From the NCBI RefSeq assembly GCF_000179915.2, contig NC_014963.1, forward strand, positions 5,022,001 through 5,086,000: a stretch of 64,000 bases of DNA, written 5' to 3'. The translations under genes were made by a program, and so were the position numbers. Under the pieces are notes generated by a model. That model searched no databases. It saw nothing but the letters and a program-made list of their open reading frames with translations, and had not been told where the DNA came from. This document shows, piece after piece, positions 1 to 64,000 of the stretch. Source of the DNA: Terriglobus saanensis SP1PR4. Lineage in GTDB: Bacteria > Acidobacteriota > Terriglobia > Terriglobales > Acidobacteriaceae. Every line of letters begins with the position of its first letter. The first letter of the stretch is position 1.

Positions 1-331
1 ACTCAGGGTTCTCAGCGCGTGCCCGTGCCACACCGCTATCCGTGGCCCAGTTATTGACGGCGATGCGTGTGAAGTGGCCATCCGGAGCGAGGTCCACAGC
101 ACCCACTCCTATGCCTCCAAGAGGAACGCCGCTTGGCCCTGGCGCGTCGTGCAGTGCGAGATAGTTGGGAGCCTCCGTATTCACGGTGTCCGTTGTGGCG
201 GCGAAGCGGCTGTTGGCCTGCTGTGCACCGTAATCTTCTCCTGCCTGTGAGTGCGCCTCGCAGGAAAGAAGCAGAACCATAGCCAGGGCGATTTCCGCGC
301 CCTGGATCCTCTTCGTAAAAATACTTTGCAT
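1..331 (-). CDS. GH116-type glycosidase, N-terminal part only
   Basis: The gene runs off the left edge; 110 residues are visible. Residues 1-30 form a signal peptide (positive N-terminus, hydrophobic stretch ending LLLSC, then SQA); LLSC could also be a weak lipobox. Residues 68-97 carry PLGGIGVG, then DGHF-R and NNW, the N-terminal signature of GH116 enzymes (GBA2-like beta-glucosidases/glucosylceramidases). A secreted or periplasmic glycosidase is inferred; catalytic residues lie outside the window. ATG at 331 is preferred because it gives a clean signal peptide; an in-frame GTG lies upstream. It is divergent from the TetR gene starting at 582, which may regulate it. Confidence 0.7.
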   Translation of the reverse strand, partial: MQSIFTKRIQGAEIALAMVLLLSCEAHSQAGEDYGAQQANSRFAATTDTVNTEAPNYLALHDAPGPSGVPLGGIGVGAVDLAPDGHFTRIAVNNWATDSGVARARAENPE

Positions 332-513
332 CGTTACCGTAGCCTTTGCATGTTTGCCAACAACTTTGTTTCTGAACTGGAACTCTGCCACATCTTTTCA
401 GAGGCACTCTTATTTGAGCACTTCACAATGCAGGACGCATAACCAGGTCCGCTATGGCAGAATGCAGAATTCGAAGACTTCTCAGAAACCGAATAAATTC
501 TTTTTGCGACTTT

Positions 514-527
514 ACCAATCGTTCGGT
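514..527. promoter_or_regulatory. Imperfect palindrome, candidate TetR operator
   Basis: The 14-mer ACCAATCGTTCGGT matches its own reverse complement at 10 of 14 positions (ACCnAnCGnTnGGT). It lies about 55 bp before the TetR-family start codon and between two divergent genes, the usual place for an autoregulatory TetR operator. Binding is inferred. Confidence 0.35.
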
Positions 528-581
528 ATCTATTATGCAGAGTCACTCAGACCTGACCGCTGTGGCGGTGCAAGGAGAGCT

Positions 582-1142
582 ATGGCAAACCGTATTATCA
601 GTGACGAAGATTTTCTTGCAGCAGCGCTCGAGCTATTTCGAACATACGGTTTCGACGGTGTGAGCCTCAAGCAGCTTGCCGATGCGACCGGGTTGGAAAA
701 AGCCAGTTTGTACTACCGCTATCCCGGCGGGAAGGATGAGATCGTCATTGCGGCTGCGCGGGAGGTCGCCAAGTGGTTTCAGGAGAACCTGATCGAGCCG
801 TTGAAAGGCGGAGGTTCGACGCGGAAGCGAATCCTGGCCACGGCGGAGCGCCTTAGAGAGTTCTACTTCGGCGGGTCGAAGGCCTGCGTCACAGATGTGT
901 TGTCTCTTCCGGGCGGACCGGACAAACTGCGAACGGCACTCAAAGGCGTCATGGAAGCGTTGATCCAATCGTTTACGGAGGTCGCCAGGGAAAGCGGTCT
1001 GTCCCCGTCGCTGGCCCGCTCGCGAGCTGAAGAGGCGCTTGTCCGCATCGAAGGCTCGCTCGTGGTGGCTCGTGTCCTGCGGGACACCTCGCCCTTTGAA
1101 CGAAGCCTCAAGGCGCTTCCGGAGCTTTTAACAAAAAGCTGA
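582..1142 (+). CDS. TetR/AcrR-family transcriptional regulator
   Basis: 186 residues. Residues 1-55 hold a TetR DNA-binding domain: an ALELFRTYGFDGVSLKQLA helix run, then a recognition helix around LEKASLYYRYPGGKDEIV. The remainder is a variable helical ligand-binding domain. The reading frame is open further upstream, but ATG 582 is preferred because AAGGAG sits at 572-577 with good spacing and the TetR domain starts there. These proteins are normally repressors released by a small ligand. The divergent GH116-type gene is the nearest candidate target; the ligand cannot be told from sequence. Confidence 0.85.
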   Translation: MANRIISDEDFLAAALELFRTYGFDGVSLKQLADATGLEKASLYYRYPGGKDEIVIAAAREVAKWFQENLIEPLKGGGSTRKRILATAERLREFYFGGSKACVTDVLSLPGGPDKLRTALKGVMEALIQSFTEVARESGLSPSLARSRAEEALVRIEGSLVVARVLRDTSPFERSLKALPELLTKS

Positions 1143-1231
1143 CCGACCTAAAAATGGAGTTGCGGTTTACAGGCAGCCCCGTTCACCAACTTCAAAGGCG
1201 TTGTTCACTACAACCATTTCGAGCAAAGATC

Positions 1232-2533
1232 TCAATTGCAGGTGCAGGTACCAGAAGAGCTCTGCGCAGAAGCGCAGGATCCGAGGACGATCGGCGGCCC
1301 TGGAGCGAGGATACAGGCGACGTGTCCACCCTTGCCTGCGCCGCGTACCGGCTCGATATCACCCGCAACGGCAATAGGTGGCTTATTTGTGCTGTCGTAA
1401 CTTATCTCAACCTTCGATTGATTGGCTTTGGTGATGGTATATGGCCACTCCGTCGTGTAATGCCCATCAGGCAAAAGCCCCCTGTAACTCGTCACCTTGT
1501 CGCCTATATAAACTCCGCCGGTACCCGCAACAATAAATCCACTGGCATTCAAGGACGAAGCATTTACGTTTCCCTTCGCATAGCCGTTGGAATCAGAGAA
1601 ACACCCTATAAATTCGTTATTGATTCCGCTGTCAACAAATCCATTGGTGTAGTTATCTTCAGTCTGGATCGCCATGATGATGTTGCGGAGACCCGACACG
1701 TACACCCCCGCTTCCGTACTGACAGTCGCACCATTCCAAATCACTTCGCCGGACATAAATCGGTTGTTCGCGCCGGCAAGATGTATCCCCGCCGTACCGT
1801 TGCGCTCAATCTGAAAGTTTGTAAAACTGCTATTCGTTCCAGAAGAAAAAATCCCATAAACCCCGTTATTGAAGACGTAAAAGTTATCAAAAAAGAGCAT
1901 GTAATTAAATGAGTTGATGTGGATTCCATCTGCTGAGCAGTTTGAAAACATCACTTCTTCGATATGGCCCCATTTTTGGGCGTTCACCGGCGCGGTCCGT
2001 TTATTGGAGGTATTCCACTCGGCCGGTCCGGTCAAAGTGGTCGCGGTAGAAAAGCAATTACCCGTCCCACCCTGGCGAGAGTTTCCATCCAGTGTGATCC
2101 CGTAGATGCTGAAGTTGAACGCAGAGGCGGGAACCGTTAGAACATCCGAAGCAGTGTGTGGCTTGAGTCGAAGGACCGAGGTTCCCCAACCATCTCCTTT
2201 AATATTTACAAACGCCTGGATCGAAAGCCCTGTTGTAAGGTAAATGCCCGCCGGGAAATACAGGATGCAGCCATCCTTCGGCCTTGTTCTGCCTGCGCAG
2301 GCTGTCATCGCTGCATTGGTTGCCGAAGTATCATCGGTTCTGCCATCTCCTGTAGCTCCATAGTTCACAACGTTCACAACAGGTGACTCAGGCCTGGCCC
2401 CATTAGCCGATGTACCAGGCCCCTCACTCGGAACCGTCCCCTGGCCTTGTCCTTGGCCTTGAGAAAAAATAGAGAAACAACAAAGCGAAGAGGCACACAG
2501 AAAATTGAAGAAGCGCTTCACGAATCCTCCCAT
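1232..2533 (-). CDS. Secreted pectate-lyase-like right-handed beta-helix protein
   Basis: 433 residues. An N-terminal signal peptide (hydrophobic 10-25) is followed by a low-complexity QGQGQGQG stretch. Residues 54-69 read NVVNYGATGDGRTDDT, the entry motif of the pectate lyase 3 / GH55-like beta-helix superfamily (tail-spike, polygalacturonase-like). The rest is rich in short N- and G-containing turns with hydrophobic strands, as in stacked parallel beta-helix coils. It probably binds or cleaves a polysaccharide outside the cell; no catalytic residue assignment is safe. It stands alone on the minus strand, convergent with the TetR gene. Confidence 0.7.
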   Translation of the reverse strand: MGGFVKRFFNFLCASSLCCFSIFSQGQGQGQGTVPSEGPGTSANGARPESPVVNVVNYGATGDGRTDDTSATNAAMTACAGRTRPKDGCILYFPAGIYLTTGLSIQAFVNIKGDGWGTSVLRLKPHTASDVLTVPASAFNFSIYGITLDGNSRQGGTGNCFSTATTLTGPAEWNTSNKRTAPVNAQKWGHIEEVMFSNCSADGIHINSFNYMLFFDNFYVFNNGVYGIFSSGTNSSFTNFQIERNGTAGIHLAGANNRFMSGEVIWNGATVSTEAGVYVSGLRNIIMAIQTEDNYTNGFVDSGINNEFIGCFSDSNGYAKGNVNASSLNASGFIVAGTGGVYIGDKVTSYRGLLPDGHYTTEWPYTITKANQSKVEISYDSTNKPPIAVAGDIEPVRGAGKGGHVACILAPGPPIVLGSCASAQSSSGTCTCN

Positions 2534-2683
2534 GGCGGCTTGAAGAGCCAGGACAACGTGAGCATAGCGAACATCACCTCAGCAAATGTCAATACGACGT
2601 CATTCGATTTTCTTGCTCCCATCCGTTAAGACCAAGTCCTGCGTTCTTCTTTCCGGCCATAAAAAATAGCCCATAAGAACTCA

Positions 2684-2816
2684 AATTATGGTCGATTGAA
2701 TACCATAATCTGGCCACCGGATCTCCTTTGCTTTGAATGTCGCTCTTCGGTACCGCTCCCAACTCTTGGGACCATAAGTTGGCCGAGACATTTCTAACGG
2801 ACCATAACCTGGCACA
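2684..2816. repeat. Cluster of ACCATAA-n2/3-TGGC motifs
   Basis: ACCATAATCTGGCCACC at 2702-2718, ACCATAAGTTGGCCGAG at 2771-2787 and ACCATAACCTGGCAC from 2801 share one core, and an inverted copy of CGACCATAATT lies at 2684-2694. Multiple spaced short repeats like this are typical of the ends of IS21-type elements. No transposase of that kind is present, so this may be a solo or decayed end. Confidence 0.4.
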
Positions 2817-3231
2817 TTCGTAACCGAACGGCGCTAATGGAGTTTGGGACAGGTGTACACCCTTCGTTCAATGAGTGACTCGGCCTGATATGGAGTGACC
2901 GTGTCAACACCGCCAAATCTGTGGGTTTGTTTTTGTCGTTGTCGTTGCTTTCGTCCTTTCCCGAAGACAGAGCGAGCAGCAGTCGGGGCAGTTTTGAGCG
3001 ACGATTGATCAGTCTGATATTCGCGGGTCGAAACCGCATAATCATGATCCGTCGGGAGCTGCCTCTGACTGTTATCGCGAGTCCGGTTGAGCCTGTCGCA
3101 TAGGCCGAGCGAGGGTTCTCCTTCGTGCTTGCCCTGGCTGCTGCTGGCTCTGTGTTCGAGATGGATGTCAGCGTTCATTGAAAGTGTTCTTGTCTTTTTC
3201 CTTCTTAGGAGGTTTTTCTTTTGCGTTATTG
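2817..3231. other. Spacer beside the IS110 remnant, no supported gene
   Basis: About 400 bases with no gene I can support. A 114-codon open frame exists on the minus strand at 2834-3178, but its composition is low-complexity and basic and it overlaps other equally weak frames. It lies directly downstream of the IS110 transposase stop, so part of it is probably the non-coding end of that element. Confidence 0.4.
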
Positions 3232-4358
3232 TCAGGCTGCAACTTGCTGCCTGGAGACAGTCTCTGCTCTGGTTCCAATAGCCCAGATAAAGCCCAGCAG
3301 CTCTCGAGCTACAGCTGTGACGATCTTCCTCTGATCCTTGCCGGCCGCGCCCAGCTTCATATATCGCTTATGCAACCGGTGTTGCGCCTTCCACGCAATC
3401 TCCTTGGTCTCTTGTGAAATGGTCTCCTGTCGTCTGCGCAGACCGTACCAGATACCTGGTGGACGACGATAGCTCCATGCGGCTTCGACAACGATGCGTC
3501 GGAGGTGCGCGTTGCCGGTCTTCGTGATGCCTCCGCGTCTGGTTCGCTTGCCGCTGGAATCCTCGCTCGGTACAACGCCGCAGTAACCCATCAGCTGGCG
3601 AGCGCTCTCAAAGCGAGATACCTGGCCCAACTCGCTCGCAATGGTGACCGCCGAGATATCTGCAATACCGCGCAGTGCCTGTAGATCGTTGATGACTTGT
3701 TGCAGCGCCGGAGATGCCAGCTTCACCGCTTCCATGATGCTTGCTCCAGTCGTGCGACCCGCTCCCGCATGTGCTCGACCTCGTGCAGATAATCCTGGCG
3801 CGTAGACTCTTGCGCGATCTGGGTGAAACGCAGCTGCGCGACCCAGATTAGATAGGGTCGTGTCCACGGCCTGACTCCGGTCGGTGGACGCTGACCGGAG
3901 CGCAGAAGGAACTTGCTCAAGCGATGCCGCGCTCGGGTCTGATCCTGCTTGGCTGCCTCGCGGGCTCGCACCAAATCGCGTAACGCTTCCGACCCCTCAT
4001 CCGGAACCCACACCGCCGTCAGATCCCCGGACCGATAGCACCGTGCCAGCTTCTCAGCATCCCGCCGGTCCGTCTTCACTCGATCGCCAGCCTTGACTGG
4101 TACCAGCGTAGGTGCCACAACCTCGCACTCGACGCCCAGTTCCGCGAGCTGCCAGTACACGACGTAGCCCGTCGGCCCGGCTTCATAACAGGCTCTCAAC
4201 TTGGCGGCCGGACCAAGCTTCTTGATCAACCTGCGGATAGACTCAGCACGGTTGGGAATCGTTCCCAGGCTCCGAACCTCACCTTCCGGCTCCGCGACCG
4301 CCACGGCGATCGTCTCAGCATGGACATCCAAACCTAGAAATCGTACCTTCTCCTTCAT
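3232..4358 (-). pseudogene. IS110-family transposase broken by a single-base frameshift
   Basis: The 5' part (4358 down to about 3745) encodes the RuvC-like DEDD domain: FLGLDVHAETIAVAV, then CYEAGPTGY and KTDRRDAEKLA. The 3' part, in another frame and ending at 3232, encodes the transposase-20 domain with LRGIADISAVTIASELG, a GYCGVVPSEDSSG serine region and KTGNAHLRR. The frames meet at 3741-3745, where adding one base after the RLEQ codons restores RLEQ-SIMEAVK. IS110 enzymes are not known to need programmed frameshifting, so this copy is probably dead, unless it is a sequencing error. In this family a bridge RNA comes from a non-coding end, here most likely 4359-4530. Exact element ends are not visible. 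Confidence 0.8.
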
Positions 4359-4639
4359 GACCGGCTTCCTTCCGCTTGTGGCTCTGAACTGCGCGCCCTT
4401 CGACGCTCACAGCTTAACCCACGGTCGGCGCATCGGCGCCGGTCACTCCATACTGACTGTTAGCACCGCTTGAGATCGAGAAGGACGTACACGCCGACTT
4501 CCTGTCACTCTTCCAATGGGAGTGTTCCAGTGACGTGATTGACGATGCGGAGGTCCGAAGATATGGTGGCAAGGTTGTGAGAGAAAGATCATCCTCTCCG
4601 TTGCCTGCCGACACATTGCGGGTTTCCTGTGGAGTTTTT

Positions 4640-6667
4640 ATGACGATAGAGAACCCTGAAGAGTTGAGCGAATCGACGCGGACAACGAAAGCTGGGCTCG
4701 CAGCAGCCATCGTCCTTGTTCTGATTTTCTTCGCGCAGTGTGTCTCTACGGCCAGAAGAGATTCGGTGAGTTGGGACGAATCCCAGCACCTCTACTCGGG
4801 ATGGCTATCGTGGAAACAAGCGGACTTCGGCTTCAATCCGGAGGTTCCGCCCCTGGTCAAAATGTGGTGCGCGATACCGCTTCTCCATCGCAACATGACT
4901 CAGCCTCCTTACATCGGAGGCTCGTTCAAAAAAGAAGGCTTTGTCCTTGGCCAACGTTTTTTGGCCGCCAATGGCATTGACCCAACCTTGATCCCGGCTC
5001 GTCTCATGGCCGCTCTGCTCAGCGCGCTGTTGGCGATCACCATCTTTCTGGCTGCCCTGGAAATGTACGGCCAGACGGCAGCGCTGTTGGCGCTGGCCCT
5101 GTTCTGCTTCGATCCCAACTTCCTGGCGCACGGAGCATTCGTTACCACGGATGTTGGGGCATCGTTCACTCTGCTTCTATCCACCTACCTGTTCTACCGC
5201 GTTTTGAAAGCCCCCTCGGCTCTTCGAGTCATATGGCTGGGCATCGCCGTAGGCATGACCCTGACCGCCAAGTTTACGGGCATCTTCGTCCTCCCGATGA
5301 TTGTCGTTGTCTCGCTCCTTGACCTCTGGAATCGAAGGGCCGCCCACGTCAGGAAGCACAGAGAAGCGAGCGGCCCACAACTGACCATGGTGGTTGCGTC
5401 CATTTCAGCGATGGGCCTGTTTTTCATCTGGGCGATCTATCGCTTCCGCTTCGCGGCACGACCTGCGAACCTTGCCCTGGATCCTGTGACGAACCAGTAT
5501 CTGCAGGAGCTCTCCTCACCCCTCAGTCGTTCCATGTTGCTTTGGGTCGCGAACCATCACCTGCTGCCGGAGGCATACCTTTACGGCCTCGCGGACACCA
5601 AGATCTCAGCGGCGTCGCTGCCGAGTTATCTCTTCGGACACCTGACTCATCAGGCATCACGCTGGTACTACCCGGCCGCGTTGACCATCAAGTCCACACT
5701 CCCGTTCCTCCTTCTGCTGCTTGTTACCATCGTGGCGCTGGCCAGCAGACGCTGGCAGATCCGGCGGGAAGCCATCGTTCTGATGGTTCCACCCGCTGTA
5801 CTCTTCGTTCTTGCGAGTACCTCTGATATCGGAATTGGCTTCCGCCATCTCCTCCCGATCTTCCCGATGCTGTACATCCTGATTGCCGGATGTGCGACAC
5901 ACCTCGTGCATCGGAATCGCAACCTGGCCTATGTCCTGGGCGCTCTGCTGCTCTGGCAGATTGGAACGTCGGAGCTCTCACGCCCCGGCCTGGTTGCCTA
6001 CGCGAACGAGGCTTGGGGCGGGCCCGCAATGACCCATCTCTATCTCACCGATTCAAATACGGATTGGGGCCAGCAGTTACGCTATGTGAAGACCTACCTC
6101 GATCAGCATCCGAACGAGCCCTGTTACTTCGCCTACTTCGAACAGGGTCCGGTCGACTTCCGCGACTACGGCGTTCGCTGCCAGGTCCTGCCCACCGGTT
6201 CTGGCACCTGGACGGGAATGACTTCGATGCACTTCGGTTCGAATCCCTCTGTCTCTGGCCTCGTCCTGGTGAGCGACGGCGTCTTGGCAGGTGCGGACAT
6301 TCCCGGCAAGACGAACCCTTACGCAACGTTCCAAACCCTGCGGCCGGATGCCGTGATCGACCGCGCCGTTTACGTGTACAAAGGACAATTCAAACTTGGC
6401 CCTGCGGCCGCTCTCGAACATGTAGAGGGATCAGGAATATTTCTGACACAAGGACGAACCCAGGAGGCACTCGTTGACGCAGAATTAGCCACCCGCCTGG
6501 ACCCTGAGAGCGCGACGGCCTGGGAAGCCAAAGGCGACGCACTCGCCGCCATGGGGCGCCGCGCCGAGGCTCACATCGCTTACCAGATTGCGCTTGAAGC
6601 TCCAGAACTTGACCCGGTGTTCGAGCAGGAATTAGTGAGAGCCCTGCGAAGGAAAGCCGGTGCCTAG
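4640..6667 (+). CDS. Multi-pass membrane glycosyltransferase-like protein with C-terminal TPR
   Basis: 675 residues. One N-terminal membrane helix is followed by a periplasmic DSVSWDESQHLYSGW segment, resembling the acidic-residue loop of GT39/GT83 lipid-phosphate-sugar-dependent transferases, then about ten membrane helices. A soluble part follows, and residues from about 590 form a TPR-like pair (ALVDAELATRLDPESATAWEAKGDALAAMGRRAEAHIAY). The likely role is transfer of a sugar from a polyprenyl-phosphate donor to protein or lipid at the outer face of the inner membrane; donor and acceptor are unknown. ATG 4640 is chosen because GGAG sits at 4631-4634; the frame is open back to 4535. Confidence 0.6.
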   Translation: MTIENPEELSESTRTTKAGLAAAIVLVLIFFAQCVSTARRDSVSWDESQHLYSGWLSWKQADFGFNPEVPPLVKMWCAIPLLHRNMTQPPYIGGSFKKEGFVLGQRFLAANGIDPTLIPARLMAALLSALLAITIFLAALEMYGQTAALLALALFCFDPNFLAHGAFVTTDVGASFTLLLSTYLFYRVLKAPSALRVIWLGIAVGMTLTAKFTGIFVLPMIVVVSLLDLWNRRAAHVRKHREASGPQLTMVVASISAMGLFFIWAIYRFRFAARPANLALDPVTNQYLQELSSPLSRSMLLWVANHHLLPEAYLYGLADTKISAASLPSYLFGHLTHQASRWYYPAALTIKSTLPFLLLLLVTIVALASRRWQIRREAIVLMVPPAVLFVLASTSDIGIGFRHLLPIFPMLYILIAGCATHLVHRNRNLAYVLGALLLWQIGTSELSRPGLVAYANEAWGGPAMTHLYLTDSNTDWGQQLRYVKTYLDQHPNEPCYFAYFEQGPVDFRDYGVRCQVLPTGSGTWTGMTSMHFGSNPSVSGLVLVSDGVLAGADIPGKTNPYATFQTLRPDAVIDRAVYVYKGQFKLGPAAALEHVEGSGIFLTQGRTQEALVDAELATRLDPESATAWEAKGDALAAMGRRAEAHIAYQIALEAPELDPVFEQELVRALRRKAGA

Positions 6668-7258
6668 ACCGTGATGCATCGACTCCGATCACCTCGTTGC
6701 TTCCTGCTGTCACAGGTAGCCATCACAGCTGGAAGAACGCTAAAGTAGAGCCGGCTTTGCTCCGGTCATTTGCTAACGAACTGAAGAGCAAGCCTTCGAA
6801 AGGAACTGCTCTCGTCTGTCGATAAATCGCCAATGCGTTGGCCCTACCTTTCGATACTTCATGAAGCACTTCCAACTCACGTGCTGAGATCGAGTCTTCC
6901 GTGGCGCGATCGCCTCAATTCCACTAATGTCTGGCATGTCCATGAGCGTGACGTCCGGACGGTGGGTTCGTGGAAATAGTGAAGCTTGATAGCAAAGTCA
7001 GCGGATAAAGCTTGGTCATGAACGGTCCCTGCATAATCCCCAGCAACTGATAAGGGTGAGCTGGGTTGCGTGCTTCGGTGTACCGGATTGACCGTGGAAG
7101 TCGCAAAGCGTGCAGCCCTTGCTGCGGTGCTGTAAGCCGTTGATCCTTGAATCGGGTGTCCGTCACGGCAGAGGTCAGAATCGCTCAATCCTATCGAGGA
7201 TCAGGGAGCTAGAACCTAATTAGGCGAGCAGACTCCTACACATATGGCAGAACAGAAA
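6668..7258. other. Long spacer without a supported gene
   Basis: About 590 bases separate the membrane protein gene from dnaN. Two overlapping minus-strand frames (6877-7188 and 6924-7166) are open, but neither has a start context or family resemblance I can defend. The sequence is not of lower complexity than its surroundings. It could be decayed coding DNA, a mobile-element end, or a structured RNA. Confidence 0.4.
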
Positions 7259-7301
7259 ATTCCGGCATAATGTGACCACTTGGCCACATTATGCCCGGAA
7301 T
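7259..7301 (-). terminator. Long hairpin 3' of dnaN, likely terminator
   Basis: An almost perfect inverted repeat: ATTCCGGCATAATGTGACCA (7259-7278) pairs with 7281-7301 apart from one extra C and one mismatch, leaving a two-base loop. Read on the minus strand, downstream of dnaN, it runs into ATTTTCTGTT, as expected for an intrinsic terminator. Its arms also carry CATAATGTGGCCA, very close to the motif at 2705-2717, so a mobile-element end is an alternative. Confidence 0.5.
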
Positions 7302-7344
7302 AACAGCTTTAAAACCACCAAGACCTTCTTCTAGCTACGAAGGA

Positions 7345-8538
7345 TCAGATGCGCATCGGCATGAGGATGTAGCGGTACTTCTGGTCTTCGTTGGAGTCTT
7401 CCGGGCGCATCTGACCGGCGGACTGGGCGTCCTTGAACTCCAGGCGGACTTCGCCGGTATTGCCGATTGCCTTGAGGAAGTCTATGAGGTATTGAGAATT
7501 GAAGCCGACGACGAGGGGGTCGTAGTTGTAGGGCGTCTCGATGATGTCTTCCGATTCGCCGGAGTCGGTGGAGGAGCTGGAGATGCGGAGCTCGTTCTGT
7601 TCCAGGCGGATCTTCACCGCGCCGGAGCGCTCGTCGGCGAACTGGGCGACGCGCTGCAGGGCTCCCATCAGGTCTTCCGAACGGACGATAACGAACTTGT
7701 TGTTGTCGCGCGGCAGGACAGCTTCGTAGTTCGGGAACTGGCCCGTTAGCTTGCGGCTGGTCAGGACGCGTCCGCCGATACGGAAGAAGAGCGTGGTGTC
7801 ATCGTCCGCAAACTCGACGTAGTCTTCTTCCTCGGTGGCGGCGTTGGAGTTCGCCAGAAGCGAGGAGAGTTCGCCGAGCGCTTTGCGCGGGATGAGCGTC
7901 TTCTTCTCGCCGGAGACGCCGGCGAGGTTTTCGCCCAGGCGCTCGATGTGCGCCAGGCGATGCCCGTCGGTTGCCACCATGGCCATACTCTCCGCCTTGA
8001 GGACGAGAAGGGCACCGTTGAGGGTGTAGCGCGACTCTTCGCTGGAGATGGAGAAGATCGTTTTCGCGATCATGCTGCGCAGGGCGGGAACGGCTATTTT
8101 GATCGAACCCGTCGTGGGGAACTCGGCCACCTGGGGGAAGTTGGCGCGGGCCATGCCCACCATCTTGGTGTTCGAGCGACCGGCGCGAATCTGAACCCAG
8201 TGGTTGTCCATGAGCTTGATGGAGATTTCGCCGTCCGGAAGTAACTTGATGTAGTCGTAGAGCTTGCGGGCGGGGATCGTGCACGCGCCGGGCTTCTTCA
8301 CCTTGGCCGCGCAGGAGGTCCGCAGCGACTGATCCAGGTCCGTGGCCGTGATGGTCAGACGGTCTTCGTCGGCCTCGAAGAGGAAGTTCGACAGGATCGG
8401 GATCGTGGTCTTGCGCTCGACGACAGACTGCGCCGCGGTGAGTTCGCGCAGAAGCTCCGAACGGGAGACGGTGATCTCCAGATTGCCGGTAGGTGCAGCG
8501 GAGGTGCCAGAGGAGAGCGGAGAGGCAGCGGTCGACAC
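7345..8538 (-). CDS. dnaN: DNA polymerase III beta subunit (sliding clamp)
   Basis: 397 residues, three clamp domains in order. Recognisable blocks are ITVSRSELLRELTAAQSVVERKTTIPILSNFL near the N-terminus, TDLDQSLRTSC, ATDGHRLAHIE in the middle domain, and the C-terminal YRYILMPMRI (the usual end is a Y-ILMPMR-L-like motif). The protein forms the ring that tethers replicative polymerase to DNA. The start is taken as GTG 8538 because GGAGG lies nine bases upstream; it leaves about 18 residues before the conserved first strand. The frame continues to 8727 without support. dnaA is not adjacent in this window. Confidence 0.95.
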   Translation of the reverse strand: MSTAASPLSSGTSAAPTGNLEITVSRSELLRELTAAQSVVERKTTIPILSNFLFEADEDRLTITATDLDQSLRTSCAAKVKKPGACTIPARKLYDYIKLLPDGEISIKLMDNHWVQIRAGRSNTKMVGMARANFPQVAEFPTTGSIKIAVPALRSMIAKTIFSISSEESRYTLNGALLVLKAESMAMVATDGHRLAHIERLGENLAGVSGEKKTLIPRKALGELSSLLANSNAATEEEDYVEFADDDTTLFFRIGGRVLTSRKLTGQFPNYEAVLPRDNNKFVIVRSEDLMGALQRVAQFADERSGAVKIRLEQNELRISSSSTDSGESEDIIETPYNYDPLVVGFNSQYLIDFLKAIGNTGEVRLEFKDAQSAGQMRPEDSNEDQKYRYILMPMRI

Positions 8539-9254
8539 GGTTTGAATCCTCCAGGTGCTTTTACGGGCGGTTGGCAACAAGCGTATCACTGCCTTCACGA
8601 GCAGCGATATGGGTTTGATTCTAGCGGGTGTTGCGATGTTTTTCAGGATGTGGATTGCTGGGCTTTCTTTAGGAAAACGGGGTGTTTGTTTTTGTTCGTG
8701 CCAGCGACGAAGGCTTCTAAAAAACAACAGATAAATAAGAGACTTTTCTAGTAGCAGTAGTCGTTGCTGTTGGAAAAGTGGAAGAACGTCTTATGTGACA
8801 GAGAGCACGTGGGTTGAGTGCGTGTCCTGAAATAGAAAACAGGCCCTGCGAAAACCGGAAGATGCGGAAGGTTGGAGGGAACCTGCCGCCAGCGTCACGG
8901 GATGTGCGCATTCTGCACAACCGAAGAGCATCCACAGGTGAAAGAAACGGGTGGGATTAACGGAAAAGGCGGTCCGGGCCAAGTGGGCCGCGACCGTTCG
9001 CATGCCGTAATTTCAACAGTCCTCGTAGGAAGTCGAGGAAAGCTGGACTTATCCACGGTTTCCACGGAAATCGGAGGGGTGTGGAGGACGAGGGACGGAA
9101 TCTCCTCTCCTGGGGCATTGGATTGCAGGGTGAAGCGGTTATTTCTTTTTGGTCATGCCTCGAAAGCGGGACATGAAAAAACGCAGGTGGAATAGTATGT
9201 TCTGCTTGGGATATCTACTATCCTTTTTGTGCAAGACTTTGCAAGGATGTATCT
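8539..9254. other. dnaN upstream region, candidate replication origin
   Basis: About 715 bases without a supported gene. It holds TTATCCACG at 9049-9057 (one mismatch to the DnaA box), GCATCCACA near 8928-8937 and TGTGGATTG near 8648-8657 (two mismatches each). TGTGGACAA (one mismatch) lies just beyond, near 9310. An A+T-rich stretch sits at 8714-8752. This fits an oriC-like region beside dnaN, but box density is moderate and dnaA is absent. Confidence 0.3.
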
Positions 9255-9521
9255 ATGCGTGTGATCTGCAAGAAATCAATGATCGGAAGTGATGTTCGTT
9301 GTCCGATCTGTGGACAAGGGTTCGTAGTTTTTTGGCAGGGTCGTGTTCAGGCGCGCCAATTGGAGAAGAAGCTGGTGCTCCAGAGTCTCCGGATGCAACA
9401 CGAAAACGGGTCGAATGGGGCCGAGGTTCATCCTGCGGCCGCCTTCGATGTCCCAATCTGGGATGGAGCGGCGCTCGGCGATGCGGTTAGTCAGCAGAAC
9501 TCTGCTGCCGTCGGCCGTTGA
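9255..9521 (+). CDS. Small CxxC protein, possible zinc ribbon
   Basis: 88 residues. It begins MRVICKKSMIG and has CPICGQGF at residues 16-23, so C5, C16 and C19 could form part of a zinc site; a fourth ligand is not obvious. A helical basic stretch follows (RQLEKKLVLQSLRMQHE), then HPAAAFDVPIWDG. An AAGGATG box precedes the ATG. The layout of a CPxCG knuckle, short helix and HP-A-F-VP-W tail looks like a conserved small-protein family rather than a chance frame, but I cannot name a function. It sits between dnaN and a cupin gene and may be a regulator. Confidence 0.55.
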   Translation: MRVICKKSMIGSDVRCPICGQGFVVFWQGRVQARQLEKKLVLQSLRMQHENGSNGAEVHPAAAFDVPIWDGAALGDAVSQQNSAAVGR

Positions 9522-9706
9522 AGCTGCCCGGCTTATCGAAGCGCTTTGACGATGCGATAAGTCTTTTAGTTCGAAGGATATAGCAATTCCAACCCCGCAG
9601 GATCTTTTACGCTTTTCTCAGAAAAGCTGCTCCTGGTCGAGGGGCTCATCCGGCCCGACGTGGTCCACGGATTGTCGTTCGTGGAGAGCGCAGGTTAGGA
9701 TGCGGC

Positions 9707-10189
9707 ATGCAAAATCGACGTGATCTTTTGGCTGCTCTGCCCGCGCTTGCGCTGTTCGGGCCCGCTTTGGCTGCTGCACAGGAACCTGCCTCCGACACGA
9801 AGACCGGACCGGTGGGTACGACCGATGGCACCGCCCGGCTGGCGCACAACACCATCTTTCGATACAGCGATATGAAGGTCAGCAGGTCCGCGAACGGGGA
9901 GAGCCGCGCGATCCTAAGCGGAACGCTGCCGACGGGCGAAGGCCTGGAGATGCACGAGACCATGCTCCTGCCGGGACATGCGCCCCATCCTCCCCATCAA
10001 CACATGCACTCGGAGATGCTGCTGGTCCGGAGCGGGACTCTCTCTTGGCTGGTGAACGGGAAGCAGGAGACTGCCGGGCCGGGGGACATCCTCTTTGCGG
10101 CTTCGCAGGAGCTGCATGGCGTGAACAATATCGGGACTGCGAATGCCGAGTATTTCGTGGTGGCGATTGGGCCGAATCTGAAGAAGTGA
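9707..10189 (+). CDS. Exported cupin-domain protein
   Basis: 160 residues. The N-terminus NRRDLLAALPALALFGPALAAAQ is a signal peptide with a twin-arginine-like RRDLL motif, so Tat export is possible. A single cupin barrel follows: HPPHQHMHSEMLLVRSGTLSWLVNG, with histidines in the metal-binding cupin 1 arrangement, then GPGDILFAASQELHGVNN as cupin 2. Small exported cupins can be metal enzymes or sugar/ligand binders; the substrate is unknown. It appears monocistronic. Confidence 0.75.
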   Translation: MQNRRDLLAALPALALFGPALAAAQEPASDTKTGPVGTTDGTARLAHNTIFRYSDMKVSRSANGESRAILSGTLPTGEGLEMHETMLLPGHAPHPPHQHMHSEMLLVRSGTLSWLVNGKQETAGPGDILFAASQELHGVNNIGTANAEYFVVAIGPNLKK

Positions 10190-10685
10190 ATTAGTGCCAT
10201 TTCGGGAGAATCGGGAAGATCTAAGTCTCTGTTGAGGCATATGAATCTGGTGCCCTGTACCTTGCTCTTCACGATGTGCAGGGAGGGTGCTTGTTCACTT
10301 CAGATTTGGGAAAAATCGGGATGCTTAAATGGGCTTGGAACGCGCCTCGCGAATCGGCGGTTTGGTCTCAAGCCCTGGACTTCTACGAGACAGGTAGAGG
10401 GTGGACCGGGACAGAAGCCGAAACGCGCGATTGCAGACTGCTCCTACGACTCGGGCCTGCTTCATAAATAACGGACCAAGCGAAGGCGTTGGCGTATTCG
10501 TTCTGGACTGCAACGCTTTGACCATCTCCGGCCCTATATAGGGAAGCATGGTAGACCTCCACCGTCTCTTGAAGAGTCCTTCGCGATGCCGAATCTTCTG
10601 CGCATCTGCCGGACTTAACAAGTCGCGCGTGGAGTTATTCCCGGTTTACTGCTGTACAAGCGGTTGGCTTGAATAAGTCTTAAGA
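10190..10685. other. Convergent spacer, nothing recognised
   Basis: About 500 bases between two convergent genes. Three open frames overlap here (10232-10471, 10276-10467 on plus; 10325-10621 on minus), all without ribosome-binding-site or family support. No hairpin repeat of the type found after 19.7 kb is present. Confidence 0.4.
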
Positions 10686-10728
10686 GTCAAAGGCCCCATT
10701 TCCCGCAGTGGGATGTGGGGCCTTTGAC
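10686..10728 (-). terminator. Strong 13-bp inverted repeat, terminator of the M28 peptidase gene
   Basis: GTCAAAGGCCCCA (10686-10698) and TGGGGCCTTTGAC (10716-10728) pair perfectly, and the loop holds a further TCCC/GGGA pair. It lies 18 bp past the stop codon of the minus-strand peptidase gene. The following sequence is only weakly T-rich, so termination is inferred mainly from stem strength and position. Confidence 0.65.
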
Positions 10729-10746
10729 CTTTGGCGATGCCACTCG

Positions 10747-12528
10747 TTACTGCGCGGTGGGAGTGCCGGGCTTGCCTGCTGGTTCTACGGCGTTGGGGAA
10801 GATGTCCTTGAGCGGGGCGTTGCGTTCGCGGTTCAGTTCGGGGTGCGGGAAGGGTTTGCGGGGCATCATCTCTTCGCGTTCCGAGGTGTTGTAGAGGAAG
10901 ATCGCCTCGATGACCGCGGCCTGCATCAGGTCAGCAGGGTGGAGGCGTTCGACGGTGTCCATATTGGAGTGGTGGGTACGTGTCTCGTAGTCCATGGGGT
11001 CCTGGATGAATTGGAAGCCCGGCAGGCCGACGGCGTCGAAGGAGAGATGGTCCGTGCCGCCGGTATCGCGCGGGGTGAGAGTGGTTGCGGAGAGGTCGGC
11101 CAGGGGAGCGAGCCATTGTTTGAAGATCGGGCCAATGGCGTAGTTGCCCTGGAGATAGACGCCACGGACGCGACCTGTGCCATTATCCAGGTTGTAGTAG
11201 GCGTCGAGCGTCTCCCACTCCTTGGTGGTCTTCAGCGGGCCGGTGGGCTGGCGAGGCAGACCCGTGCCGGGATCGCTAGCGGGGCTTTTCTCCTCGAACT
11301 CACCGAAGTGCTGTTTTACGTAGCCTTTGGAGCCGTACAGGCCTTGCTCTTCTCCGCTCCAGAGCGCGATGCGGATGGTGCGGCGGGGGTGAAGGTCGAG
11401 CGCCTTGAGGATGCGGACAGCCTCCATGGCGACGACCGAGCCAGCGCCGTTGTCGGTCGCTCCGGTGCCGGAGATCCAGCTGTCGAGATGGCCGCCGACC
11501 ATGACGACCTGCTCTTTCAGTTTGGGGTCGGAGCCGGGGATCTCGGCCACGGTGTTGAAGCCGTGTTCGTGGTCGCCGGTGGTGGTGGATTCGAGGTTGA
11601 CCTCGAGTTTGACGGGGACGTTGGCCGCGAGGAGACGGACGAGGCGACCGTAGCCTTCGATGGTGAGGACGGCGTTGGGGACGGTGACGCGGTTGGCCGG
11701 GTTCTGCGCGCCGCGGACGAGGTCAGCGTTGTTGTCGTCGAAGATGATGCCGGCACCGCCGCCTTTGTTGCCGTCGCGCGAGGGGGTAAGGATGACGGCG
11801 ACGCCTTCGTCGGTCATCATCTTGAGCGCTTTCGCGCGGAGGGCTGCGGTGCGCAGGCGTTCGGCGGGGGTGGGTGCGCCGGGGCGAGGTACGCGCGGCG
11901 TGGCCTGTTCGGAGCCTTCCATCTCTTTGAGTTCTTCGTCGGTGTAGCGGGAGAAGAGCGGCGCGGTGATGTCGGGAACGGGACGCATGATGCCGAAGAG
12001 GACGATCTTGCCGCTCAGCTTGCCCTTGTACTTCGTGATGGCTGCGTCCAGGTCGGCGTCTGTCGCGATGGCGAGGTGGACTACGTCGCCGGTAATGGGG
12101 CCTTTGGTGGCGGGAGACCAGGGAGCGGCCTGCAGCCAGAGGGGTTCGGTGTCCGGCGTGATGATGCGGGCCCAGGAGTTGATCTGCTGCCAGCCGATGC
12201 CAAACTCACCCCAGTCTTCGAGATGGGCGTTCTGCAGGCCGATTTTGGTGAGGGTGTCGCGGGTCCACTCGTTGGCCTTCTTCATGTTGGGCGAACCGGT
12301 GAGGCGCGGTCCAATGCCATCCATGAGGGCCGAGGCGAACTCCATGACGTGTGAGTGGGCGAAGCCTTCCTCGCGGATGCGCTGGTACATGGTGAGATCG
12401 AGGTGTTCGGTGGCGGGCTGTTCGGCGTAGTACGGAGGGACTTTAGGTTTATCTGCGGCGGAGAGTTGCAGGGTACAACAGGCGAGTGCGGCGAAAGCTG
12501 CACAACGGCGCGCGAAGTCTAAGTACAT
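10747..12528 (-). CDS. Secreted M28-family zinc metallopeptidase
   Basis: 593 residues with a signal peptide (MYLDFARRCAAFAALACCTLQLSA). A PA-domain-like insert precedes the M28 catalytic fold. Di-zinc ligands are visible: GGHLDSW around residue 347, ATDNGAGS about 15 residues later, SGEEQGLYGS around 389 (catalytic and ligand Glu), YYNLDNGTG near 442 and THHSNMDT near 517. It is probably an exported amino- or carboxypeptidase in peptide scavenging. ATG 12528 is chosen because GGAGG lies just upstream and the signal peptide begins there. The open frame continues to 12726 without support. Confidence 0.9.
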   Translation of the reverse strand: MYLDFARRCAAFAALACCTLQLSAADKPKVPPYYAEQPATEHLDLTMYQRIREEGFAHSHVMEFASALMDGIGPRLTGSPNMKKANEWTRDTLTKIGLQNAHLEDWGEFGIGWQQINSWARIITPDTEPLWLQAAPWSPATKGPITGDVVHLAIATDADLDAAITKYKGKLSGKIVLFGIMRPVPDITAPLFSRYTDEELKEMEGSEQATPRVPRPGAPTPAERLRTAALRAKALKMMTDEGVAVILTPSRDGNKGGGAGIIFDDNNADLVRGAQNPANRVTVPNAVLTIEGYGRLVRLLAANVPVKLEVNLESTTTGDHEHGFNTVAEIPGSDPKLKEQVVMVGGHLDSWISGTGATDNGAGSVVAMEAVRILKALDLHPRRTIRIALWSGEEQGLYGSKGYVKQHFGEFEEKSPASDPGTGLPRQPTGPLKTTKEWETLDAYYNLDNGTGRVRGVYLQGNYAIGPIFKQWLAPLADLSATTLTPRDTGGTDHLSFDAVGLPGFQFIQDPMDYETRTHHSNMDTVERLHPADLMQAAVIEAIFLYNTSEREEMMPRKPFPHPELNRERNAPLKDIFPNAVEPAGKPGTPTAQ

Positions 12529-12574
12529 GAAGCCTCCAAAGGGGAATGGAGACAAGATACAGTGCGAACCGCGC

Positions 12575-12871
12575 CTATCGGCGGGTAATTCTGCGAATAT
12601 AAATTCCGCCGAGATACACCGTACTGAAAAGGAACATGAGGATGCCGATCGGGAGGCCGACGCGCATGTAGGCCATGCTGAAGTCCGCGGTGTGGTGGCC
12701 GATGCTGGTGTACGCGAGCAGGGCAACGATTCCGACGAAGGTGGCGATGAAGAACGAGCTCAGCGTCGAGGCGAAGATAAAGAGCGCCGTCTGGAAGATG
12801 CCGAAATCGCCTACGGGAGCGCCGAAGAGGCGGGGGCCTTTGTAGTCGTTTGCGGTGGTGTAGTTATTCAT
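12575..12871 (-). CDS. Small membrane protein of unknown function
   Basis: 98 residues. A short polar N-terminus (MNNYTTANDYKGPRLFGAP) is followed by two long hydrophobic segments: about 27-55 (FQTALFIFASTLSSFFIATFV) and about 70-92 (GLPIGILMFLFSTVYLGGIY), ending IRRITRR, which suggests a cytoplasmic C-terminus. AGGGGAC lies before the ATG at 12871. It is 46 bp upstream of the M28 peptidase and probably co-transcribed with it. No family recognised. Confidence 0.6.
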   Translation of the reverse strand: MNNYTTANDYKGPRLFGAPVGDFGIFQTALFIFASTLSSFFIATFVGIVALLAYTSIGHHTADFSMAYMRVGLPIGILMFLFSTVYLGGIYIRRITRR

Positions 12872-12903
12872 CGAAATGTCCCCTGCGGATAGAATAACTC
12901 TTG

Positions 12904-13707
12904 ATGGTGGATGCAGTGACAGAACGGGGCTTACAGGAGATCTCGGCGGCGGAGGCTGCGGCGCAGTCGCGGCCCGAGACGGCGACCAATGGCGTGCATT
13001 ATGCGACGTTTGGCGATCTGAGTGGCATTTTAGGTAAGGGTCGCGATGTTTCGGTGGACGCGGAGCTGAAACGGCTTGTGAATGCGGTCCCGCTGGCGAT
13101 GTCTGCCGCTCTGGATAAGACGGTCTTTTATTTTGTTCCTTTGGCGATGACGCTGTCCGGTGAGGCAGAGAGCGTGGAACAGAAAAAATCGTCGCCGACG
13201 TTTGTAGCGACGGCCTATTCGGCAAAGCTGGCCGATCGCGCCATCTGCCACAAGAACGTCAAGCTCGAAGGGCACGACGGTGTATTCCTCTCCAGCCGCC
13301 TGCACGGCGACGCATTTGCGCTGGCGTTTGAACTGTTTATCAATGTTGCGCATGGAGTAGTGGACGTAACTGGCGTTCCAGAGGGTTTTGCCACGCTGGC
13401 GTGGGGGCAGACTGAGGTGGGCGCGCGCGGCGAGACGAGCTATGACGCCTTTGAGAGCCGGGAGAAGGCACGCAAGGGCGGCCTGGTGGACGAGAAGGCC
13501 AAGTCGGAGTTTCTTGAGGCCGCGTTTGTGGATGCGATGGCGATTTATATGCTCTCGCTGTACCTCGATTTTGAATACGCGGACCTGAAGGAGCGGGAGT
13601 ATCCGCTGCTGGCACCGCGTGAGCTGGGAGACCGCTTGCGCGCGGTGAATGCGCTGTTCCCGCCGAATTTTGGGTATGAGTTTTTGATCAAGTACAAGCG
13701 GCGGTAG
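12904..13707 (+). CDS. Conserved-looking hypothetical protein
   Basis: 267 residues, soluble, no signal peptide. The N-terminal quarter is alanine/glutamate rich; the C-terminal third is strongly helical and aromatic, ending YLDFEYADLKEREYPLLAPRELGDRL then LFPPNFGYEFLIKYKRR. Well-behaved amino-acid composition and a G+C-rich third codon position support coding on this strand against a long minus-strand shadow. TTG 12901 directly precedes ATG 12904; no clear ribosome site helps. It diverges from the small membrane protein with a 32-bp gap. Function unknown. Confidence 0.55.
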   Translation: MVDAVTERGLQEISAAEAAAQSRPETATNGVHYATFGDLSGILGKGRDVSVDAELKRLVNAVPLAMSAALDKTVFYFVPLAMTLSGEAESVEQKKSSPTFVATAYSAKLADRAICHKNVKLEGHDGVFLSSRLHGDAFALAFELFINVAHGVVDVTGVPEGFATLAWGQTEVGARGETSYDAFESREKARKGGLVDEKAKSEFLEAAFVDAMAIYMLSLYLDFEYADLKEREYPLLAPRELGDRLRAVNALFPPNFGYEFLIKYKRR

Positions 13708-13714
13708 GTTGGAG

Positions 13715-14131
13715 TTACGCGCTTCGACGAACCTTTGAGGCAGGTAGAGATCCCAGAGGCTTAGGAGATGAACCGACCGTAGTTTTGTTTTTTGCCGGGC
13801 CGCGCACAGGGTTTTTTCTGGCAGGCAGCTTATCCCGAACTTCAAAGATCAACCGTTTTCCTAAAATATTGGCCGCACGCGTCAACGTCTCCAGCGACAC
13901 TGCGGTGTTCGCGGGATCGAGCAAGCGATCCAGCTGAGATCGGCTTGTCTTTAACTCCCTGGCCATACTTTGCTTAGTCTTCTTCTGCTTCTCCATCTCC
14001 TGCTTGAACTGCCAGGCGAGGACGCGCTTGATGGCCGCTCCCTCCACCTCGTTGCGCATGCCCTCTTCTTCAAGAAAATCGTCAAAGGAGGAACCGGTGT
14101 GCAAGGCTTCGGATTGCTTGTCTTTGTTCAT
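13715..14131 (-). CDS. Antitoxin, XRE-type helix-turn-helix (HigA-like)
   Basis: 138 residues. Residues about 45-95 hold a Cro/C1-type HTH: KQSMARELKTSRSQLDRLLDPANTAVSLETLTRAANILGKRL. The N-terminus (SSFDDFLEEEG) is acidic and may be the toxin-binding part; the C-terminus is basic and disordered. Its ATG overlaps the toxin stop as ATGA (14128-14131), so it is translated after the toxin, the toxin-first order of HigBA systems. It should neutralise the neighbouring toxin and repress the operon. Confidence 0.8.
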   Translation of the reverse strand: MNKDKQSEALHTGSSFDDFLEEEGMRNEVEGAAIKRVLAWQFKQEMEKQKKTKQSMARELKTSRSQLDRLLDPANTAVSLETLTRAANILGKRLIFEVRDKLPARKNPVRGPAKNKTTVGSSPKPLGSLPASKVRRSA

Positions 14132-14490
14132 CGCTTTGCCCTCGTTTCCGCTTCATGGAGCCGCTTATTCCTTCGGGCGAGGTCCAGATCCTCATCCGGT
14201 GTCTTTTGAGTCTTCTTGATGAATCCGTGAAGCAGAATCATGCGACTCTGGACGTCGATGTAAAAGAGTACCCGTGCAATCTTTCCGCCTGTTAGATTTG
14301 TTCGCACTTCGTAGAGTCCGTCTTTCAGAGGACGGCAGGTTGGCATTCCAATCGGCCAGCCAAACTCTACCGTCTTGATATCGATGCCGATCCGCCTGCG
14401 ATCTTCTACGGGCTCCAATCCCCTAAGCCACTCCCGAACTGGTTCGCCTCCGGCAGCGGTACGAAAAAACATCGCCGGAATTCGCTTCAT
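14128..14490 (-). CDS. RelE/HigB-superfamily toxin (Gp49-like)
   Basis: 120 residues. The pattern MFFRTAAGGEPVREWLRGL, then GWPIGMPTCRPL, GLYEVRTNLTGGKIARVLFY, HGFIKKTQKTPDEDLDLARR is the phage-derived Gp49-like / HigB toxin family, usually ribosome-dependent mRNA interferases. ATG 14490 fits the family N-terminus, although no strong ribosome site precedes it; in-frame ATGs occur farther upstream at the operator. Antitoxin follows with a 4-base overlap. Confidence 0.8.
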   Translation of the reverse strand: MKRIPAMFFRTAAGGEPVREWLRGLEPVEDRRRIGIDIKTVEFGWPIGMPTCRPLKDGLYEVRTNLTGGKIARVLFYIDVQSRMILLHGFIKKTQKTPDEDLDLARRNKRLHEAETRAKR

Positions 14491-14522
14491 GGAGGAGGGA
14501 GTGTTCGCCTTCACCGAGTTAG

Positions 14523-14540
14523 TGTACCTTATGTGGTACA
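14523..14540. promoter_or_regulatory. Palindromic operator of the toxin-antitoxin operon
   Basis: TGTACC-TTATGT-GGTACA is a perfect inverted repeat with 6-bp arms and a 6-bp centre, 33 bp upstream of the toxin start codon. HTH antitoxins normally bind such a site to autoregulate. It may overlap the core promoter. Confidence 0.55.
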
Positions 14541-14588
14541 TAGGCGTCCACATTCACCGGACGTTTTTGCAAACGCATATTATTTTTC

Positions 14589-15131
14589 ATGAGCGATTTC
14601 GATCCGAAGTTGGTTTCAGCAGAGGTTCTTCCCATCCCCGCAGACGATCTTTCGCGGGATCTGGTCGTCGCGAATGCGGATGGCAATCTACCGCACTTGG
14701 GGCTGGTGGGCGATACCTACACAGTCCTGCTGAGCGGGAAAGATACGGCGGGAAAATACTGCCTGATCGATATGCATGTGCCGCCGGGTGGCGGGCCACC
14801 TCCGCATCGGCACGATTTTGAAGAGACGTTTATTGTGCAGGCGGGGGAGATTGAGGCTACGTTTCGTGGAAAGACCTCCACTGTTCGAGCGGGCGAGACG
14901 CTGCATATTCCGGCGAATGCTCCGCATCAGTTTCGCAACGCTTCCAAGGAGAATGTGCGGCTGCTTTGCATCTGCGCGCCAGCGGGACAGGAAGGGTTTT
15001 TTGAGGAGGTTGGCGTGCGCGTGAGTGGACGAACGGTCGCTCCTCCTCCGCTTAGCCCCGAGGAGCAGAAGGCCTTCGGGGAGAAAGCGATGGCGCTTGC
15101 GCCGAAGTATCGGACGGAGTTTCTGCGCTAG
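14589..15131 (+). CDS. Cytoplasmic cupin-domain protein
   Basis: 180 residues, no signal peptide. Cupin motif 1 is MHVPPGGGPPPHRHDFEETFIVQAGEIEATF (two His, one Glu), motif 2 is VRAGETLHIPANAPHQFRN (His), so the usual three-His/one-Glu metal site is complete. A charged helical tail follows from about residue 150 (SPEEQKAFGEKAMALAPKY). The family includes quercetin-dioxygenase-like enzymes, but substrate cannot be assigned. Its stop overlaps the stop of the convergent MFS gene by four bases. Confidence 0.75.
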   Translation: MSDFDPKLVSAEVLPIPADDLSRDLVVANADGNLPHLGLVGDTYTVLLSGKDTAGKYCLIDMHVPPGGGPPPHRHDFEETFIVQAGEIEATFRGKTSTVRAGETLHIPANAPHQFRNASKENVRLLCICAPAGQEGFFEEVGVRVSGRTVAPPPLSPEEQKAFGEKAMALAPKYRTEFLR

Positions 15132-16384
15132 GGCAGAGTTGCGCTTAACTTGGTCCGGGTAAGGGTGGCGTAGCAGAGCGCACCGGCCAGGGTGATGGCG
15201 GCGCAGACGGTGAGCGCCAGCGTGAAGGAGTGTGTCCGGTCGAGCAGCCATCCGGTGAGGAGCGGAGCGGCGGAGGCGATCATGAAGCTGCCGAAGTTCT
15301 GCAGGGCAGAGACGCCTCCGACCAGCATGGCGGGGCTGGCGGCCTGTGCCAGACCCCAGCCTGAGGTTCCGGCAAACTGCATGAAGAAGAGCGCGCTGGC
15401 GATGGCCGCGACCGCGACCGTGGTGGATGCGGCGTGGGCCACGAGCAGCGTGCTCCCTGCGGAGAGGCAGAGGCCAATCACCGCGAAGGTACGGTGGATG
15501 CGCATCAGGTCGTCCTCCCTGCTGGCGAGCCTGTCGGCGAGGAAGCCGCTGCACAGCACTCCGCCGGAGGCCATGAGGAAGGGCAGGGCTGCCGTCCAGC
15601 CGCTGCGTTGCAGGGAGAGATGGCGCGCGGTCTGGAGATATCCGGGAAGCCAGGCGATGTAGAGCCAGTTGGTGTAGTTGACGCCACCGAAGCCGAGCAT
15701 CATGCCCCACATCGAACGCTGGCGCAGGAGCAGACCCCAGGGAAGCACGGTGGGTGGTGGGCCCTCGTCGATGCGGAAGGGCGTGGCGGAGCGTTCGCGG
15801 TGCAGCGCGACCCAAAGGATGGCGACGGCGAGGCCCGCCGCACCAAGCAGGATGAACATGTGCCGCCAGCCGACGTGCAGCATGAGGATGGTGAGCAGCG
15901 GTGGAGCGAGTGCCAGGCCAAGCGTGGAGGAGATGTTGAGCGCGGAGGTGGCGCGGCCTCGGCTGCGATGGGTGAACCACTCGCGAATGCTGCGCATACC
16001 TGCGGGGTAGAACGGTGCTTCGCCGATGCCGAGCAGGATACGGAGGAGCAGAAACATCTGCAGGCTGCGCACGAAGCCGGTGAGTACCTGCGCGGCGGAC
16101 CAGACGGCGAGGGCCGTCCCCATCATCCAACGCGAGCCGACGCGGTCCAGCAGGCCGACGAGCGGAAGCTGCGTGAGGCCGTAGGCGAGCGAAAAGATGG
16201 AGAGCAGAAGACCCATCTGCGTGGCGCTGAAGTGCATCTCCGCGCGGATGGTGGTATTGGCGACGGAGAGCGAGGAGCGGTCGAGGAAGTTGACCAGGCC
16301 AGCGGTGAACAGGAGCGACAGAGTGGCGGTCTGATGCCCCAGAAGACTTCGGTTGGAGGCGCGAGATGTCCGGCTTTGCTGCAC
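15128..16384 (-). CDS. MFS transporter, anion:cation symporter type
   Basis: 418 residues, 12 membrane segments. NFLDRSSLSVANTTIRAEM in TM1 and the GIGEAPFYPAGMRSIREWF block after TM4 are characteristic of the ACS group (hexuronate, glucarate, galactonate, tartrate carriers). LLDRVGSRWMMG is the MFS motif A. Probably a proton-coupled importer of an organic or sugar acid across the inner membrane. Translated on the minus strand and divergent from ruvA with about 60 bp between starts. Confidence 0.8.
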   Translation of the reverse strand: MQQSRTSRASNRSLLGHQTATLSLLFTAGLVNFLDRSSLSVANTTIRAEMHFSATQMGLLLSIFSLAYGLTQLPLVGLLDRVGSRWMMGTALAVWSAAQVLTGFVRSLQMFLLLRILLGIGEAPFYPAGMRSIREWFTHRSRGRATSALNISSTLGLALAPPLLTILMLHVGWRHMFILLGAAGLAVAILWVALHRERSATPFRIDEGPPPTVLPWGLLLRQRSMWGMMLGFGGVNYTNWLYIAWLPGYLQTARHLSLQRSGWTAALPFLMASGGVLCSGFLADRLASREDDLMRIHRTFAVIGLCLSAGSTLLVAHAASTTVAVAAIASALFFMQFAGTSGWGLAQAASPAMLVGGVSALQNFGSFMIASAAPLLTGWLLDRTHSFTLALTVCAAITLAGALCYATLTRTKLSATLP

Positions 16385-16446
16385 AGAGGAACCTTATCAG
16401 CCGCGCGCGAATGTAGTTGCACGGAGCGACTAGAATCGCAGACAGA

Positions 16447-17043
16447 ATGATTGCTCATCTACGTGGACGTTTGCTTGCGAAGTCGCCGAACCAGGCGATT
16501 GTGGAGTGTGGGGGTGTGGGATACGACGTCGCGATCAGCGTGACGACGTTTTCCGCGCTGAAGAGTGAGGGCGCGGAGGTGGAGCTCTTCATCAATACGC
16601 AGGTGCGCGAGGATGCCATCGCCCTCTTTGGATTTGCGGAGATGGAGGAGAAGCGGCTGTTTGAAAAGCTGATTACCGTCTCCGGCATCGGGCCGAAGCT
16701 GGGCATTACGGTGTTGAGCGGGATTGCGGCGCCTCTGTTGGTGGCGGCGATCAAGGGGTCCGACCATGCGACGCTGCAAAAAATTCCTGGGATTGGGAAG
16801 AAAACCGCTGAACGAGTTGTTGTTGAGTTGAAGGACAAACTGGAGGACATGATCAGTGCGCCTTCGGCGGACCCGGGCTTCCACGCTGGACCGGCGGGAG
16901 ACGATGTGCTTTCGGCACTGGCAAATCTTGGGTATCAGAAGGCGGCGGCGCAGCGCGCGATCCAGACGGCGATCGAACAGGAGCCTGCGTTGCGGACGGA
17001 GTTTGAAAAGTTATTTCGTGCGGCCATGGGGGCTATGCGGTAA
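16447..17043 (+). CDS. ruvA: Holliday junction branch-migration protein RuvA
   Basis: 198 residues, typical length. OB domain at 1-65 (MIAHLRGRLLAKSPNQAIVECGGVGYDV), two helix-hairpin-helix motifs (ITVSGIGPKLG and LQKIPGIGKKTAERVVVELKDK), then a linker and the C-terminal domain III (LSALANLGYQKAAAQRAI) that contacts RuvB. It forms the tetramer that holds the four-way junction. ATG 16447 is the family start. ruvB and ruvC are not nearby. Confidence 0.95.
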   Translation: MIAHLRGRLLAKSPNQAIVECGGVGYDVAISVTTFSALKSEGAEVELFINTQVREDAIALFGFAEMEEKRLFEKLITVSGIGPKLGITVLSGIAAPLLVAAIKGSDHATLQKIPGIGKKTAERVVVELKDKLEDMISAPSADPGFHAGPAGDDVLSALANLGYQKAAAQRAIQTAIEQEPALRTEFEKLFRAAMGAMR

Positions 17044-17081
17044 GCAGCGGGTCTTGGATTGGTGCAGTGGTAGGAGGTTGT

Positions 17082-18107
17082 ATGCGTTGGTTGGGTGTTG
17101 CTTTGTTGTGTGGAGTCTCTCTGGGGGCGCAGGTGACTACGCCTGAAGAGAAGAACTGGGAGGCGGTGTGCAAGAAGGTGACGAGTGCGCCGCTTGCCGC
17201 TCCCGAGTTGAAGGGACCGCTCCGTGCGGAGCAGTTGCCGCAGTGTGATGCGGAGGGTCTGTACTACGGCTTCAAGGGAGCTGCAGATAACGCTGCGGCG
17301 TTGCAGTGTGGGTGGTGGCAGCGGGCGCATCCTCAGCCGACGCGTGGAGACATGTTCTATGGGGCGGGTGTGTTGACGATGCTCTATGCGAATGGGCGTG
17401 GTGTGGCAAAGAACTATGATCTGGCGCTGCGGTTCGCCTGTGAGCAGACATGGGCTGCTCCGGCGGAGATGGAGTATCGCATTGGGCATCTCGAAGCATT
17501 GCGCGATGGGAAAATGCCTGCAACAAAGCCCTTCGACCTGTGCGACGACGGGACGAGTGGTCTGAGCATGGGCGCTTGCGAGGCCGTGACGCAGGGGCTT
17601 GCGGATAAGAAAAGGATGGGCTCGGCGGACGCTGTTGCGAAGCGGCTTCCGGAATCTGCGAAAGACGCGTTCGCGAAATTACAGACAGCGGAGACTGCCT
17701 TTGAGATCGCGCGAGCCAGAGGCGAAGTCGATCTGACCGGCACGGGGCGGGCCGCGTTTTCTCTCGAAGAAGAAGGCAGGTTGAAGGACCAGTTCCAGAT
17801 CAATCTGCAGCGGTTTGCGAAGGGCGATGTACCAGCGGCTACGGCGCCGGACGTGACGAAGCTGGATGCGGAGATGAATGACGTTTATCGGGGTCTACAA
17901 AACTCGCAAAAATATAAGAACGCGAGTGGTGGCGCGGTGACTGCGTTGGGCATTCAAAAGGCGCAGCGGGCGTGGCTGCTGCTGCGGGACGCGTGGATTG
18001 CCTTTGCGGCGAAGGCGTATCCGGGACTGGCACGGGAGAGGGTCGAGGCGCAGCTGATACGGCTGCGTCTGCATCAGTTGCGGTCGCTTGCGAGTTCTAA
18101 AAATTGA
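17082..18107 (+). CDS. Exported LprI-like protein with Sel1-type region
   Basis: 341 residues. Signal peptide MRWLGVALLCGVSLGA. The middle part (MFYGAGVLTMLYANGRGVAKNYDLALRFAC) resembles a Sel1/TPR-like repeat. The C-terminal third (LDAEMNDVYRGLQN, then GIQKAQRAWLLLRDAWIAFAAKAYPG) matches the lysozyme-inhibitor LprI/DUF1311 pattern, in which a helical pair with W and D residues recurs. It is probably periplasmic. AGGAGG at 17070 sets the start at 17082, just after ruvA (38 bp), so co-transcription is possible. Confidence 0.7.
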   Translation: MRWLGVALLCGVSLGAQVTTPEEKNWEAVCKKVTSAPLAAPELKGPLRAEQLPQCDAEGLYYGFKGAADNAAALQCGWWQRAHPQPTRGDMFYGAGVLTMLYANGRGVAKNYDLALRFACEQTWAAPAEMEYRIGHLEALRDGKMPATKPFDLCDDGTSGLSMGACEAVTQGLADKKRMGSADAVAKRLPESAKDAFAKLQTAETAFEIARARGEVDLTGTGRAAFSLEEEGRLKDQFQINLQRFAKGDVPAATAPDVTKLDAEMNDVYRGLQNSQKYKNASGGAVTALGIQKAQRAWLLLRDAWIAFAAKAYPGLARERVEAQLIRLRLHQLRSLASSKN

Positions 18108-18129
18108 GCTCTAAGAATTGAGGCATCGC

Positions 18130-19683
18130 GTGCGAAGTTTTGTTCTGGTGTTGTTGTTGGCGTTGTGTGGCCGTGCGGGTGCGGAGGAGATTCGCCAGTA
18201 CATTCATACGAGTTGGGATTCGCTTTCGCGGTCTACGAATGAGTGTGCGAGTGTGCGCGATGTGAAGGTGACGACGGCGCCGATTCTGTATCTGCCTGCG
18301 GGCATGGCGGAGCCTGCGGATGTGGCGAAGACGCGTTCTGCGTGTGGCGTGGAGGTGTTGCATCTGCCGCGCGTGATGCGGAAGATTGGCGATGTGAGGT
18401 CGGAGGAGTTGAAGCGGCCGGGGCTGCTGTATCTGCCGAATCGTTACGTGGTGCCGGGTGGGCGCTTCAACGAGATGTACGGGTGGGACAGTTACTTCAT
18501 CGTGCTGGGGCTGGTGGCCGATGGGCGCGTCGCCCTGGCGCGTGGGATGGTGGAGAACTTCTTCTTCGAGATTGAGCACTATGGTGCACTGTTGAATGCG
18601 AATCGCACGTACTACCTGACGCGTTCGCAGCCTCCTCTACTGGCGGAGATGGTGGCGGAGGTCTACGAGGCCTGGGCGAAGTCGGACCCTGCCGCGGCGA
18701 AGGCTTGGCTGGCGAAGGCTGTGCCGGTGCTGGAGAGCGACCACGCATTGTGGACGAGCGAGGCGCATCGCGCGGGGGCGACGGGGCTGGCACGGTACTT
18801 CGATCTGGGTGAAGGTCCTGTGCTGGAGATGGCGGATGACAGCACGTACTATCCGGACGCGATCAAGTGGATGCTGGAACACAAGGACTCCACGTATCTC
18901 GTGGACGCGAACGCGAGCGATGCGGCGAGTTGCACTCGCGCGCTGACTTCGGTGTGCGTGCATGCGACGTTTGGCGGGAAGCGATTGAGCCGGGACTTCT
19001 ATCGCGGTGATCGTGCGATGCGCGAGTCGGGCTTCGATACGAGCTTTCGCTTCGGTGCGTTTTCAGGATCGACGCATCACTTTGCGCCGGTCTGTTTGAA
19101 CAGCCTTTTGTATAAGTACGAGATGCGTCTGGCGGAGTTTTCTGCCCTGGTAGGAATACCTGCGAAGGGTTGGACTGCGCGTGCGGAGGCACGGCAGGAT
19201 GCGATGAATCGGTATCTCTGGGACGCGGCTGCGGGACGTTTTGCCGACTATGACTTTGTCGCGAAGAAGCGAAGCGGGTATGTGTATTCAACGGATTTCT
19301 ATCCGCTCTGGGCGGGGCTTTCTACGGTTGCGCAGTCTGCAAAGATCGAACAGGAGTTGCCGAAGCTGGAGATGGAGCATGGCCTGGCGATGAGCGCGGA
19401 GAAGACGGGCATGCAGTGGGACGCGCCCTATGGCTGGGCTCCTGAACAGTGGTTTGCAGTGGAGGGGTTGGAGCGGACCGGGTTCCACGCGGATGCTGCG
19501 CGGCTGGCGGAGAAGTTCTGTCGCACAGTGGAGGCCAACTTCACGCGCGATGGAACGATTCGTGAGAAGTTCGACGCGGTGACCGGGACTACTGACATCC
19601 TGCTGACAGCCGGCTATAAGAGCAATGCGGTTGGTTTTGGGTGGACGAATGGGGTGTATGTGCGGTTGATTGGGCTGAAGTAG
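18130..19683 (+). CDS. treA: Secreted/periplasmic trehalase, GH37
   Basis: About 517 residues with a signal peptide (VRSFVLVLLLALCGRAGA). Both GH37 signatures are present: PGGRFNEMYGWDSY near residue 108 and QWDAPYGWAP near 429; GFDTSFRFG lies between. It hydrolyses trehalose to two glucose outside the cytoplasm. Start GTG 18130 is preferred because GAGG sits six bases upstream; TTG 18118 is an in-frame alternative. It follows the LprI-like gene by 22 bp and faces a secreted alpha-glucosidase gene, a pair suited to disaccharide use. Confidence 0.9.
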   Translation: MRSFVLVLLLALCGRAGAEEIRQYIHTSWDSLSRSTNECASVRDVKVTTAPILYLPAGMAEPADVAKTRSACGVEVLHLPRVMRKIGDVRSEELKRPGLLYLPNRYVVPGGRFNEMYGWDSYFIVLGLVADGRVALARGMVENFFFEIEHYGALLNANRTYYLTRSQPPLLAEMVAEVYEAWAKSDPAAAKAWLAKAVPVLESDHALWTSEAHRAGATGLARYFDLGEGPVLEMADDSTYYPDAIKWMLEHKDSTYLVDANASDAASCTRALTSVCVHATFGGKRLSRDFYRGDRAMRESGFDTSFRFGAFSGSTHHFAPVCLNSLLYKYEMRLAEFSALVGIPAKGWTARAEARQDAMNRYLWDAAAGRFADYDFVAKKRSGYVYSTDFYPLWAGLSTVAQSAKIEQELPKLEMEHGLAMSAEKTGMQWDAPYGWAPEQWFAVEGLERTGFHADAARLAEKFCRTVEANFTRDGTIREKFDAVTGTTDILLTAGYKSNAVGFGWTNGVYVRLIGLK

Positions 19684-19692
19684 GCGAAGAAA

Positions 19693-19830
19693 CCATGGGG
19701 CACCCGGTTTTTAACTTCGTCATCCCGTAGCGAAGCGGAGGGATCTGCTTTTCTTCCCTGACGAATCAGGTTTGTGCGCTCCGCGCGACCCCACCCTTTC
19801 GCGATGAAGCTGCGAAAGGATGGGGCACGG
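19693..19830. repeat. Mosaic hairpin repeat R1
   Basis: It contains ATGGGGCACCCGG, the module CGTCATCCCGTAGCGAAGCG with GGATCTGC, and GGTTTGTGCGCTCCGCGCGA followed by the TTCGCG/CGCGAA-type stem and TGGGGCACGG. It fills the gap between two convergent genes. Confidence 0.7.
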
Positions 19831-19846
19831 TTCGTTCTTATTCCAG

Positions 19847-21604
19847 CTATTTCGGAACCTGCACTTCGCCGATCCAGGTGGCGTAAGGCGGCAGGGTGAA
19901 GTGTGCGGTGGTGACAGCGTTCAGTTCTGTGTCCGTGGCTTGCAGGGTGCGGAGGACGTAGCCCTCCGGGCCGGTGGGTGGGATCTTGGCTGCGGCGAGG
20001 TCCAGCGAGATGGTCTGTGGCTTGTCTGTCATGTTGAGCGAGATCACGATGGCGTGATGGCCGGGCAGGTAGCGCACGTAGGAGAGCACGCTCTGGTTCG
20101 ATTCATCGAGCATCATCATGCCGCCATCGCGCACGCTGTCGCGGGTGCGGCGCATCTTGATGAGCTTCTTGTGCCAGTTGAGCAGCGAGTTTGGATCGGC
20201 GAGCTCGGCCTGCACGTTGAGCGTCGTGTAGTTCGGCGCAACGGGAAGCCATGTCTTTGCCGTGGTGGAGAAGCCGGCTTGCGGTGAGCTGTCCCACTGC
20301 ATGGGCGTGCGTTCACCGTCGCGGCCCTTTTCCGCGGGCCAGCCGGTGATGCCAATGGGGTCTTTCACGTCTTCCTTGCGCGTGGGTGTGGCGGTGGTCA
20401 TGCCAAGCTCTTCGCCGTAGTACATCAACGCCGTATCGCGCGCGGTCAAAAGCATGGTGGCGAGCAGCTTGGCGATGTGGTCTTTCGCGACTGGGTCTTG
20501 GATGCCGACGGTGTAGCGGTCCGTGCTGCGTTCGTTATCGTGGTTGTCGAAGACGAGGAGCGGCTGCGAGCCGTGGACGCCGGTTTCAACGTCCGTGAGC
20601 TGTTTGCGGAAGCGCGCGGCGTCGAGTGTGCTGGAAGAGAAGCCGATGATCGTGTCCATCGGAAGCTGCAGCTCGTCCTTCTTTTCGCCGCCGTACCACT
20701 TGTCGACTTCGGCGATGTTGGGAAGATAGGTTTCGCCGATGAGGACGCGGTCGCCGGGATACTTCGCCACCATGGCGCGCATGCGGCGCATGACGTCATG
20801 CACTTCGGGCAGGTTGTTGGTGTACACGTCGTCCAGGTTGACGTCGCCCTGCTTGTTGACGCCGGGTTTTACGGGCTCGTCGCGAAGCTGTGTGTCTTCA
20901 AAGAGCGTGGGAACGGCATCGAGACGATAGCCCGCAACACCGCGATCCATCCAGAACTGCATGCCCTCGAACATGGCCCTTTCTACGGCAGGATTGCGCC
21001 AGTTGAGGTCGGGCTGCTGCTTGTAAAAATCGTGATAGTAGAACTCTTTCGTTTTGGGGGACATCTCCCAGGCGGAGCCGCCGAAGACGCTCTCCCAGTT
21101 GTTGGGAGGGACGGTTTTGCCATCGACTTTCTTGCCGGGATTCCAGACGTACCAGTCGCGCTTTGGATTGCTTTTGGACGAGGAGGATTCGAGGAACCAC
21201 TTGTGCCGGTCGGAGGTGTGGTTGACGACCCAATCGAGAATGACGCGGATGTGGTGCTTGTTGGCCTCGGCGACGAGGCGGTCGAAGTCGGCGAGGGTGC
21301 CGTACTGAGGGTCTACGTTTTCGTAGTCGGAGATGTCGTAGCCGAAGTCGACCTGCGGCGAGGGGTACATGGGCGAGATCCAGATGGCGTCGACGCCGAG
21401 GGCTTCGAGGTAGTCGAGACGGCGTGTGATGCCCACGAGGTCGCCGATGCCGTCGCCGTTGGAGTCCTGGAAGCTGCGCGGGTAGATCTCGTAGATGACG
21501 GCGTGCTTCCACCAGGTGTTGTCGATGGGCGGAATGGTCATCGACGACTGTGCGGAGAGGGGTGCGGCGAGTACAAGCGAGAGTAGTGCAGCGGCTAGGC
21601 GCAT
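19847..21604 (-). CDS. Secreted alpha-glucosidase / oligo-1,6-glucosidase-like, GH13
   Basis: 585 residues. Signal peptide MRLAAALLSLVLAAPLSAQ, then the barrel: WWKHAVIYEIYPRSFQDSNGDGIGDL, VNHTSDRHKWF. Catalytic residues visible are the nucleophile in GYRLDAV (about 228), acid/base in LIGETY (about 289) and the stabiliser in FDNHDNERS (about 353). RTPMQWD near the end of the barrel places it with oligo-1,6-glucosidases/trehalulose-type enzymes rather than alpha-amylases. It should release glucose from short alpha-glucosides outside the cell. Convergent with the trehalase gene. Confidence 0.88.
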   Translation of the reverse strand: MRLAAALLSLVLAAPLSAQSSMTIPPIDNTWWKHAVIYEIYPRSFQDSNGDGIGDLVGITRRLDYLEALGVDAIWISPMYPSPQVDFGYDISDYENVDPQYGTLADFDRLVAEANKHHIRVILDWVVNHTSDRHKWFLESSSSKSNPKRDWYVWNPGKKVDGKTVPPNNWESVFGGSAWEMSPKTKEFYYHDFYKQQPDLNWRNPAVERAMFEGMQFWMDRGVAGYRLDAVPTLFEDTQLRDEPVKPGVNKQGDVNLDDVYTNNLPEVHDVMRRMRAMVAKYPGDRVLIGETYLPNIAEVDKWYGGEKKDELQLPMDTIIGFSSSTLDAARFRKQLTDVETGVHGSQPLLVFDNHDNERSTDRYTVGIQDPVAKDHIAKLLATMLLTARDTALMYYGEELGMTTATPTRKEDVKDPIGITGWPAEKGRDGERTPMQWDSSPQAGFSTTAKTWLPVAPNYTTLNVQAELADPNSLLNWHKKLIKMRRTRDSVRDGGMMMLDESNQSVLSYVRYLPGHHAIVISLNMTDKPQTISLDLAAAKIPPTGPEGYVLRTLQATDTELNAVTTAHFTLPPYATWIGEVQVPK

Positions 21605-21790
21605 AGTTTGAGGCTCCGATATGGGTTCGGGGCAAGGTTAGCATTTTGCCGGGATTTGAGGCAGGAAGGTCCGGACATAGATGCGGGTGCGGGCGACGTT
21701 GGGATTCTTCGCTGCGCTCAAGATGACGGTCTTTGCTCAGGGCTGTTTCGTTGGGAGGGGAGATAGACTTTCTTTGCGAGGTGGTGTGCG

Positions 21791-23254
21791 ATGCGGGAGT
21801 TGTTTCTTGGGGTGGACTGCGGGACGCAGGGGACGAAGGCGCTGTTGATCGATGCGGATGGCACGGCTTGGGGGCATGGGCACGCGGCGCATGCGTTGAT
21901 CGAACGCGAAAGCGGAGCGCGGGAGCAAGAACCGCATTGGTGGGTGGAGGCTGCGACGGCTGCGATCCAGCAGGCAGTCGCCGCGGCGAAGTCCAAGGGT
22001 GAGTGCGTGGTGCGTGGCCTGGGTGTGAGCGGGCAGCAGCATGGGCTCGTCGTGTTGGATGAGGCTCAGACGGTAATCCGTCCGGCGAAGCTTTGGAACG
22101 ATACGGAGACGGCGGCGCAGAACGAGGAGGTTGTGCAACGGATGGGTGGTGCGGCGGCATGCGTGGAGAAGTTCGGAATTTCTCCATTGACGGGATACAC
22201 GGTTTCCAAGCTGCTCTGGTTGAAAGAGAAGGAGCCTGCGAATTTTGCGCGGGTGCGGCACGTGATGCTGCCGCACGAGTATCTGAACTGGTGGCTGACG
22301 GGGCGGATGTGCGCGGAGTTCGGCGATGCTTCGGGGACGGGCTACTTCGATGTGCGGAAGCGCTTGTGGGCGAAGGATGTTCTGGACGCGATCGATCCGG
22401 CGCTCTTTGGATGTCTGCCGGAGTTGATCGGCGCGGATGAGGCCGTGGGGACGTTGAAGCCGGAGGTCGCGGCGCTGCTGGGTCTCGATGCCGCGTGTGT
22501 TGTCTCTCCTGGTGGCGGAGACAACATGATGGGCGCGATCGGCACGGGCAATGTGCGCGAGGGCGTGGTGACGATGAGCCTGGGGACTTCGTCCACGTTG
22601 TACTCATATCGCGAGGCGCCGATGGAGACGGTGCCGGAGGGCGTGGCTCCGTTCTGCTCTTCGACGGGTGGATGGCTGCCTCTGGTCTGCACGATGAACG
22701 CGACGAACGTGGTGAACTCGATGCTGAGCGCGCTGGGTCTGGGTGTGGAGGCGGTAGATCGTCTGCTGGCAGAGAGTGCACCGGGGGCGGACGGGATCAC
22801 GGTGCTGCCGTTTTTGAATGGCGAGCGGACGCCGGACCTCCCGCTGGCGAAGGGATGTGTCTTTGGGCTTTCGGCGACAAATTTGTCCGCGGCGAACCTG
22901 CTGCGCGCCACGATTGAGGGTGTTACGTTTGGTGTGCTGGGAGCTTCGACGTGGGTGACGGCTTCGCGGATCCTGTTGATCGGCGGCGGAGCGAAGAGCA
23001 CGCAGTGGCGGCAGATGGTGGCGGATGCCTCCGGTGCGCGCGTGGAGGTGCCTGCGGTGGAGGAGGCTGGTTGCCTCGGCGCGGCAATGCAGGCGCTGGC
23101 TGTTTCATCAGGCAAGTCGATTGCGTCGGTGGCCGATGTCTGTGTGCGTTTGGATGAGGCGAAGACGGCTGTGCCAGTTGCGGAGAAGTTTGCTCAGTAT
23201 GCAGCGGCGATGGCGCGGTACAAGGAGCGATTGAAGGCGGAGTTTGGGGTTTAG
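21791..23254 (+). CDS. xylB: Xylulokinase, FGGY family
   Basis: 487 residues. LGVDCGTQGTKALLID opens the ATPase core; SGQQHGLVVLD and LWNDTET are xylulokinase-type; the FGGY signature is represented by LLRATIEGVTFGVLG and IGGGAKSTQWRQMVAD. It phosphorylates D-xylulose to feed the pentose phosphate pathway. It stands alone, 186 bp from the alpha-glucosidase start, and its stop is 3 bp from the convergent cyclotransferase remnant. A sugar isomerase and symporter about 2-5 kb away could supply its substrate. Confidence 0.85.
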   Translation: MRELFLGVDCGTQGTKALLIDADGTAWGHGHAAHALIERESGAREQEPHWWVEAATAAIQQAVAAAKSKGECVVRGLGVSGQQHGLVVLDEAQTVIRPAKLWNDTETAAQNEEVVQRMGGAAACVEKFGISPLTGYTVSKLLWLKEKEPANFARVRHVMLPHEYLNWWLTGRMCAEFGDASGTGYFDVRKRLWAKDVLDAIDPALFGCLPELIGADEAVGTLKPEVAALLGLDAACVVSPGGGDNMMGAIGTGNVREGVVTMSLGTSSTLYSYREAPMETVPEGVAPFCSSTGGWLPLVCTMNATNVVNSMLSALGLGVEAVDRLLAESAPGADGITVLPFLNGERTPDLPLAKGCVFGLSATNLSAANLLRATIEGVTFGVLGASTWVTASRILLIGGGAKSTQWRQMVADASGARVEVPAVEEAGCLGAAMQALAVSSGKSIASVADVCVRLDEAKTAVPVAEKFAQYAAAMARYKERLKAEFGV

Positions 23255-23257
23255 CTC

Positions 23258-24000
23258 CTACTTCGAAATCTTGATTTCAAAAACCGTAGGCCACTGTTTG
23301 CCGGTGACGAAGAGGCGGTCGTGCTGGGCGTCGTAGGCGATGCCGTTGAGGACGGATTCTTCGTCGATCTTCTGGCTGGCGGGCAGAAGGCCGGTGAGGT
23401 CGATCCAGCCGAGGACGTGGCCGTCCTGCGGCGAGATGCGGGCGATCCGGTCAGAGTGCCAGACGTTCGCGTAGATCTCACCCTTGATGTATTCGAGCTC
23501 GTTGAGTTGATCGATGGTGCGGGCGCCGTCTTTCACCACGATGTGGCGGGTCTCTTTGAAAGTGGCAGGGTCGCGGAAGCGGAGCGTTGCGGTGCCGTCG
23601 CTGGTGACGATCTCTTTGGCGGAGTGCGTCATGCCCCAGCCTTCGCCGGTGTACTTGAACTGTTTGACCAGGCGCAGGGTGAAGCGGTCATAGACGAAGC
23701 AGACGTGCGACTGCCAGGTCCATTCGTAGATCTGCGAACCCCAATCGACGATGCCTTCGCCGAAGTCCTGTGGTGCGAGATTGATGCGCTGGAGGGTGTT
23801 GCCTGTTTTGGGGTCGGAGCGATGAGGGCCGAGCGGCCTTCCATTCCTGTGCCTTCGTAGAAGAGGCCGTTGAGGTAGAGGAAGCCTTCGGTGTAGTTGG
23901 AGGTGGCGTGCGGGTACTTTGCTACGACAGTGTAGTGGGAGATTGGAGCGGCGATGGCCTGGGTGGCGAGGAGCGCTAGAGCGAGGAGGAAGATGCGCAT
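23258..24000 (-). pseudogene. Glutaminyl-peptide cyclotransferase with frameshift
   Basis: The first 60 codons (start ATG 24000, signal peptide MRIFLLALALLATQAIA, then FLYLNGLFYEGTGMEGRSALI) lie in one frame. From about 23820 the rest (SDPKTGNTLQRINLAPQDFGEGIV, then IYANVWHSDRIARISP, VLNGIAYD) lies in another. Adding a single base at 23820-23824 restores ALIRSDPKTG. Both parts fit bacterial glutaminyl cyclases (five-bladed propeller, N-terminal pyroglutamate formation). A true frameshift or a sequencing error; otherwise the gene looks intact. Confidence 0.75.
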
Positions 24001-24205
24001 GTCGTCTTTGACTCTTCTTTTCGCTTTTGTCGATCTGGAGCGTAGTGATCTGCTTTGTAGAAACGATGTGACTGGGATCATCGGAATAAACCCGACCGAA
24101 GTGTGTTTTACAGATTGATTTCATTCGCCACGAAACTACGTGAAAGCGGCCGAAGCAGGTGTTGTTCAACAGAATTCGTTTTTTCTACTTTATCGGAAGG
24201 TAGCC

Positions 24206-24748
24206 ATGCCAAATTTTCCAGGGAGTTTATTAGACAATGTTCAAACGGCGATTAAAAGGCCAGATGTTGTTGGCGTCGTGGTCGTGGACGAGCAAGGTGA
24301 TCCGCCTGCGGCATACCCTCAAAGACCTCATCAGCAGCAGGTCCTTCTCTTCGCAGCGAGATTCGGGCTTCCTGTTTGGCTCATAGAACTAAACCCAAAT
24401 CCAGCCAATCCCAATATCGCTACCCGGACTCAGTTGCGTGCGTTTCTGCCTCAAAATGTTCCCGTCATCACAAAAAGGGGTCTAAATGCCTTTCACAACA
24501 CAAATTTGCTAGCTCAACTTCAGCATGCGCACGTTGACACCATAGTGTTGATGGGATTCGCTTCGAATCAGTGCGTCAAGTTAACAGCTGTGGGTGGTCA
24601 TGAGGGATCACCCACAAATCCAGGGCCCTTCAATGACGGGGCTACCGGTCTCATGCTCACCGTGATGACTTGTCAAAATATTCTTCGCGGTGGTTCCGTT
24701 GGTGACTGGATTGCGACGCCTGGAGTCGAATTTTACGAAAGGGTCTAG
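24206..24748 (+). CDS. Isochorismatase-like cysteine hydrolase
   Basis: 180 residues, shorter than many family members. GVVVVDEQGD gives the family aspartate, VITKRGLNAFHNT the lysine and VLMGFASNQCVKLTAVGG the nucleophile cysteine, so the Asp-Lys-Cys triad seems complete, although the usual GxxTxxCV is here SNQC. GGAAGG at 24195-24200 fixes the ATG. It is lower in G+C than its neighbours, with less biased codons, suggesting recent arrival. Probably hydrolyses a C-N or ester bond of a small molecule. Confidence 0.7.
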   Translation: MPNFPGSLLDNVQTAIKRPDVVGVVVVDEQGDPPAAYPQRPHQQQVLLFAARFGLPVWLIELNPNPANPNIATRTQLRAFLPQNVPVITKRGLNAFHNTNLLAQLQHAHVDTIVLMGFASNQCVKLTAVGGHEGSPTNPGPFNDGATGLMLTVMTCQNILRGGSVGDWIATPGVEFYERV

Positions 24749-24767
24749 TGAGCGGGTTATTCGGGTG

Positions 24768-24903
24768 GGATGCGCTTTGCACATGAACCCATGTCCCAAA
24801 AGCGGGACATGGGGCACCCGGTCGTAGATGTCCTGAGGGATCTGGTTTGTGCGCTCTGCGCGACCCCACCCTTCGCGATAAGGCCGCGAAGAATGGGGCA
24901 CGG
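24768..24903. repeat. Mosaic hairpin repeat R2
   Basis: Modules in order: GGATGCGCTTTGC, an ATGTCCCAAAAGCGGGACAT hairpin joined to GGGGCACCCGG, then GATCTGGTTTGTGCGCTCTG, and an inner TTCGCG/CGCGAA stem ending ATGGGGCACGG. It fills the gap between the convergent isochorismatase-like and isomerase genes. Confidence 0.7.
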
Positions 24904-24910
24904 GGTGGTG

Positions 24911-26323
24911 CTACTGGTGGTGGTGCATGGGCCAGCCGAGGTATTTTTCGGCGGCTTCTTTGACCGGGGCGGCTACGTTGGCGAAGTTGGCCGCGACGTG
25001 GTGTTCGAAGCCGTTTTCGCAGATATAGCGGAGGAGCTTCTGCATGTTGGGGATCTCGACGACGCCTGCGCCGCCGAAGGTGTTCAGCGAGTCGTCCGTG
25101 AAGGCGCCTTCGCCGACGTAGCCGCGGATGGTTCCGGTGAAGTCGTCGGTCGAGAAGCGGGCGAAGCTCATGGCTCCAGCTTTCACCTTGCCGTCCAGGG
25201 TGCCATAGGTGTTTTCCTTACCGACCGTGCCCGCGACGATCTGCTGGAAGTCCATCTTCACGCCTTCGTTGAAGAAGTGCTTGGGCAGGTTGGAGCAGTG
25301 GAAGCAGACCGCCTTGTCCGGGTTGTTGCCGTAGTTGTTGTTCCAGTCCAGAAGGGCGGAGGGGGTTTCGCTCGCAAGCGTGAGGGCGTACATCGAAAGC
25401 GTTCCCATGGTGTCCACTTCGCAGGCGGAGGGCAGAAGCTTTTCGCTCATCATGCTCATGATGGTGCAGGGCACGATGCCGAAGAACTCTTCCATCGAGG
25501 TCCAGCACTGGACGGAGGAGATGGTGAGGTCGTTGGACTTCATCCAGCCGTCGATGACGACGCCGAGCTTGGACATCTTGAGCAGCGCGGCTTCGGGCGT
25601 GTTGTTGGTGGGGAGGTAACTCTTGATGGCGTTGAGCTTCTGCTGCACGAAGTCGTCGGTGTCCGGGAGTTTGGCGATGCGGCCGAAGATCTCGGAGAGA
25701 TCGAGCGTGTCCACCGTGATGCCGGATTGTTCGAGGAGTTTTTCCGAGTAGCGGACGGTGTTGAAGGCCGCCGGGCGAGCGCCGATGGCGCCCAGGCGCA
25801 GGTTGCGGAAGCCGCGGACGACGCGACAGGTGGCGGCGAACTCCTGCAGGTCTTTCGCGAACTCGGCGGAGTCGGGGGCTTCCGTGTGCAGCGTGGTGAG
25901 GGAGAACTTTTCGCCGTACTGGCGGAGGTTGTTGGCGATGGACATCTTGCCGCAGAAGCTGTCGCGGCGGAAGGCGATGGACATCTTGCCGGTGTCGTCG
26001 GGCGTGGCCTGGATGAGAATCGGGACTTTGAGGTTGGAGAGGCGGATGGCGTCGGCGAGGCCGCGCTCCTCGCCGAAGTTCGGAAGGGTGATGATGATGC
26101 CATCGATGTCCTTGGCGTTCTTCTGGAAGAGGGCGGTGCAGCGCTTGGCCTCTTCATAGGTTTCGACCGCGCCGAAGGAGGTCTCTTCGGGGGTGACGCA
26201 GATGGCCTTGTGGCCCGCGCGCTCGATAGCGGCGATCATCTCGGTGCGTCCGGTGGCGGCGAGATGGGAGGGGAAGAAGCCGCGGTTTCCGACGAGGAGG
26301 CCGAAGGTCATTTGCTGAGGCAT
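24911..26323 (-). CDS. L-fucose/L-arabinose isomerase-family protein
   Basis: 470 residues. The N-terminal part (FGLLVGNRGFFPSHLAATGR, then GIIITLPNFGEERGLADAI) and C-terminal part (VKAGAMSFARFSTDDFTGTIRGYVGEG, then HHVAANFANV) follow the FucI/AraA fold, with conserved Glu and His candidates for the Mn2+ site (MEEFFGIVPC, ACEVDTMGT). Members interconvert aldoses and ketoses; the sugar cannot be read from sequence. Third gene of an operon with a sodium/sugar symporter and a small membrane protein; a xylulokinase is close by. Confidence 0.75.
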   Translation of the reverse strand: MPQQMTFGLLVGNRGFFPSHLAATGRTEMIAAIERAGHKAICVTPEETSFGAVETYEEAKRCTALFQKNAKDIDGIIITLPNFGEERGLADAIRLSNLKVPILIQATPDDTGKMSIAFRRDSFCGKMSIANNLRQYGEKFSLTTLHTEAPDSAEFAKDLQEFAATCRVVRGFRNLRLGAIGARPAAFNTVRYSEKLLEQSGITVDTLDLSEIFGRIAKLPDTDDFVQQKLNAIKSYLPTNNTPEAALLKMSKLGVVIDGWMKSNDLTISSVQCWTSMEEFFGIVPCTIMSMMSEKLLPSACEVDTMGTLSMYALTLASETPSALLDWNNNYGNNPDKAVCFHCSNLPKHFFNEGVKMDFQQIVAGTVGKENTYGTLDGKVKAGAMSFARFSTDDFTGTIRGYVGEGAFTDDSLNTFGGAGVVEIPNMQKLLRYICENGFEHHVAANFANVAAPVKEAAEKYLGWPMHHHQ

Positions 26324-26420
26324 GATCTATTCCTTTTGCTGTTGTTTGGGTCGGTGTGGATGAAGTCTGGCTGAAAGCTGCTCGTTCATCCGGTGGTGGA
26401 GGTGGGTTGCGGAGGGTAAA

Positions 26421-26500
26421 AGCAGATCTCTCCACTTCGGTCGAGATGACGGGAATGTTGTGGGATGACAAAAAAGTGGCTGCGGGATGACAAAGTCTCT
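26421..26500. repeat. Short repeat modules inside the sugar operon
   Basis: AGCAGATCTCTCCACTTCGG, GAGATGACGGG and two copies of GGGATGACAAA are variants of the GATCCCT...GCTACGGGATGACAAA module seen in R3, R4, R6 and R7. It lies in the 198-bp gap before the isomerase start, where it could form mRNA structure. Confidence 0.5.
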
Positions 26501-26521
26501 CTGAGACGGCAAACAGGATGG

Positions 26522-26794
26522 TTAGACTTTGCCGGGGCGGAAGCGGATCGCGTAGAAGGCGCCGAAGATCGTCATGCCGATGCCCCACCACAGGGTGACG
26601 TGGAGCTCCGGAAGGACGACGTTGGGTGGATGCGAGAGTTGGTAGATACCCACCGGGATGAGGACGAGGCCGTAGACGAGGCAGAGCGCGCCGACGAAGA
26701 ACCAGATGCTGAGCTGCATCTTCCGGGGAGCGTCGGGTGGCGCTGCGGCGGAGGTCGCGGTGTGGCTGTGGAGGTGTTCTGTTGGTCCGGACAT
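26522..26794 (-). CDS. Small two-helix membrane protein in sugar operon
   Basis: 90 residues. A histidine-rich N-terminus (HLHSHTATS) is followed by TM1 (about 29-50, WFFVGALCLVYGLVLIPVGIY) and TM2 (about 66-82, LWWGIGMTIFGAFYAI), ending FRPGKV. It lies 20 bp after the symporter stop and before the isomerase, so it is probably co-expressed and may be an accessory subunit. No known family recognised. Confidence 0.6.
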   Translation of the reverse strand: MSGPTEHLHSHTATSAAAPPDAPRKMQLSIWFFVGALCLVYGLVLIPVGIYQLSHPPNVVLPELHVTLWWGIGMTIFGAFYAIRFRPGKV

Positions 26795-26814
26795 GGCTAC
26801 GTTTCCTTTTTGGC

Positions 26815-28536
26815 CTACCAGAAGAGCAGGTTGAGGATGAAGAAGAGGGTGGCGACGATGATGGCCCAGAAGATGGGTTTCTGCCAGAGCTGCGTGGCTC
26901 CGTCATCCGGAATGACCGTTGAGCCGTAGACGAGGCCGGTGAGTTCGGCTTCGCTCTTTGCCTTGGTCATATAGCTGACAACGACCGTGACGAGAACGCA
27001 GACGAGCCAGCTCCAGAGAGCGCGGTAGAGGTTCTCCGCCATGGGCTTCGCGTCGGGCGAGAGGGCGATGTAGCGGAGGGCGCTGGCGTCCTGCTGCACC
27101 CAGATCCACATGGCAACGGAAGAGATGGTTCCGGCAAGCAGACCCCAGAAGCCGCCCTCCTTGGTCGCGCGCTTCCAGAGCATGCCGAGGATGACAGTGC
27201 CGAAGAGCGGAGCGATGAAGAAGGAGAAGAGCGCCTGCACGTAATCCATGATGGAGGCGGCGCGCATCACCAGGTAGGCGGTGGCGATGGAGAGCAGCAT
27301 GCCCACGACGGTGGAGGCGCGGCCCATGAAGACGTAATGCTTATCGCTGGCGGCTTTCTTGATGTATGCGCCGTAGAGATCGTAGGTCCAGACAGTGGAG
27401 AAGGCGCTGATGTTGCCCGCCATGCCGCTCATGAAACCGGCGACGAGGGCGGTGATGCCGAGACCCAGAAGACCCGGACCGCAGTAGCGGACGAGCATCA
27501 GAGGAAGGACTTCGTTGTAGCTGTGCTGCCCGGTAGCGGCGGCGACGGACTCAGGAACGAGCTTCATCAGGGTGCCGTCGGTGTTACGCAGGACGGCGAG
27601 CGCCAGCAGGCCGGGGACGATGACGATGAAGGGAACCGCCATCTTGAAGGCCGCGCCGATGATGGGAGCCATGCGCGCCGCGCGAAGGTTATTGGCCGAA
27701 AGGACGCGCTGGACTACAAGGAAATCAGTAGTCCAGTAGCCGAAGCTGATGACGAAGCCGAGGCCGAAGACGATCCCGGTCCAGTGGACGCCCATCGGAT
27801 TGGAGGTAAAGGAACCGAGGTTCGACCAGAGATGCGTGTACGTCGTCGTGCCGAGGTTGTGGGCGATCTGGGCCTTCAGGTTCGTCCATCCACCGGCTTC
27901 GATCAGGCCGACGATGGGGATGAGCGCCGCTCCCGCCCAGATGAGGACAAACTGCAGCACCTCATTAATGATGGCGGAGCGCAGACCGCCGAGCATGACA
28001 TAGAGACCAACGGTGAAGGCTCCCACCCAGATGGAGAAGTTGATGTCCCAGCCGAGAACGACCTTCATCACCAGCGCCATGGAGTACATATTGACGCCGG
28101 ACATGAGGACGGTCATGAAAGCAAAGGAGATGGCCGAGACGGCGCGCGCGCCTTCGCCGAAGCGCAGCTGCAGGTAGCCGGGGACGGAGTGCGTTTTGGA
28201 GATGTAATAGAAGGGCATCATGACGATGCCAAGGAAGAGCATCGCCGGGATGGCACCGATCCAATACCAGTGCGTGGCCAGGATGCCGTACTGGTACGCC
28301 GCTCCCGCCCAGCCCATGAGCTCGAGCGAGCCGAGGTTGGCGGAGACGAAGCTGAGGCCCGCGATCCAGGCCGTCATCTCGCGGCCCGCGAGGAAGAACT
28401 CTTCGCTGGTGTTGGCGGAGTCCTTCACGTAGAAGCCGATGAAGAGAACGATGGCGAAGTAGAGACAAAGAATGGTGATGTCGACGGCGGAGAGCGTCGT
28501 CAGTTGCCGACTTGAGAAGAGAAGGAGTGCGGGCAT
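26815..28536 (-). CDS. Sodium/sugar symporter, SSS family
   Basis: 573 residues, about 14 membrane helices. LAGREMTAWIAGLSFVSANLGSLELMG is the SSS/SGLT TM1-2 region; GMAGNISAFSTVWTYDLY is the conserved TM9 sodium-site signature. The extended YYISKTHSVPGYLQLRFG motif and length fit vSGLT-like sugar transporters. Probably sodium-driven sugar uptake, with the product metabolised by the downstream isomerase. First gene of a three-gene operon. Confidence 0.85.
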   Translation of the reverse strand: MPALLLFSSRQLTTLSAVDITILCLYFAIVLFIGFYVKDSANTSEEFFLAGREMTAWIAGLSFVSANLGSLELMGWAGAAYQYGILATHWYWIGAIPAMLFLGIVMMPFYYISKTHSVPGYLQLRFGEGARAVSAISFAFMTVLMSGVNMYSMALVMKVVLGWDINFSIWVGAFTVGLYVMLGGLRSAIINEVLQFVLIWAGAALIPIVGLIEAGGWTNLKAQIAHNLGTTTYTHLWSNLGSFTSNPMGVHWTGIVFGLGFVISFGYWTTDFLVVQRVLSANNLRAARMAPIIGAAFKMAVPFIVIVPGLLALAVLRNTDGTLMKLVPESVAAATGQHSYNEVLPLMLVRYCGPGLLGLGITALVAGFMSGMAGNISAFSTVWTYDLYGAYIKKAASDKHYVFMGRASTVVGMLLSIATAYLVMRAASIMDYVQALFSFFIAPLFGTVILGMLWKRATKEGGFWGLLAGTISSVAMWIWVQQDASALRYIALSPDAKPMAENLYRALWSWLVCVLVTVVVSYMTKAKSEAELTGLVYGSTVIPDDGATQLWQKPIFWAIIVATLFFILNLLFW

Positions 28537-29087
28537 TTGACCTCGTGATCTTCGCTAGCGTGCCTGTTGCCGGAAGGATACTAGAGTCGATGTACTTCGC
28601 GCGATGTCTATGGGGGACAGGGACGGTCGTGTCTGGTGAAACTGTCTGTCAGGTTTGCTGAATTTAGGGCTCGCTCTTTGAGCGAGGGATGCGCTTCCGC
28701 TGGCCCGGCACGTCGCATAGAGCGCGATGTGTGGGGGCACGCGGATTTGTACCGCTTTGAAGGACAGCAGATCCCTTTGCTGCGCTACGGGATGACAAAA
28801 GGGTGTGGGCACAGGGCTTTTCGAGGTGAACCGAGCCTTTCCGTGAATCTTTGTTAAATCCAAAGGGTATGTCGTTGGGGATTGCTAAGACCGTTCGTTA
28901 ACCAGATAGAAGTGCAATCGCAGAAAAGTTGTCGAGCTCCCTGGGTATTGTTTTCTTCATTTCCTAGGTCCACCGGCCTTGTTCGTGGCGGTTTCAGCGC
29001 GGCTGAGCAAACGCTTTTTCGCTTTAGGCTCCTCGCGGAGGGGCTTCTTCCTACCTTCTTCCTAACCGAGCAATCGAGGGAAACATC
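28537..29087. other. Divergent intergenic region with promoters and repeat
   Basis: 550 bases between the symporter (minus) and the phosphate-binding-like gene (plus). The middle is occupied by repeat R3; the rest, 28830-29087, should hold the promoter of the plus-strand gene, whose ribosome site GAGGGAA lies just before 29088. Confidence 0.5.
28668..28816. repeat. Mosaic hairpin repeat R3
   Basis: GGGCTCGCTCTTTGAGCGAG hairpin, GGATGCGCTTCCG, TCGCATAGAGCGCGATGTGTGGGGGCAC, then CAGATCCCTTTGCTGCGCTA followed by CGGGATGACAAAA. This copy lies in a divergent gap, unlike most others. Confidence 0.65.
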
Positions 29088-30800
29088 ATGAAGAATCTTC
29101 TGAAAGCAAGTTTTGTCATTGGCCTAGCGCTGGTAGCGCTCATCGCCGCCGTAAACGTACAGGCACAGTCGGTACAGATCAACGGAATCGGGTCTTCCGC
29201 TCTCTTTTTTGATCTTGGACTTGCCGCGTCGACGCTCAACGGTATTGCGGGTGGCATGTGCGTGTGGAGCAGCACGGGCATCACAAGTGGGGCCATTGCG
29301 AATGCGATAGATACCAGCATGATCACTCCACTGAGTGATTCGGGTCCAGCGTGGGTCACCTGGACGCCCTCGTTTGGGCAATCAGCGAATGCCCAAACCT
29401 GCAACGGACCAAATGTAACCTCTACCACCAAGGTCTGGGCGTATCTACAGACGGATTCCGTCGTGGGCAATCGTTGTTTATTCCATGCTCACACTACATT
29501 TGGTTCTCAATGCACGGTTTTTTATCCAACCAACGATCCACTTCCCGAGAATTTCGTTTTGACCTCTCCGGGTGCTGAATTCCCGCTTCCACCGCAAATC
29601 GCCAACGCGCTCAACAATACTCTTGTGAACATGGCAGGAACAGACATACGGCCTGAAGATGCTGTTTTTGCCACAGCCAGAGCGCTTACGCCTTGCGCGA
29701 CGTCCGTGACGACGGGCTCTCAATATCTGGGGCTCGGCTACAACAATGGCGATAACATTCTGAGCTTCTTTAATAACTTCGGCGCACACCTTCTAAACTT
29801 CACCCTGCCCGTCTCTTATTTCGTGACGCCAATCGGAGCTACGCCGATAGTGGTTGTTGTGAACGGAGATAGTACCGGGTTCAACAATCCCTCCAGTCTT
29901 GTTACCAATCTCAGCAGCGCGACCCTGGCCATGTTTCTGGACGGAATATTCTCTTTCACCGGTCAGGCGCTTGCGACGCCCACGGCGTCGGGAGCACCGG
30001 TGACGGTCGTCATCCCTGAGCCGCTCTCCGGCACCTCGAACACCATGGAATTCAATGTACCGAATACCACGGCGAATCAGACCTCTCAGGATGTCGGTCT
30101 GAACCAGCCGATGGGCCAGCGCGACTGCAACCCGGTGGGTCCTGGATTGAACCCGATGAACCTCATGACGGCCAGCGGCGGCCATCGACGACGGGCGATC
30201 GGTACCGAGCAAGAGCTCAGTGAGGTGGTCGATACCGCGAACAATGGGAATAATTCGCTGAGCTATGGCTTCTGGAGCGTAGCGAACTTCAGGTTTTTCA
30301 GTAATGCACTCGCAGCCAATGCCAGATACCTGACGATCGACGGGATCGATCCATTGATTACCCGCTCCGCTGCATATACCGGTGTTATTCCTACGACAGG
30401 CAGCGCGACCCTGGCCAATGTCAGCTTGAACAGCGTTGCTAATGGAACCTATCCCATTTGGTCGATCCTCAGGCTCGTCACTGTTGACTCCACCTCGACC
30501 GTTGCCGCTGCAACCTTGGCCAATGCGACGAAGGCGCTTGTCAGCTTCGGGACCACAACAGCCCGTCCTGACTTTGTCGTTGCGGAGAACATGCAGGTTG
30601 TTCGATCTCACTTCATTCCACCTGCAGGAGTCGGTCTCCCCGCCTCTGCTGCGGATGGTCACGTCGGCCTTCCCACCAGCCCCTGTACGAGCCCGGAAGC
30701 AGGTGGCGATGTAGGTGGACAGGTGCTCACGCTTCGCGCCGATGCAGCGTTTTGCCTCGTCACGGGAGTTACTACGGGGCAAACCGGCCGCCGCCGGTAG
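29088..30800 (+). CDS. Exported periplasmic-binding-protein-like (PstS-type) protein
   Basis: 570 residues with a signal peptide (LLKASFVIGLALVALIAAVNVQA). GSSALFFDLG near the N-terminus, EPLSGTSNTMEF in the middle and LSYGFWSVANFRF near the C-terminal third resemble the ligand-loop pattern of phosphate-binding proteins (PBP type 2), but the protein is longer than a usual PstS (about 330). It is Asn/Thr/Ser rich, like an extracellular protein. No pstCAB genes are nearby, so a scavenging or sensing role outside a transporter is possible. Moderate confidence in the family. Confidence 0.5.
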   Translation: MKNLLKASFVIGLALVALIAAVNVQAQSVQINGIGSSALFFDLGLAASTLNGIAGGMCVWSSTGITSGAIANAIDTSMITPLSDSGPAWVTWTPSFGQSANAQTCNGPNVTSTTKVWAYLQTDSVVGNRCLFHAHTTFGSQCTVFYPTNDPLPENFVLTSPGAEFPLPPQIANALNNTLVNMAGTDIRPEDAVFATARALTPCATSVTTGSQYLGLGYNNGDNILSFFNNFGAHLLNFTLPVSYFVTPIGATPIVVVVNGDSTGFNNPSSLVTNLSSATLAMFLDGIFSFTGQALATPTASGAPVTVVIPEPLSGTSNTMEFNVPNTTANQTSQDVGLNQPMGQRDCNPVGPGLNPMNLMTASGGHRRRAIGTEQELSEVVDTANNGNNSLSYGFWSVANFRFFSNALAANARYLTIDGIDPLITRSAAYTGVIPTTGSATLANVSLNSVANGTYPIWSILRLVTVDSTSTVAAATLANATKALVSFGTTTARPDFVVAENMQVVRSHFIPPAGVGLPASAADGHVGLPTSPCTSPEAGGDVGGQVLTLRADAAFCLVTGVTTGQTGRRR

Positions 30801-30879
30801 GTTGTCCGCAGTTCTGTAACCCCTCGTTCTGCGTAGTCAGGGAGACTCAGCCGCAGCGGTGGGTCTGCCTTTCGTTTGT

Positions 30880-30960
30880 CCGTCGGGTCGCTCTTCGAGC
30901 GATGAATACGTTTTGCGCATGTCCGCAGATCCCTTCGCTGCGCTACGGGATGACAAAAAG
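30880..30960. repeat. Mosaic hairpin repeat R4
   Basis: GTCGGGTCGCTCTTCGAGCGATG hairpin region, TTTTGCGCATGTCCG, then CAGATCCCTTCGCTGCGCTA followed by CGGGATGACAAAAAG. Convergent gap between the phosphate-binding-like gene and the PQQ dehydrogenase. Confidence 0.65.
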
Positions 30961-31001
30961 GGAGAGTGGCTTCCTGATGGATCTAGTTGTGCGCCCATCA
31001 T

Positions 31002-33269
31002 CTACGGCAAAGCGAAGGTGACGAGCGTGCCGCCGAGGGGGTGGGTGGGGTCTTTGCCTCCGCCCGTGGCGATGACGACGTACTGTTTGCCGTTGATGGC
31101 GTAGGTGGCGGGAGTGGCCAAGCCGCCGAAGGGGAGTTCGGTATGCCAGAGGAGTTCGCCGGTGCGGGTGTCGTAGGCGTGCATCTGGCGGTCGAAGATG
31201 GTGGACGCGATGAAGAGCAGGCCGCTGGCGGTGAGGACGGGGCCGCCGTAGTTTTCCGTGCCGGTGGTCGGGATGCCTTTGGCGGAGAGTTCCGGGTAAG
31301 CGCCGAAGGGAATCCTCCAGAGGTATTTGCCGGTGTTCATGTCGATGGCGTTGAGGGTGCCCCACGGTGGAGCGGAAGCGGGGTAGCCGTCCTGATCCAC
31401 AAAGCGTTTGTAGCCGAGGAAGCGGAAGGGCGTGGGCACGTTTCCGGTGGAGGCTAGTTCTCTTTCGGTGGTTTTTTCTGCCGCTGCGCCAGAGACGATG
31501 TCTTCCTTGCCCGCGCGGAGGAAATCGGTGAGGGACTGGAGGGCTTCACCCTGGACGTTGGGAAAGCCGGGCATGCGGCCTTTGCCGTTCTGGACGGTGT
31601 CTGTGATTTGCGCCGGGGTTAGGCGGTCCGTGATGCCGACGAGCGAAGGGAAGGCGGGTGGTGAGCCTTTGCGGTCTGCGGCGTGGCACATGGCGCACTG
31701 GCTGTTGTAGATGGCGGCTCCGGCGCTGCTCTGCGGCTTGTTGGCGGTCAGACCGGTGATGTAGGGAATGTCGTTGGCGTTGACGTAGAGGATGCCGGAG
31801 CGGGGATCGACGGCGGCTCCTCCCCACTCCGCGCCGCCGTCCATGCCGGGCGTGACGGCGGTGATGCGGTCGACGGAGAGCGGGACGAACTGGCCTTCGC
31901 TGCGCATGGCTTTGAACTGTTCCAGAGCGTTGGCGTGGGCTTCAGGGGAGCGGGTGGTGAGAGTGTCTGCGGTGAGGGTCTGGCGCGCCAGTGGTTCGGG
32001 CAGCAAAGAATGCGGCTGAGTGGGCGAGGACTTTTCTCCGGGAACGGTGGAGGGCAGAACTTTCATTTCCTCGATGGGGAAGAGCGGTGTGCCGGTGACG
32101 CGGTCGAAGAGATAGACGTATCCCTGCTTGGTGGTCTGGGCAACGGCGTCGACGGGTTTGCCATTGTGCTGGACGGTGAGGAGGACGGGCGGCGCGGGGA
32201 AGTCGCGGTCCCAGATGTCGTGGTGGATGCCCTGGAAGTGCCAGAGGCGTTTGCCGGTGGCGGCGTCGAGGGCGAGGAGAGTATTGGCGAAGAGGTTGTT
32301 TCCGATGCGGTCGCCGCCGTAGAAGTCGTCGACGGCGGAGCCGGTGGGGATGTAGACGATGCCTCGTGGCTGGTCGACGACCATGCCCGCCCAGGCGTTG
32401 GCGGCACCGGCGTGCTCCCAGGCACCGGCGGCCCATGTGTCGTAGCCGAACTCGCCGGGGTGCGGGATGGTGTGGAAGGTCCAGCGGAGTTTGCCGGTGT
32501 GGACATCGTAGGCGCGGATGTCTCCGCGCGGCGCGGGGTGGGTTTCGGGGGCGCGGAAGCCGAGGATGATGAGGTCTTTGTAGACGACGCCGGGGCTGGT
32601 GAGGGCGACGGTGGCTTTGGCGGGGTCCGTGTCGAGGTCTTCGCGGAGGTCGATGCGGCCCTGCTTGCCGAAGGTCTCGACGGGCTTTCCTGTTTTGGCA
32701 TCGAGTTCGTAGAGGTAGCTCATGATGCCTGCGAGGATCTTGCCTTCTGGGAGATACGCGAGGCCGCGGATGGGTTGGCGGCTCTTGGTTTCAGGATCGA
32801 AGCGCCATTGTTGTTTGCCCGTGGCCCCGTCGAGCGCGACGATGCTGCCGGTGGGTGTGGCGATGAAGAGGGTGCGACCGACGATGAGGGGTGACGATTC
32901 CCAGATGCCCTGGTCGCCGGTGTCGAAGGTCCAGGCTTGCTTGAGGGTTTTTACGTTGGTGCGGTTGATTTGGGTGAGCGGGGAGTAGTGGTCTCCGGTG
33001 GTGCGGCCGTTGTAGATGGGCCAGTCCTGGTTTTGCTGGGCGAAGAGGGTGGTGGTGAAGAGAGTGAGAAGAGCCAAAACTCCGGGTGCCCCGTAAATCG
33101 CGCTTTTTGCGATGTGCGGGTGGGATGCTTGTTTTGTTTTGGAACTTTCTTGTGGTGAAGATTCAGAAACGGTTCGCGCTTTGCGCGAATACCCATACAC
33201 GCGCGATGAAGCTGCGCGTGTATGGGGCACCCGGTTCTGTGGTTCTCCCGAGAGTGATTCTCTAGACAT
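31002..33269 (-). CDS. PQQ-dependent dehydrogenase with inserted cytochrome c domain
   Basis: 755 codons from the only in-frame ATG. The first roughly 62 codons translate the repeat R5, not protein-like sequence; the real N-terminus is probably the hydrophobic stretch VLALLTLFTTTLFAQQ, perhaps starting at TTG 33077. PQQ propeller blades follow (YNGRTTGDHYSPLTQINRTN, ALDGATGKQQWRFDP, GIHHDIWDRDFP). A haem-binding CAMCH sits near codon 525, inserted before the last blade, and then the propeller resumes (AIDMNTGKYLWRIPFG). A periplasmic sugar or alcohol oxidase passing electrons through haem c. Overlaps the end of the sugar-isomerase-like gene. Confidence 0.8.
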   Translation of the reverse strand: MSRESLSGEPQNRVPHTRAASSRVYGYSRKARTVSESSPQESSKTKQASHPHIAKSAIYGAPGVLALLTLFTTTLFAQQNQDWPIYNGRTTGDHYSPLTQINRTNVKTLKQAWTFDTGDQGIWESSPLIVGRTLFIATPTGSIVALDGATGKQQWRFDPETKSRQPIRGLAYLPEGKILAGIMSYLYELDAKTGKPVETFGKQGRIDLREDLDTDPAKATVALTSPGVVYKDLIILGFRAPETHPAPRGDIRAYDVHTGKLRWTFHTIPHPGEFGYDTWAAGAWEHAGAANAWAGMVVDQPRGIVYIPTGSAVDDFYGGDRIGNNLFANTLLALDAATGKRLWHFQGIHHDIWDRDFPAPPVLLTVQHNGKPVDAVAQTTKQGYVYLFDRVTGTPLFPIEEMKVLPSTVPGEKSSPTQPHSLLPEPLARQTLTADTLTTRSPEAHANALEQFKAMRSEGQFVPLSVDRITAVTPGMDGGAEWGGAAVDPRSGILYVNANDIPYITGLTANKPQSSAGAAIYNSQCAMCHAADRKGSPPAFPSLVGITDRLTPAQITDTVQNGKGRMPGFPNVQGEALQSLTDFLRAGKEDIVSGAAAEKTTERELASTGNVPTPFRFLGYKRFVDQDGYPASAPPWGTLNAIDMNTGKYLWRIPFGAYPELSAKGIPTTGTENYGGPVLTASGLLFIASTIFDRQMHAYDTRTGELLWHTELPFGGLATPATYAINGKQYVVIATGGGKDPTHPLGGTLVTFALP
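33081..33236. repeat. Mosaic hairpin repeat R5
   Basis: CTCCGGGTGCCCCGTAAATC with the CGCGCTTTTTGCG hairpin, then GGTTCGCGCTTTGCGCGAA and the ACACGCGC/GCGCGTGT stem, ending TATGGGGCACCCGG. Two outward-facing GGGGCACCCGG ends enclose it. It covers the 5' end of the PQQ dehydrogenase frame. Confidence 0.7.
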
Positions 33270-34122
33270 TGGTGATGGCGCGCTGGGCTTCTTCGCGGGC
33301 GGTGCGAAGGCTGGTGAGGGCGTCGCTGGTGGGGTAGAACTCCATGGCGATGAAGCCGTTGTATTTCAGCTCGGCGATTCTGCGGTAGGCGGCCTCGTAG
33401 CGGACTTCGCCTGTGCTGGGTTCGTGGCGGCCGGGCACGCTGGCGATGTGGAAGAGGGCGATCTGGTCTATGTTCTTTTCGATCTTTTCGATGAGGTTTC
33501 CGCCCTGCCGCTGCTCATGGTAGAGGTCGTAGAGGACGCGCAGGTGGGGGTTGTTGATCGCGCGGGAGATCTCCGCGGCCTCGGTCACCGAGGTGAGATA
33601 GCTGGTCGGGTTTTCGAGGAGATCGATAGGTTCGATGACGACCTGTTTGTCGGCCTTCGCGGCGAGGTCGGTGACGGGCTTGAGGATCTCGATGCAGGCT
33701 TCGTGGCTGGAGGCTGCTGTGCGCTTGCCTGAGGTGAGGATGATCTGCGGGCAGTTGAGGCGCTTGGCGGCTTCGAGCGCTACGGCGAGGTCGGCGAGTA
33801 GTTGGTCCTTGGTGGCGGGGTCGGCGAAGCCGCGTACGCCAGCCATGGAGTCGATGGTGAGACTGAGCGCCCTGGTGCGACTGGTGATGCGGGCGTAGTC
33901 GGCGGGGCTCCACTTCTGCCACTCGCCGACGAGCTCTACGCCCTGGTATCCAGCCTGTGCGACGAGTTCGATGGACTTCTCCGTGGGGGAGATTTTGTTG
34001 AGCGTCCAGAGCATGACGGAGAAGCGGATGGCGGCCTGTTGCGCCTGCGCCGTAGCGAATTTTGGCAGAGCGGCGGTGGCAGCGAGAGCGGCCAGAGTAC
34101 GTGTGAAGTCTCTTCGGTGCAT
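33262..34122 (-). CDS. Tat-exported TIM-barrel sugar isomerase/epimerase-like protein
   Basis: 286 residues. MHRRDFTRTLAALAATAALP is a twin-arginine signal peptide. The barrel shows GVELVGEWQKW, VVIEPIDLLENP (metal-site Glu), VLYDLYHEQRQGG (Asp/His), LFHIASVPGRHEPSTGEVRY (His/Glu) and FIAMEFYP, the metal ligands of the AP-endonuclease-2 / hydroxypyruvate-isomerase group. Export suggests a periplasmic sugar-modifying role. ATG 34122 follows AGGAA and starts the Tat motif; the frame extends to 34191 without support. Next to the PQQ dehydrogenase and a sugar porter. Confidence 0.8.
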   Translation of the reverse strand: MHRRDFTRTLAALAATAALPKFATAQAQQAAIRFSVMLWTLNKISPTEKSIELVAQAGYQGVELVGEWQKWSPADYARITSRTRALSLTIDSMAGVRGFADPATKDQLLADLAVALEAAKRLNCPQIILTSGKRTAASSHEACIEILKPVTDLAAKADKQVVIEPIDLLENPTSYLTSVTEAAEISRAINNPHLRVLYDLYHEQRQGGNLIEKIEKNIDQIALFHIASVPGRHEPSTGEVRYEAAYRRIAELKYNGFIAMEFYPTSDALTSLRTAREEAQRAITNV

Positions 34123-34311
34123 GGTTCCTGCTTTCGGTCGATGCGACAGTCGATGCGGACAACGGTAGCGTGTGACGCCGAGGAGGGTCAAGGAGGTTTT
34201 GGCTTGTCCGCGCGTTGACGTGGTGCGCTATGGTGGCGCGATGGTATCGTTCGAGCGAAGCGCTATTTTCAGTTTGCACGTAAACAACACGTAAACAAGG
34301 GGTGAGACCGG

Positions 34312-35658
34312 ATGAAGTCTGCACAGGGTAAGGCGATGTACCTTCTGGTGAAGAGCGCGATCACCGGCTCCCTGGGCGGGTTGCTCTTCGGTTTTGATAC
34401 GGCGGTCATCGCGGGTGTAATCTCCGCGCTGCAGATCCAGTTCCATCTGACGGACTGGCAGAAGGGCCTGACGGTTGCCATTGCGTTGTATGGCACGGTG
34501 ATCGGCGCGATCTTCAGCGGCATGCTGGGGCAGAAGCTGGGCAGCCGCAGCGCGCTGCGCATTATGGGTGTGCTCTACGTGGTTTCCGCCGTCGGTTGCG
34601 CGTTTGCTGGTGGCTGGTGGATGTTCCTGGCCTTCCGGTTCCTGGGCGGGTTGGGTATTGGCGGGTCGTCGGTGCTGGGGCCTGTCTACATAGCAGAGCT
34701 TTCGCCTGCGAAGTGGCGCGGACGCATGGTGGGCATGTTTCAGTTCAACATCGTCCTGGGTATTCTGCTGGCGTATCTTTCGAATGCGATTGTGGCGCAC
34801 TTTATGTTGGGTGCGATCGAGTGGCGTGTGCAGATCGGCGTTGGCATTGCACCGGCGGCGCTGTTCCTGATCATGCTGCTGAGCGTGCCGCAGAGCTCGC
34901 GTTGGCTGGTGACGCAAAACCGGCTGGATGAAGCGCATCTTGTGCTGCAGAGGATGGGGTCGCCGGATTCGCAGGCCGAGGTAGATGCGATTGTGGAGTC
35001 GCTTCGCGCTGAGGGCGGAGCGAGCCGGCAGTCTCTCTTTCAGAAGCGCTACCTGTTCCTGATCTTTCTTGCAGTCTCGATCGGGCTGTTCAATCAGCTC
35101 AGCGGTATCAACGCCATTCTGTATTACGTGAATGACATCTTCGCGAGCGCGGGCTTCAACCACATCTCGTCGAACTTCCAGGCGGTGGCGATCGGGTTTG
35201 GCAACCTGCTGGGAACATTCCTCGGCATCTCGATCATCGATAAGGTGGGGCGGAAGACTCTGCTGCTGGCGGGTGCTGTGGGTACGGCGCTTTGCCTGAC
35301 GGGCGTGGGGTACGTCTTCCATACCAACTCGCACCAGAAGCTGCTGCTGCCGCTGCTGGTGGGCTACATCATCTTTTTTGCGGCGTCGCAGGGCGCGGTG
35401 ATCTGGGTGTATCTGTCGGAGTTGTTTCCGACCAACGTGCGTTCGAAGGGGCAGAGCCTGGGTTCGAGCTCGCACTGGATTGCGAATGCGATTATCGCGA
35501 ATGTGTTTCCCGTGATGGCGGCGTATTCGAAGTCGATCCCGTTCTTCTTCTTTGCGGGTATGGTGGTGCTGCAGTTTTTTGTGGTGTTGTTTGTGTATCC
35601 GGAGACGAAAGGAAGGTCGCTGGAGACGATGGGGCAGCATTTGGGGTTGCACGGGTAA
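34312..35658 (+). CDS. Sugar:proton symporter, MFS sugar-porter family
   Basis: 448 residues, 12 membrane helices. GSLGGLLFGFDTAVIAGV in TM1, RFLGGLGIGGSSVLGPVYIAELSPAKWRGRMV after TM4, FNQLSGINAILYYVNDIF in TM7 and the C-terminal PETKGRSLE are all sugar-porter signatures (XylE/GalP/GLUT group), including QLSGINA sugar-binding residues. It probably imports a hexose or pentose with protons. Divergent from the isomerase-like gene with about 190 bp between. Confidence 0.9.
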   Translation: MKSAQGKAMYLLVKSAITGSLGGLLFGFDTAVIAGVISALQIQFHLTDWQKGLTVAIALYGTVIGAIFSGMLGQKLGSRSALRIMGVLYVVSAVGCAFAGGWWMFLAFRFLGGLGIGGSSVLGPVYIAELSPAKWRGRMVGMFQFNIVLGILLAYLSNAIVAHFMLGAIEWRVQIGVGIAPAALFLIMLLSVPQSSRWLVTQNRLDEAHLVLQRMGSPDSQAEVDAIVESLRAEGGASRQSLFQKRYLFLIFLAVSIGLFNQLSGINAILYYVNDIFASAGFNHISSNFQAVAIGFGNLLGTFLGISIIDKVGRKTLLLAGAVGTALCLTGVGYVFHTNSHQKLLLPLLVGYIIFFAASQGAVIWVYLSELFPTNVRSKGQSLGSSSHWIANAIIANVFPVMAAYSKSIPFFFFAGMVVLQFFVVLFVYPETKGRSLETMGQHLGLHG

Positions 35659-35660
35659 AC

Positions 35661-35989
35661 GGCAGATCCCTTCGCTTCGCTGCGGGATGACAAAGAATTG
35701 GGTGCCCCATACATGCGCAGTTTCATCGCGCGTGTGTGAGTATTCGCGCTAGGCGCGAACCGCTCTTTCATCATTGTTCAGCTGAAATGTCGACGCAATC
35801 GACATCCCTCCCGCACATCGCAAAAGCGCGATGTACGGGGCACCCAGAGTTTCGGTTTCCTCTTTGGGGTTTCCTGATAGATCTGGTTTGTGCGCTCCGC
35901 GCGACCCCATCCTTTCGCGATACAGCCGCGAAAGAATGGGGCACAGTACGGAACAGCAGATCCCTTTGCTTCGCTACGGGATGACAAAC
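35661..35989. repeat. Mosaic hairpin repeat R6 (largest copy)
   Basis: It combines every module: GCAGATCCCTTCGCTTCGCT with CGGGATGACAAA at both ends, GGGTGCCCCATACATGCGCA with the paired CGCGTGTG arm, ATTCGCGCTAGGCGCGAAC, CACATCGCAAAAGCGCGATG with TACGGGGCACCC, and GTTTGTGCGCTCCGCGCGAC with TTTCGCG...CGCGAAA and ATGGGGCAC. It fills the convergent gap between the sugar porter and the LysR gene. Confidence 0.75.
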
Positions 35990-36001
35990 ACGTAAATATG
36001 T

Positions 36002-36889
36002 CTACATGCGGAACTGGCGGGCCAGGCTCAGGAAGGACTGGTGGATCTTGCGTTCGTGCTTGGCGGACCAGGCGACCACGAGATCGACCGAGGCTGCGGC
36101 GTCCTGCACGGGAACGAAGACGAGTTCGCTGGATCCCAGAAGCTGTGAGCCTTTTGGGAGCAGGGCGATGCCTTCGCCTGACTCCACCAGCGCAATGACT
36201 CCAGAGGAGACGGAGGCCGTAGCGATGATGTTGGGGGAGAAGCCGGCTTCGTCACAGAGGGCGATGATTTTGTCGAAGACTGCCGGGGAGTTCTTGCGGT
36301 CGTTGATGACGAAGCGCTCTGCCCGCAACTCCTGGACGGAGATGCTCGCTCGTTCGGCGAGCGGATGCCCTTTGGGAAGGACGAGAGAAAGGCGTTCCGT
36401 GTAGAAGATCTCCGAGCGCAGCTCTGCCTTGAGAGTACCCGGCAAGGCGCGTGTGAAGGCAATATCGATGGAGCCAGCGACCAGAGCGTCGTGCTGTGCG
36501 ACGGGGGTCATCTCGACGAGAGAGACGGCGATGTCTTTGTATTTCTGCCGGAAGGCGTGGATGAGCTTGGGGAAAGAGGACCCAATGCCTCCAACGAAAA
36601 ATCCGATGCTCAGGGAGCCTTCTTCCCCCCGGAAGGATCGGCGCGCTGCTGTCACGGCGCCATCGGCGAGTTGAAGCACCTCTTTGACCCGGGTCAGGAA
36701 AACCTCTCCATGGGGTGTGAGCCGGATATTCCGATTGCTGCGATCGATAAGAGGAACAGCTATTTCCGCCTCCAGATCGCGCACCTGCTCGCTCACGGCG
36801 GACTGCGAAACGTTCAGCAGGCGCGCGGCTTTTCCGAACCCACCGCTTTCTGCGACCGCCTTGAAGTAATGCAAATGCCTTAATTCCAT
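36002..36889 (-). CDS. LysR-family transcriptional regulator
   Basis: 295 residues. N-terminal winged HTH MELRHLHYFKAVAESGGFGKAARLLNVSQSAVSEQVRDLE, linker helix, then a two-lobed inducer-binding domain (SLSIGFFVGGIGSSFPKLIHAF, GSIDIAFTR, LPKGHPLAE). It diverges from the RND efflux operon; such LysR proteins commonly control the adjacent operon, using the shared region 36890-37044. The inducer is unknown. Confidence 0.9.
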   Translation of the reverse strand: MELRHLHYFKAVAESGGFGKAARLLNVSQSAVSEQVRDLEAEIAVPLIDRSNRNIRLTPHGEVFLTRVKEVLQLADGAVTAARRSFRGEEGSLSIGFFVGGIGSSFPKLIHAFRQKYKDIAVSLVEMTPVAQHDALVAGSIDIAFTRALPGTLKAELRSEIFYTERLSLVLPKGHPLAERASISVQELRAERFVINDRKNSPAVFDKIIALCDEAGFSPNIIATASVSSGVIALVESGEGIALLPKGSQLLGSSELVFVPVQDAAASVDLVVAWSAKHERKIHQSFLSLARQFRM

Positions 36890-36912
36890 AGATCGAGTAT
36901 ACGAGCGGAGTC

Positions 36913-37001
36913 CATCGGAAAAACAGATGATATGGCTCGGAACAAACTGCGATCCTCACTTGCCGGAGCAGGCTCTAATGATGTGAGCGGTTTTTCCGAT
37001 G
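36913..37001. promoter_or_regulatory. 12-bp inverted repeat between lysR and RND operon
   Basis: CATCGGAAAAAC at 36913-36924 and its exact complement GTTTTTCCGATG at 36990-37001 flank 65 bp within the 155-bp divergent promoter region. A perfect 12-mer pair at this spacing fits two operator half-sites bound by one regulator tetramer, most simply the adjacent LysR protein. It lacks the classic short T-N11-A form, so the binder is not certain. Confidence 0.5.
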
Positions 37002-37044
37002 TGTTTTTCTCGGTTGCCGTGAGTTTCTGGAGGGCAAGCAAGAA

Positions 37045-40000
37045 ATGTGGATTGTTAAGATCGCGCTGAATCGTCCCTATACTTTTATCGTTCTGGCGGT
37101 CCTGATTCTGCTTATCAGTCCAGTGGTCATCCTTCGCACGCCGACGGACATCTTCCCTAATATCAATATTCCGGTGATCGCTGTTGCCTGGCAGTACACG
37201 GGGCTGAACCCGGAGGAGATGGAAGGCCGTCTCACGACGCCGTATGAAAAGGCGATCTCCACGCTGGTGGACAACGTAGCGCATAGCGAATCGACGAGCT
37301 ATAACGGCGTTTCGGTCGTCAAGATCTTCCTGCAGCCCGGCGCCAGCCTGGAGACGGCCAATGCACAGGTGGTCGGAGCTTCGCAGTACCTGTTGCGTCA
37401 GTTGCCTCCGGGAGTGCAGCCGCCAGAGATCATCAACTTCAGCGCGTCCAGCGTACCGATTTTGCAGCTTGGTATTTCCGGTAAAGGCTTCAACGAGCAG
37501 CAGCTTGCCGACTTCAGCACCAATACGATTCGTCCCGCGCTGGTAACGGTTCCCGGCGCTGTGCTGCCGCTTCCTTATGGCGGACGCACGCCGCAGATCT
37601 CGGTCAGCATGGACCAGGCGAAGATGCAGTCCAAGGGCGTTGCGCCGGGCGACCTGTTGAACGCCATGGCCGCGCAGAGCGTTGTGACGCCGGGCGGTAC
37701 AGCGAAGATCGGTTCAAATGAGTACGACATCCGCAGCAACGCAGCACCTCGCACGCTGGATGAGCTGAGCGCGATGCCGGTGAAGCAGGTCAACGGCGCG
37801 ACGATTTACCTGAGTGACGTGGCGACGGTGAGCAACGGTTCGGCCTTCCAAACCAACGTGGTTCGGCAGGATGGACGGCGCGGCGTTTTGATCTCGGTGC
37901 TCAAGAGCGGTAACTCTTCCACGCTAGATGTTGTGGGCGGCATTCGCGGCGTGCTTCCGCGCGTTGCGCAGTTGGTGCCGCCTGAACTGAAGATCACACC
38001 GTTGAGCGATCAGAGTGTCTTTGTGCGGTCTGCCGTCTCAGGTGTTGTGCGCGAGGCGATCATCGCGGCGGGGCTTACCGGCTTGATGATTCTGCTCTTC
38101 CTGGGCAGCTGGCGCTCGACGCTGATTATTGCGGTCTCAATTCCGCTTTCGATCCTGACTTCGATTCTTGTTCTGAGTGCTTTCGGCGAGACGATCAATA
38201 CGATGACGCTGGGCGGTCTGGCGCTGGCCGTCGGTATTCTTGTGGATGATGCGACGGTGACGCTGGAAAATATCGAGCGTTTCCTGGAAGAGGGTTACGA
38301 ACTGCGCGAGGCCATCCTGGATGGCGCGGCGCAGATTGCCGTTCCCGCGCTGGTGTCGACGCTCTGCATCTGCATCGTGTTTCTTCCCATGTTCTTCCTG
38401 TCAGGTGTGGCGAAGTATCTCTTCGCACCGCTGGCAGAGGCCGTCATGTTCGCGATGATCGCCTCGTATATCTTTTCGCGCACATTGGTTCCGACGCTGG
38501 CGATGTATCTCCTGCGCCACAAGAACAATGAGCCTTCACGCAATCCGCTGGTGCGCTTTCAGCGCGGCTTCGAGCGTACCTTCGAGCGCGTCCGGTCGGC
38601 GTACCAGCTTCTGCTCACCCGTCTGGTTCTGCGTCGCAAGCTCTTCATTCCGGTGTTCCTTCTGGTCTGCCTGAGCGCAGGCCTGATCATTCCGTTTCTC
38701 GGTCAGGACTTCTTTCCGAACTCGGATTCGGGCGAGTTCATTCTGCATGTCCGCAGCAAGACGGGAACACGCATTGAAGAGACGGCGCGGCTTGCGGACC
38801 AGGTGGAGCAGTCTCTGCGCCGCAAGATTCCGGCCGGGGAGTTAGACAACATCCTCGATAACATCGGTCTGCCTAACAGCCCGTACAACACGATGCATAT
38901 GACGAACGGAAGCATTGGGCCGGGCGATGGAGATATCCTCGTCTCGCTCAAGGAAGATCATCGTCCCACGGCGGAGTATGTGCGTCAGCTGCGCGCGGAG
39001 CTGCCACGCGAGTTCCCCGGAACGACCTTCTACTTCCTCCCTGCGGACATCACGACGCAGATCCTGAACTTCGGTCTGCCCGCGCCGATCGACGTACAGA
39101 TCCAGAGCGCCGATAGCGATGCGAGCGAAGCCATTGCGGCGCAGTTGCTGACGAAGCTGAAGCAGGTGCCCGGCCTTGCGGATCTTCGCATCCAGCAGCA
39201 ATCGGATTATCCGACGCTGGACGTCAACCTCGATCGCACCAAGGCGGCACAGGGTGGCTTCACCACGCGCGACGTCACGCAGAGCATGCTGAACACGCTG
39301 AGTGGTTCACAGCAGATTTCGCCCATGTTCTTCCTCAACTACAAGAATGGCGTGAACTATCCGCTGGTGGCGCAGACGCCGCAATACAGCATCACGTCCG
39401 TGCAGGATCTGCAAAATATTCCGATCAACTCCACGACGCCGGTGCAGCGGACGACGCCGGAACTTCTGGGCGATCTCGCTTCGATCAAGCGTGGACACGA
39501 GATGTCAGTCGTTTCGCATTACAACATTCGGCGCGTCGTCGACATCTACGGCAGCGTGCAGGATCGCGATCTGGGTGCGGTTGCCAAGGATGTTCAGAAG
39601 ATCGTGGATGCGCAGAAGAATGTGCCGCGCGGTATGTTCCTCTCGATCCACGGACAGGCGGAGACGATGCGCAGTTCGTACACGGCTCTGTTGGTTGGGC
39701 TGGTCTTTGCGGTCCTTCTCGTTTACCTGCTGATCGTGGTGAACTTCCAGTCCTGGCTGGATCCGTTCATCATCATCACGGCGCTTCCGGCGGCTCTGGG
39801 AGGCATCATTCTCTTCCTCTTCCTGACGCACACGACGCTGAGCGTACCGGCGCTGATGGGAGCCATCATGTGCATGGGCGTTGCGACGGCGAACAGCATC
39901 CTTGTGGTCTCGTTTGCGAAGATCAAGTATGAGGAGCATGGCGATGCGATTCTGGCCGCGATTGAAGCCGGTGCGACACGCTTCCGCCCGGTGGTGATGA

Positions 40001-40218
40001 CGGCGCTGGCGATGGTGATCGGCATGATTCCGATGGCGCTCGGTATGGGCGATGGCGGCGAGCAAAATGCACCGCTGGGCCGCGCAGTGATCGGCGGCCT
40101 GTTGTGCGCCACGCTGGCTACGCTGGCGTTTGTGCCTGCTGTCTTCGCGCTTCTTCATGGGCGCCGCAAGGGTGTTGCAGGACCGGCGCATCCGGCGAAC
40201 GAGGTGGCGCATGCATAA
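37045..40218 (+). CDS. RND-family efflux pump inner-membrane subunit
   Basis: 1057 residues. TM1 is near the N-terminus (YTFIVLAVLILLISPVVIL), then the docking and porter domains in two halves, and 11 further helices. TM4 holds GILVDDATVTLENIERFLEEG with the proton-relay aspartates; GLTGLMILLFLGSWRSTLI and ALPAALGGIILFLFL are typical. It belongs with the AcrB/MexB-like and related acidobacterial pumps, exporting drugs or metabolites with proton antiport. First of three overlapping genes, followed by its adaptor and outer-membrane partner. Substrate unknown. Confidence 0.92.
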   Translation: MWIVKIALNRPYTFIVLAVLILLISPVVILRTPTDIFPNINIPVIAVAWQYTGLNPEEMEGRLTTPYEKAISTLVDNVAHSESTSYNGVSVVKIFLQPGASLETANAQVVGASQYLLRQLPPGVQPPEIINFSASSVPILQLGISGKGFNEQQLADFSTNTIRPALVTVPGAVLPLPYGGRTPQISVSMDQAKMQSKGVAPGDLLNAMAAQSVVTPGGTAKIGSNEYDIRSNAAPRTLDELSAMPVKQVNGATIYLSDVATVSNGSAFQTNVVRQDGRRGVLISVLKSGNSSTLDVVGGIRGVLPRVAQLVPPELKITPLSDQSVFVRSAVSGVVREAIIAAGLTGLMILLFLGSWRSTLIIAVSIPLSILTSILVLSAFGETINTMTLGGLALAVGILVDDATVTLENIERFLEEGYELREAILDGAAQIAVPALVSTLCICIVFLPMFFLSGVAKYLFAPLAEAVMFAMIASYIFSRTLVPTLAMYLLRHKNNEPSRNPLVRFQRGFERTFERVRSAYQLLLTRLVLRRKLFIPVFLLVCLSAGLIIPFLGQDFFPNSDSGEFILHVRSKTGTRIEETARLADQVEQSLRRKIPAGELDNILDNIGLPNSPYNTMHMTNGSIGPGDGDILVSLKEDHRPTAEYVRQLRAELPREFPGTTFYFLPADITTQILNFGLPAPIDVQIQSADSDASEAIAAQLLTKLKQVPGLADLRIQQQSDYPTLDVNLDRTKAAQGGFTTRDVTQSMLNTLSGSQQISPMFFLNYKNGVNYPLVAQTPQYSITSVQDLQNIPINSTTPVQRTTPELLGDLASIKRGHEMSVVSHYNIRRVVDIYGSVQDRDLGAVAKDVQKIVDAQKNVPRGMFLSIHGQAETMRSSYTALLVGLVFAVLLVYLLIVVNFQSWLDPFIIITALPAALGGIILFLFLTHTTLSVPALMGAIMCMGVATANSILVVSFAKIKYEEHGDAILAAIEAGATRFRPVVMTALAMVIGMIPMALGMGDGGEQNAPLGRAVIGGLLCATLATLAFVPAVFALLHGRRKGVAGPAHPANEVAHA

Positions 40219-41500
40219 GGATTCAGTAACAGGTGAAACAGTACAGGGAACCAAATCGGAGGACATGATGGACGAGCACCACGACCCGCACGATACGAAC
40301 GAGACCTTCCATGACGAGGCCACTCGCGCACACGATGCGCCCGTACGCATCGACACCGAAGCACGGCTGGGCCGTGGACCTTTTCTCATCGTGGGCCTTG
40401 TGCTTGTGCTGGTGGTGGTCTTCGTCCTCGTGGGCATTCATAGCCGCGCTTCGGCGGAGAACAAGCTGCAGCACGATACCGTGGCGGCGTCGGTGGATCC
40501 TGTGTTCGTTACCTCACCGAGTGGAGGCGCCAAGGCGCAGGAGATCAAACTCCCTGCGAACACGCAGGCGTTCATCGATACGCCGATCTACTCGCGTACG
40601 AACGGTTACCTGCTGAAGTGGTACGCGGACATCGGCACGAGCGTTCGCAAGGGACAGCTTCTGGCGGTGATCCAGACGCCGGAGGTCGACCAGCAGGTTG
40701 CACAGGCGAAGGCGGACGTGGCAACGGCGGAATCGAATGTGCAGATCGCGGAGATCACGGCGAACCGCTGGAAGACGCTTCTGGCGAAGAACGCCGTTTC
40801 GAAGCAGGAGACAGACCAGGCGTTGAGCGATTTTACCGCCCGCCAGTCGGCGCTGAACAGTGCGAAGGCAAACCTCAGTCGTCTTGAGCAGCTGCAGGGC
40901 TTCGAGCGAATCTATGCACCGTTCGATGGTGTGGTGACGGCGCGCAACGTCGATATCGGATCGCTTGTGCAGGCGGGTGACAGCAACACGCCGCACAGCG
41001 AGCTCTTTCATATGTCCGCTGTGGGCACGCTGCGTCTCTTTGTTCCGGTGCCGGAAGTCTATGCAGGCGCTGTGCACAATGGAGCAAAGGTCGCTGTGAC
41101 GTCGGACGCCTTCCCGAACGACAAGTTCGAGGGCACGATCGTGCGCAACTCCAATACGATCGACTCCTCTTCACGTACGTTGAACGTCGAAGTGGATCTT
41201 CCCAACTCCACGCACAAAATGCTTCCGGGACAATATGCCTTCGTGCACATTCCGATTCCGTCGGGCACAAGCTCGATGACACTTCCGTCCAACGCGCTGC
41301 TCTTCCGTGCAGAGGGGCTTCAGGTTGGTGTGGTGCAGGGAGACCGCGTACACCTTACTCCGGTCACGATCGGTCATGACTATGGAGCGACCGTCGAAAT
41401 TACGGCGGGACTTCGGCCTACGGACAAGGTGGTTCTGAATCCTTCCGACTCTCTCGCCGAAGGCGCACACGTTCACGTTGAGCAAGGAAAAGACCAGTGA
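40211..41500 (+). CDS. RND efflux periplasmic adaptor (membrane fusion protein)
   Basis: 429 residues. An acidic, histidine-rich cytoplasmic tail (DEHHDPHDTNETFHDE) precedes a membrane anchor (about 58-78, FLIVGLVLVLVVVFVLVGI). Next come the barrel-sandwich lipoyl halves (YLLKWYADIGTSVRKGQLLAVIQTPE and FERIYAPFDGVVTARNVDIGS) and an alpha hairpin between them (AKADVATAESNVQIAE...ALNSAKANLSRLEQ). It joins pump and outer-membrane channel. ATG 40211 overlaps the pump stop by 8 bases with GAGG upstream. Confidence 0.92.
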   Translation: MHKDSVTGETVQGTKSEDMMDEHHDPHDTNETFHDEATRAHDAPVRIDTEARLGRGPFLIVGLVLVLVVVFVLVGIHSRASAENKLQHDTVAASVDPVFVTSPSGGAKAQEIKLPANTQAFIDTPIYSRTNGYLLKWYADIGTSVRKGQLLAVIQTPEVDQQVAQAKADVATAESNVQIAEITANRWKTLLAKNAVSKQETDQALSDFTARQSALNSAKANLSRLEQLQGFERIYAPFDGVVTARNVDIGSLVQAGDSNTPHSELFHMSAVGTLRLFVPVPEVYAGAVHNGAKVAVTSDAFPNDKFEGTIVRNSNTIDSSSRTLNVEVDLPNSTHKMLPGQYAFVHIPIPSGTSSMTLPSNALLFRAEGLQVGVVQGDRVHLTPVTIGHDYGATVEITAGLRPTDKVVLNPSDSLAEGAHVHVEQGKDQ

Positions 41501-42957
41501 AAACTCCAAGCTATATTCTTGCCGCATCCGCAGTCTCGCTGCTGCTTCTGGCAGGCTGCAAGGTTGGACCGAATTACAAGACGCCGAACGCGATCCTTGC
41601 GCCTGCGTTCAAGGAAGCTCCACCGACGACCTTTGCTGAAGGTTGGAAGACCGGACAGCCTTCGGACACAGCGCTCAAGGGCGACTGGTGGACGCTCTTC
41701 AATGACGCGCAGTTGAATGCGCTGGAGCCGCAGGTCGATACCGCGAACCAGGACCTCAAATCCGCAGAGGCGAACTTCCGTGCAGCACGTGCGCAGATCG
41801 GCTACTCGCGTTCGTTTGAAGCGCCGACGATTTCGACTGCACCTTCTACAAGTGCGGTGCGCTACTCTGCGAATCAGCCTTACTTCAATCCCACGCTTGC
41901 GAACAACGGAACGGGGAACCTGTCTGTTCCGGTCGATCTGAACTACGAGATCGATCTGTGGGGACGCGTACGCCGCGGCGTAACGCAGGCACGCGCCAAT
42001 GCGCAGCGCGCCGATGCGGACCTGGAGAATGCACGTCTGAGTCTGCATGCCGAGCTTGCGATGGATTACTTCAATCTTCGCGGCGCGGATGCGCAGAAGC
42101 AGCTACTCGACAACACGATCAAGGTCTACCAGGACGCTTTGAAGCTGACGCAGGACCGCTACGACGGCGGCGTTGCGCCGATGTCCGATGTGGCGCAGGC
42201 GCGTACGCAGCTGGACCAGGCGATGGTGCAGCGGACGGATGTCGATATCGAGCGTGCGCAGAATGAGCATGCCATTGCGGTGCTGATCGGACAGGCCCCT
42301 GCCGCGCTGACGATCCCTCCGACGGCTCTGGATATGGCTGGACAGACGCTGCCCGCAATTCCGGGCATTTTGCCGGCAACGCTTCTCGAGCGTCGCCCGG
42401 ATATCGCTTCGCAGGAGCGCAACATGGCTGCGGCAAACGAGCAGATCGGCATCGCGCAGGCGGCGTACTATCCGACACTTTCGCTCAGTGCGGCTGCGGG
42501 ATTCACGGGAACCTCCGCGTTGAACTGGTTTACGTGGCCCAGCCGCTTCTGGGCTGTGGGACCGCAGCTTTCGCAGACGATCTTCGATGCGGGACGTCGG
42601 CGTTCGGTGAAGGCGCTGAGCGTTGCGCAGTATGACGAGACCGTTGCGAACTATCGGCAGACGACGCTTACCGCGTTTCAACAGGTGGAAGATGACCTGG
42701 CTGTGTTGCGCGTGCTGGAGAACGAAGCGCGGCAGCAGCGCGCGACGACGGTTTCAGCGGAGCAGTCGCAGTCGCTCTTCGAGACACGGTATGAGGGCGG
42801 TGTGGATACGTATCTGCAGGTGGTGACGTGGCAGACGGCGGCGTTGAACAATCAGCGGAATGAGATCGATATTCTGCAACGCCGTTTGAATGCGAGTGTG
42901 CTTTTGATCAAGGCGCTTGGCGGTGGGTGGGACCGTAAGAGCTTGCCTACTTTGTAG
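41497..42957 (+). CDS. Outer-membrane efflux lipoprotein (OprM/NodT family)
   Basis: 486 residues. The signal peptide ends at a lipobox (LLLLAGC), and GPNYKTP after it is the usual OMF start. Two repeated halves of long helices and beta strands follow (LNYEIDLWGRVRRGV; PQLSQTIFDAGRRRSVK; RYEGGVDTYLQVV). It forms the trimeric exit duct. GTG 41497 overlaps the adaptor stop by four bases, so all three genes are one operon. A terminator lies 20 bp after the stop. Confidence 0.93.
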   Translation: MKTPSYILAASAVSLLLLAGCKVGPNYKTPNAILAPAFKEAPPTTFAEGWKTGQPSDTALKGDWWTLFNDAQLNALEPQVDTANQDLKSAEANFRAARAQIGYSRSFEAPTISTAPSTSAVRYSANQPYFNPTLANNGTGNLSVPVDLNYEIDLWGRVRRGVTQARANAQRADADLENARLSLHAELAMDYFNLRGADAQKQLLDNTIKVYQDALKLTQDRYDGGVAPMSDVAQARTQLDQAMVQRTDVDIERAQNEHAIAVLIGQAPAALTIPPTALDMAGQTLPAIPGILPATLLERRPDIASQERNMAAANEQIGIAQAAYYPTLSLSAAAGFTGTSALNWFTWPSRFWAVGPQLSQTIFDAGRRRSVKALSVAQYDETVANYRQTTLTAFQQVEDDLAVLRVLENEARQQRATTVSAEQSQSLFETRYEGGVDTYLQVVTWQTAALNNQRNEIDILQRRLNASVLLIKALGGGWDRKSLPTL

Positions 42958-42976
42958 TGGAGGGTGGGATTGATCG

Positions 42977-43009
42977 AGAGGCAGGCCTCTTTGGTCTGCC
43001 TCTTTTTTT
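42977..43009 (+). terminator. Rho-independent terminator of the efflux operon
   Basis: AGAGGCAG (42977-42984) pairs with CTGCCTCT (42996-43003), followed directly by TTTTTTT. It ends the three-gene RND operon 20 bp after the last stop. Confidence 0.85.
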
Positions 43010-43017
43010 GGGGAAAA

Positions 43018-43259
43018 GCGGATCCCTCCGCTTCGCTGCGGGATGACAAAGGTAGGTTTAGTTAAAGGGTCTGTGCCCCATTCTTCGCGCGCAGCGCATA
43101 AACGGATTTCGACGGAGAGGTTTAAGGATGCGCTTCGCGCATAATCCATGTCCCAGAAGTGGGACATGGCACCCCGCATTTGGTTTTCCTTATAGATTAG
43201 GTTTGTGCGCTCTGCGCGACCCCACCCTTTCGCAAAGAGCGCGAAAGAATGGGGCACGG
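43018..43259. repeat. Mosaic hairpin repeat R7
   Basis: GCGGATCCCTCCGCTTCGCT with GCGGGATGACAAA, CATTCTTCGCGCGCAGCGCA, GGATGCGCTTCGCGCATAAT, the ATGTCCCAGAAGTGGGACAT hairpin with GGCACCCCG, and GTTTGTGCGCTCTGCGCGAC ending ATGGGGCACGG. Convergent gap between the efflux operon and nadC. Confidence 0.75.
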
Positions 43260-43264
43260 AGTGT

Positions 43265-44131
43265 TTAACTTGTGGAACGGGTGTCGAGGCCGAGGTCCAG
43301 GGAGCGGACGCTGTGGGTGAGTGCGCCAACGGAGATGATGTCTACGCCGGTGTGGGCGATGGCGCCGATGGTTTCGAGGCGTACGGTTCCGCTGGCTTCG
43401 ACCAGGGCGCGGCCCGCGATCTGCCTTACACCCTCGCGCATCTGTTCGAGCGTGAAGTTGTCGAGCATGATCGTGTCCACACCTGCGGCGAGGACGGCTT
43501 CAATCTGGTCGGGGCGGTCGACTTCCACTTCAAAGTGTGCGGTGTGCGGGAGGGAAGCCCGTGCTGCGCGCAGGGCTTCCGTGAGATCGCGCCGGCCGTC
43601 GTCGGTCAGTACGGCGAGATGATTGTCCTTCGCCATCACGGCATCGGAGAGCGAGAAACGATGGTTGTGGCCGCCGCCGCAGCGGACGGCGTAGCGTTCG
43701 AAGAGTCGCAGGCCGGGTGTTGTCTTGCGGGTATCGACAACGCGGGCGTGGGTACCGGCGATCTCCGCCACGTAACGGGAGGTCATGGTGGAGATGCCGG
43801 AGAGGCGCTGTACGAAGTTCAGGGCCACTCGTTCTGCCTGCAATACGCCGTGTGCCGGGCCGGTAGCCGTGGCGAGCACGTCTCCGATGGCGAAGGCTTC
43901 CCCGTCTTCGACCAGGAGGTCGGTCTTCGTGGTGGGGTCTGTAAGGGTCATGGCGGCGGCGAAGATCTCTCCACCGCAGAAGACGCCTGCTTCGCGCGCG
44001 ACGAGGTCGGCAGTCATGCGGGCCGATGCGGGAATCAGCGTCTGCGAAGTGAGGTCGCCCCAGGGAGCGTCTTCCAGAAGGGCCATTTTGACGACGCGTT
44101 CGATGCTCTCGCGATCGAGGCCTACTAGCAT
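43265..44131 (-). CDS. nadC: Nicotinate-nucleotide pyrophosphorylase (quinolinate phosphoribosyltransferase)
   Basis: 288 residues, standard length. LLEDAPWGDLTSQTL at the N-terminus, then ERVALNFVQRLSGISTMT, ARVVDTRKTTPGLRLFERYAVRCGGGHNHRF (PRPP/quinolinate site), IMLDNFTLEQM and VEASGTVRLETIGAIAHTGVDIISVGALTHS. It converts quinolinate to nicotinate mononucleotide, third step of de novo NAD synthesis. ATG 44131 overlaps the nadB stop by 7 bases, so the three nad genes are coupled. The frame extends to 44383 inside nadB as a shadow. Confidence 0.95.
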   Translation of the reverse strand: MLVGLDRESIERVVKMALLEDAPWGDLTSQTLIPASARMTADLVAREAGVFCGGEIFAAAMTLTDPTTKTDLLVEDGEAFAIGDVLATATGPAHGVLQAERVALNFVQRLSGISTMTSRYVAEIAGTHARVVDTRKTTPGLRLFERYAVRCGGGHNHRFSLSDAVMAKDNHLAVLTDDGRRDLTEALRAARASLPHTAHFEVEVDRPDQIEAVLAAGVDTIMLDNFTLEQMREGVRQIAGRALVEASGTVRLETIGAIAHTGVDIISVGALTHSVRSLDLGLDTRSTS

Positions 44132-45666
44132 GGGATCGTCACCGGAGAGTGCAGGACGAGTTGTCGCTTGAAGTCTGGCGAAGGAACGGGGAAGTCGTTG
44201 CGGTAGTGCGCGCCACGCGATTCCTGCCGGGCAAGAGCGGCCGTGGTGATGACGCGCGCGAGTGTTAGAAGATTGCCCGTTTCGCGATCTTCCACGCTGG
44301 TGCCTGTGCTCTTCCATCGCTTCAGTTGATTCAAAGCTTCGCGGAGGCCTTCGCTGTCGCGGTAGATTCCCACCTTGTCCCACATCAACTGCTGTAGGTC
44401 GCGGCGTTTTACAGGAGTTGCAGAGGCCGCATCGTCAATCGAGACATGCATTGGGTGAGAGGTGTCGCTCCATACCGGCCAGTTGTTGGCGAGCGTGGTG
44501 TTCACTCCGGAGAGGAGAAGACGCGCTGCGCGTGCAGCGAAGACGAGGCTTTCGAGCAGAGAGTTCGACGCGAGACGGTTCGCTCCGTGCACGCCGGTGC
44601 AGGCGACTTCGCCGATCGCAAAGAGACCACGCACAGAGGTGCGGCCCCAGACGTCGGTGCGCACGCCACCCATCCAGTAGTGCGCTGCGGGGGTGACGGG
44701 GACGGGCTGTTTCGACCAGTCGATGCCGAGGCGGCGGCAGGCGGCGTCGATGTTGGGAAAGCGCTCTGCGAGAAACTCCGCGCCCATGGCCGTTGCGTCC
44801 AGAAGCACGGGTTTGCCGTCCTGCTTCTTCATCTGCTCGGCGATGGCGCGGGCCACAACGTCGCGTGGAGCGAGGTCGGCATTGGGATGGACGTCCTGCA
44901 TGAAGCGTTCGCCGGTGGCGGTGAGGAGGACTGCGCCATCGCCGCGCACGGCTTCGGAGAGAAGGAAGTTGCCGGGGACGGCCATCGCCGTTGGATGGAA
45001 CTGGTAGAACTCGACGTCGGCGACCTCTGCTCCGGCGCGCAGAGCGATGGCGACACCGTCGCCCGTGGCTACAGCCGGGTTGGTCGTGTAAGGGTAGAGT
45101 TGTCCCGCGCCGCCGCTGGCCAGGATCACAGCTTCAGCATCGAGGCGAAGAGACTTGCCGTCCTTGTCCAGAACATCCAGACCGATGACGCGATCCCCGT
45201 GCAGGGCGAGGTCGCAGGCGAAGGTGTGTTCCATCACGGTGACGTTGGCTGCGTGGAGTGCGGTGGCCAGCGCTTTTTCGATGGCGAGGCCGGTGGCGTC
45301 GCCGCCCGCGTGCAGAATGCGTGCATGCGAGTGTGCCGCTTCGAGACCGCGTGCAAGTTCGCCGTCCTTCTGGTCGAAGGCGACGCCGAGAGCGATGAGA
45401 TCGCGCACGCGCGGCGGGCCTTCGTTGCAGAGGGCTTCGACGGCGTTGCGCTGGCTGAGGCCTGCACCGGCCTGCATGGTGTCTTCGACATGGGCTGCGG
45501 CGCTGTCGTCGTCCCACATGGCCGCGGCGATGCCGCCCTGGGCGAAGCGTGTATTGCTGTCGGCGATGTGCGCCTTGGTGACGAGCGTAACTGCGTAGGC
45601 CTTGCTCAATTCGATGGCTGCGATCAGGCCTGCGATGCCGCTTCCGACGATGACGATTTTCTTCAT
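44125..45666 (-). CDS. nadB: L-aspartate oxidase
   Basis: 513 residues. FAD Rossmann motif IVIVGSGIAGLIAAIELSK at the start, TRFAQGGIAAAMW, HSHARILHAGGDATG, and FYQFHPTAMAVPGNFLLSEAVRGDGAVL, then GLFAIGEVACTGVHGANRLASNSLLE. The enzyme oxidises aspartate to iminoaspartate for quinolinate synthesis; FAD flavoprotein, cytoplasmic. Its start overlaps the nadA stop as ATGA. Confidence 0.95.
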   Translation of the reverse strand: MKKIVIVGSGIAGLIAAIELSKAYAVTLVTKAHIADSNTRFAQGGIAAAMWDDDSAAAHVEDTMQAGAGLSQRNAVEALCNEGPPRVRDLIALGVAFDQKDGELARGLEAAHSHARILHAGGDATGLAIEKALATALHAANVTVMEHTFACDLALHGDRVIGLDVLDKDGKSLRLDAEAVILASGGAGQLYPYTTNPAVATGDGVAIALRAGAEVADVEFYQFHPTAMAVPGNFLLSEAVRGDGAVLLTATGERFMQDVHPNADLAPRDVVARAIAEQMKKQDGKPVLLDATAMGAEFLAERFPNIDAACRRLGIDWSKQPVPVTPAAHYWMGGVRTDVWGRTSVRGLFAIGEVACTGVHGANRLASNSLLESLVFAARAARLLLSGVNTTLANNWPVWSDTSHPMHVSIDDAASATPVKRRDLQQLMWDKVGIYRDSEGLREALNQLKRWKSTGTSVEDRETGNLLTLARVITTAALARQESRGAHYRNDFPVPSPDFKRQLVLHSPVTIPC

Positions 45667-46976
45667 GCAGCGCTCGTGGTCGAAGGCTTGGCGATCAACA
45701 TTCTTTCCAGGGCGATGCGGGCGAAGTCGGCAGTCTCTTTCGGCACCTCGATGCGGTTTAGGACTTCGCCGCGTTCGAGACCTTCAAGAACCCAGGCGAT
45801 GTAGCTGGGGTGAATGCGATACATCGTGGAGCAGGGGCAGATGACGGGGTCGAGGCAGAAGATGGTGTGCTCGGGATGATCGTTGGCGAGGCGCTGCACC
45901 AGGTTGATCTCCGTGCCAATGGCGAAGATGGAGCCAGCGGGCGCGGCTTCGATGGTCTTGCGAATGTAGTCGGTGGAACCGGACTCGTCCGCGGCGTCGA
46001 CGACTTCCATCGTGCACTCGGGATGGACGATGACGCGGACCTCGGGATAACGCGCGCGGGCGAAGGCGATCTGCTCCACGCTGAAGCGCTTATGCACGGA
46101 GCAGTAACCGTGCCAGAGGAGGACGCGGGCTTGCTGCAGCGTCTCTGTGGTGTTGCCGCCGAAGGGAAGCTTGGGGTCCCACATCGGCATCTGCTCGAGC
46201 GGAATGCCCATGGCTTTGCCGGTGTTACGGCCGAGATGTTGGTCGGGGAAGAAGAGGACGCGCTGTCCGCGAGCGTAGGCCCAGCCCATGACGACGTTCG
46301 CGTTGGACGAGGTGCAGACGATGCCGCCGTGCTCGCCGCAGAAGGCCTTCAGAGCGGCGGAGGAGTTCATGTAGGTCACGGGGATCACGGGAACGCGGCC
46401 ATCCGCATCGGGCTCGGTTCCGTAGATCTCTTCGAGCTGCTCCCAACAATCCAATACGGAGTCGAGATCAGCCATGTCGGCCATGGAACAACCGGCTGCG
46501 AGGTTGGGGAGAATGACTTTCTGGTTCGGGCCGGAGAGGATGTCGGCGGTCTCGGCCATGAAGTGCACACCGCAGAAGACGATGGCTTCCGCGTTGGGGC
46601 GTGTCTTCACGCCCTGCGCGAGCTGGAAGGAGTCTCCGACGAAATCGGCGTACTTGATGACCTCGTCGCGCTGGTAGAAGTGTCCGAGGACGACGACACG
46701 GTCGCCGAGGGAGGCCTTGGCGGCGCGGATGCGCAGGTCGAGTTCTTCCTTTGAGGCCTGGCGATACTCCTGCGGAATCAGGCCCTGCCGTGGGGAGATA
46801 GCGGGGAGCTTATCGCCGACCGAGGCTCCGGGGCCATAGCTGGGGGCCTGTGCGTCGATGACCCATGGATCGTCTGCCAGTGCCGGATCGCAGACACTGC
46901 CAACATTTGCGTGAGCACCATCACCTGACTGTTTGACGATGCGAATCAGTTGGATCGTCCCGTTTACCGATGCCAC
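45663..46976 (-). CDS. nadA: Quinolinate synthase, [4Fe-4S]
   Basis: 437 residues. GHFYQRDEVIKYADFVGDSFQLA, then FCGVHFMAETADIL (Cys about 135), GIVCTSSNANVVMGWA (Cys about 221), HPECTMEVVDAADESGST and CLDPVICPCSTMYRIHP (Cys 380/382) supply the cluster ligands of NadA. It condenses iminoaspartate with dihydroxyacetone phosphate. The N-terminal 45 residues are an extension beyond the shortest NadA proteins. First gene of nadABC. Confidence 0.95.
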   Translation of the reverse strand: MASVNGTIQLIRIVKQSGDGAHANVGSVCDPALADDPWVIDAQAPSYGPGASVGDKLPAISPRQGLIPQEYRQASKEELDLRIRAAKASLGDRVVVLGHFYQRDEVIKYADFVGDSFQLAQGVKTRPNAEAIVFCGVHFMAETADILSGPNQKVILPNLAAGCSMADMADLDSVLDCWEQLEEIYGTEPDADGRVPVIPVTYMNSSAALKAFCGEHGGIVCTSSNANVVMGWAYARGQRVLFFPDQHLGRNTGKAMGIPLEQMPMWDPKLPFGGNTTETLQQARVLLWHGYCSVHKRFSVEQIAFARARYPEVRVIVHPECTMEVVDAADESGSTDYIRKTIEAAPAGSIFAIGTEINLVQRLANDHPEHTIFCLDPVICPCSTMYRIHPSYIAWVLEGLERGEVLNRIEVPKETADFARIALERMLIAKPSTTSAA

Positions 46977-47132
46977 TTACGTCACCTCTGCCACTTCAGT
47001 GCGGCGCAAAGCTGCTACGCCAAGAACCTATAGGATAACGCCTGCCGAAGCAGGCGCTTGTGGCATTGGATGAGAGGAAGGCGGCTGCCGTCGCATAAGT
47101 AAATCGTTTGCACCAGGTATGAGGCGAACGCC

Positions 47133-47690
47133 TTACTTCGATACGTTGTTGAGTGCGAGGTTGAGTTCCAGCGTGTTCACGCGGGGTTCGCCCAGAAGAC
47201 CGAACTGCCGGGGCGCGATGTGGCTCTGGACGAGGTCTCGTAGCGTGCTCTCAGACAGATGCCGTTCTTTGGCAACGCGCTGTACCTGAAAGAGAGCGGC
47301 GGCGGGGGAGATGTCGGGATCGAGGCCAGAGGCGGACGTGGTGACGAGGTCGACTGGAACCGAGGTGGTAACTCCCTCCGTTGCCACACTTGCCTGTACG
47401 CGGTCGACGAGGGATTTGTTGGTCGGTCCCAGATTGGAACCGGAGGAGGCCGAGGCGTCGTAGCCGGTTCCTGCGGCGGAGGGACGGCTATGGAAATAGC
47501 CGGGGCCGGTGAAGGGCTGGCCTATGAGGTGGGATCCGATAATCTCGCCGTTCTGCGTGATGAGCTGGCCTTCGGCCTTCTGGCGGAAGAAGACGTGCGC
47601 GATGCCGGTGATGAGCAGCGGATAGACCAAGCCGAGCAGGACAGCGGTGACGACGGTATAGAGGCTTGCGGTGAGCAGATGTTTTTTCAT
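47133..47690 (-). CDS. kdpC: Potassium-transporting ATPase subunit C
   Basis: 185 residues. One N-terminal helix (LLTASLYTVVTAVLLGLVYPLLITGI), then GSHLIGQPFTGPGYFHSRPSAAG, SSGSNLGPTNKSL and SGLDPDISPAAALFQVQRVA, all KdpC blocks. It stabilises ATP binding by KdpB. Nine bases separate its start from the kdpB stop. Last gene of the operon. Confidence 0.95.
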   Translation of the reverse strand: MKKHLLTASLYTVVTAVLLGLVYPLLITGIAHVFFRQKAEGQLITQNGEIIGSHLIGQPFTGPGYFHSRPSAAGTGYDASASSGSNLGPTNKSLVDRVQASVATEGVTTSVPVDLVTTSASGLDPDISPAAALFQVQRVAKERHLSESTLRDLVQSHIAPRQFGLLGEPRVNTLELNLALNNVSK

Positions 47691-47699
47691 GGAGACTCC

Positions 47700-49733
47700 T
47701 TATGCCAGGTGAAGCGCGACGATGGCCATGTCGATGAGCTTGATGCCGAGGAAGGGAACGATGACGCCACCGAGACCGTAGACGAGCAGATTGCGGCGCA
47801 GCATGGCTTCGGCGGACATCGGCCGGTAGGCCACGCCGCGCAGGGCGAGCGGGATCAGGCCGACGATCACCAGGGCGTTGAAGATAACAGCCGAGAGGAT
47901 GGCCGATTCGCCGTTGTGCAGGTGCATGATGTTGAGCGCGTTAAGCACGGGGAAGACACCTGCAAACATGGCCGGGATGATGGCGAAGTACTTGGCCACG
48001 TCGTTTGAGATGGAGAAGGTGGTGAGAGCGCCGCGCGTCATGAGGAGCTGTTTGCCGATGGCGACGATCTCGATGAGCTTGGTCGGGTTGCTGTCGAGAT
48101 CGACCATGTTGCCTGCTTCCTTGGCGGCCTGCGTGCCGGAGTTCATGGCGACGCCTACGTCTGCCTGTGCGAGCGCGGGCGCGTCGTTGGTGCCGTCGCC
48201 GGTCATGGCGACGAGCTTGCCTTCGGCCTGTTCGCGCTTGATGAGGTCCATCTTGTCTTTGGGTTTGGCTTCGGCGAGGAAGTCATCCACGCCTGCTTCG
48301 CGCGCGATGGCCGCGGCGGTGAGGGGGTTGTCGCCGGTGATCATGACGGTGCGGATGCCCATGGCGCGCAGTTGCTCGAAGCGCTCCTTCATGCCGCCTT
48401 TGACGACATCTTTCAGATGGATGACGCCGAGGGCGCGGCCGTTCTCCGCGACGACCAGAGGCGTGCCTCCGCTGCGGGCTACCTCTTCCACGGAGCTACG
48501 AACCTGCGCTGGCAGCTCCGATCCGTGTTCGACGAGATAGCGCGCGATGGCGTCGACCGCGCCTTTGCGGATGCTGCGTCCATCGACTTCGATGCCGCTC
48601 ATGCGTGTGGTGGCGGAGAAGGGAACGAACTCGGCTTTCATCTGGCCGAGCTCGCGGGCGCGAAGGTTGTACTTCTCCTTGGCGAGAACGACGATGGAGC
48701 GGCCTTCGGGCGTCTCGTCGGGAAGCGAAGAGAGTTGGGCCGCGTCGGCGAGCTGGTCGGCGCTGACGCCGGGCGCGGGAAGGAACTCCGCGGCCTGGCG
48801 GTTGCCGATGGTGATGGTTCCGGTCTTGTCGAGGAGCAGGGTGTTGACGTCACCAGCAGCCTCCACCGCGCGGCCTGAAGTTGCGAGCACGTTGTGCTGC
48901 ACGAGACGGTCCATGCCCGCGATGCCGATGGCGGAGAGCAGACCGCCGATGGTGGTGGGGATGAGGCAGACGAGCAGCGAGATGAGCACGAAGACTGTCT
49001 GCGGCGCTCCGGAGTACATGGCGAAGGGCTGTAGCGTGACGACGGCGAGAAGAAAGATGATCGTCAGACCGGAGAGCAGGATGTTCAGAGCGATCTCGTT
49101 CGGTGTCTTCTGCCGCTCCGCGCCTTCGACGAGCGCGATCATGCGGTCGATGAAGGTCTCTCCGGGGTTCGAGGTAATGCGAACGGTGATGACATCGGAG
49201 AGGACGCGCGTGCCGCCGGTGACGGCGGAGCGGTCGCCGCCCGCTTCGCGGATGACGGGTGCGGATTCGCCGGTGATGGCGGATTCGTCTACGGAGGCGA
49301 CGCCTTCGATAACCTCGCCGTCGCCGGGAATCATCTGGCCTGCGACGACGCGGACCTTGTCTTCCTTGCGCAGATGAGAGCTGGGGACCTCTTCGATCTC
49401 GCCTGCTTTATTGACGCGGTGCGCGGTGGTCTCGCTTTTGGCGAGACGCAGAGCATCCGCCTGCGCTTTGCCACGGCCTTCGGCCATGGCTTCGGCGAAG
49501 TTGGCGAAGAGCACGGTGAACCAGAGCCACAGCGTGATCTGGAGATCGAAGCGGAAGTGGCCGTGGTGGGTGAAGAGATCGGAGACAAGGAGGCAGGTGG
49601 TAAGTACGCTGCCAACTTCCACCACGAACATGACGGGGTTCTTCATCATGACGCGCGGGTTCAGTTTGCGGAGCGCATCTACGCTGGCACGGCGAACGAT
49701 TTTGGAATCGAAGAGAGAGCGACGTTTGGACAT
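47700..49733 (-). CDS. kdpB: Potassium-transporting P-type ATPase subunit B
   Basis: 677 residues, typical. [25 protein letters not shown] (actuator TGES), [14 protein letters not shown] (phosphorylated Asp), [18 protein letters not shown] and [21 protein letters not shown] are P-type ATPase motifs; the short nucleotide-binding part is typical of KdpB. Hydrolyses ATP to drive potassium import through KdpA. ATG 49733 follows AGGA. An open frame reaches 50975 but only as a shadow of kdpA. Confidence 0.96.
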
Positions 49734-49747
49734 GATCTTTCCTTTGG

Positions 49748-51511
49748 CTAGAACGTGTGGCCGGCGCGCAGCAGCAGGTGTTCCAGCACAGGGCCAAGGC
49801 TGAGTGCGGGGAAGAAAGTGAGTGCACCGACGATCACGATGACGCCTGTGAGCAGCAGCGTGAAGAGCGGCGTGGTGACGGGGAACGTTCCGGCGGAGGC
49901 AGGCGTTATCTTCTTGCCCGCCAGGTTGCCAGCGATGGCAAGCATGGGCACGATCATCATGAAGCGTCCGAAGAACATGGCCACGGCGAGCGAGTAGTTC
50001 CACCAGTGCGTGTTCGCGTTGAGACCGGCGAAGGCGGAACCATTGTTGCCCGTGGCCGAGGTGTAGGCGTAGAGAATCTCGGAGAGGCCGTGCGGACCGC
50101 GATTCGCAAGACTGCCCAGGCCGAGGTTCGGCATGCGCACGGCGACTGCCGCGAAGCCGAGGATCAGCAGGGGAAAGATGAGGAGATAGAGCATCGCCAT
50201 CTGGATGTCGTAAGCTTCGATCTTTTTGCCGAGATACTCCGGTGTGCGACCGACCATCAGGCCCGCGATGAAGACGGCCATAATGACGAAGACGAGCATG
50301 CCGTAGAGGCCCGCGCCCACGCCGCCGAAGACGACTTCGCCAAGGAGGATGTTGACCATCGGCACCATGCCGCCGAGCGGCGTGAAGCTGTCGTGCATGC
50401 CGTTCACGGCGCCGCAGCTTGCGTCCGTGGTGACGGCGGCGAAGAGGGCGGAGTTGGCTATGCCGAAGCGGACTTCCTTGCCTTCCATGTTGCCGCCCGA
50501 TTGCGTGAGCGACGCGTGTTGATCGACGCCGTGCAGCAGAGGGTTCGCCTGCGACTCCGCCCAGTAGCAGGTGGCGGTTCCTGCGAACCAGAGCACCACC
50601 ATCGCGGCGAGGATGGCCCAGCCGTGCTTCGGTGAGCCAACCATCTGGCCGAGCATGACGGTGAGGCCCGCGGGAATCAGGAAGATCGAGAGCATCTGCA
50701 GGAAGTTGGTGAGCGGCGTTGGGTTCTCGAAGGGATGCGCGCTGTTTGCGTTGAAGAAGCCGCCGCCGTTGGTGCCGAGCATCTTGATGGCTTCCTGCGA
50801 AGCGACTGGTCCCTGGGCAATGGTCTGCGTGGTGATGGTGGTGGTCTTGCCGTCTGTGCCGACGGAGTGTTGCGGTTCGACGAGCTTTGCGGTGTCGTAG
50901 GCGCGGAAGTTCTGCACGACTCCCTGCGAGACGAGCGCGAGCGCGAAGACGATGGAGATGGGCAGAAGCACCCACAACGTGCCGCGCGTGAGATCGACCC
51001 AGAAGTTGCCGAGCGTCTTGGCTTCGCGACGCGCGATGCCGCGCACGAAGGCGACGGCGAGCGCAAGACCGACTGCGGCGGACCAGAAGTTATGCGTCGC
51101 GAGACCGACCATCTGCGTGAGATAGCTCATGGTGGATTCAGGCACATAGGACTGCCAGTTGGTGTTGGTCGTGAAGGAGATGGCGGTGTTCAGCGCCAGC
51201 GCGGGTTCTACGCCGGTTAGATGCTGCGGATTAAGCGGCAGAAGGTGCTGCAGGCGTTCGATAGCATACGTGAGCACGAGTGTCGCCGTGCTGAACGCCA
51301 GCATGGCGACGGCGTATTCCGTCCAGCGCATCTCTTCTTCCGGCTTCACGCCGGTCAGGCGATAGAGCAGGCGTTCGCAGGGCGCGAGGAGGGGATCGAG
51401 AAACGTTCTGCGACGTTCGAAGACGCGCGTGAGATAGCTGCCCATTGGCTTTGCCAGTAGAAGGACCGCCGCGATGAATAGAACAATTTGAAGCCAACCG
51501 TTGAGTGACAT
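49748..51511 (-). CDS. kdpA: Potassium-transporting ATPase subunit A
   Basis: 587 residues, ten helices. [24 protein letters not shown] is the first selectivity-filter region; [33 protein letters not shown] and [20 protein letters not shown] are signature loops. The channel-like subunit that binds and conducts K+. Its ATG immediately follows the kdpF stop codon. Confidence 0.96.
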
Positions 51512-51598
51512 TTAGAACTTCTCCGGATGAAGCATGGCGTAGACGAGATAGGCCAGAAGAGCGGCCGCGATAGAGAGAAGAAGCGCAGATTCAAACAC
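51512..51598 (-). CDS. kdpF: KdpF, small membrane subunit of the Kdp ATPase
   Basis: 28 residues translated directly from the DNA: a GTG start, hydrophobic ALLLSIAAALLAYLVYAMLH, ending PEKF, which is the conserved KdpF tail (usually RPEKF). AAAGGAA lies upstream. Stop TAA abuts the kdpA ATG. It is a single-helix stabilising subunit. The 33-residue gene before it overlaps by 8 bases. Confidence 0.85.
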   Translation of the reverse strand: MFESALLLSIAAALLAYLVYAMLHPEKF

Positions 51599-51692
51599 GT
51601 TTGGTTCCTTTCAGGCGATCGCATCCATCGACGTAAAGAACTGCTGTGGCGAAGGCCAGCAGCAGGAAGAGAATGGGCAAGGCATCGGTCAT
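51591..51692 (-). CDS. 33-residue membrane peptide upstream of kdpF
   Basis: Read from the DNA: ATG 51692, MTDALPILFLLLAFATAVLY, then VDGCDRLKGTKRV and TGA. AAGGAG lies seven bases upstream. One hydrophobic helix is followed by GCDRL and a basic tail. Position, ribosome site and overlap with kdpF all support translation. Short peptides ending in a Y--GC-RL pattern next to kdpF are familiar to me from other kdp operons, but their role is unknown. Confidence 0.65.
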   Translation of the reverse strand: MTDALPILFLLLAFATAVLYVDGCDRLKGTKRV

Positions 51693-51749
51693 CTCAAACT
51701 CCTTTTGGCTCTCCGCACGGTGCGCCGTACGGAGAGCCGAAGCAATGCG

Positions 51750-53345
51750 TTAGAACTTCACGAGAATCGCGGCGGTGGCACGGTTCTCGCTGTTGCGCAG
51801 ATCGGGCGACCATCCAGAGACGACGGAGCCTGGTGTACCGGTGTTGCCTCCGGGAGGCGTTACGCCACCGGGGCCACTGAAGTAGGGCACATTGGCGGCG
51901 CGGTGGTTGAACTCAAGACGCCAGGTGATGTACTGGCTTGGCATCCAGTCCGCCGTCACAGAGGCATCCCATGCCTTGAAGGGATCGCCGGGGTTCTGCG
52001 TGAAGTAAGGCGTACCCGAAGCAGCGGTGGCCCCGTTGATTGGCGGCAGAAGCACGAGGTAGCGGCCGGGGTTGTTGATCTTTCCGCCGCCCAGCGTGAG
52101 GGCGTAGCGGTCATGGTCGAACCAGAGGCGGTTATAGGCCATGAAGCCGACGAAGCTCTGCTTGGGTCCGTTCTTGCCGTTGCCGAAGCAGCTGACGCCG
52201 CTGCCGCTTTCGCAGCCAAGGTCGCCTGTGAGACTCATCGCGGCTTTGCTGACGAAAGAGTACGGACGGTCGAGGTACTTGTACTGAATGCTGTCGTCTG
52301 TGTGGTAGCGCGTGCGCTTTCCCTGTCCCAGCGTGTCGCGGCCTACGGCGTACTGGTTGGCCACAAACGACCAGCTTCCGTTGGGGCGATAGAGGATCTG
52401 TCCACCGATGCCGGGGCGGCTGTTGAAGCGGCCATACGACTGCCAGCCGTTCACGAACCAGGGCTCGATCTTCAGCTTCTTCGTGGGGAAGAACTGCACG
52501 CGCACGCCGTTGAAGAACCAGGGTGTGTTCGAGGAAACATACGAAGGCTGATACGACCAGTTATCGAACTGGTAGTACGAGAAGAGGCCGATGTAGGACA
52601 TGAAGATACCGGCGTCCACATTGATGCCGTGCATCTTGTTGAAGTGATATCCGCCGTAGGCTTCGGAGAGATAGCGGTAGGCGTCCGCAAGGTTCCACTG
52701 GCCGCGTGCGGGGCTGGCATCGTTGCGCGGCGTGGTCTGCGAGTAGAGACCGAACTGGGTCATCAGGCGTGCGCGCACGTTGTCGTAGTGGAAGTCGCCG
52801 CCCACGCCGAACTGCGTGACCTGCACTTCATTCGCGCGAAAGACCTCGCTGGATCCGCTGATGGTGTCGTCCTGCGGATGACGGAAGTCGTAGGTGTAGT
52901 TGATGTCCGCGCGGACCTCCGGTGTGAAGAAGGCGGAGTCGAAGGCGGGCTTGATGGTGCGTGGGCTTCCGGTGAGCCAGGTGAAGTCCGCAAAGGTGAA
53001 GGGATCGTTGGAGGCCACAGGGATTGCCGCTGCTGAGGTTGCAGTGACTGCGGTGGCGGCTACGGCTGCGGGAGGAGGCACGCTCCCGTGTGTTTCTACG
53101 GATGTGCTGGTGGAGGCTGCCGTTGGAGCTACGGTTGTCGGCGCTACCGCCGTCGGCGCGGCGGAGGCTGCTGCCTGGCGCGCTTCAATGGCGCGGAGCT
53201 GTTCCGAGAGCTGCTGAATCTGCTGACGGATGGCTTCGATTTCAGTAACGCTGGGAGCCGTGGGCTGCTGCGCCGTTGCACAGATTGGAAGAAGCGTGGA
53301 GGCGAGAAGAAGAGTAAGAAGCGGTTTGGTGCGTGAGACGTTCAT
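51750..53345 (-). CDS. Outer-membrane beta-barrel porin-like protein within the kdp operon
   Basis: 531 residues. Signal peptide (LLTLLLASTLLPICATAQ), coiled coil (about 30-60, EIEAIRQQIQQLSEQLRAIEAR), an Ala/Thr/Pro linker (60-110), then amphipathic strands with aromatic girdles (YTYDFRHPQDD, NEVQVTQFGVGGDFHYDNVRARLMTQFG, YGGYHFNKMHGINVDAG) and a terminal phenylalanine (AILVKF), the barrel-insertion signal. A porin for potassium or solutes is inferred from context. It sits between kdpE (58 bp) and orf33/kdpF (57 bp) on the same strand. Confidence 0.7.
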   Translation of the reverse strand: MNVSRTKPLLTLLLASTLLPICATAQQPTAPSVTEIEAIRQQIQQLSEQLRAIEARQAAASAAPTAVAPTTVAPTAASTSTSVETHGSVPPPAAVAATAVTATSAAAIPVASNDPFTFADFTWLTGSPRTIKPAFDSAFFTPEVRADINYTYDFRHPQDDTISGSSEVFRANEVQVTQFGVGGDFHYDNVRARLMTQFGLYSQTTPRNDASPARGQWNLADAYRYLSEAYGGYHFNKMHGINVDAGIFMSYIGLFSYYQFDNWSYQPSYVSSNTPWFFNGVRVQFFPTKKLKIEPWFVNGWQSYGRFNSRPGIGGQILYRPNGSWSFVANQYAVGRDTLGQGKRTRYHTDDSIQYKYLDRPYSFVSKAAMSLTGDLGCESGSGVSCFGNGKNGPKQSFVGFMAYNRLWFDHDRYALTLGGGKINNPGRYLVLLPPINGATAASGTPYFTQNPGDPFKAWDASVTADWMPSQYITWRLEFNHRAANVPYFSGPGGVTPPGGNTGTPGSVVSGWSPDLRNSENRATAAILVKF

Positions 53346-53403
53346 GTAATGACCCGTAGATCAGTACATCGCCCGCCTCTGTAGGAAGTCCGTAAAGAAG
53401 ATG

Positions 53404-54108
53404 TTAAGAAGTTGTAAGTTCGTCTGTGCCCGATGGTTGAAAGCGATAACCCACCCAGGGCTCACTTACGATGTAACGGGCTGCGTCCGTGCGCTCGATC
53501 TTCTTGCGCAGTTGCGCAATCAGCACGCGCAGATATTCGGGTTGGTCTTCTCCGGCGGGTCCCCAGACGCCGCGCAGAAGGACCTTATGCGTGAGCACGC
53601 GCAACGGATTGCGGGAAAAGAGGAGCAGAAGGTCGAACTCCTTCGGTGTGAGATGCAGGGATTCTCCGGCGACGACGACGGTATGCGCGTCCACATCGAT
53701 GACAAAGTCGCCGACCTCGATGTGAACTTCTCCGGGCTCGGCGGCCTCGATTCGCCGCAGCTGGACGCGGATCCGAGCGAGCAGCTCCGGCATGCTGAAG
53801 GGCTTGGTGAGATAGTCGTCCGCGCCTTCGTCGAGCGCTGTGATCTTCATGGTGTCGGTATCGCGCACGCTTAGGACGATGATGGGCGTCGTCGCCATAC
53901 GACGGACGGCCTGTGTGAGTTCAAGGCCATTCATCTCCGGCATGGCGAGATCCGTGACGATGAGGTCGGGCTGATCCGCCTTGAAACGCTCGAACCCTTC
54001 CAGACCATCCGAGGCAATCGAGACGTCATAGCCACTGCTTTGCAGCGAGGTGCGGAGCATGCGCGTGATCTGCCGCTCGTCATCCACCACCAAAATTCGT
54101 TTTGCCAT
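53404..54108 (-). CDS. kdpE: Response regulator KdpE
   Basis: 234 residues. Receiver domain MAKRILVVDDERQITRMLRTSLQ with phospho-acceptor Asp in LIVTDLAMPEMNG, then SVRDTDTMKITALDEGADDYLTKPF. OmpR-type winged helix: LHLTPKEFDLLLLFSRNPLRVLTHKVLLRGVWG and YLRVLIAQLRKKIE. It should activate kdp under potassium limitation. ATG overlaps the kdpD-N stop by one base. The frame extends to 54519 as shadow. Confidence 0.93.
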   Translation of the reverse strand: MAKRILVVDDERQITRMLRTSLQSSGYDVSIASDGLEGFERFKADQPDLIVTDLAMPEMNGLELTQAVRRMATTPIIVLSVRDTDTMKITALDEGADDYLTKPFSMPELLARIRVQLRRIEAAEPGEVHIEVGDFVIDVDAHTVVVAGESLHLTPKEFDLLLLFSRNPLRVLTHKVLLRGVWGPAGEDQPEYLRVLIAQLRKKIERTDAARYIVSEPWVGYRFQPSGTDELTTS

Positions 54109-55256
54109 TACTTGCGCGCCCCCGCCTGTGTGTCCTGCGTGATGATGTGAAGGTCCACGTGCGGAGCCTCGGACATGAACTTCTGAATGGCGAGATAGTA
54201 AAGGTATTTCTTCAACCCATGCAGTGCCGACCGCCCAAAGATCGCCTGCGTAATGCGATGTTCGGTGACGTACGCCGCCGTAGCGGAGGCGACGCTCTTT
54301 CCGGTAAGGTGCACGATGTTCGCACCGAGGTTCATGGCAAATTGTAGATGCGCATCCAGGGTTTTTCGGCGCTCGGGTTCGTTGTCGCGCTCGTTGGTGA
54401 GATGCAGAACGTAGAGTTCGCCATTCAAGCCTTCGGCCAGGCGCGCACCGCGCGCAATTAGATCGCGTGCCTCGGGGTTCGCGCTGATGCACACCGCTAC
54501 GCGCTCGATCACGGACCACTGCGCGCCGAGCCGCTTGCGCTTTACGTAATCGTTCAGTGTGCGGTCGACGGCGCGGGTCACACGCTGCAGCGCCATCTCG
54601 CGGAGGGCGATCAGATTGCCTCGGCGAAAGAAGTTGGAGAGGGCGCGCTCCACGCGCTCCATCGGATAGATATCGCCGCGCCGCATGCGTGTGGCCAGGG
54701 CTTCGGGCGTGACGTCGTTGATGATGATCTCGTCGGCACGGTCGAGCACCCAGTCCGGCACGGTCTCGCGCACAGTGATGCCCGTGAGCGCCTGCACGCG
54801 CGGCGTGAGGCTCTCCACGTGCTGGATGTTCACGGTGCTGAGGACATCGATGTTATTTTCCAGCAAAAGCAGGACGTCTTCGTAGCGCTTGGCGAAACGG
54901 CTCCCCACCACGTTGGTATGGGCGAGCTCGTCTACCAGCACGACGTGCGGAGCGCGGGCCAGGATGGCATCCACATCCATCTCGTCGAAGAGAGTGCCTT
55001 TGTAGTCGATTTCGCGGCGGGGTACCTGCTCCAGTTTGACGGCCTGCTCCGCGGTGCCGCTGCGACCGTGGGTTTCCACGATGCCTACAACGACGTCTTC
55101 GCCGCGGCTACGGCGGCGATTGCCCTCGCTCAGCATGCTGAAGGTCTTGCCTACACCGGGCGCATAGCCGAGGAAGATTTTGAACCGGCCGCGCTTCTTT
55201 TCCGTCTCCGTGGCAAGCAACCAGTCTTCCGCGGATTTTCTCTTTTCGTCCGACAC
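54108..55256 (-). CDS. kdpD: KdpD N-terminal half only (sensor/Usp domains, no kinase)
   Basis: 382 residues. Residues about 24-230 are the KdpD sensor domain: KIFLGYAPGVGKTFSML (Walker A), VETHGRSGTAEQA, VVLVDELAHTN (Walker B), YEDVLLLLENNIDVLSTVNIQHVESL. Residues about 250-370 form a universal-stress-like domain (VAVCISANPEARDLIARGARLAEGLNGELYVLHL). No membrane segments, HisKA or ATPase follow: the gene stops where full KdpD would enter its membrane domain. GTG 55256. The missing half is the divergent gene at 55271. Confidence 0.9.
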   Translation of the reverse strand: MSDEKRKSAEDWLLATETEKKRGRFKIFLGYAPGVGKTFSMLSEGNRRRSRGEDVVVGIVETHGRSGTAEQAVKLEQVPRREIDYKGTLFDEMDVDAILARAPHVVLVDELAHTNVVGSRFAKRYEDVLLLLENNIDVLSTVNIQHVESLTPRVQALTGITVRETVPDWVLDRADEIIINDVTPEALATRMRRGDIYPMERVERALSNFFRRGNLIALREMALQRVTRAVDRTLNDYVKRKRLGAQWSVIERVAVCISANPEARDLIARGARLAEGLNGELYVLHLTNERDNEPERRKTLDAHLQFAMNLGANIVHLTGKSVASATAAYVTEHRITQAIFGRSALHGLKKYLYYLAIQKFMSEAPHVDLHIITQDTQAGARK

Positions 55257-55270
55257 CGTAAGATACTCCC

Positions 55271-56716
55271 ATGAACTCGCAGCGTGCCGTTGCGATCACT
55301 CGCTGGACGATCACATCTCTGGCTCTGGCCGGAATTGTACTCGTCTATAGCCGGTGGCTCCACGTCAATCCGACCACAGTTGCGCTCACCCTGGTGCTTT
55401 TGATCCTGGTGCTGGCCGCAAAATTTAGCCTGCGCTACGCCGTGGGCGCTTCGATTGTTGCCGCCGGATGCTTTAACTTTTTCTTTCTTCCGCCGGTCGA
55501 CACCTTCACCATCTCCGATCCGCAAAACTGGCTCGCCCTGCTGACCTTCCTGGCGACTGGCGTGATCGGAAGCCGCCTGTCGCAGCGCGCACGCGATGAA
55601 GCGGAAGACGCGCGGGCGCGCCAGCGGGAGATAGAAATTCTTTTCACGCTCAGCCGCGAGCTTCTGCAGGCAGAGAACGTCGCAGCGCTGGTGAATACGC
55701 TGCCTTCCGTGATTGCAGGGGTGTCTTCGGCGGAGTCTGTCGCCCTTTTTCTTCTGCAGGGGGACAGGCTCTATCAGTCGGGCCAGCGTGCGACTTCTAC
55801 CATCGACGCCGTGCATCTGCGCCAGATCGCCCTGACCCTCAACGGTCCGGAGACAGTGCCTGGAGACGAGATTCGCATTCCTCTGCGCAGCGGTGTTCGT
55901 CCGCGCGGCCTGTTGATGCTGCGTGGGGTCACGCTCTCCGAAGGCAGCTTCCAGGCGATGGGAGGCCTCGTCTCCATCGCGCTCGACCGCGTGGAAGCAC
56001 TGGAAAACGTTGCCAAGAGCGAGGCAGCCAAGGAGAGCGAACGGCTGCGCACGCTGTTGCTGGATTCCATCACGCACGAGTTGCGAACGCCGCTCACTTC
56101 GATCAAGGGCGCCGCAACGACGCTTCTCTCGAACGACAACATCAGCGAAGCCGACCGTCTTGAACTGCTGACGATTGTGGATGAGGAGAGCGACCGCCTG
56201 AACCGGCTTGTCTCGCAGGCGGTGGAGATGGCGCAGCTCGAGGCGAACGAGGTGCATATGACCTTCGCCCCCATGAGCATGGAGGAGGCCATCGGCCGCG
56301 CCCGTGAGGCGTGCGCCCATGTGGAGCAGATGCATCCCCTTCAGGTTTCGCTGCCGCCTCTGCCCCCGGTCATGGCGGACATCGAAGTCGTCATCAAAGT
56401 GCTCTGCAACCTGCTCGAAAACGCCGCCAAGTACTCAGCGGAGGGCTCGCCGATCTTTGTCTCTGCGGTGCATGAAGGGGATGAAGTCTTGACCAGCGTC
56501 GCAGATCGCGGCATCGGCATCCCCAGCGACGAGCAACCGCTGATCTTCGATCGCCTCTACCGCGCCCGCTCCCAGGGCGGAACTATTCCCGGAACGGGGA
56601 TGGGGCTGGCAATCAGCCGCGCCATCGTGGAAGCGCACGGTGGAAAGATCACCGTCACCAGCCAGCCGGGGCATGGCTCCGTCTTTACTTTTTCACTGCC
56701 TGTGGTGGAGATTTAG
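55271..56716 (+). CDS. KdpD C-terminal half: DUF4118-GAF histidine kinase
   Basis: 481 residues. Four membrane helices (about 10-100) of the KdpD/DUF4118 type, including AAGCFNFFFLPPVDTFTISDPQNWLALLTFLATGVI, a coiled linker, GAF-like region (about 125-240), HisKA with H269 in SITHELRTPLTSIKG, and an ATPase with NLLENAAKYS, DRGIGIP and GTGMGLAISRAIVEAHGG. Together with the kdpD-N product it reconstitutes a whole KdpD. It is transcribed away from the kdp operon; start codons are 14 bp apart, so promoters must overlap coding DNA. Probably phosphorylates KdpE. Confidence 0.88.
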   Translation: MNSQRAVAITRWTITSLALAGIVLVYSRWLHVNPTTVALTLVLLILVLAAKFSLRYAVGASIVAAGCFNFFFLPPVDTFTISDPQNWLALLTFLATGVIGSRLSQRARDEAEDARARQREIEILFTLSRELLQAENVAALVNTLPSVIAGVSSAESVALFLLQGDRLYQSGQRATSTIDAVHLRQIALTLNGPETVPGDEIRIPLRSGVRPRGLLMLRGVTLSEGSFQAMGGLVSIALDRVEALENVAKSEAAKESERLRTLLLDSITHELRTPLTSIKGAATTLLSNDNISEADRLELLTIVDEESDRLNRLVSQAVEMAQLEANEVHMTFAPMSMEEAIGRAREACAHVEQMHPLQVSLPPLPPVMADIEVVIKVLCNLLENAAKYSAEGSPIFVSAVHEGDEVLTSVADRGIGIPSDEQPLIFDRLYRARSQGGTIPGTGMGLAISRAIVEAHGGKITVTSQPGHGSVFTFSLPVVEI

Positions 56717-56970
56717 AGCGCAAGACGCTTCCTCTGTGTTTGCGTCGTCAGGGCGAAACTCTCGGAAGTCCACGAAGCCGGCAAAGGGCTATCTGGAGAG
56801 TGAGGACGTTTAGGATCATCGTCACTCTAGAAAGGATAAATGTGGGTTGTCGACCAGACAGCCAAGCAAGTATTTAGCCAACAGTAAGCCTTCCGGCTCA
56901 CGGAATGCTGACCGGAGGGAACATAAAGACCATTTGTTTCCATGGCGCTCGGGTGCGATAAGCTTGTGTA

Positions 56971-58227
56971 ATGCACGGGCCGCCTTTAGCTAGAAATTCT
57001 GGAAATATCGTCGATGCTTCGCAAAATCCGCTTCCAGATGGGGAAGCGTCAGCTCCGGGGAGTGTTCTCCTCGATGTCCTGCTGATTGTCACCCAAAAAA
57101 AGGGGAGATTTGTTGCGATTATTGCCGCTTTTACTCTCTTAGGAATTCTCTTTGCTTTTTTGGCGAAGCCAACCTATACGGCGACGGCCTTGATTATGCC
57201 GCCCCAAGCTCCTCAATCATCACTTTCATCCCTAATGGGGCAACTAGGCTCGCTGTCTGCGCTAGGGGGAGGCGCAGGTGGTCTTCTTAAAAATCCGGCA
57301 GATCTGTATATAGGCATACTTCAGAGCAACACCATAGCAGATCGGGCAATCGAGGCTTTCCATTTGCAAGCGCGGTGGCACACCGCGAGCATGTATGAGA
57401 CACGCAAGCGCCTAGATGGTCACATTCAATTTGAGGCAGCAAAGAACGGTTTAATCCAGATAACAGCCAAGGATGACAATCCCAAAAATGCGAGTGAGCT
57501 GGCAAATTTTTTCGTCGACGCCCTTTACCAAATTAACTCGACGTTAGCCATTTCGGAAGCTTCGCAGAGGCGTCTTTTCTTCGAGCAACAGCTAAACAGC
57601 GAGAAGAACACCTTGGAAGCGTCTGAAGAGGAATTAAAGGAAACTCAGCAAAAAACCGGACTCATTTCCGTGAGTGGACAGGCGGAAATGGCGGTCCGAA
57701 CGATTGCTCAAGCTCAAGCCCAAATCGCCAGCAAAGAGATTGAGTTGCAGCGGATACGTGCTTATGACGCGGAGGAGAACCCAGAGGTCATCCGCCTTAA
57801 AGAAGAGATTGCGGCACAGCGTCGCCAATTAACCGTGTTGGAGAATAACCAACAACGCATGGCCCCCGGCGACACGCAAATTGCGGCGAATCAGGTTCCT
57901 GTCGGAAGTCTTGAATACACACGAAAATTGCGAGAGGTGAAATACCACAATACTCTGTTTGAGGTACTTTCGCGCCAATACGAAGCGGCGCGCATCGATG
58001 AAGCCAAATCTGCACCAATAATCCAGGTAGTGGACAGAGCGCTTCCACCGGATCACAAATCGGGTCCACCTCGCCTGCTAATCATGATTGGTTTTACCGT
58101 ATGCGGACTTCTTATAGCTTGCGGCTGGGCTTTTGTAACTTCTTATATTGAACAAGCGCTACGAGCACCTGTGATGGCTTCGAAGTTGAACTGTCTAAAA
58201 GCTCAGCTCAACTGGAATAGAACCTAG
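56971..58227 (+). CDS. Polysaccharide chain-length/export protein (Wzz/GumC type)
   Basis: 418 residues. Wzz N-terminal domain with TM1 (about 45-65, RFVAIIAAFTLLGILFAFLA), a Gly/Ser-rich loop, then long coiled coil (about 200-300, RRLFFEQQLNSEKNTLEASEEEL). TM2 is near the C-terminus (about 370-390), preceded by VDRALPPDHKSGPPR, the conserved proline-rich tail. No tyrosine-kinase domain is attached. Regulates sugar polymer length and export. Codons and lower G+C differ from the kdp region. Confidence 0.8.
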   Translation: MHGPPLARNSGNIVDASQNPLPDGEASAPGSVLLDVLLIVTQKKGRFVAIIAAFTLLGILFAFLAKPTYTATALIMPPQAPQSSLSSLMGQLGSLSALGGGAGGLLKNPADLYIGILQSNTIADRAIEAFHLQARWHTASMYETRKRLDGHIQFEAAKNGLIQITAKDDNPKNASELANFFVDALYQINSTLAISEASQRRLFFEQQLNSEKNTLEASEEELKETQQKTGLISVSGQAEMAVRTIAQAQAQIASKEIELQRIRAYDAEENPEVIRLKEEIAAQRRQLTVLENNQQRMAPGDTQIAANQVPVGSLEYTRKLREVKYHNTLFEVLSRQYEAARIDEAKSAPIIQVVDRALPPDHKSGPPRLLIMIGFTVCGLLIACGWAFVTSYIEQALRAPVMASKLNCLKAQLNWNRT

Positions 58228-58257
58228 ATTCGACAGTTGCATAAAGAGGAAATACGC

Positions 58258-59460
58258 GTGCAGCATGCGGAAAAATTATGGCGTGTTCGCAACCCGAGGG
58301 ATATCCCTTTCTATTGCAGTCCTCTTCATATGTTCTTCGTCGAATGGGCACTCATGCTCGCGACTTTACTGCTTAGAATTTCCTACGCCTCTTTTCCTTA
58401 CCCTTCTGCTGGCTTCGTTCTTTTTGCTTTAGCCACGGTCTCATTCCTGGCAGGTTTCTGGACGCTTTTCTTCGCATATAAGGCGAGGGGTTATAGTCCA
58501 AAGGGTAATCACGTATATCGCGTCAATGTGGTGCGATTGCGGCGATTCCATTTTGCAGCTCTAACTTTGATTTTATTTGTCATGTTGATGAACCTGAAGC
58601 TGTATGGATTGCCACCCATCTTCGGATTTATAGGCGTTGATACACTGGACTATCAGGAATACGGTTCACTGCGTCAACCCTTATTTACCGCAATCTTGGT
58701 TCTTTTCGTTTCGGCACCGCTAGAGACTTCTGCCTGGAGGCGTTGGGCTTTATACCTCTTCAGCCCGGCATGCTTTATGATTTACTCTTCACGAGGTTAC
58801 TTGCTTGTCATGTTGTTTCAGGCTCTTGCAGTTTTTTCACTCCGTACGCAACTGAACAAGAAGAAAATCTATGCCATTGCCGCAGTCACATTTGCCGTTG
58901 CGCTTCTAGCTTCAAACTTCATTGGCAATGCTCGCAATAGTCTAGGAGTGGATGCTCTCTTAGGATATTTGCAGATCAAGCCGGCCTATTATGATTGGCC
59001 AGCCGCTTACTTGTGGCTGATCTCCTATATATCATCACCGATTTCCAACATGTGCTGGATCGTACATGTGTATCCTTACCAGCATCCTTCATGGAGTTTT
59101 CTTTATTCTGCCTTACCAGGCTTTTGGGCTCCGCAGCCAATTGAGCAAGCGGGCATGCTTGGTAGCGAAAAAATCATAGACGGAGTACATACTTATATGT
59201 CGAAATACTTCATTGACTTCTGGTATTTCGGCATAGTGGGAATCAATTACGTATGGGGTCTAATCTCTGCGTTTCTTAATGCAGGTGACAGGATTACCAG
59301 AAATTTCTTAGCCTCAAGCGTAATCCTCGGATGCATGGCTTTTATGTTCTTTTCGGACTTCCTTACGATCCTTATTATTATGCTGGAATTCGGTCTGCTG
59401 GTCTTGATGCAGCGTTATGTAACGTTACCGGTCACAGATAATCAGGGTTCGCAAGGTTAG
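58258..59460 (+). CDS. Membrane oligosaccharide polymerase-like protein (Wzy/EpsG-like)
   Basis: 400 residues, about ten membrane helices with a long periplasmic loop around 280-330 (YQHPSWSFLYSALPGFWAPQ, IIDGVHTYMSKYFIDF). The layout fits Wzy-type polymerases or OligoRepeat polymerases that join sugar repeat units outside the inner membrane. Start GTG 58258 has AGAGGAAA upstream; TTG 58237 is in frame but lacks this. It follows the Wzz-like gene by 30 bp and is likely co-transcribed. No pairwise motif proves the function. Confidence 0.6.
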   Translation: MQHAEKLWRVRNPRDIPFYCSPLHMFFVEWALMLATLLLRISYASFPYPSAGFVLFALATVSFLAGFWTLFFAYKARGYSPKGNHVYRVNVVRLRRFHFAALTLILFVMLMNLKLYGLPPIFGFIGVDTLDYQEYGSLRQPLFTAILVLFVSAPLETSAWRRWALYLFSPACFMIYSSRGYLLVMLFQALAVFSLRTQLNKKKIYAIAAVTFAVALLASNFIGNARNSLGVDALLGYLQIKPAYYDWPAAYLWLISYISSPISNMCWIVHVYPYQHPSWSFLYSALPGFWAPQPIEQAGMLGSEKIIDGVHTYMSKYFIDFWYFGIVGINYVWGLISAFLNAGDRITRNFLASSVILGCMAFMFFSDFLTILIIMLEFGLLVLMQRYVTLPVTDNQGSQG

Positions 59461-59754
59461 AAATGCAATTAGAGCGCGTTTCATAAAACCGTCCCAGCGT
59501 GATCGGAGACATGCCAGCTAAACAAAGGGCTCGTAAGTGAGAATAAGGTGCTCGTGGCGATGGCAAGCCTTCGGAATCGGCCCGAGCCAGGCGTTGGTAA
59601 GTTTGATGATCCTGCCTGCCCCCAGAATCTCTGCCAGTTGGATTTGGAGTTCTCTCGTACTCTGACCGAGGAGCTTAGGGTGAAGAAGAGCCGGTTGAGA
59701 ATGGGCGCTTCAAGGCGAGTATGGACTCGCATCCAAGCCCCTCGCACTTGTGAA
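59461..59754. other. Convergent spacer, possible decayed coding DNA
   Basis: Just under 300 bases between two convergent polysaccharide genes. Two overlapping opposed frames (59481-59747 minus, 59548-59775 plus) are open, without family resemblance. It lacks the hairpin repeats of the 19-43 kb region. Confidence 0.35.
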
Positions 59755-60507
59755 TCACGAAAAATTCAGTTTTGACTTCATTCCCCGCCACTTTCCAAGA
59801 AGACGAGCAAGAAGCGTAGCCCCAAGGCCATGGTTTTTTCGAATGACGGAAAAGAATTCATCCATCGCCGCCTGATTTTTCTGGCTGGAGACGCCGTCCG
59901 TCGCATGAAAAGCAACCGCCGTCGCTCCGATCACCGCTCTTGCTCCTGAGAGCGCCAAGCGCTGATTGGCATCGAAGTCGGCGAAGATTTTTAGGCGAGG
60001 GTCGTAAGAAGGGAATTGCATTCTTCGATAGAAGGTCCCCTGATGGTGCAACGTATTTTGGAAGCGCAGCGCCATTCCATAGGAGGGACGAAAAGTTCGC
60101 CTGGCTCCGAGAGCGACCGGAAACGAGAGAAGATCCACGCTCGTATCGCGGGCTTTTTCTAAATCTTTGCGCGGTATTTCCAGCAGCATGTCACCCACAT
60201 TCAGGTGCAGAAGAAAAGTACCAGTCGCTCGCGCCACTGCCTTGTTCATGGCGTCGTAAATTCCCGCGTCGGGTTCGCTGAGCCAATAATCGATCTTCTC
60301 TTGGTGAGAACGAAGATAATCTACGGTGCCATCGCTTGAGCCCCCATCAATCACGATTAGTTCGAGATCTTCCGCCTTTCGCGTGAAAATGCTCTCAAGC
60401 AGTTCGGGCAGATTCTGCCGCGCATTGAAGACAACGACAAGGATGGAGACCAAAGGCGTGCAGGGAGTTTCGTCTTCTTTCCGCTGCCTGCCGCCTTCAT
60501 ATCGCAT
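59755..60507 (-). CDS. Glycosyltransferase, family 2
   Basis: 250 residues. GT-A fold: VSILVVVFNARQNLPELLESIF, then ELIVIDGGSSDGTVDYL, WLSEPDAGIYDAMNKAVARATG and FLLHLNVGD (DXD-equivalent). Typical of WbbD/WcaE-like transferases that add one sugar from a nucleotide donor to a lipid-linked chain. The start is ATG 60507; an in-frame GTG at 60513 is equally open. Part of the minus-strand group of four polysaccharide genes. Confidence 0.85.
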   Translation of the reverse strand: MRYEGGRQRKEDETPCTPLVSILVVVFNARQNLPELLESIFTRKAEDLELIVIDGGSSDGTVDYLRSHQEKIDYWLSEPDAGIYDAMNKAVARATGTFLLHLNVGDMLLEIPRKDLEKARDTSVDLLSFPVALGARRTFRPSYGMALRFQNTLHHQGTFYRRMQFPSYDPRLKIFADFDANQRLALSGARAVIGATAVAFHATDGVSSQKNQAAMDEFFSVIRKNHGLGATLLARLLGKWRGMKSKLNFS

Positions 60508-60579
60508 GGACACAATTCAAGGTTATAACACCGCGAAGAATGGCGGTTGCCCCCAGCGCCTCTTACAGATCGAACATAT

Positions 60580-61560
60580 TCACTTTGCGCTCTCTTCTTC
60601 CAGCCGGAGCAGCTCTTCTTCGAACATCGCACGAACGACTTCTTTCATCGTGTGCTCCGCGCGCCAACCCAGAAGCGAATAGGCCTTCGCGGGATTCATT
60701 CGGCTGTGGAGAATCTCCGAGGGCCGGAGAAGACTGCTGTCTACCGTGACATGCTCCTGCCAGTCCTTGTCGATGAGTTCGTATGCGATCCGGATGAACT
60801 CTTTAAGTGTGGCGGAGACGCCGGTTGCGATGATGAAGTCTTCCGGAGTGTCCTGCTGCAGAATGCGCCAGATGGCATCAACATAATCCGGTGCCCATCC
60901 CCAATCGCGCTCGATATCCACGTTTCCCAGGGACAGTATCGCGCCATTTCCCCGCGCCATCTCTGCCACCGCGCGGATGATCTTCCGGGTGACGAATCGC
61001 TTGGGACGCAAAGGAGAATCATGATTGGAGAGCACACCGGTGCAGGCGAACATGCCATACGCCTCGCGGTAGTTGCTGAACATCCAGTGGGCGGCCGCCT
61101 TGGCTACGGCGTAGGGGCTGCGCGGATTGAAGGGCGAGTCCTCGTCTACGTGTTCAAGCCCGGTTTCCCCAAAACACTCGGTCGATCCTGCGTTGTAGAT
61201 CCGAATGGGAAGTGAGGTGAGGCGGACTGCTTCCAGAAGATTGAGACCTCCCAGAGCAATGCTTTCGAAGGTCTCATGTGGCTGTGCAAACGAAAGGCCA
61301 ACCGAGCTCTGCGCGGCCAGGTTATATAGTTCGTCTGGCTTGACGCGGCCAAACAGACTAATGATGCCTCCGATATCGCGGAGATTGAGTGAGACGAGAT
61401 GGACCTGATCCTTGATGCCAAGGAAGCGAAGATTGTCAAAAGAGACCATCTCCGCGTCTCGGGAAGTGCCCCAAACCTCGTACCCTTTCTCGAGGAGCAG
61501 TTTGGCAAGATAAGCGCCATCCTGCCCGGATATGCCACAGATCAGGGCGCGTCTTTTCAC
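60580..61560 (-). CDS. gmd: GDP-mannose 4,6-dehydratase
   Basis: 326 residues, extended SDR. GISGQDGAYLAKLLLEKGYEVWG (NADP site), YNLAAQSSVGLSFAQP, TECFGE, SPYAVAKAAAHW (YxxxK) and VDIERDWGWAPDYVDAIW are Gmd motifs. It converts GDP-mannose to GDP-4-keto-6-deoxymannose, precursor of GDP-fucose, rhamnose or perosamine. No fucose synthase or partner follows in this window; it may lie beyond 64 kb. Ten bases separate its start from the next gene's stop. Confidence 0.9.
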   Translation of the reverse strand: MKRRALICGISGQDGAYLAKLLLEKGYEVWGTSRDAEMVSFDNLRFLGIKDQVHLVSLNLRDIGGIISLFGRVKPDELYNLAAQSSVGLSFAQPHETFESIALGGLNLLEAVRLTSLPIRIYNAGSTECFGETGLEHVDEDSPFNPRSPYAVAKAAAHWMFSNYREAYGMFACTGVLSNHDSPLRPKRFVTRKIIRAVAEMARGNGAILSLGNVDIERDWGWAPDYVDAIWRILQQDTPEDFIIATGVSATLKEFIRIAYELIDKDWQEHVTVDSSLLRPSEILHSRMNPAKAYSLLGWRAEHTMKEVVRAMFEEELLRLEEESAK

Positions 61561-61570
61561 TCTAGGGATC

Positions 61571-62776
61571 CTATCCTTGGGCCGTATTTCTGTACATCAC
61601 CATAAACTGCTGAGCGGCCGCATCCGCCGAATACCGCTCAAGAACACTATAGCCGGAAGCAATCATCTCCGCCCGCAGTGAGGAGGAACTGATGAGACGC
61701 TGTACAGCCTCCATCAGCTCCGCTGGAGAGTCCGGATCGAACAAAAGTGCAGCTCCTCCGGTAACCTCTGGCAGCACTGTGGCGGAGGAACAGATGACCG
61801 GCAGGCCAACGCGGAACGCTTCGAGCACGGGTAGCCCGAGTCCTTCGAACCTGGTCGGAAAAAGCATGGCAGTGGCTCCGCGAAGAATTGTCTGGATCTG
61901 ATGATCCGAGACAAAGCCCAAGAAGTGAACATACTGTTCTACGTTCAAACTTCTGGCCAGTCTTTTTAACTCCTCATCAAAGGCCATCGGCTTTCCAGTA
62001 AACACTATATCGATGGCCTTCCCCGTCTGTTCCTGCATCAGGCATAAGCCACGGAGGATCACTTCGTGGTTCTTATGGGGCCAGGCAACCGCAGGGTAGA
62101 CCAGGTAATTCTGAGGGAGAGCCAGTTCGCGCCGGTTCTGATCCATCTCTGCCTCGGAAGGGGGATGGTAAGCCTCAAAGGCTGTACCCCAGCGGATGAT
62201 CTTGATCTTGTCTGGACGTAGACCATACTGTTCAATCAAATCCTGTTTGCCCCACTTTGTCTGGATGCAGACGAAACGTGCCTGATTGCAAAAGGCGGGG
62301 TAGGAAGACTCGCGTAGGATCAGGTCTTCCTTTTTGAAAAACCCCGGTAGATGCCGGTGCTGGAGATCCCAGGGCTGGTAAATGCTGGGTATCTTGGTTA
62401 GATAAGCGATTTGGCTTGGAAAGTGGACGACATCGCACCCGAGACGCTCGATAAGTCCGTCAGACTTTGCAACGAGTGCGTTACCCTGACGACTGGTCAG
62501 CCAGAGTTTTCGGAGTAAGGGGATGTTTGCCAACCATGCTCGTACAGCGCTACGCAGGCTGGGCGAGGGAGCAGGAATGCCGACGATCGAAGAAGCTCCG
62601 CTCACATGAGGCTTCAGCCAGTCGACGATGTGCTCTGGAACGATAAAGAGATATTCCTGTTCGTCCTGTTGGAGCCGACTTAGCCCATGAGCCAGAGCTA
62701 GTACAGCCGTTCCAACGCCCTGCCGTGGATCGTCTACTCTGAAATCAATTGCTACTTTTAGTTTCTTGGCGGCCAC
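61571..62776 (-). CDS. Glycosyltransferase, family 4
   Basis: 401 residues, GT-B fold. N-domain with VAIDFRVDDPRQGVGTAVLALAHGLSRL, and the C-domain NDP-sugar-binding region: YLVYPAVAWPHKNHEVILRGL, VHFLGFVSDHQIQTILRGATAMLFPTRFEGLGLPVLEAFRVGLPVI. The EGLGLPVLEA motif fits the conserved EX7E site. Retaining enzyme probably adding mannose or a deoxysugar to the repeat unit. Confidence 0.88.
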   Translation of the reverse strand: MAAKKLKVAIDFRVDDPRQGVGTAVLALAHGLSRLQQDEQEYLFIVPEHIVDWLKPHVSGASSIVGIPAPSPSLRSAVRAWLANIPLLRKLWLTSRQGNALVAKSDGLIERLGCDVVHFPSQIAYLTKIPSIYQPWDLQHRHLPGFFKKEDLILRESSYPAFCNQARFVCIQTKWGKQDLIEQYGLRPDKIKIIRWGTAFEAYHPPSEAEMDQNRRELALPQNYLVYPAVAWPHKNHEVILRGLCLMQEQTGKAIDIVFTGKPMAFDEELKRLARSLNVEQYVHFLGFVSDHQIQTILRGATAMLFPTRFEGLGLPVLEAFRVGLPVICSSATVLPEVTGGAALLFDPDSPAELMEAVQRLISSSSLRAEMIASGYSVLERYSADAAAQQFMVMYRNTAQG

Positions 62777-62909
62777 TGATAGTGCTCCTCTTTGATCTGA
62801 ACGAAGAGCGTAAGGTTTGCTGATGTATCTGCTCGCTCATCAATTTCGATAGTTACAGGACTTCCATAAGGAAGCTTCCAACCGGTCTTTTACTCCTGTG
62901 AAAAGTTAC

Positions 62910-63950
62910 TTATTGAAAATTTTGTTTCCACCGTTTGACACGATTTCGCTTACGACTCAATAGCCGGAATCGGATCTCCTTGAGCGAAAGTGAGCGAAAG
63001 TCCGCGTTTCTCCGCTCCAGCAAGTCTTTACAGACGCGTCCTAGCAGGCGGAGCATCCGTTCTACCCTACCCAGAAAGTGCATGTGCAAGTCCCAGAACG
63101 CGCGCTCATCGGCAAGCAACTGACGATAGCGATCAGTCGTCATGCGCTCTTGCCGGTTCATAATCGCAAGCTCGTGCTGCACGCGAAGGTCTCCTGCCAC
63201 AGCGATCCTGATGCCTGCCTCGCCAAGTCGATGGAAGAGACTGCTGTCGCTATTATTCAGTGGAAAGCGCTCGTCATATCCCCCGATTTTCTCCAGAGCC
63301 GAAATTCGCACCAAGGCTGCTGAATTGATCGCCGAGGTATAGGGCTGCGCAATGCCTGAAAAATTTCCGGGCAGAAGGCAGGGAAGAAAACCTCCGCGAA
63401 AACGAAATGGAGAAATGGGTCTACCATGATCGATAACATGGGGAACGATCGCTCCCACTTGTCCCCCACCCGATGTGGCTGGATAACGTCCCATATGCTG
63501 CAAAAGGAGGTCGAAAGTGTTGACGGGCAGATCCGTATCCTGATCCAACGTAAGCAGCCACTCATAACCTTCTTCCTTCGCCGTGGCTGCCGCGCCATTG
63601 TAAGCAGCAGCTAATCCAGGATTATTTGTCGCCGCAACATACCGAATGCCCTCGGGCAGCGTGCCAGGATCCTGGCCTCCCGGGGTATTGTCGTGGATCA
63701 AAATGGAGAAACGGAGAGACGTCTTCGCTGGATCGTTTGTCGCGCGGAAAAGCGTCTGCAGTGTGAGCGAATCCGCAGGTACTGTTTTGTAGAGCACCAC
63801 AACGGCGAAGATGCGTTCTCTCACTCCTTCTTCGTCAATAGGCTTCGTGCCTTCTCCGTGGCCCGGTGAATGTGGAGGCTGAACCCCGTAAATATCTCCT
63901 GTCGCGCACATTTTAAAAGCCCCTCCTACTACAGGATAGACTGGACTCAT
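62910..63950 (-). CDS. Glycosyltransferase, family 2 (rhamnosyltransferase-like)
   Basis: 346 residues. AVVVLYKTVPADSLTLQTL, ILIHDNTPGGQDPGTLP, VAATNNPGLAAAYNGAAATAKEEGYEWLLTLDQDTDLP (the LDQD acidic motif) and GGYDERFPLNNSDSSLFHRLG fit the WbbL/RfbN rhamnosyltransferase group. The first 45 residues are poorly conserved; an internal Met at about residue 14 (63911) is an alternative start. The gene ends at 62910 and is separated by 133 bp from the family 4 transferase. Confidence 0.8.
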   Translation of the reverse strand: MSPVYPVVGGAFKMCATGDIYGVQPPHSPGHGEGTKPIDEEGVRERIFAVVVLYKTVPADSLTLQTLFRATNDPAKTSLRFSILIHDNTPGGQDPGTLPEGIRYVAATNNPGLAAAYNGAAATAKEEGYEWLLTLDQDTDLPVNTFDLLLQHMGRYPATSGGGQVGAIVPHVIDHGRPISPFRFRGGFLPCLLPGNFSGIAQPYTSAINSAALVRISALEKIGGYDERFPLNNSDSSLFHRLGEAGIRIAVAGDLRVQHELAIMNRQERMTTDRYRQLLADERAFWDLHMHFLGRVERMLRLLGRVCKDLLERRNADFRSLSLKEIRFRLLSRKRNRVKRWKQNFQ

Positions 63951-64000
63951 ACCGATCTTGCCATCGTACTTCCGTGGTTCTGATGCAGGTCCTCTTATAT

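Follow-up and report, generated by a model that had tools for sequence, protein, structure and literature searches.

The kdp locus of Terriglobus saanensis SP1PR4 carries counterparts of the two halves of KdpD on two separate chains, and these chains probably control the Kdp pump through separate targets, with a histidine kinase/KdpE pair inducing the pump and a stand-alone atypical serine kinase (ASK) stopping it. The membrane-GAF-histidine kinase and KdpE, encoded by a divergently transcribed gene pair, would turn on kdpFABC at low potassium. The KdpD/Usp protein would phosphorylate S153 in the TGES motif of KdpB and halt the pump under potassium abundance. Because its gene sits between the kinase gene and kdpE and overlaps the latter, this protein is probably co-produced with the pump. 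Acting on different targets, the two proteins would not need to touch each other. The enzyme activities proposed for both chains are extrapolated from the E. coli and D. geothermalis proteins.

This arrangement allows the 2024 model, in which KdpD is a tandem serine/histidine kinase, to be examined in a natural experiment, with the activities placed on separate genes, an ASK gene that comes and goes, and approximately half of the KdpD-bearing family sample without a recognised c-di-AMP-producing enzyme. The signal controlling a stand-alone KdpD serine kinase, and the order in which fused and separate chains arose, now become testable.

Organization of the kdp locus

The features identified in the window (the whole 64,000-nucleotide stretch of DNA analysed) are listed in Table 1. 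An ORF check confirmed the two ORFs and the 14-bp spacing reported in a first-pass annotation of this DNA, as well as their divergent, start-to-start arrangement. The pair lies next to kdpE and kdpFABC, and the stop codon of the KdpD/Usp gene shares one base with the start codon of kdpE (TAATG). The annotation had also regarded them as two intact genes rather than one decayed gene, a view that holds because motifs are kept in both ORFs and the orthologues are conserved; a frameshifted or decayed full-length kdpD is ruled out on the same grounds. Nor is a full-length kdpD present elsewhere, as PF02702 has a single match in the complete genome (one contig, 5.1 Mb, 99.99% complete). Chance pairing was rejected, given that 69 fetched family loci share the pair.

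Table 1. Features of the kdp region, with positions in the window
Feature	Position	Strand	Length and start	Basis or remark
kdpC	47133-47690	-		PRK00315, 221.7 bits
kdpB	47700-49721	-		TIGR01497, 1095 bits; TGES at residues 150-153
kdpA	49748-51511	-		TIGR00680, 756.7 bits
kdpF	51512-51598	-	28 aa, GTG	PF09604, 35.4 bits, and TIGR02115, 30.8 bits, both above cut-off
One-helix membrane peptide	51591-51692	-	33 aa	overlaps kdpF
BBP2-type beta-barrel porin	51750-53345	-		PF07642, 151.2 bits; between kdpE and kdpF
kdpE, response regulator	53404-54108	-		PRK10529 KdpE is best NCBIfam match; place in kdp row
Short KdpD (KdpD + Usp), putative stand-alone ASK for KdpB	55256-54108	-	382 aa, GTG	
Gap separating both start codons	55257-55270		14 bases	read from sequence
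Membrane-GAF-histidine kinase, homologue of KdpD C-terminal half	55271-56716	+	481 aa, ATG	

The name kdpE is based on the position in the locus and the best NCBIfam regulator match (PRK10529/NF007820), whose score of 186.5 bits is below the curated cut-off of 325 and barely above that of MtrA (185.1). The serine S153 of TGES is the predicted target of the KdpD/Usp protein in KdpB; TGES is common to P-type ATPases, and its presence is therefore weak evidence for an ASK target. ORFs similar to the 33-aa ORF occur in many relatives, with no Pfam or NCBIfam match for the window copy.

Features of the two proteins

The KdpD/Usp protein matches PF02702 over all 210 of 210 positions (301.7 bits). 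Its match to Pfam Usp is weak (20.3 bits, below the cut-off of 24), and the presence of a Usp domain after the KdpD domain was recognised from the predicted model, the Usp part of which matches the KdpD Usp structure 7ji4 (E 1.8e-8, TMt 0.84), which we take to be from S. aureus. The model also matches 2r8r. The protein aligns with positions 2-372 of the 373 of NF038185 ('KdpD-like non-kinase potassium sensor') at 369 bits, below the curated 550. Neither chain qualifies as a full-length KdpD (NF007793/PRK10490, 1123 bits), the score being divided between the KdpD/Usp protein (316.8 bits) and the kinase (202.1 bits over positions 403-882, below the cut-off).

The protein has the features of a short KdpD, with a Walker A motif (G-X5-GKT; G30 and GVGKT), the Walker B residues D109/E110 and R190 with an aromatic partner (F at position 39), and the histidine kinase on the other chain. 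The ASK residues considered are those named for E. coli KdpD (PMC11018627). G34, G36, K37, T38, D109, E110 and R190 are kept in all 71 type I rows and G30 in 70; position 39 (W39 in E. coli) carries Y or F in 67 of the 71, the window protein having F. These counts cover 71 of the 73 type I rows, two rows shorter than 331 aa having been left out, and type I is distinguished from type II by identity to the window KdpD/Usp protein only. Compared with the Usp domain of S. aureus KdpD described in the accessible text of PMC4686210, that of the window shares the fold and keeps the first SXS serine (S258), but has N260 for the second serine, H285 for Y271 and LYVLH for FTAXY.

The kinase contains DUF4118, HisKA and HATPase_c domains, each above the Pfam cut-off. 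Its GAF domain has no Pfam match and is seen as a GAF-like alpha/beta block at approximately residues 137-218 in the predicted model (mean pLDDT 76), with four N-terminal helices before it and the kinase part after it. With DUF4118, this block and the H, N and G boxes, the protein has the composition of a TM/GAF/DHp/CA histidine kinase and is predicted to phosphorylate KdpE. H269 and D412 are kept in 65 of 65 rows and N384 in 64, the rows representing 65 of the 69 divergent family kinases. These features support the first-pass assignment of sensor/Usp and kinase functions to separate chains. A second DUF4118 kinase in the genome was rejected as the kinase half; it lies on a long branch outside the clade and is adjoined by its own regulator.

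Comparison with known Kdp systems

E. coli KdpD (NC_000913) contains the same ASK and kinase motifs, with 39% identity in its N part to the KdpD/Usp protein and 30% in its C-terminal half to the kinase, but is one 894-aa chain, and kdpF, A, B, C, D and E lie on one strand. The products of kdpE, the short kdpD and the kinase gene all fall short of the curated NCBIfam cut-offs set for the E. coli-type proteins, which counts against our preferred reading of the locus.

Separate KdpD/Usp and histidine kinase chains with the same domain make-up as in the window have been described by Silberberg et al. (2024, PMC11018627), according to whose accessible text they are most common in Acidobacteriota and Chloroflexota, the KdpD/Usp chain being the ASK by which KdpB is shut off and the other chain the histidine kinase of KdpE; where a histidine kinase is part of the combination, KdpE accompanies it. 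We found neither the head-to-head layout nor mobility of the ASK gene beside kinase/kdpE mentioned in that text, and short-KdpD species without a cyclase are only implied there ('majority').

In D. radiodurans, kdpD-N is likewise separate from a C-half sensor kinase, and transcription is divergent across a 38-bp gap proposed to hold a response-regulator site (Dani et al. 2017, PMC5716572, accessible text). In that species a single operon of kinase and regulator faces kdpBAC-kdpD-N, whereas in the window the kinase gene is on its own and it is the short kdpD that precedes kdpE and the pump genes. The D. radiodurans regulator is needed for kdp induction but reportedly works in its unphosphorylated form, no role of the kinase having been demonstrated there (PMC5716572), which counts against our preferred reading.

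Distribution of the head-to-head layout

The back-to-back split had been considered unusual, an assessment that does not stand: 69 of the 73 type I loci in the family have it, and the split itself has been published for the phylum (PMC11018627, accessible text). Two-chain KdpD was thus already known, and the head-to-head layout is ordinary in the family, occurring in 66 of its 95 KdpD genomes. This sample comprises 100 fetched loci, by which the genomes were typed; further KdpD copies (e.g. in G049, G077, G084, G104 and G106) lie outside the fetched set. In the 69 divergent loci, the start-to-start gap ranges from 5 to 134 bp (median 42), measured between homologous starts, since in-frame starts further upstream made a first-start method too noisy. 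The two genes are adjacent in all four Terriglobus genomes examined (L002, L003, L004 and, in G339, L247). Among 80 of at least 592 relatives, 6 divergent loci were found, which are not all new because L147, L148 and L151 are on the same contigs as the family loci L065, L050 and L086. Our literature search found no description of the head-to-head layout in the titles, abstracts and text passages accessible to it.

The kinase/kdpE pair without the KdpD/Usp gene

Kinase homologues (E<=1e-60) are present in 97 of 120 family genomes, compared with 70 that have a type I KdpD/Usp gene. We chose 32 loci in which the best kinase match of a genome has no type I gene next to it. In 25 of them, the kinase and kdpE face each other without an intervening KdpD/Usp gene, at a distance of 29-553 bp between match ends, and a kdpA match follows further on in 19 of these 25. 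Among the seven exceptions, three loci (L251, L252 and L260) are cut by contig ends, one (L231) has a 1030-bp gap between kinase and kdpE, two (L234 and L257) lack any kdpE match to a distance of approximately 5 kb, and one (L258) has kdpE and a broken kinase on one strand. On a kinase tree of the 65 family kinases and the first 20 of the 32 chosen loci, the neighbour state changes 9 times, with at least 8 changes on starred branches. Moreover, three genomes (G027, G030 and G071) hold the type I gene apart from the kinase (L009, L042 and L065) and a kinase/kdpE pair elsewhere (L244, L245 and L243). Because the kinase faces kdpE without the KdpD/Usp gene and the state has changed repeatedly, the divergent kinase/kdpE pair looks like the conserved core and the serine-kinase gene like a movable extra.

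Interaction, origin and control of the two chains

The first-pass annotation had proposed that the two proteins must meet, binding to form one sensor in trans. The pairing of the genes in nearly all type I loci and in every examined Terriglobus genome fits such a partnership and counts against two independent chains, as does the requirement of E. coli KdpD signalling for its N-terminal domain (PMC2714519, accessible text). The two proteins also jointly span E. coli KdpD end to end, and the serine kinase may depend on something else, such as the kinase chain, for its input, because no recognised diadenylate cyclase is present. However, the 25 kinase/kdpE pairs without a KdpD/Usp neighbour, the at least 8 switches and the three genomes with separated genes are difficult to reconcile with an obligatory partnership, and the purified N-terminal domain of E. 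coli KdpD alone phosphorylates KdpB in vitro (PMC11018627, accessible text). We therefore consider a bipartite sensor unlikely, a non-obligatory interaction between the chains being possible. The annotation's description of the genes as a split and rearranged kdpD is not supported. In trees that are 'quick' and supported by SH-aLRT only, the KdpD/Usp chains (including L009 and L042) form one clade (support 100) and the kinase chains another (99), neither with a fused row inside, and the main fused clade excludes both, with support of 99 in the case of the KdpD/Usp part and of 96 and 98 in that of the kinase part. The kinase tree includes 18 of 75 divergent kinases, with L111 (short) and L167 (no kinase found) left out. 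Because both proteins fall outside the canonical full-length clade, fission, meaning the breakage of a full-length kdpD into two pieces and the inversion of one of them, gains no support from the trees, whose deep branches are weak. In its favour, full-length KdpD occurs in other Acidobacteriota families (19 of the 40 loci chosen from outside the family), and a fused relative (L121), like the in-order pairs L130 and L134, is placed close to the kinase clade. An old fission would also fit the fused Actinomycetota rows, which in the KdpD/Usp tree lie outside the main fused clade and are joined beside the divergent clade with a support of 22. On balance, we regard fission as quite improbable.

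Separate control of the pump by the two chains, the reading we prefer, raises the question of the signal for the serine kinase. Control by c-di-AMP through the Usp domain, which has been demonstrated for KdpD of D. geothermalis, would be consistent with the similarity of the Usp model to 7ji4, a c-di-AMP complex, and with the presence of a diadenylate cyclase in 45 of the 70 type I genomes. However, the cyclase domain PF02457 has no match in the window genome, where the same search finds it in 11 of 14 control genomes, or in any of the four Terriglobus genomes examined, which differs from the situation in S. aureus, and H285 aligns with the c-di-AMP-binding tyrosine Y271. In the region 44000-58000, no c-di-AMP riboswitch was matched in Rfam at the gathering threshold. 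Control of the KdpD/Usp protein by c-di-AMP cannot be assumed without a recognised cyclase, and we consider it very unlikely here. As no recognised maker of the usual signal molecule is present, the shut-off protein has no obvious trigger in this genome. In the family, PF02457 is present in 65 of 120 genomes, and a recognised cyclase is missing from 50 of the 95 KdpD genomes, absence meaning not being among those 65 and many genomes being drafts. All 46 rows with a cyclase have Y at residue 285, and 19 of the 25 rows lacking one have H, a pattern produced by only about two changes on the tree; it was rejected as independent evidence, since independent pairs gave no support and recent cyclase losers (G022, G073 and G092) still have tyrosine. 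It is conceivable, as a tentative suggestion, that the ASK of lineages lacking a recognised cyclase has come to respond to a new input, for example the binding of the neighbouring membrane-GAF kinase, which would rebuild the tandem kinase in trans from two facing genes with a shared promoter.

Organisation of the kdp locus

The first-pass annotation had described a KdpD sensor kinase split into two divergently transcribed genes, and the two ORFs, their strands and sizes and the 14-base separation of their start codons are all present in the window sequence. In Pfam, the short KdpD ORF matches the KdpD domain over its entire length and Usp weakly, and the kinase ORF has the DUF4118, HisKA and HATPase_c domains. 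On the minus strand, the short KdpD gene is followed by kdpE, whose start shares one base with the short KdpD stop, and then by a BBP2 porin gene, a 33-aa ORF, kdpF, kdpA, kdpB, kdpC and nadA; this gene order and spacing suggest that the kdp row is organised as an operon. The genome (1 contig, 5.1 Mb, 99.99% complete) contains a single KdpD domain, along with a second, distinct DUF4118 histidine kinase.

Features of the kdp region (window positions) and of the second kinase (positions in L103, a fetched locus of the same genome)
Feature	Position	Strand	Description
Short KdpD ORF	55256-54108	-	382 aa, GTG start
Kinase ORF	55271-56716	+	481 aa, ATG start
BBP2 beta-barrel porin gene	51750-53345	-	inside kdp row, between kdpE and kdpF
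33-aa ORF	51591-51692	-	one-helix membrane peptide, overlaps kdpF
Second DUF4118 histidine kinase	L103:2-1848		elsewhere in the window genome; adjoins a response regulator; H-box HAVKTPLT

The short KdpD shares 39% identity with the N-terminal part of Escherichia coli KdpD, and the kinase 30% with the C-terminal part. The predicted model of the short KdpD (mean pLDDT 83.8) matches 2r8r, a structure of the KdpD N-terminus, at TMt 0.93 and 0.95; its Usp part matches 7ji4, in which a KdpD Usp domain is bound to c-di-AMP. The predicted kinase model (mean pLDDT 76) comprises four N-terminal helices, a GAF-like block and DHp and CA domains, and its Foldseek matches are histidine kinases. The functions assigned to all proteins at this locus are putative, being assigned by homology.

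Distribution of the head-to-head layout

A KdpD domain was detected in 95 of the 120 sampled Acidobacteriaceae genomes, many of which are drafts, so that some absences may be gaps. The 100 loci fetched from these 95 genomes were sorted only by identity to the window short KdpD into type I (≥56%; 73 loci in 70 genomes) and type II (≤45%; 27 loci in 27 genomes). Of the 73 type I loci, 69 (from 66 genomes) have the kinase head to head with the short KdpD gene, with a start-to-start gap, measured between homologous starts, of 5-134 bp (median 42; ≤60 bp in 61 of the 69). One of the other four loci (L100) starts at a contig end and is uninformative; L009, L042 and L065 are real exceptions, showing no kinase match although their upstream sequence extends for 1 kb or more. 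The layout is also found in G339, a fourth genome of the window's genus (locus L247). Among 40 loci chosen from other Acidobacteriota families, none shows it (19 are fused, 3 have a same-strand downstream kinase match and 18 have no nearby kinase match), and a GTDB scan found it in 6 of 80 loci, all from Acidobacteriota and some being contigs already in the family set. The head-to-head layout is therefore ordinary within the family, and the split itself has been published for the phylum (PMC11018627); the earlier description of the layout as unusual is not supported.

Other KdpD/Usp arrangements were also seen. In L012 (3118-6083) and L047 (1957-5095), a type II KdpD/Usp gene directly follows, on the same strand, a gene whose product of 609-624 aa gives a weak kinase match; the two genes overlap by one base in L012, and no kdpA or kdpB match lies within ~4 kb. 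Tandem KdpD/Usp gene pairs occur in seven loci (L041, L133, L135, L137, L167, L168 and L248), in which the weaker copy has an identity of no more than about 32-34% to the window short KdpD.

A probable conserved kinase-KdpE core

Kinase homologues (E≤1e-60) were found in 97 of the 120 family genomes. Two sets of loci, of 20 and 12, were fetched because the kinase match does not adjoin a type I KdpD/Usp gene. In 25 of these 32 (18 and 7, respectively), the kinase faces kdpE without an intervening KdpD/Usp gene, at 29-553 bp between match ends, and 19 of the 25 also contain kdpA. Of the remaining seven, L251, L252 and L260 are truncated by contig ends, L231 has a 1030-bp kinase-kdpE gap, L234 and L257 have no kdpE match within ~5 kb of the kinase, and in L258 kdpE shares its strand with a broken kinase match. 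A quick-search tree of 88 kinases (65 with a KdpD/Usp neighbour, 20 without and 3 outgroup) shows nine changes of the neighbour state, at least eight of them on starred branches. A clade of eight neighbourless kinases forms one of three branches at the unresolved base of this tree, so that either state may be ancestral. Three genomes (G027, G030 and G071) have their type I gene away from the kinase (L009, L042 and L065), and a kinase/kdpE pair is elsewhere (L244, L245 and L243).

The conserved core thus appears to consist of the kinase and KdpE. These loci, the changes on the tree and the three genomes with separated genes together indicate that the KdpD/Usp gene acts as a removable extra, which is the main evidence against the first-pass proposal that the two proteins must meet. 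It is possible that the short KdpD and the kinase touch where both occur; their genes are adjacent in all four genomes seen of the window's genus.

Fission or separate origin

In quick-search trees built from 94 rows for the KdpD/Usp part and 62 rows for the kinase part, the head-to-head proteins form a single clade each (SH-aLRT 100, including L009 and L042, and 99, respectively), and neither clade contains a fused KdpD. The main full-length KdpD clade leaves out the head-to-head proteins with support of 99 in the KdpD/Usp tree and of 96 and 98 in the kinase tree. Fused Actinomycetota rows and L121 fall outside this main clade in the KdpD/Usp tree, where the former join the side of the head-to-head clade with a branch support of 22. 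The kinase clade lies near L121 (fused), L130 and L134, all three from other Acidobacteriota families. The trees thus give no support to fission of a full-length kdpD, although an old fission event is possible. They agree with the proposal, made in PMC11018627, that separate chains came first and fusion later. In L130 and L134, separate KdpD/Usp, kinase and kdpE genes are arranged in order, and their kinases branch together with that of L121; these three loci would be helpful in deciding between fusion and fission.

Serine kinase motifs and c-di-AMP

The KdpD domain of E. coli is an atypical serine kinase that inhibits the pump by phosphorylating KdpB at S162; it requires W39/R190, the Walker A motif and D109/E110, and the isolated domain suffices for this activity in vitro (PMC11018627). 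The window short KdpD retains GVGKT, D109, E110 and R190 and has F at position 39; K37, T38, D109, E110 and R190 are invariant in 71 type I family rows. TGES occupies residues 150-153 of the window KdpB. P-type ATPases in general carry this motif, so its presence is weak evidence.

A short KdpD of Deinococcus geothermalis is stimulated by c-di-AMP, not by K+ (PMC11018627). No match to diadenylate cyclase (PF02457), the maker of c-di-AMP, was found in the window genome by a search that was positive in 11 of 14 control genomes. The cyclase was detected in 65 of 120 family genomes and, across the phylum, in 193 of 247. The 95 family genomes with a KdpD domain include 45 that have type I together with the cyclase and 25 that have type I without it; none of the 25 with type II alone has it. 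Type I Usp position 285 aligns with Y271 of Staphylococcus aureus KdpD, which matters in c-di-AMP binding (PMC4686210). All 46 type I rows from cyclase-bearing genomes have Y at this position; of the 25 from genomes lacking the cyclase, 19 have H, including that of the window. However, the association involves only about two changes on the tree and gained no support from independent pairs; three recent cyclase losers retain the tyrosine, and a type II tyrosine occurs without the cyclase (L007 and L012). A link between residue 285 and cyclase presence would therefore be suggestive only.

Comparison with known systems

Separate KdpD chains have already been published for Acidobacteriota (PMC11018627). 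In Deinococcus radiodurans, a separate sensor kinase and kdpD-N are divergently arranged across 38 bp: kinase and regulator share one strand, and kdpBAC-kdpD-N occupies the opposite one; the regulator, said to act unphosphorylated, is required to induce kdp (PMC5716572). The split KdpD, common in the family, is thus already known. What differs from the systems described in the available parts of these papers is the gene order in the window (kinase / short kdpD - kdpE - pump), the coming and going of short kdpD in this lineage and the missing cyclase.

Additional genes in the kdp row

Matches to the BBP2 porin recur close to kdp in many relatives, and the porin may give potassium a way through the outer membrane that is coupled to the pump. 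The 33-aa ORF, which has no Pfam or NCBIfam match, is possibly an unrecognised small Kdp protein. Similar small ORFs, recognised by a Y..C[DE]-type ending, a pattern composed only after examples had been inspected, precede kdpA in 46 of 55 family loci versus 13 of 2750 shuffled upstream stretches. Outside the family, such ORFs were found in one of four phylum loci and in five of 26 GTDB loci, all five from Acidobacteriota.
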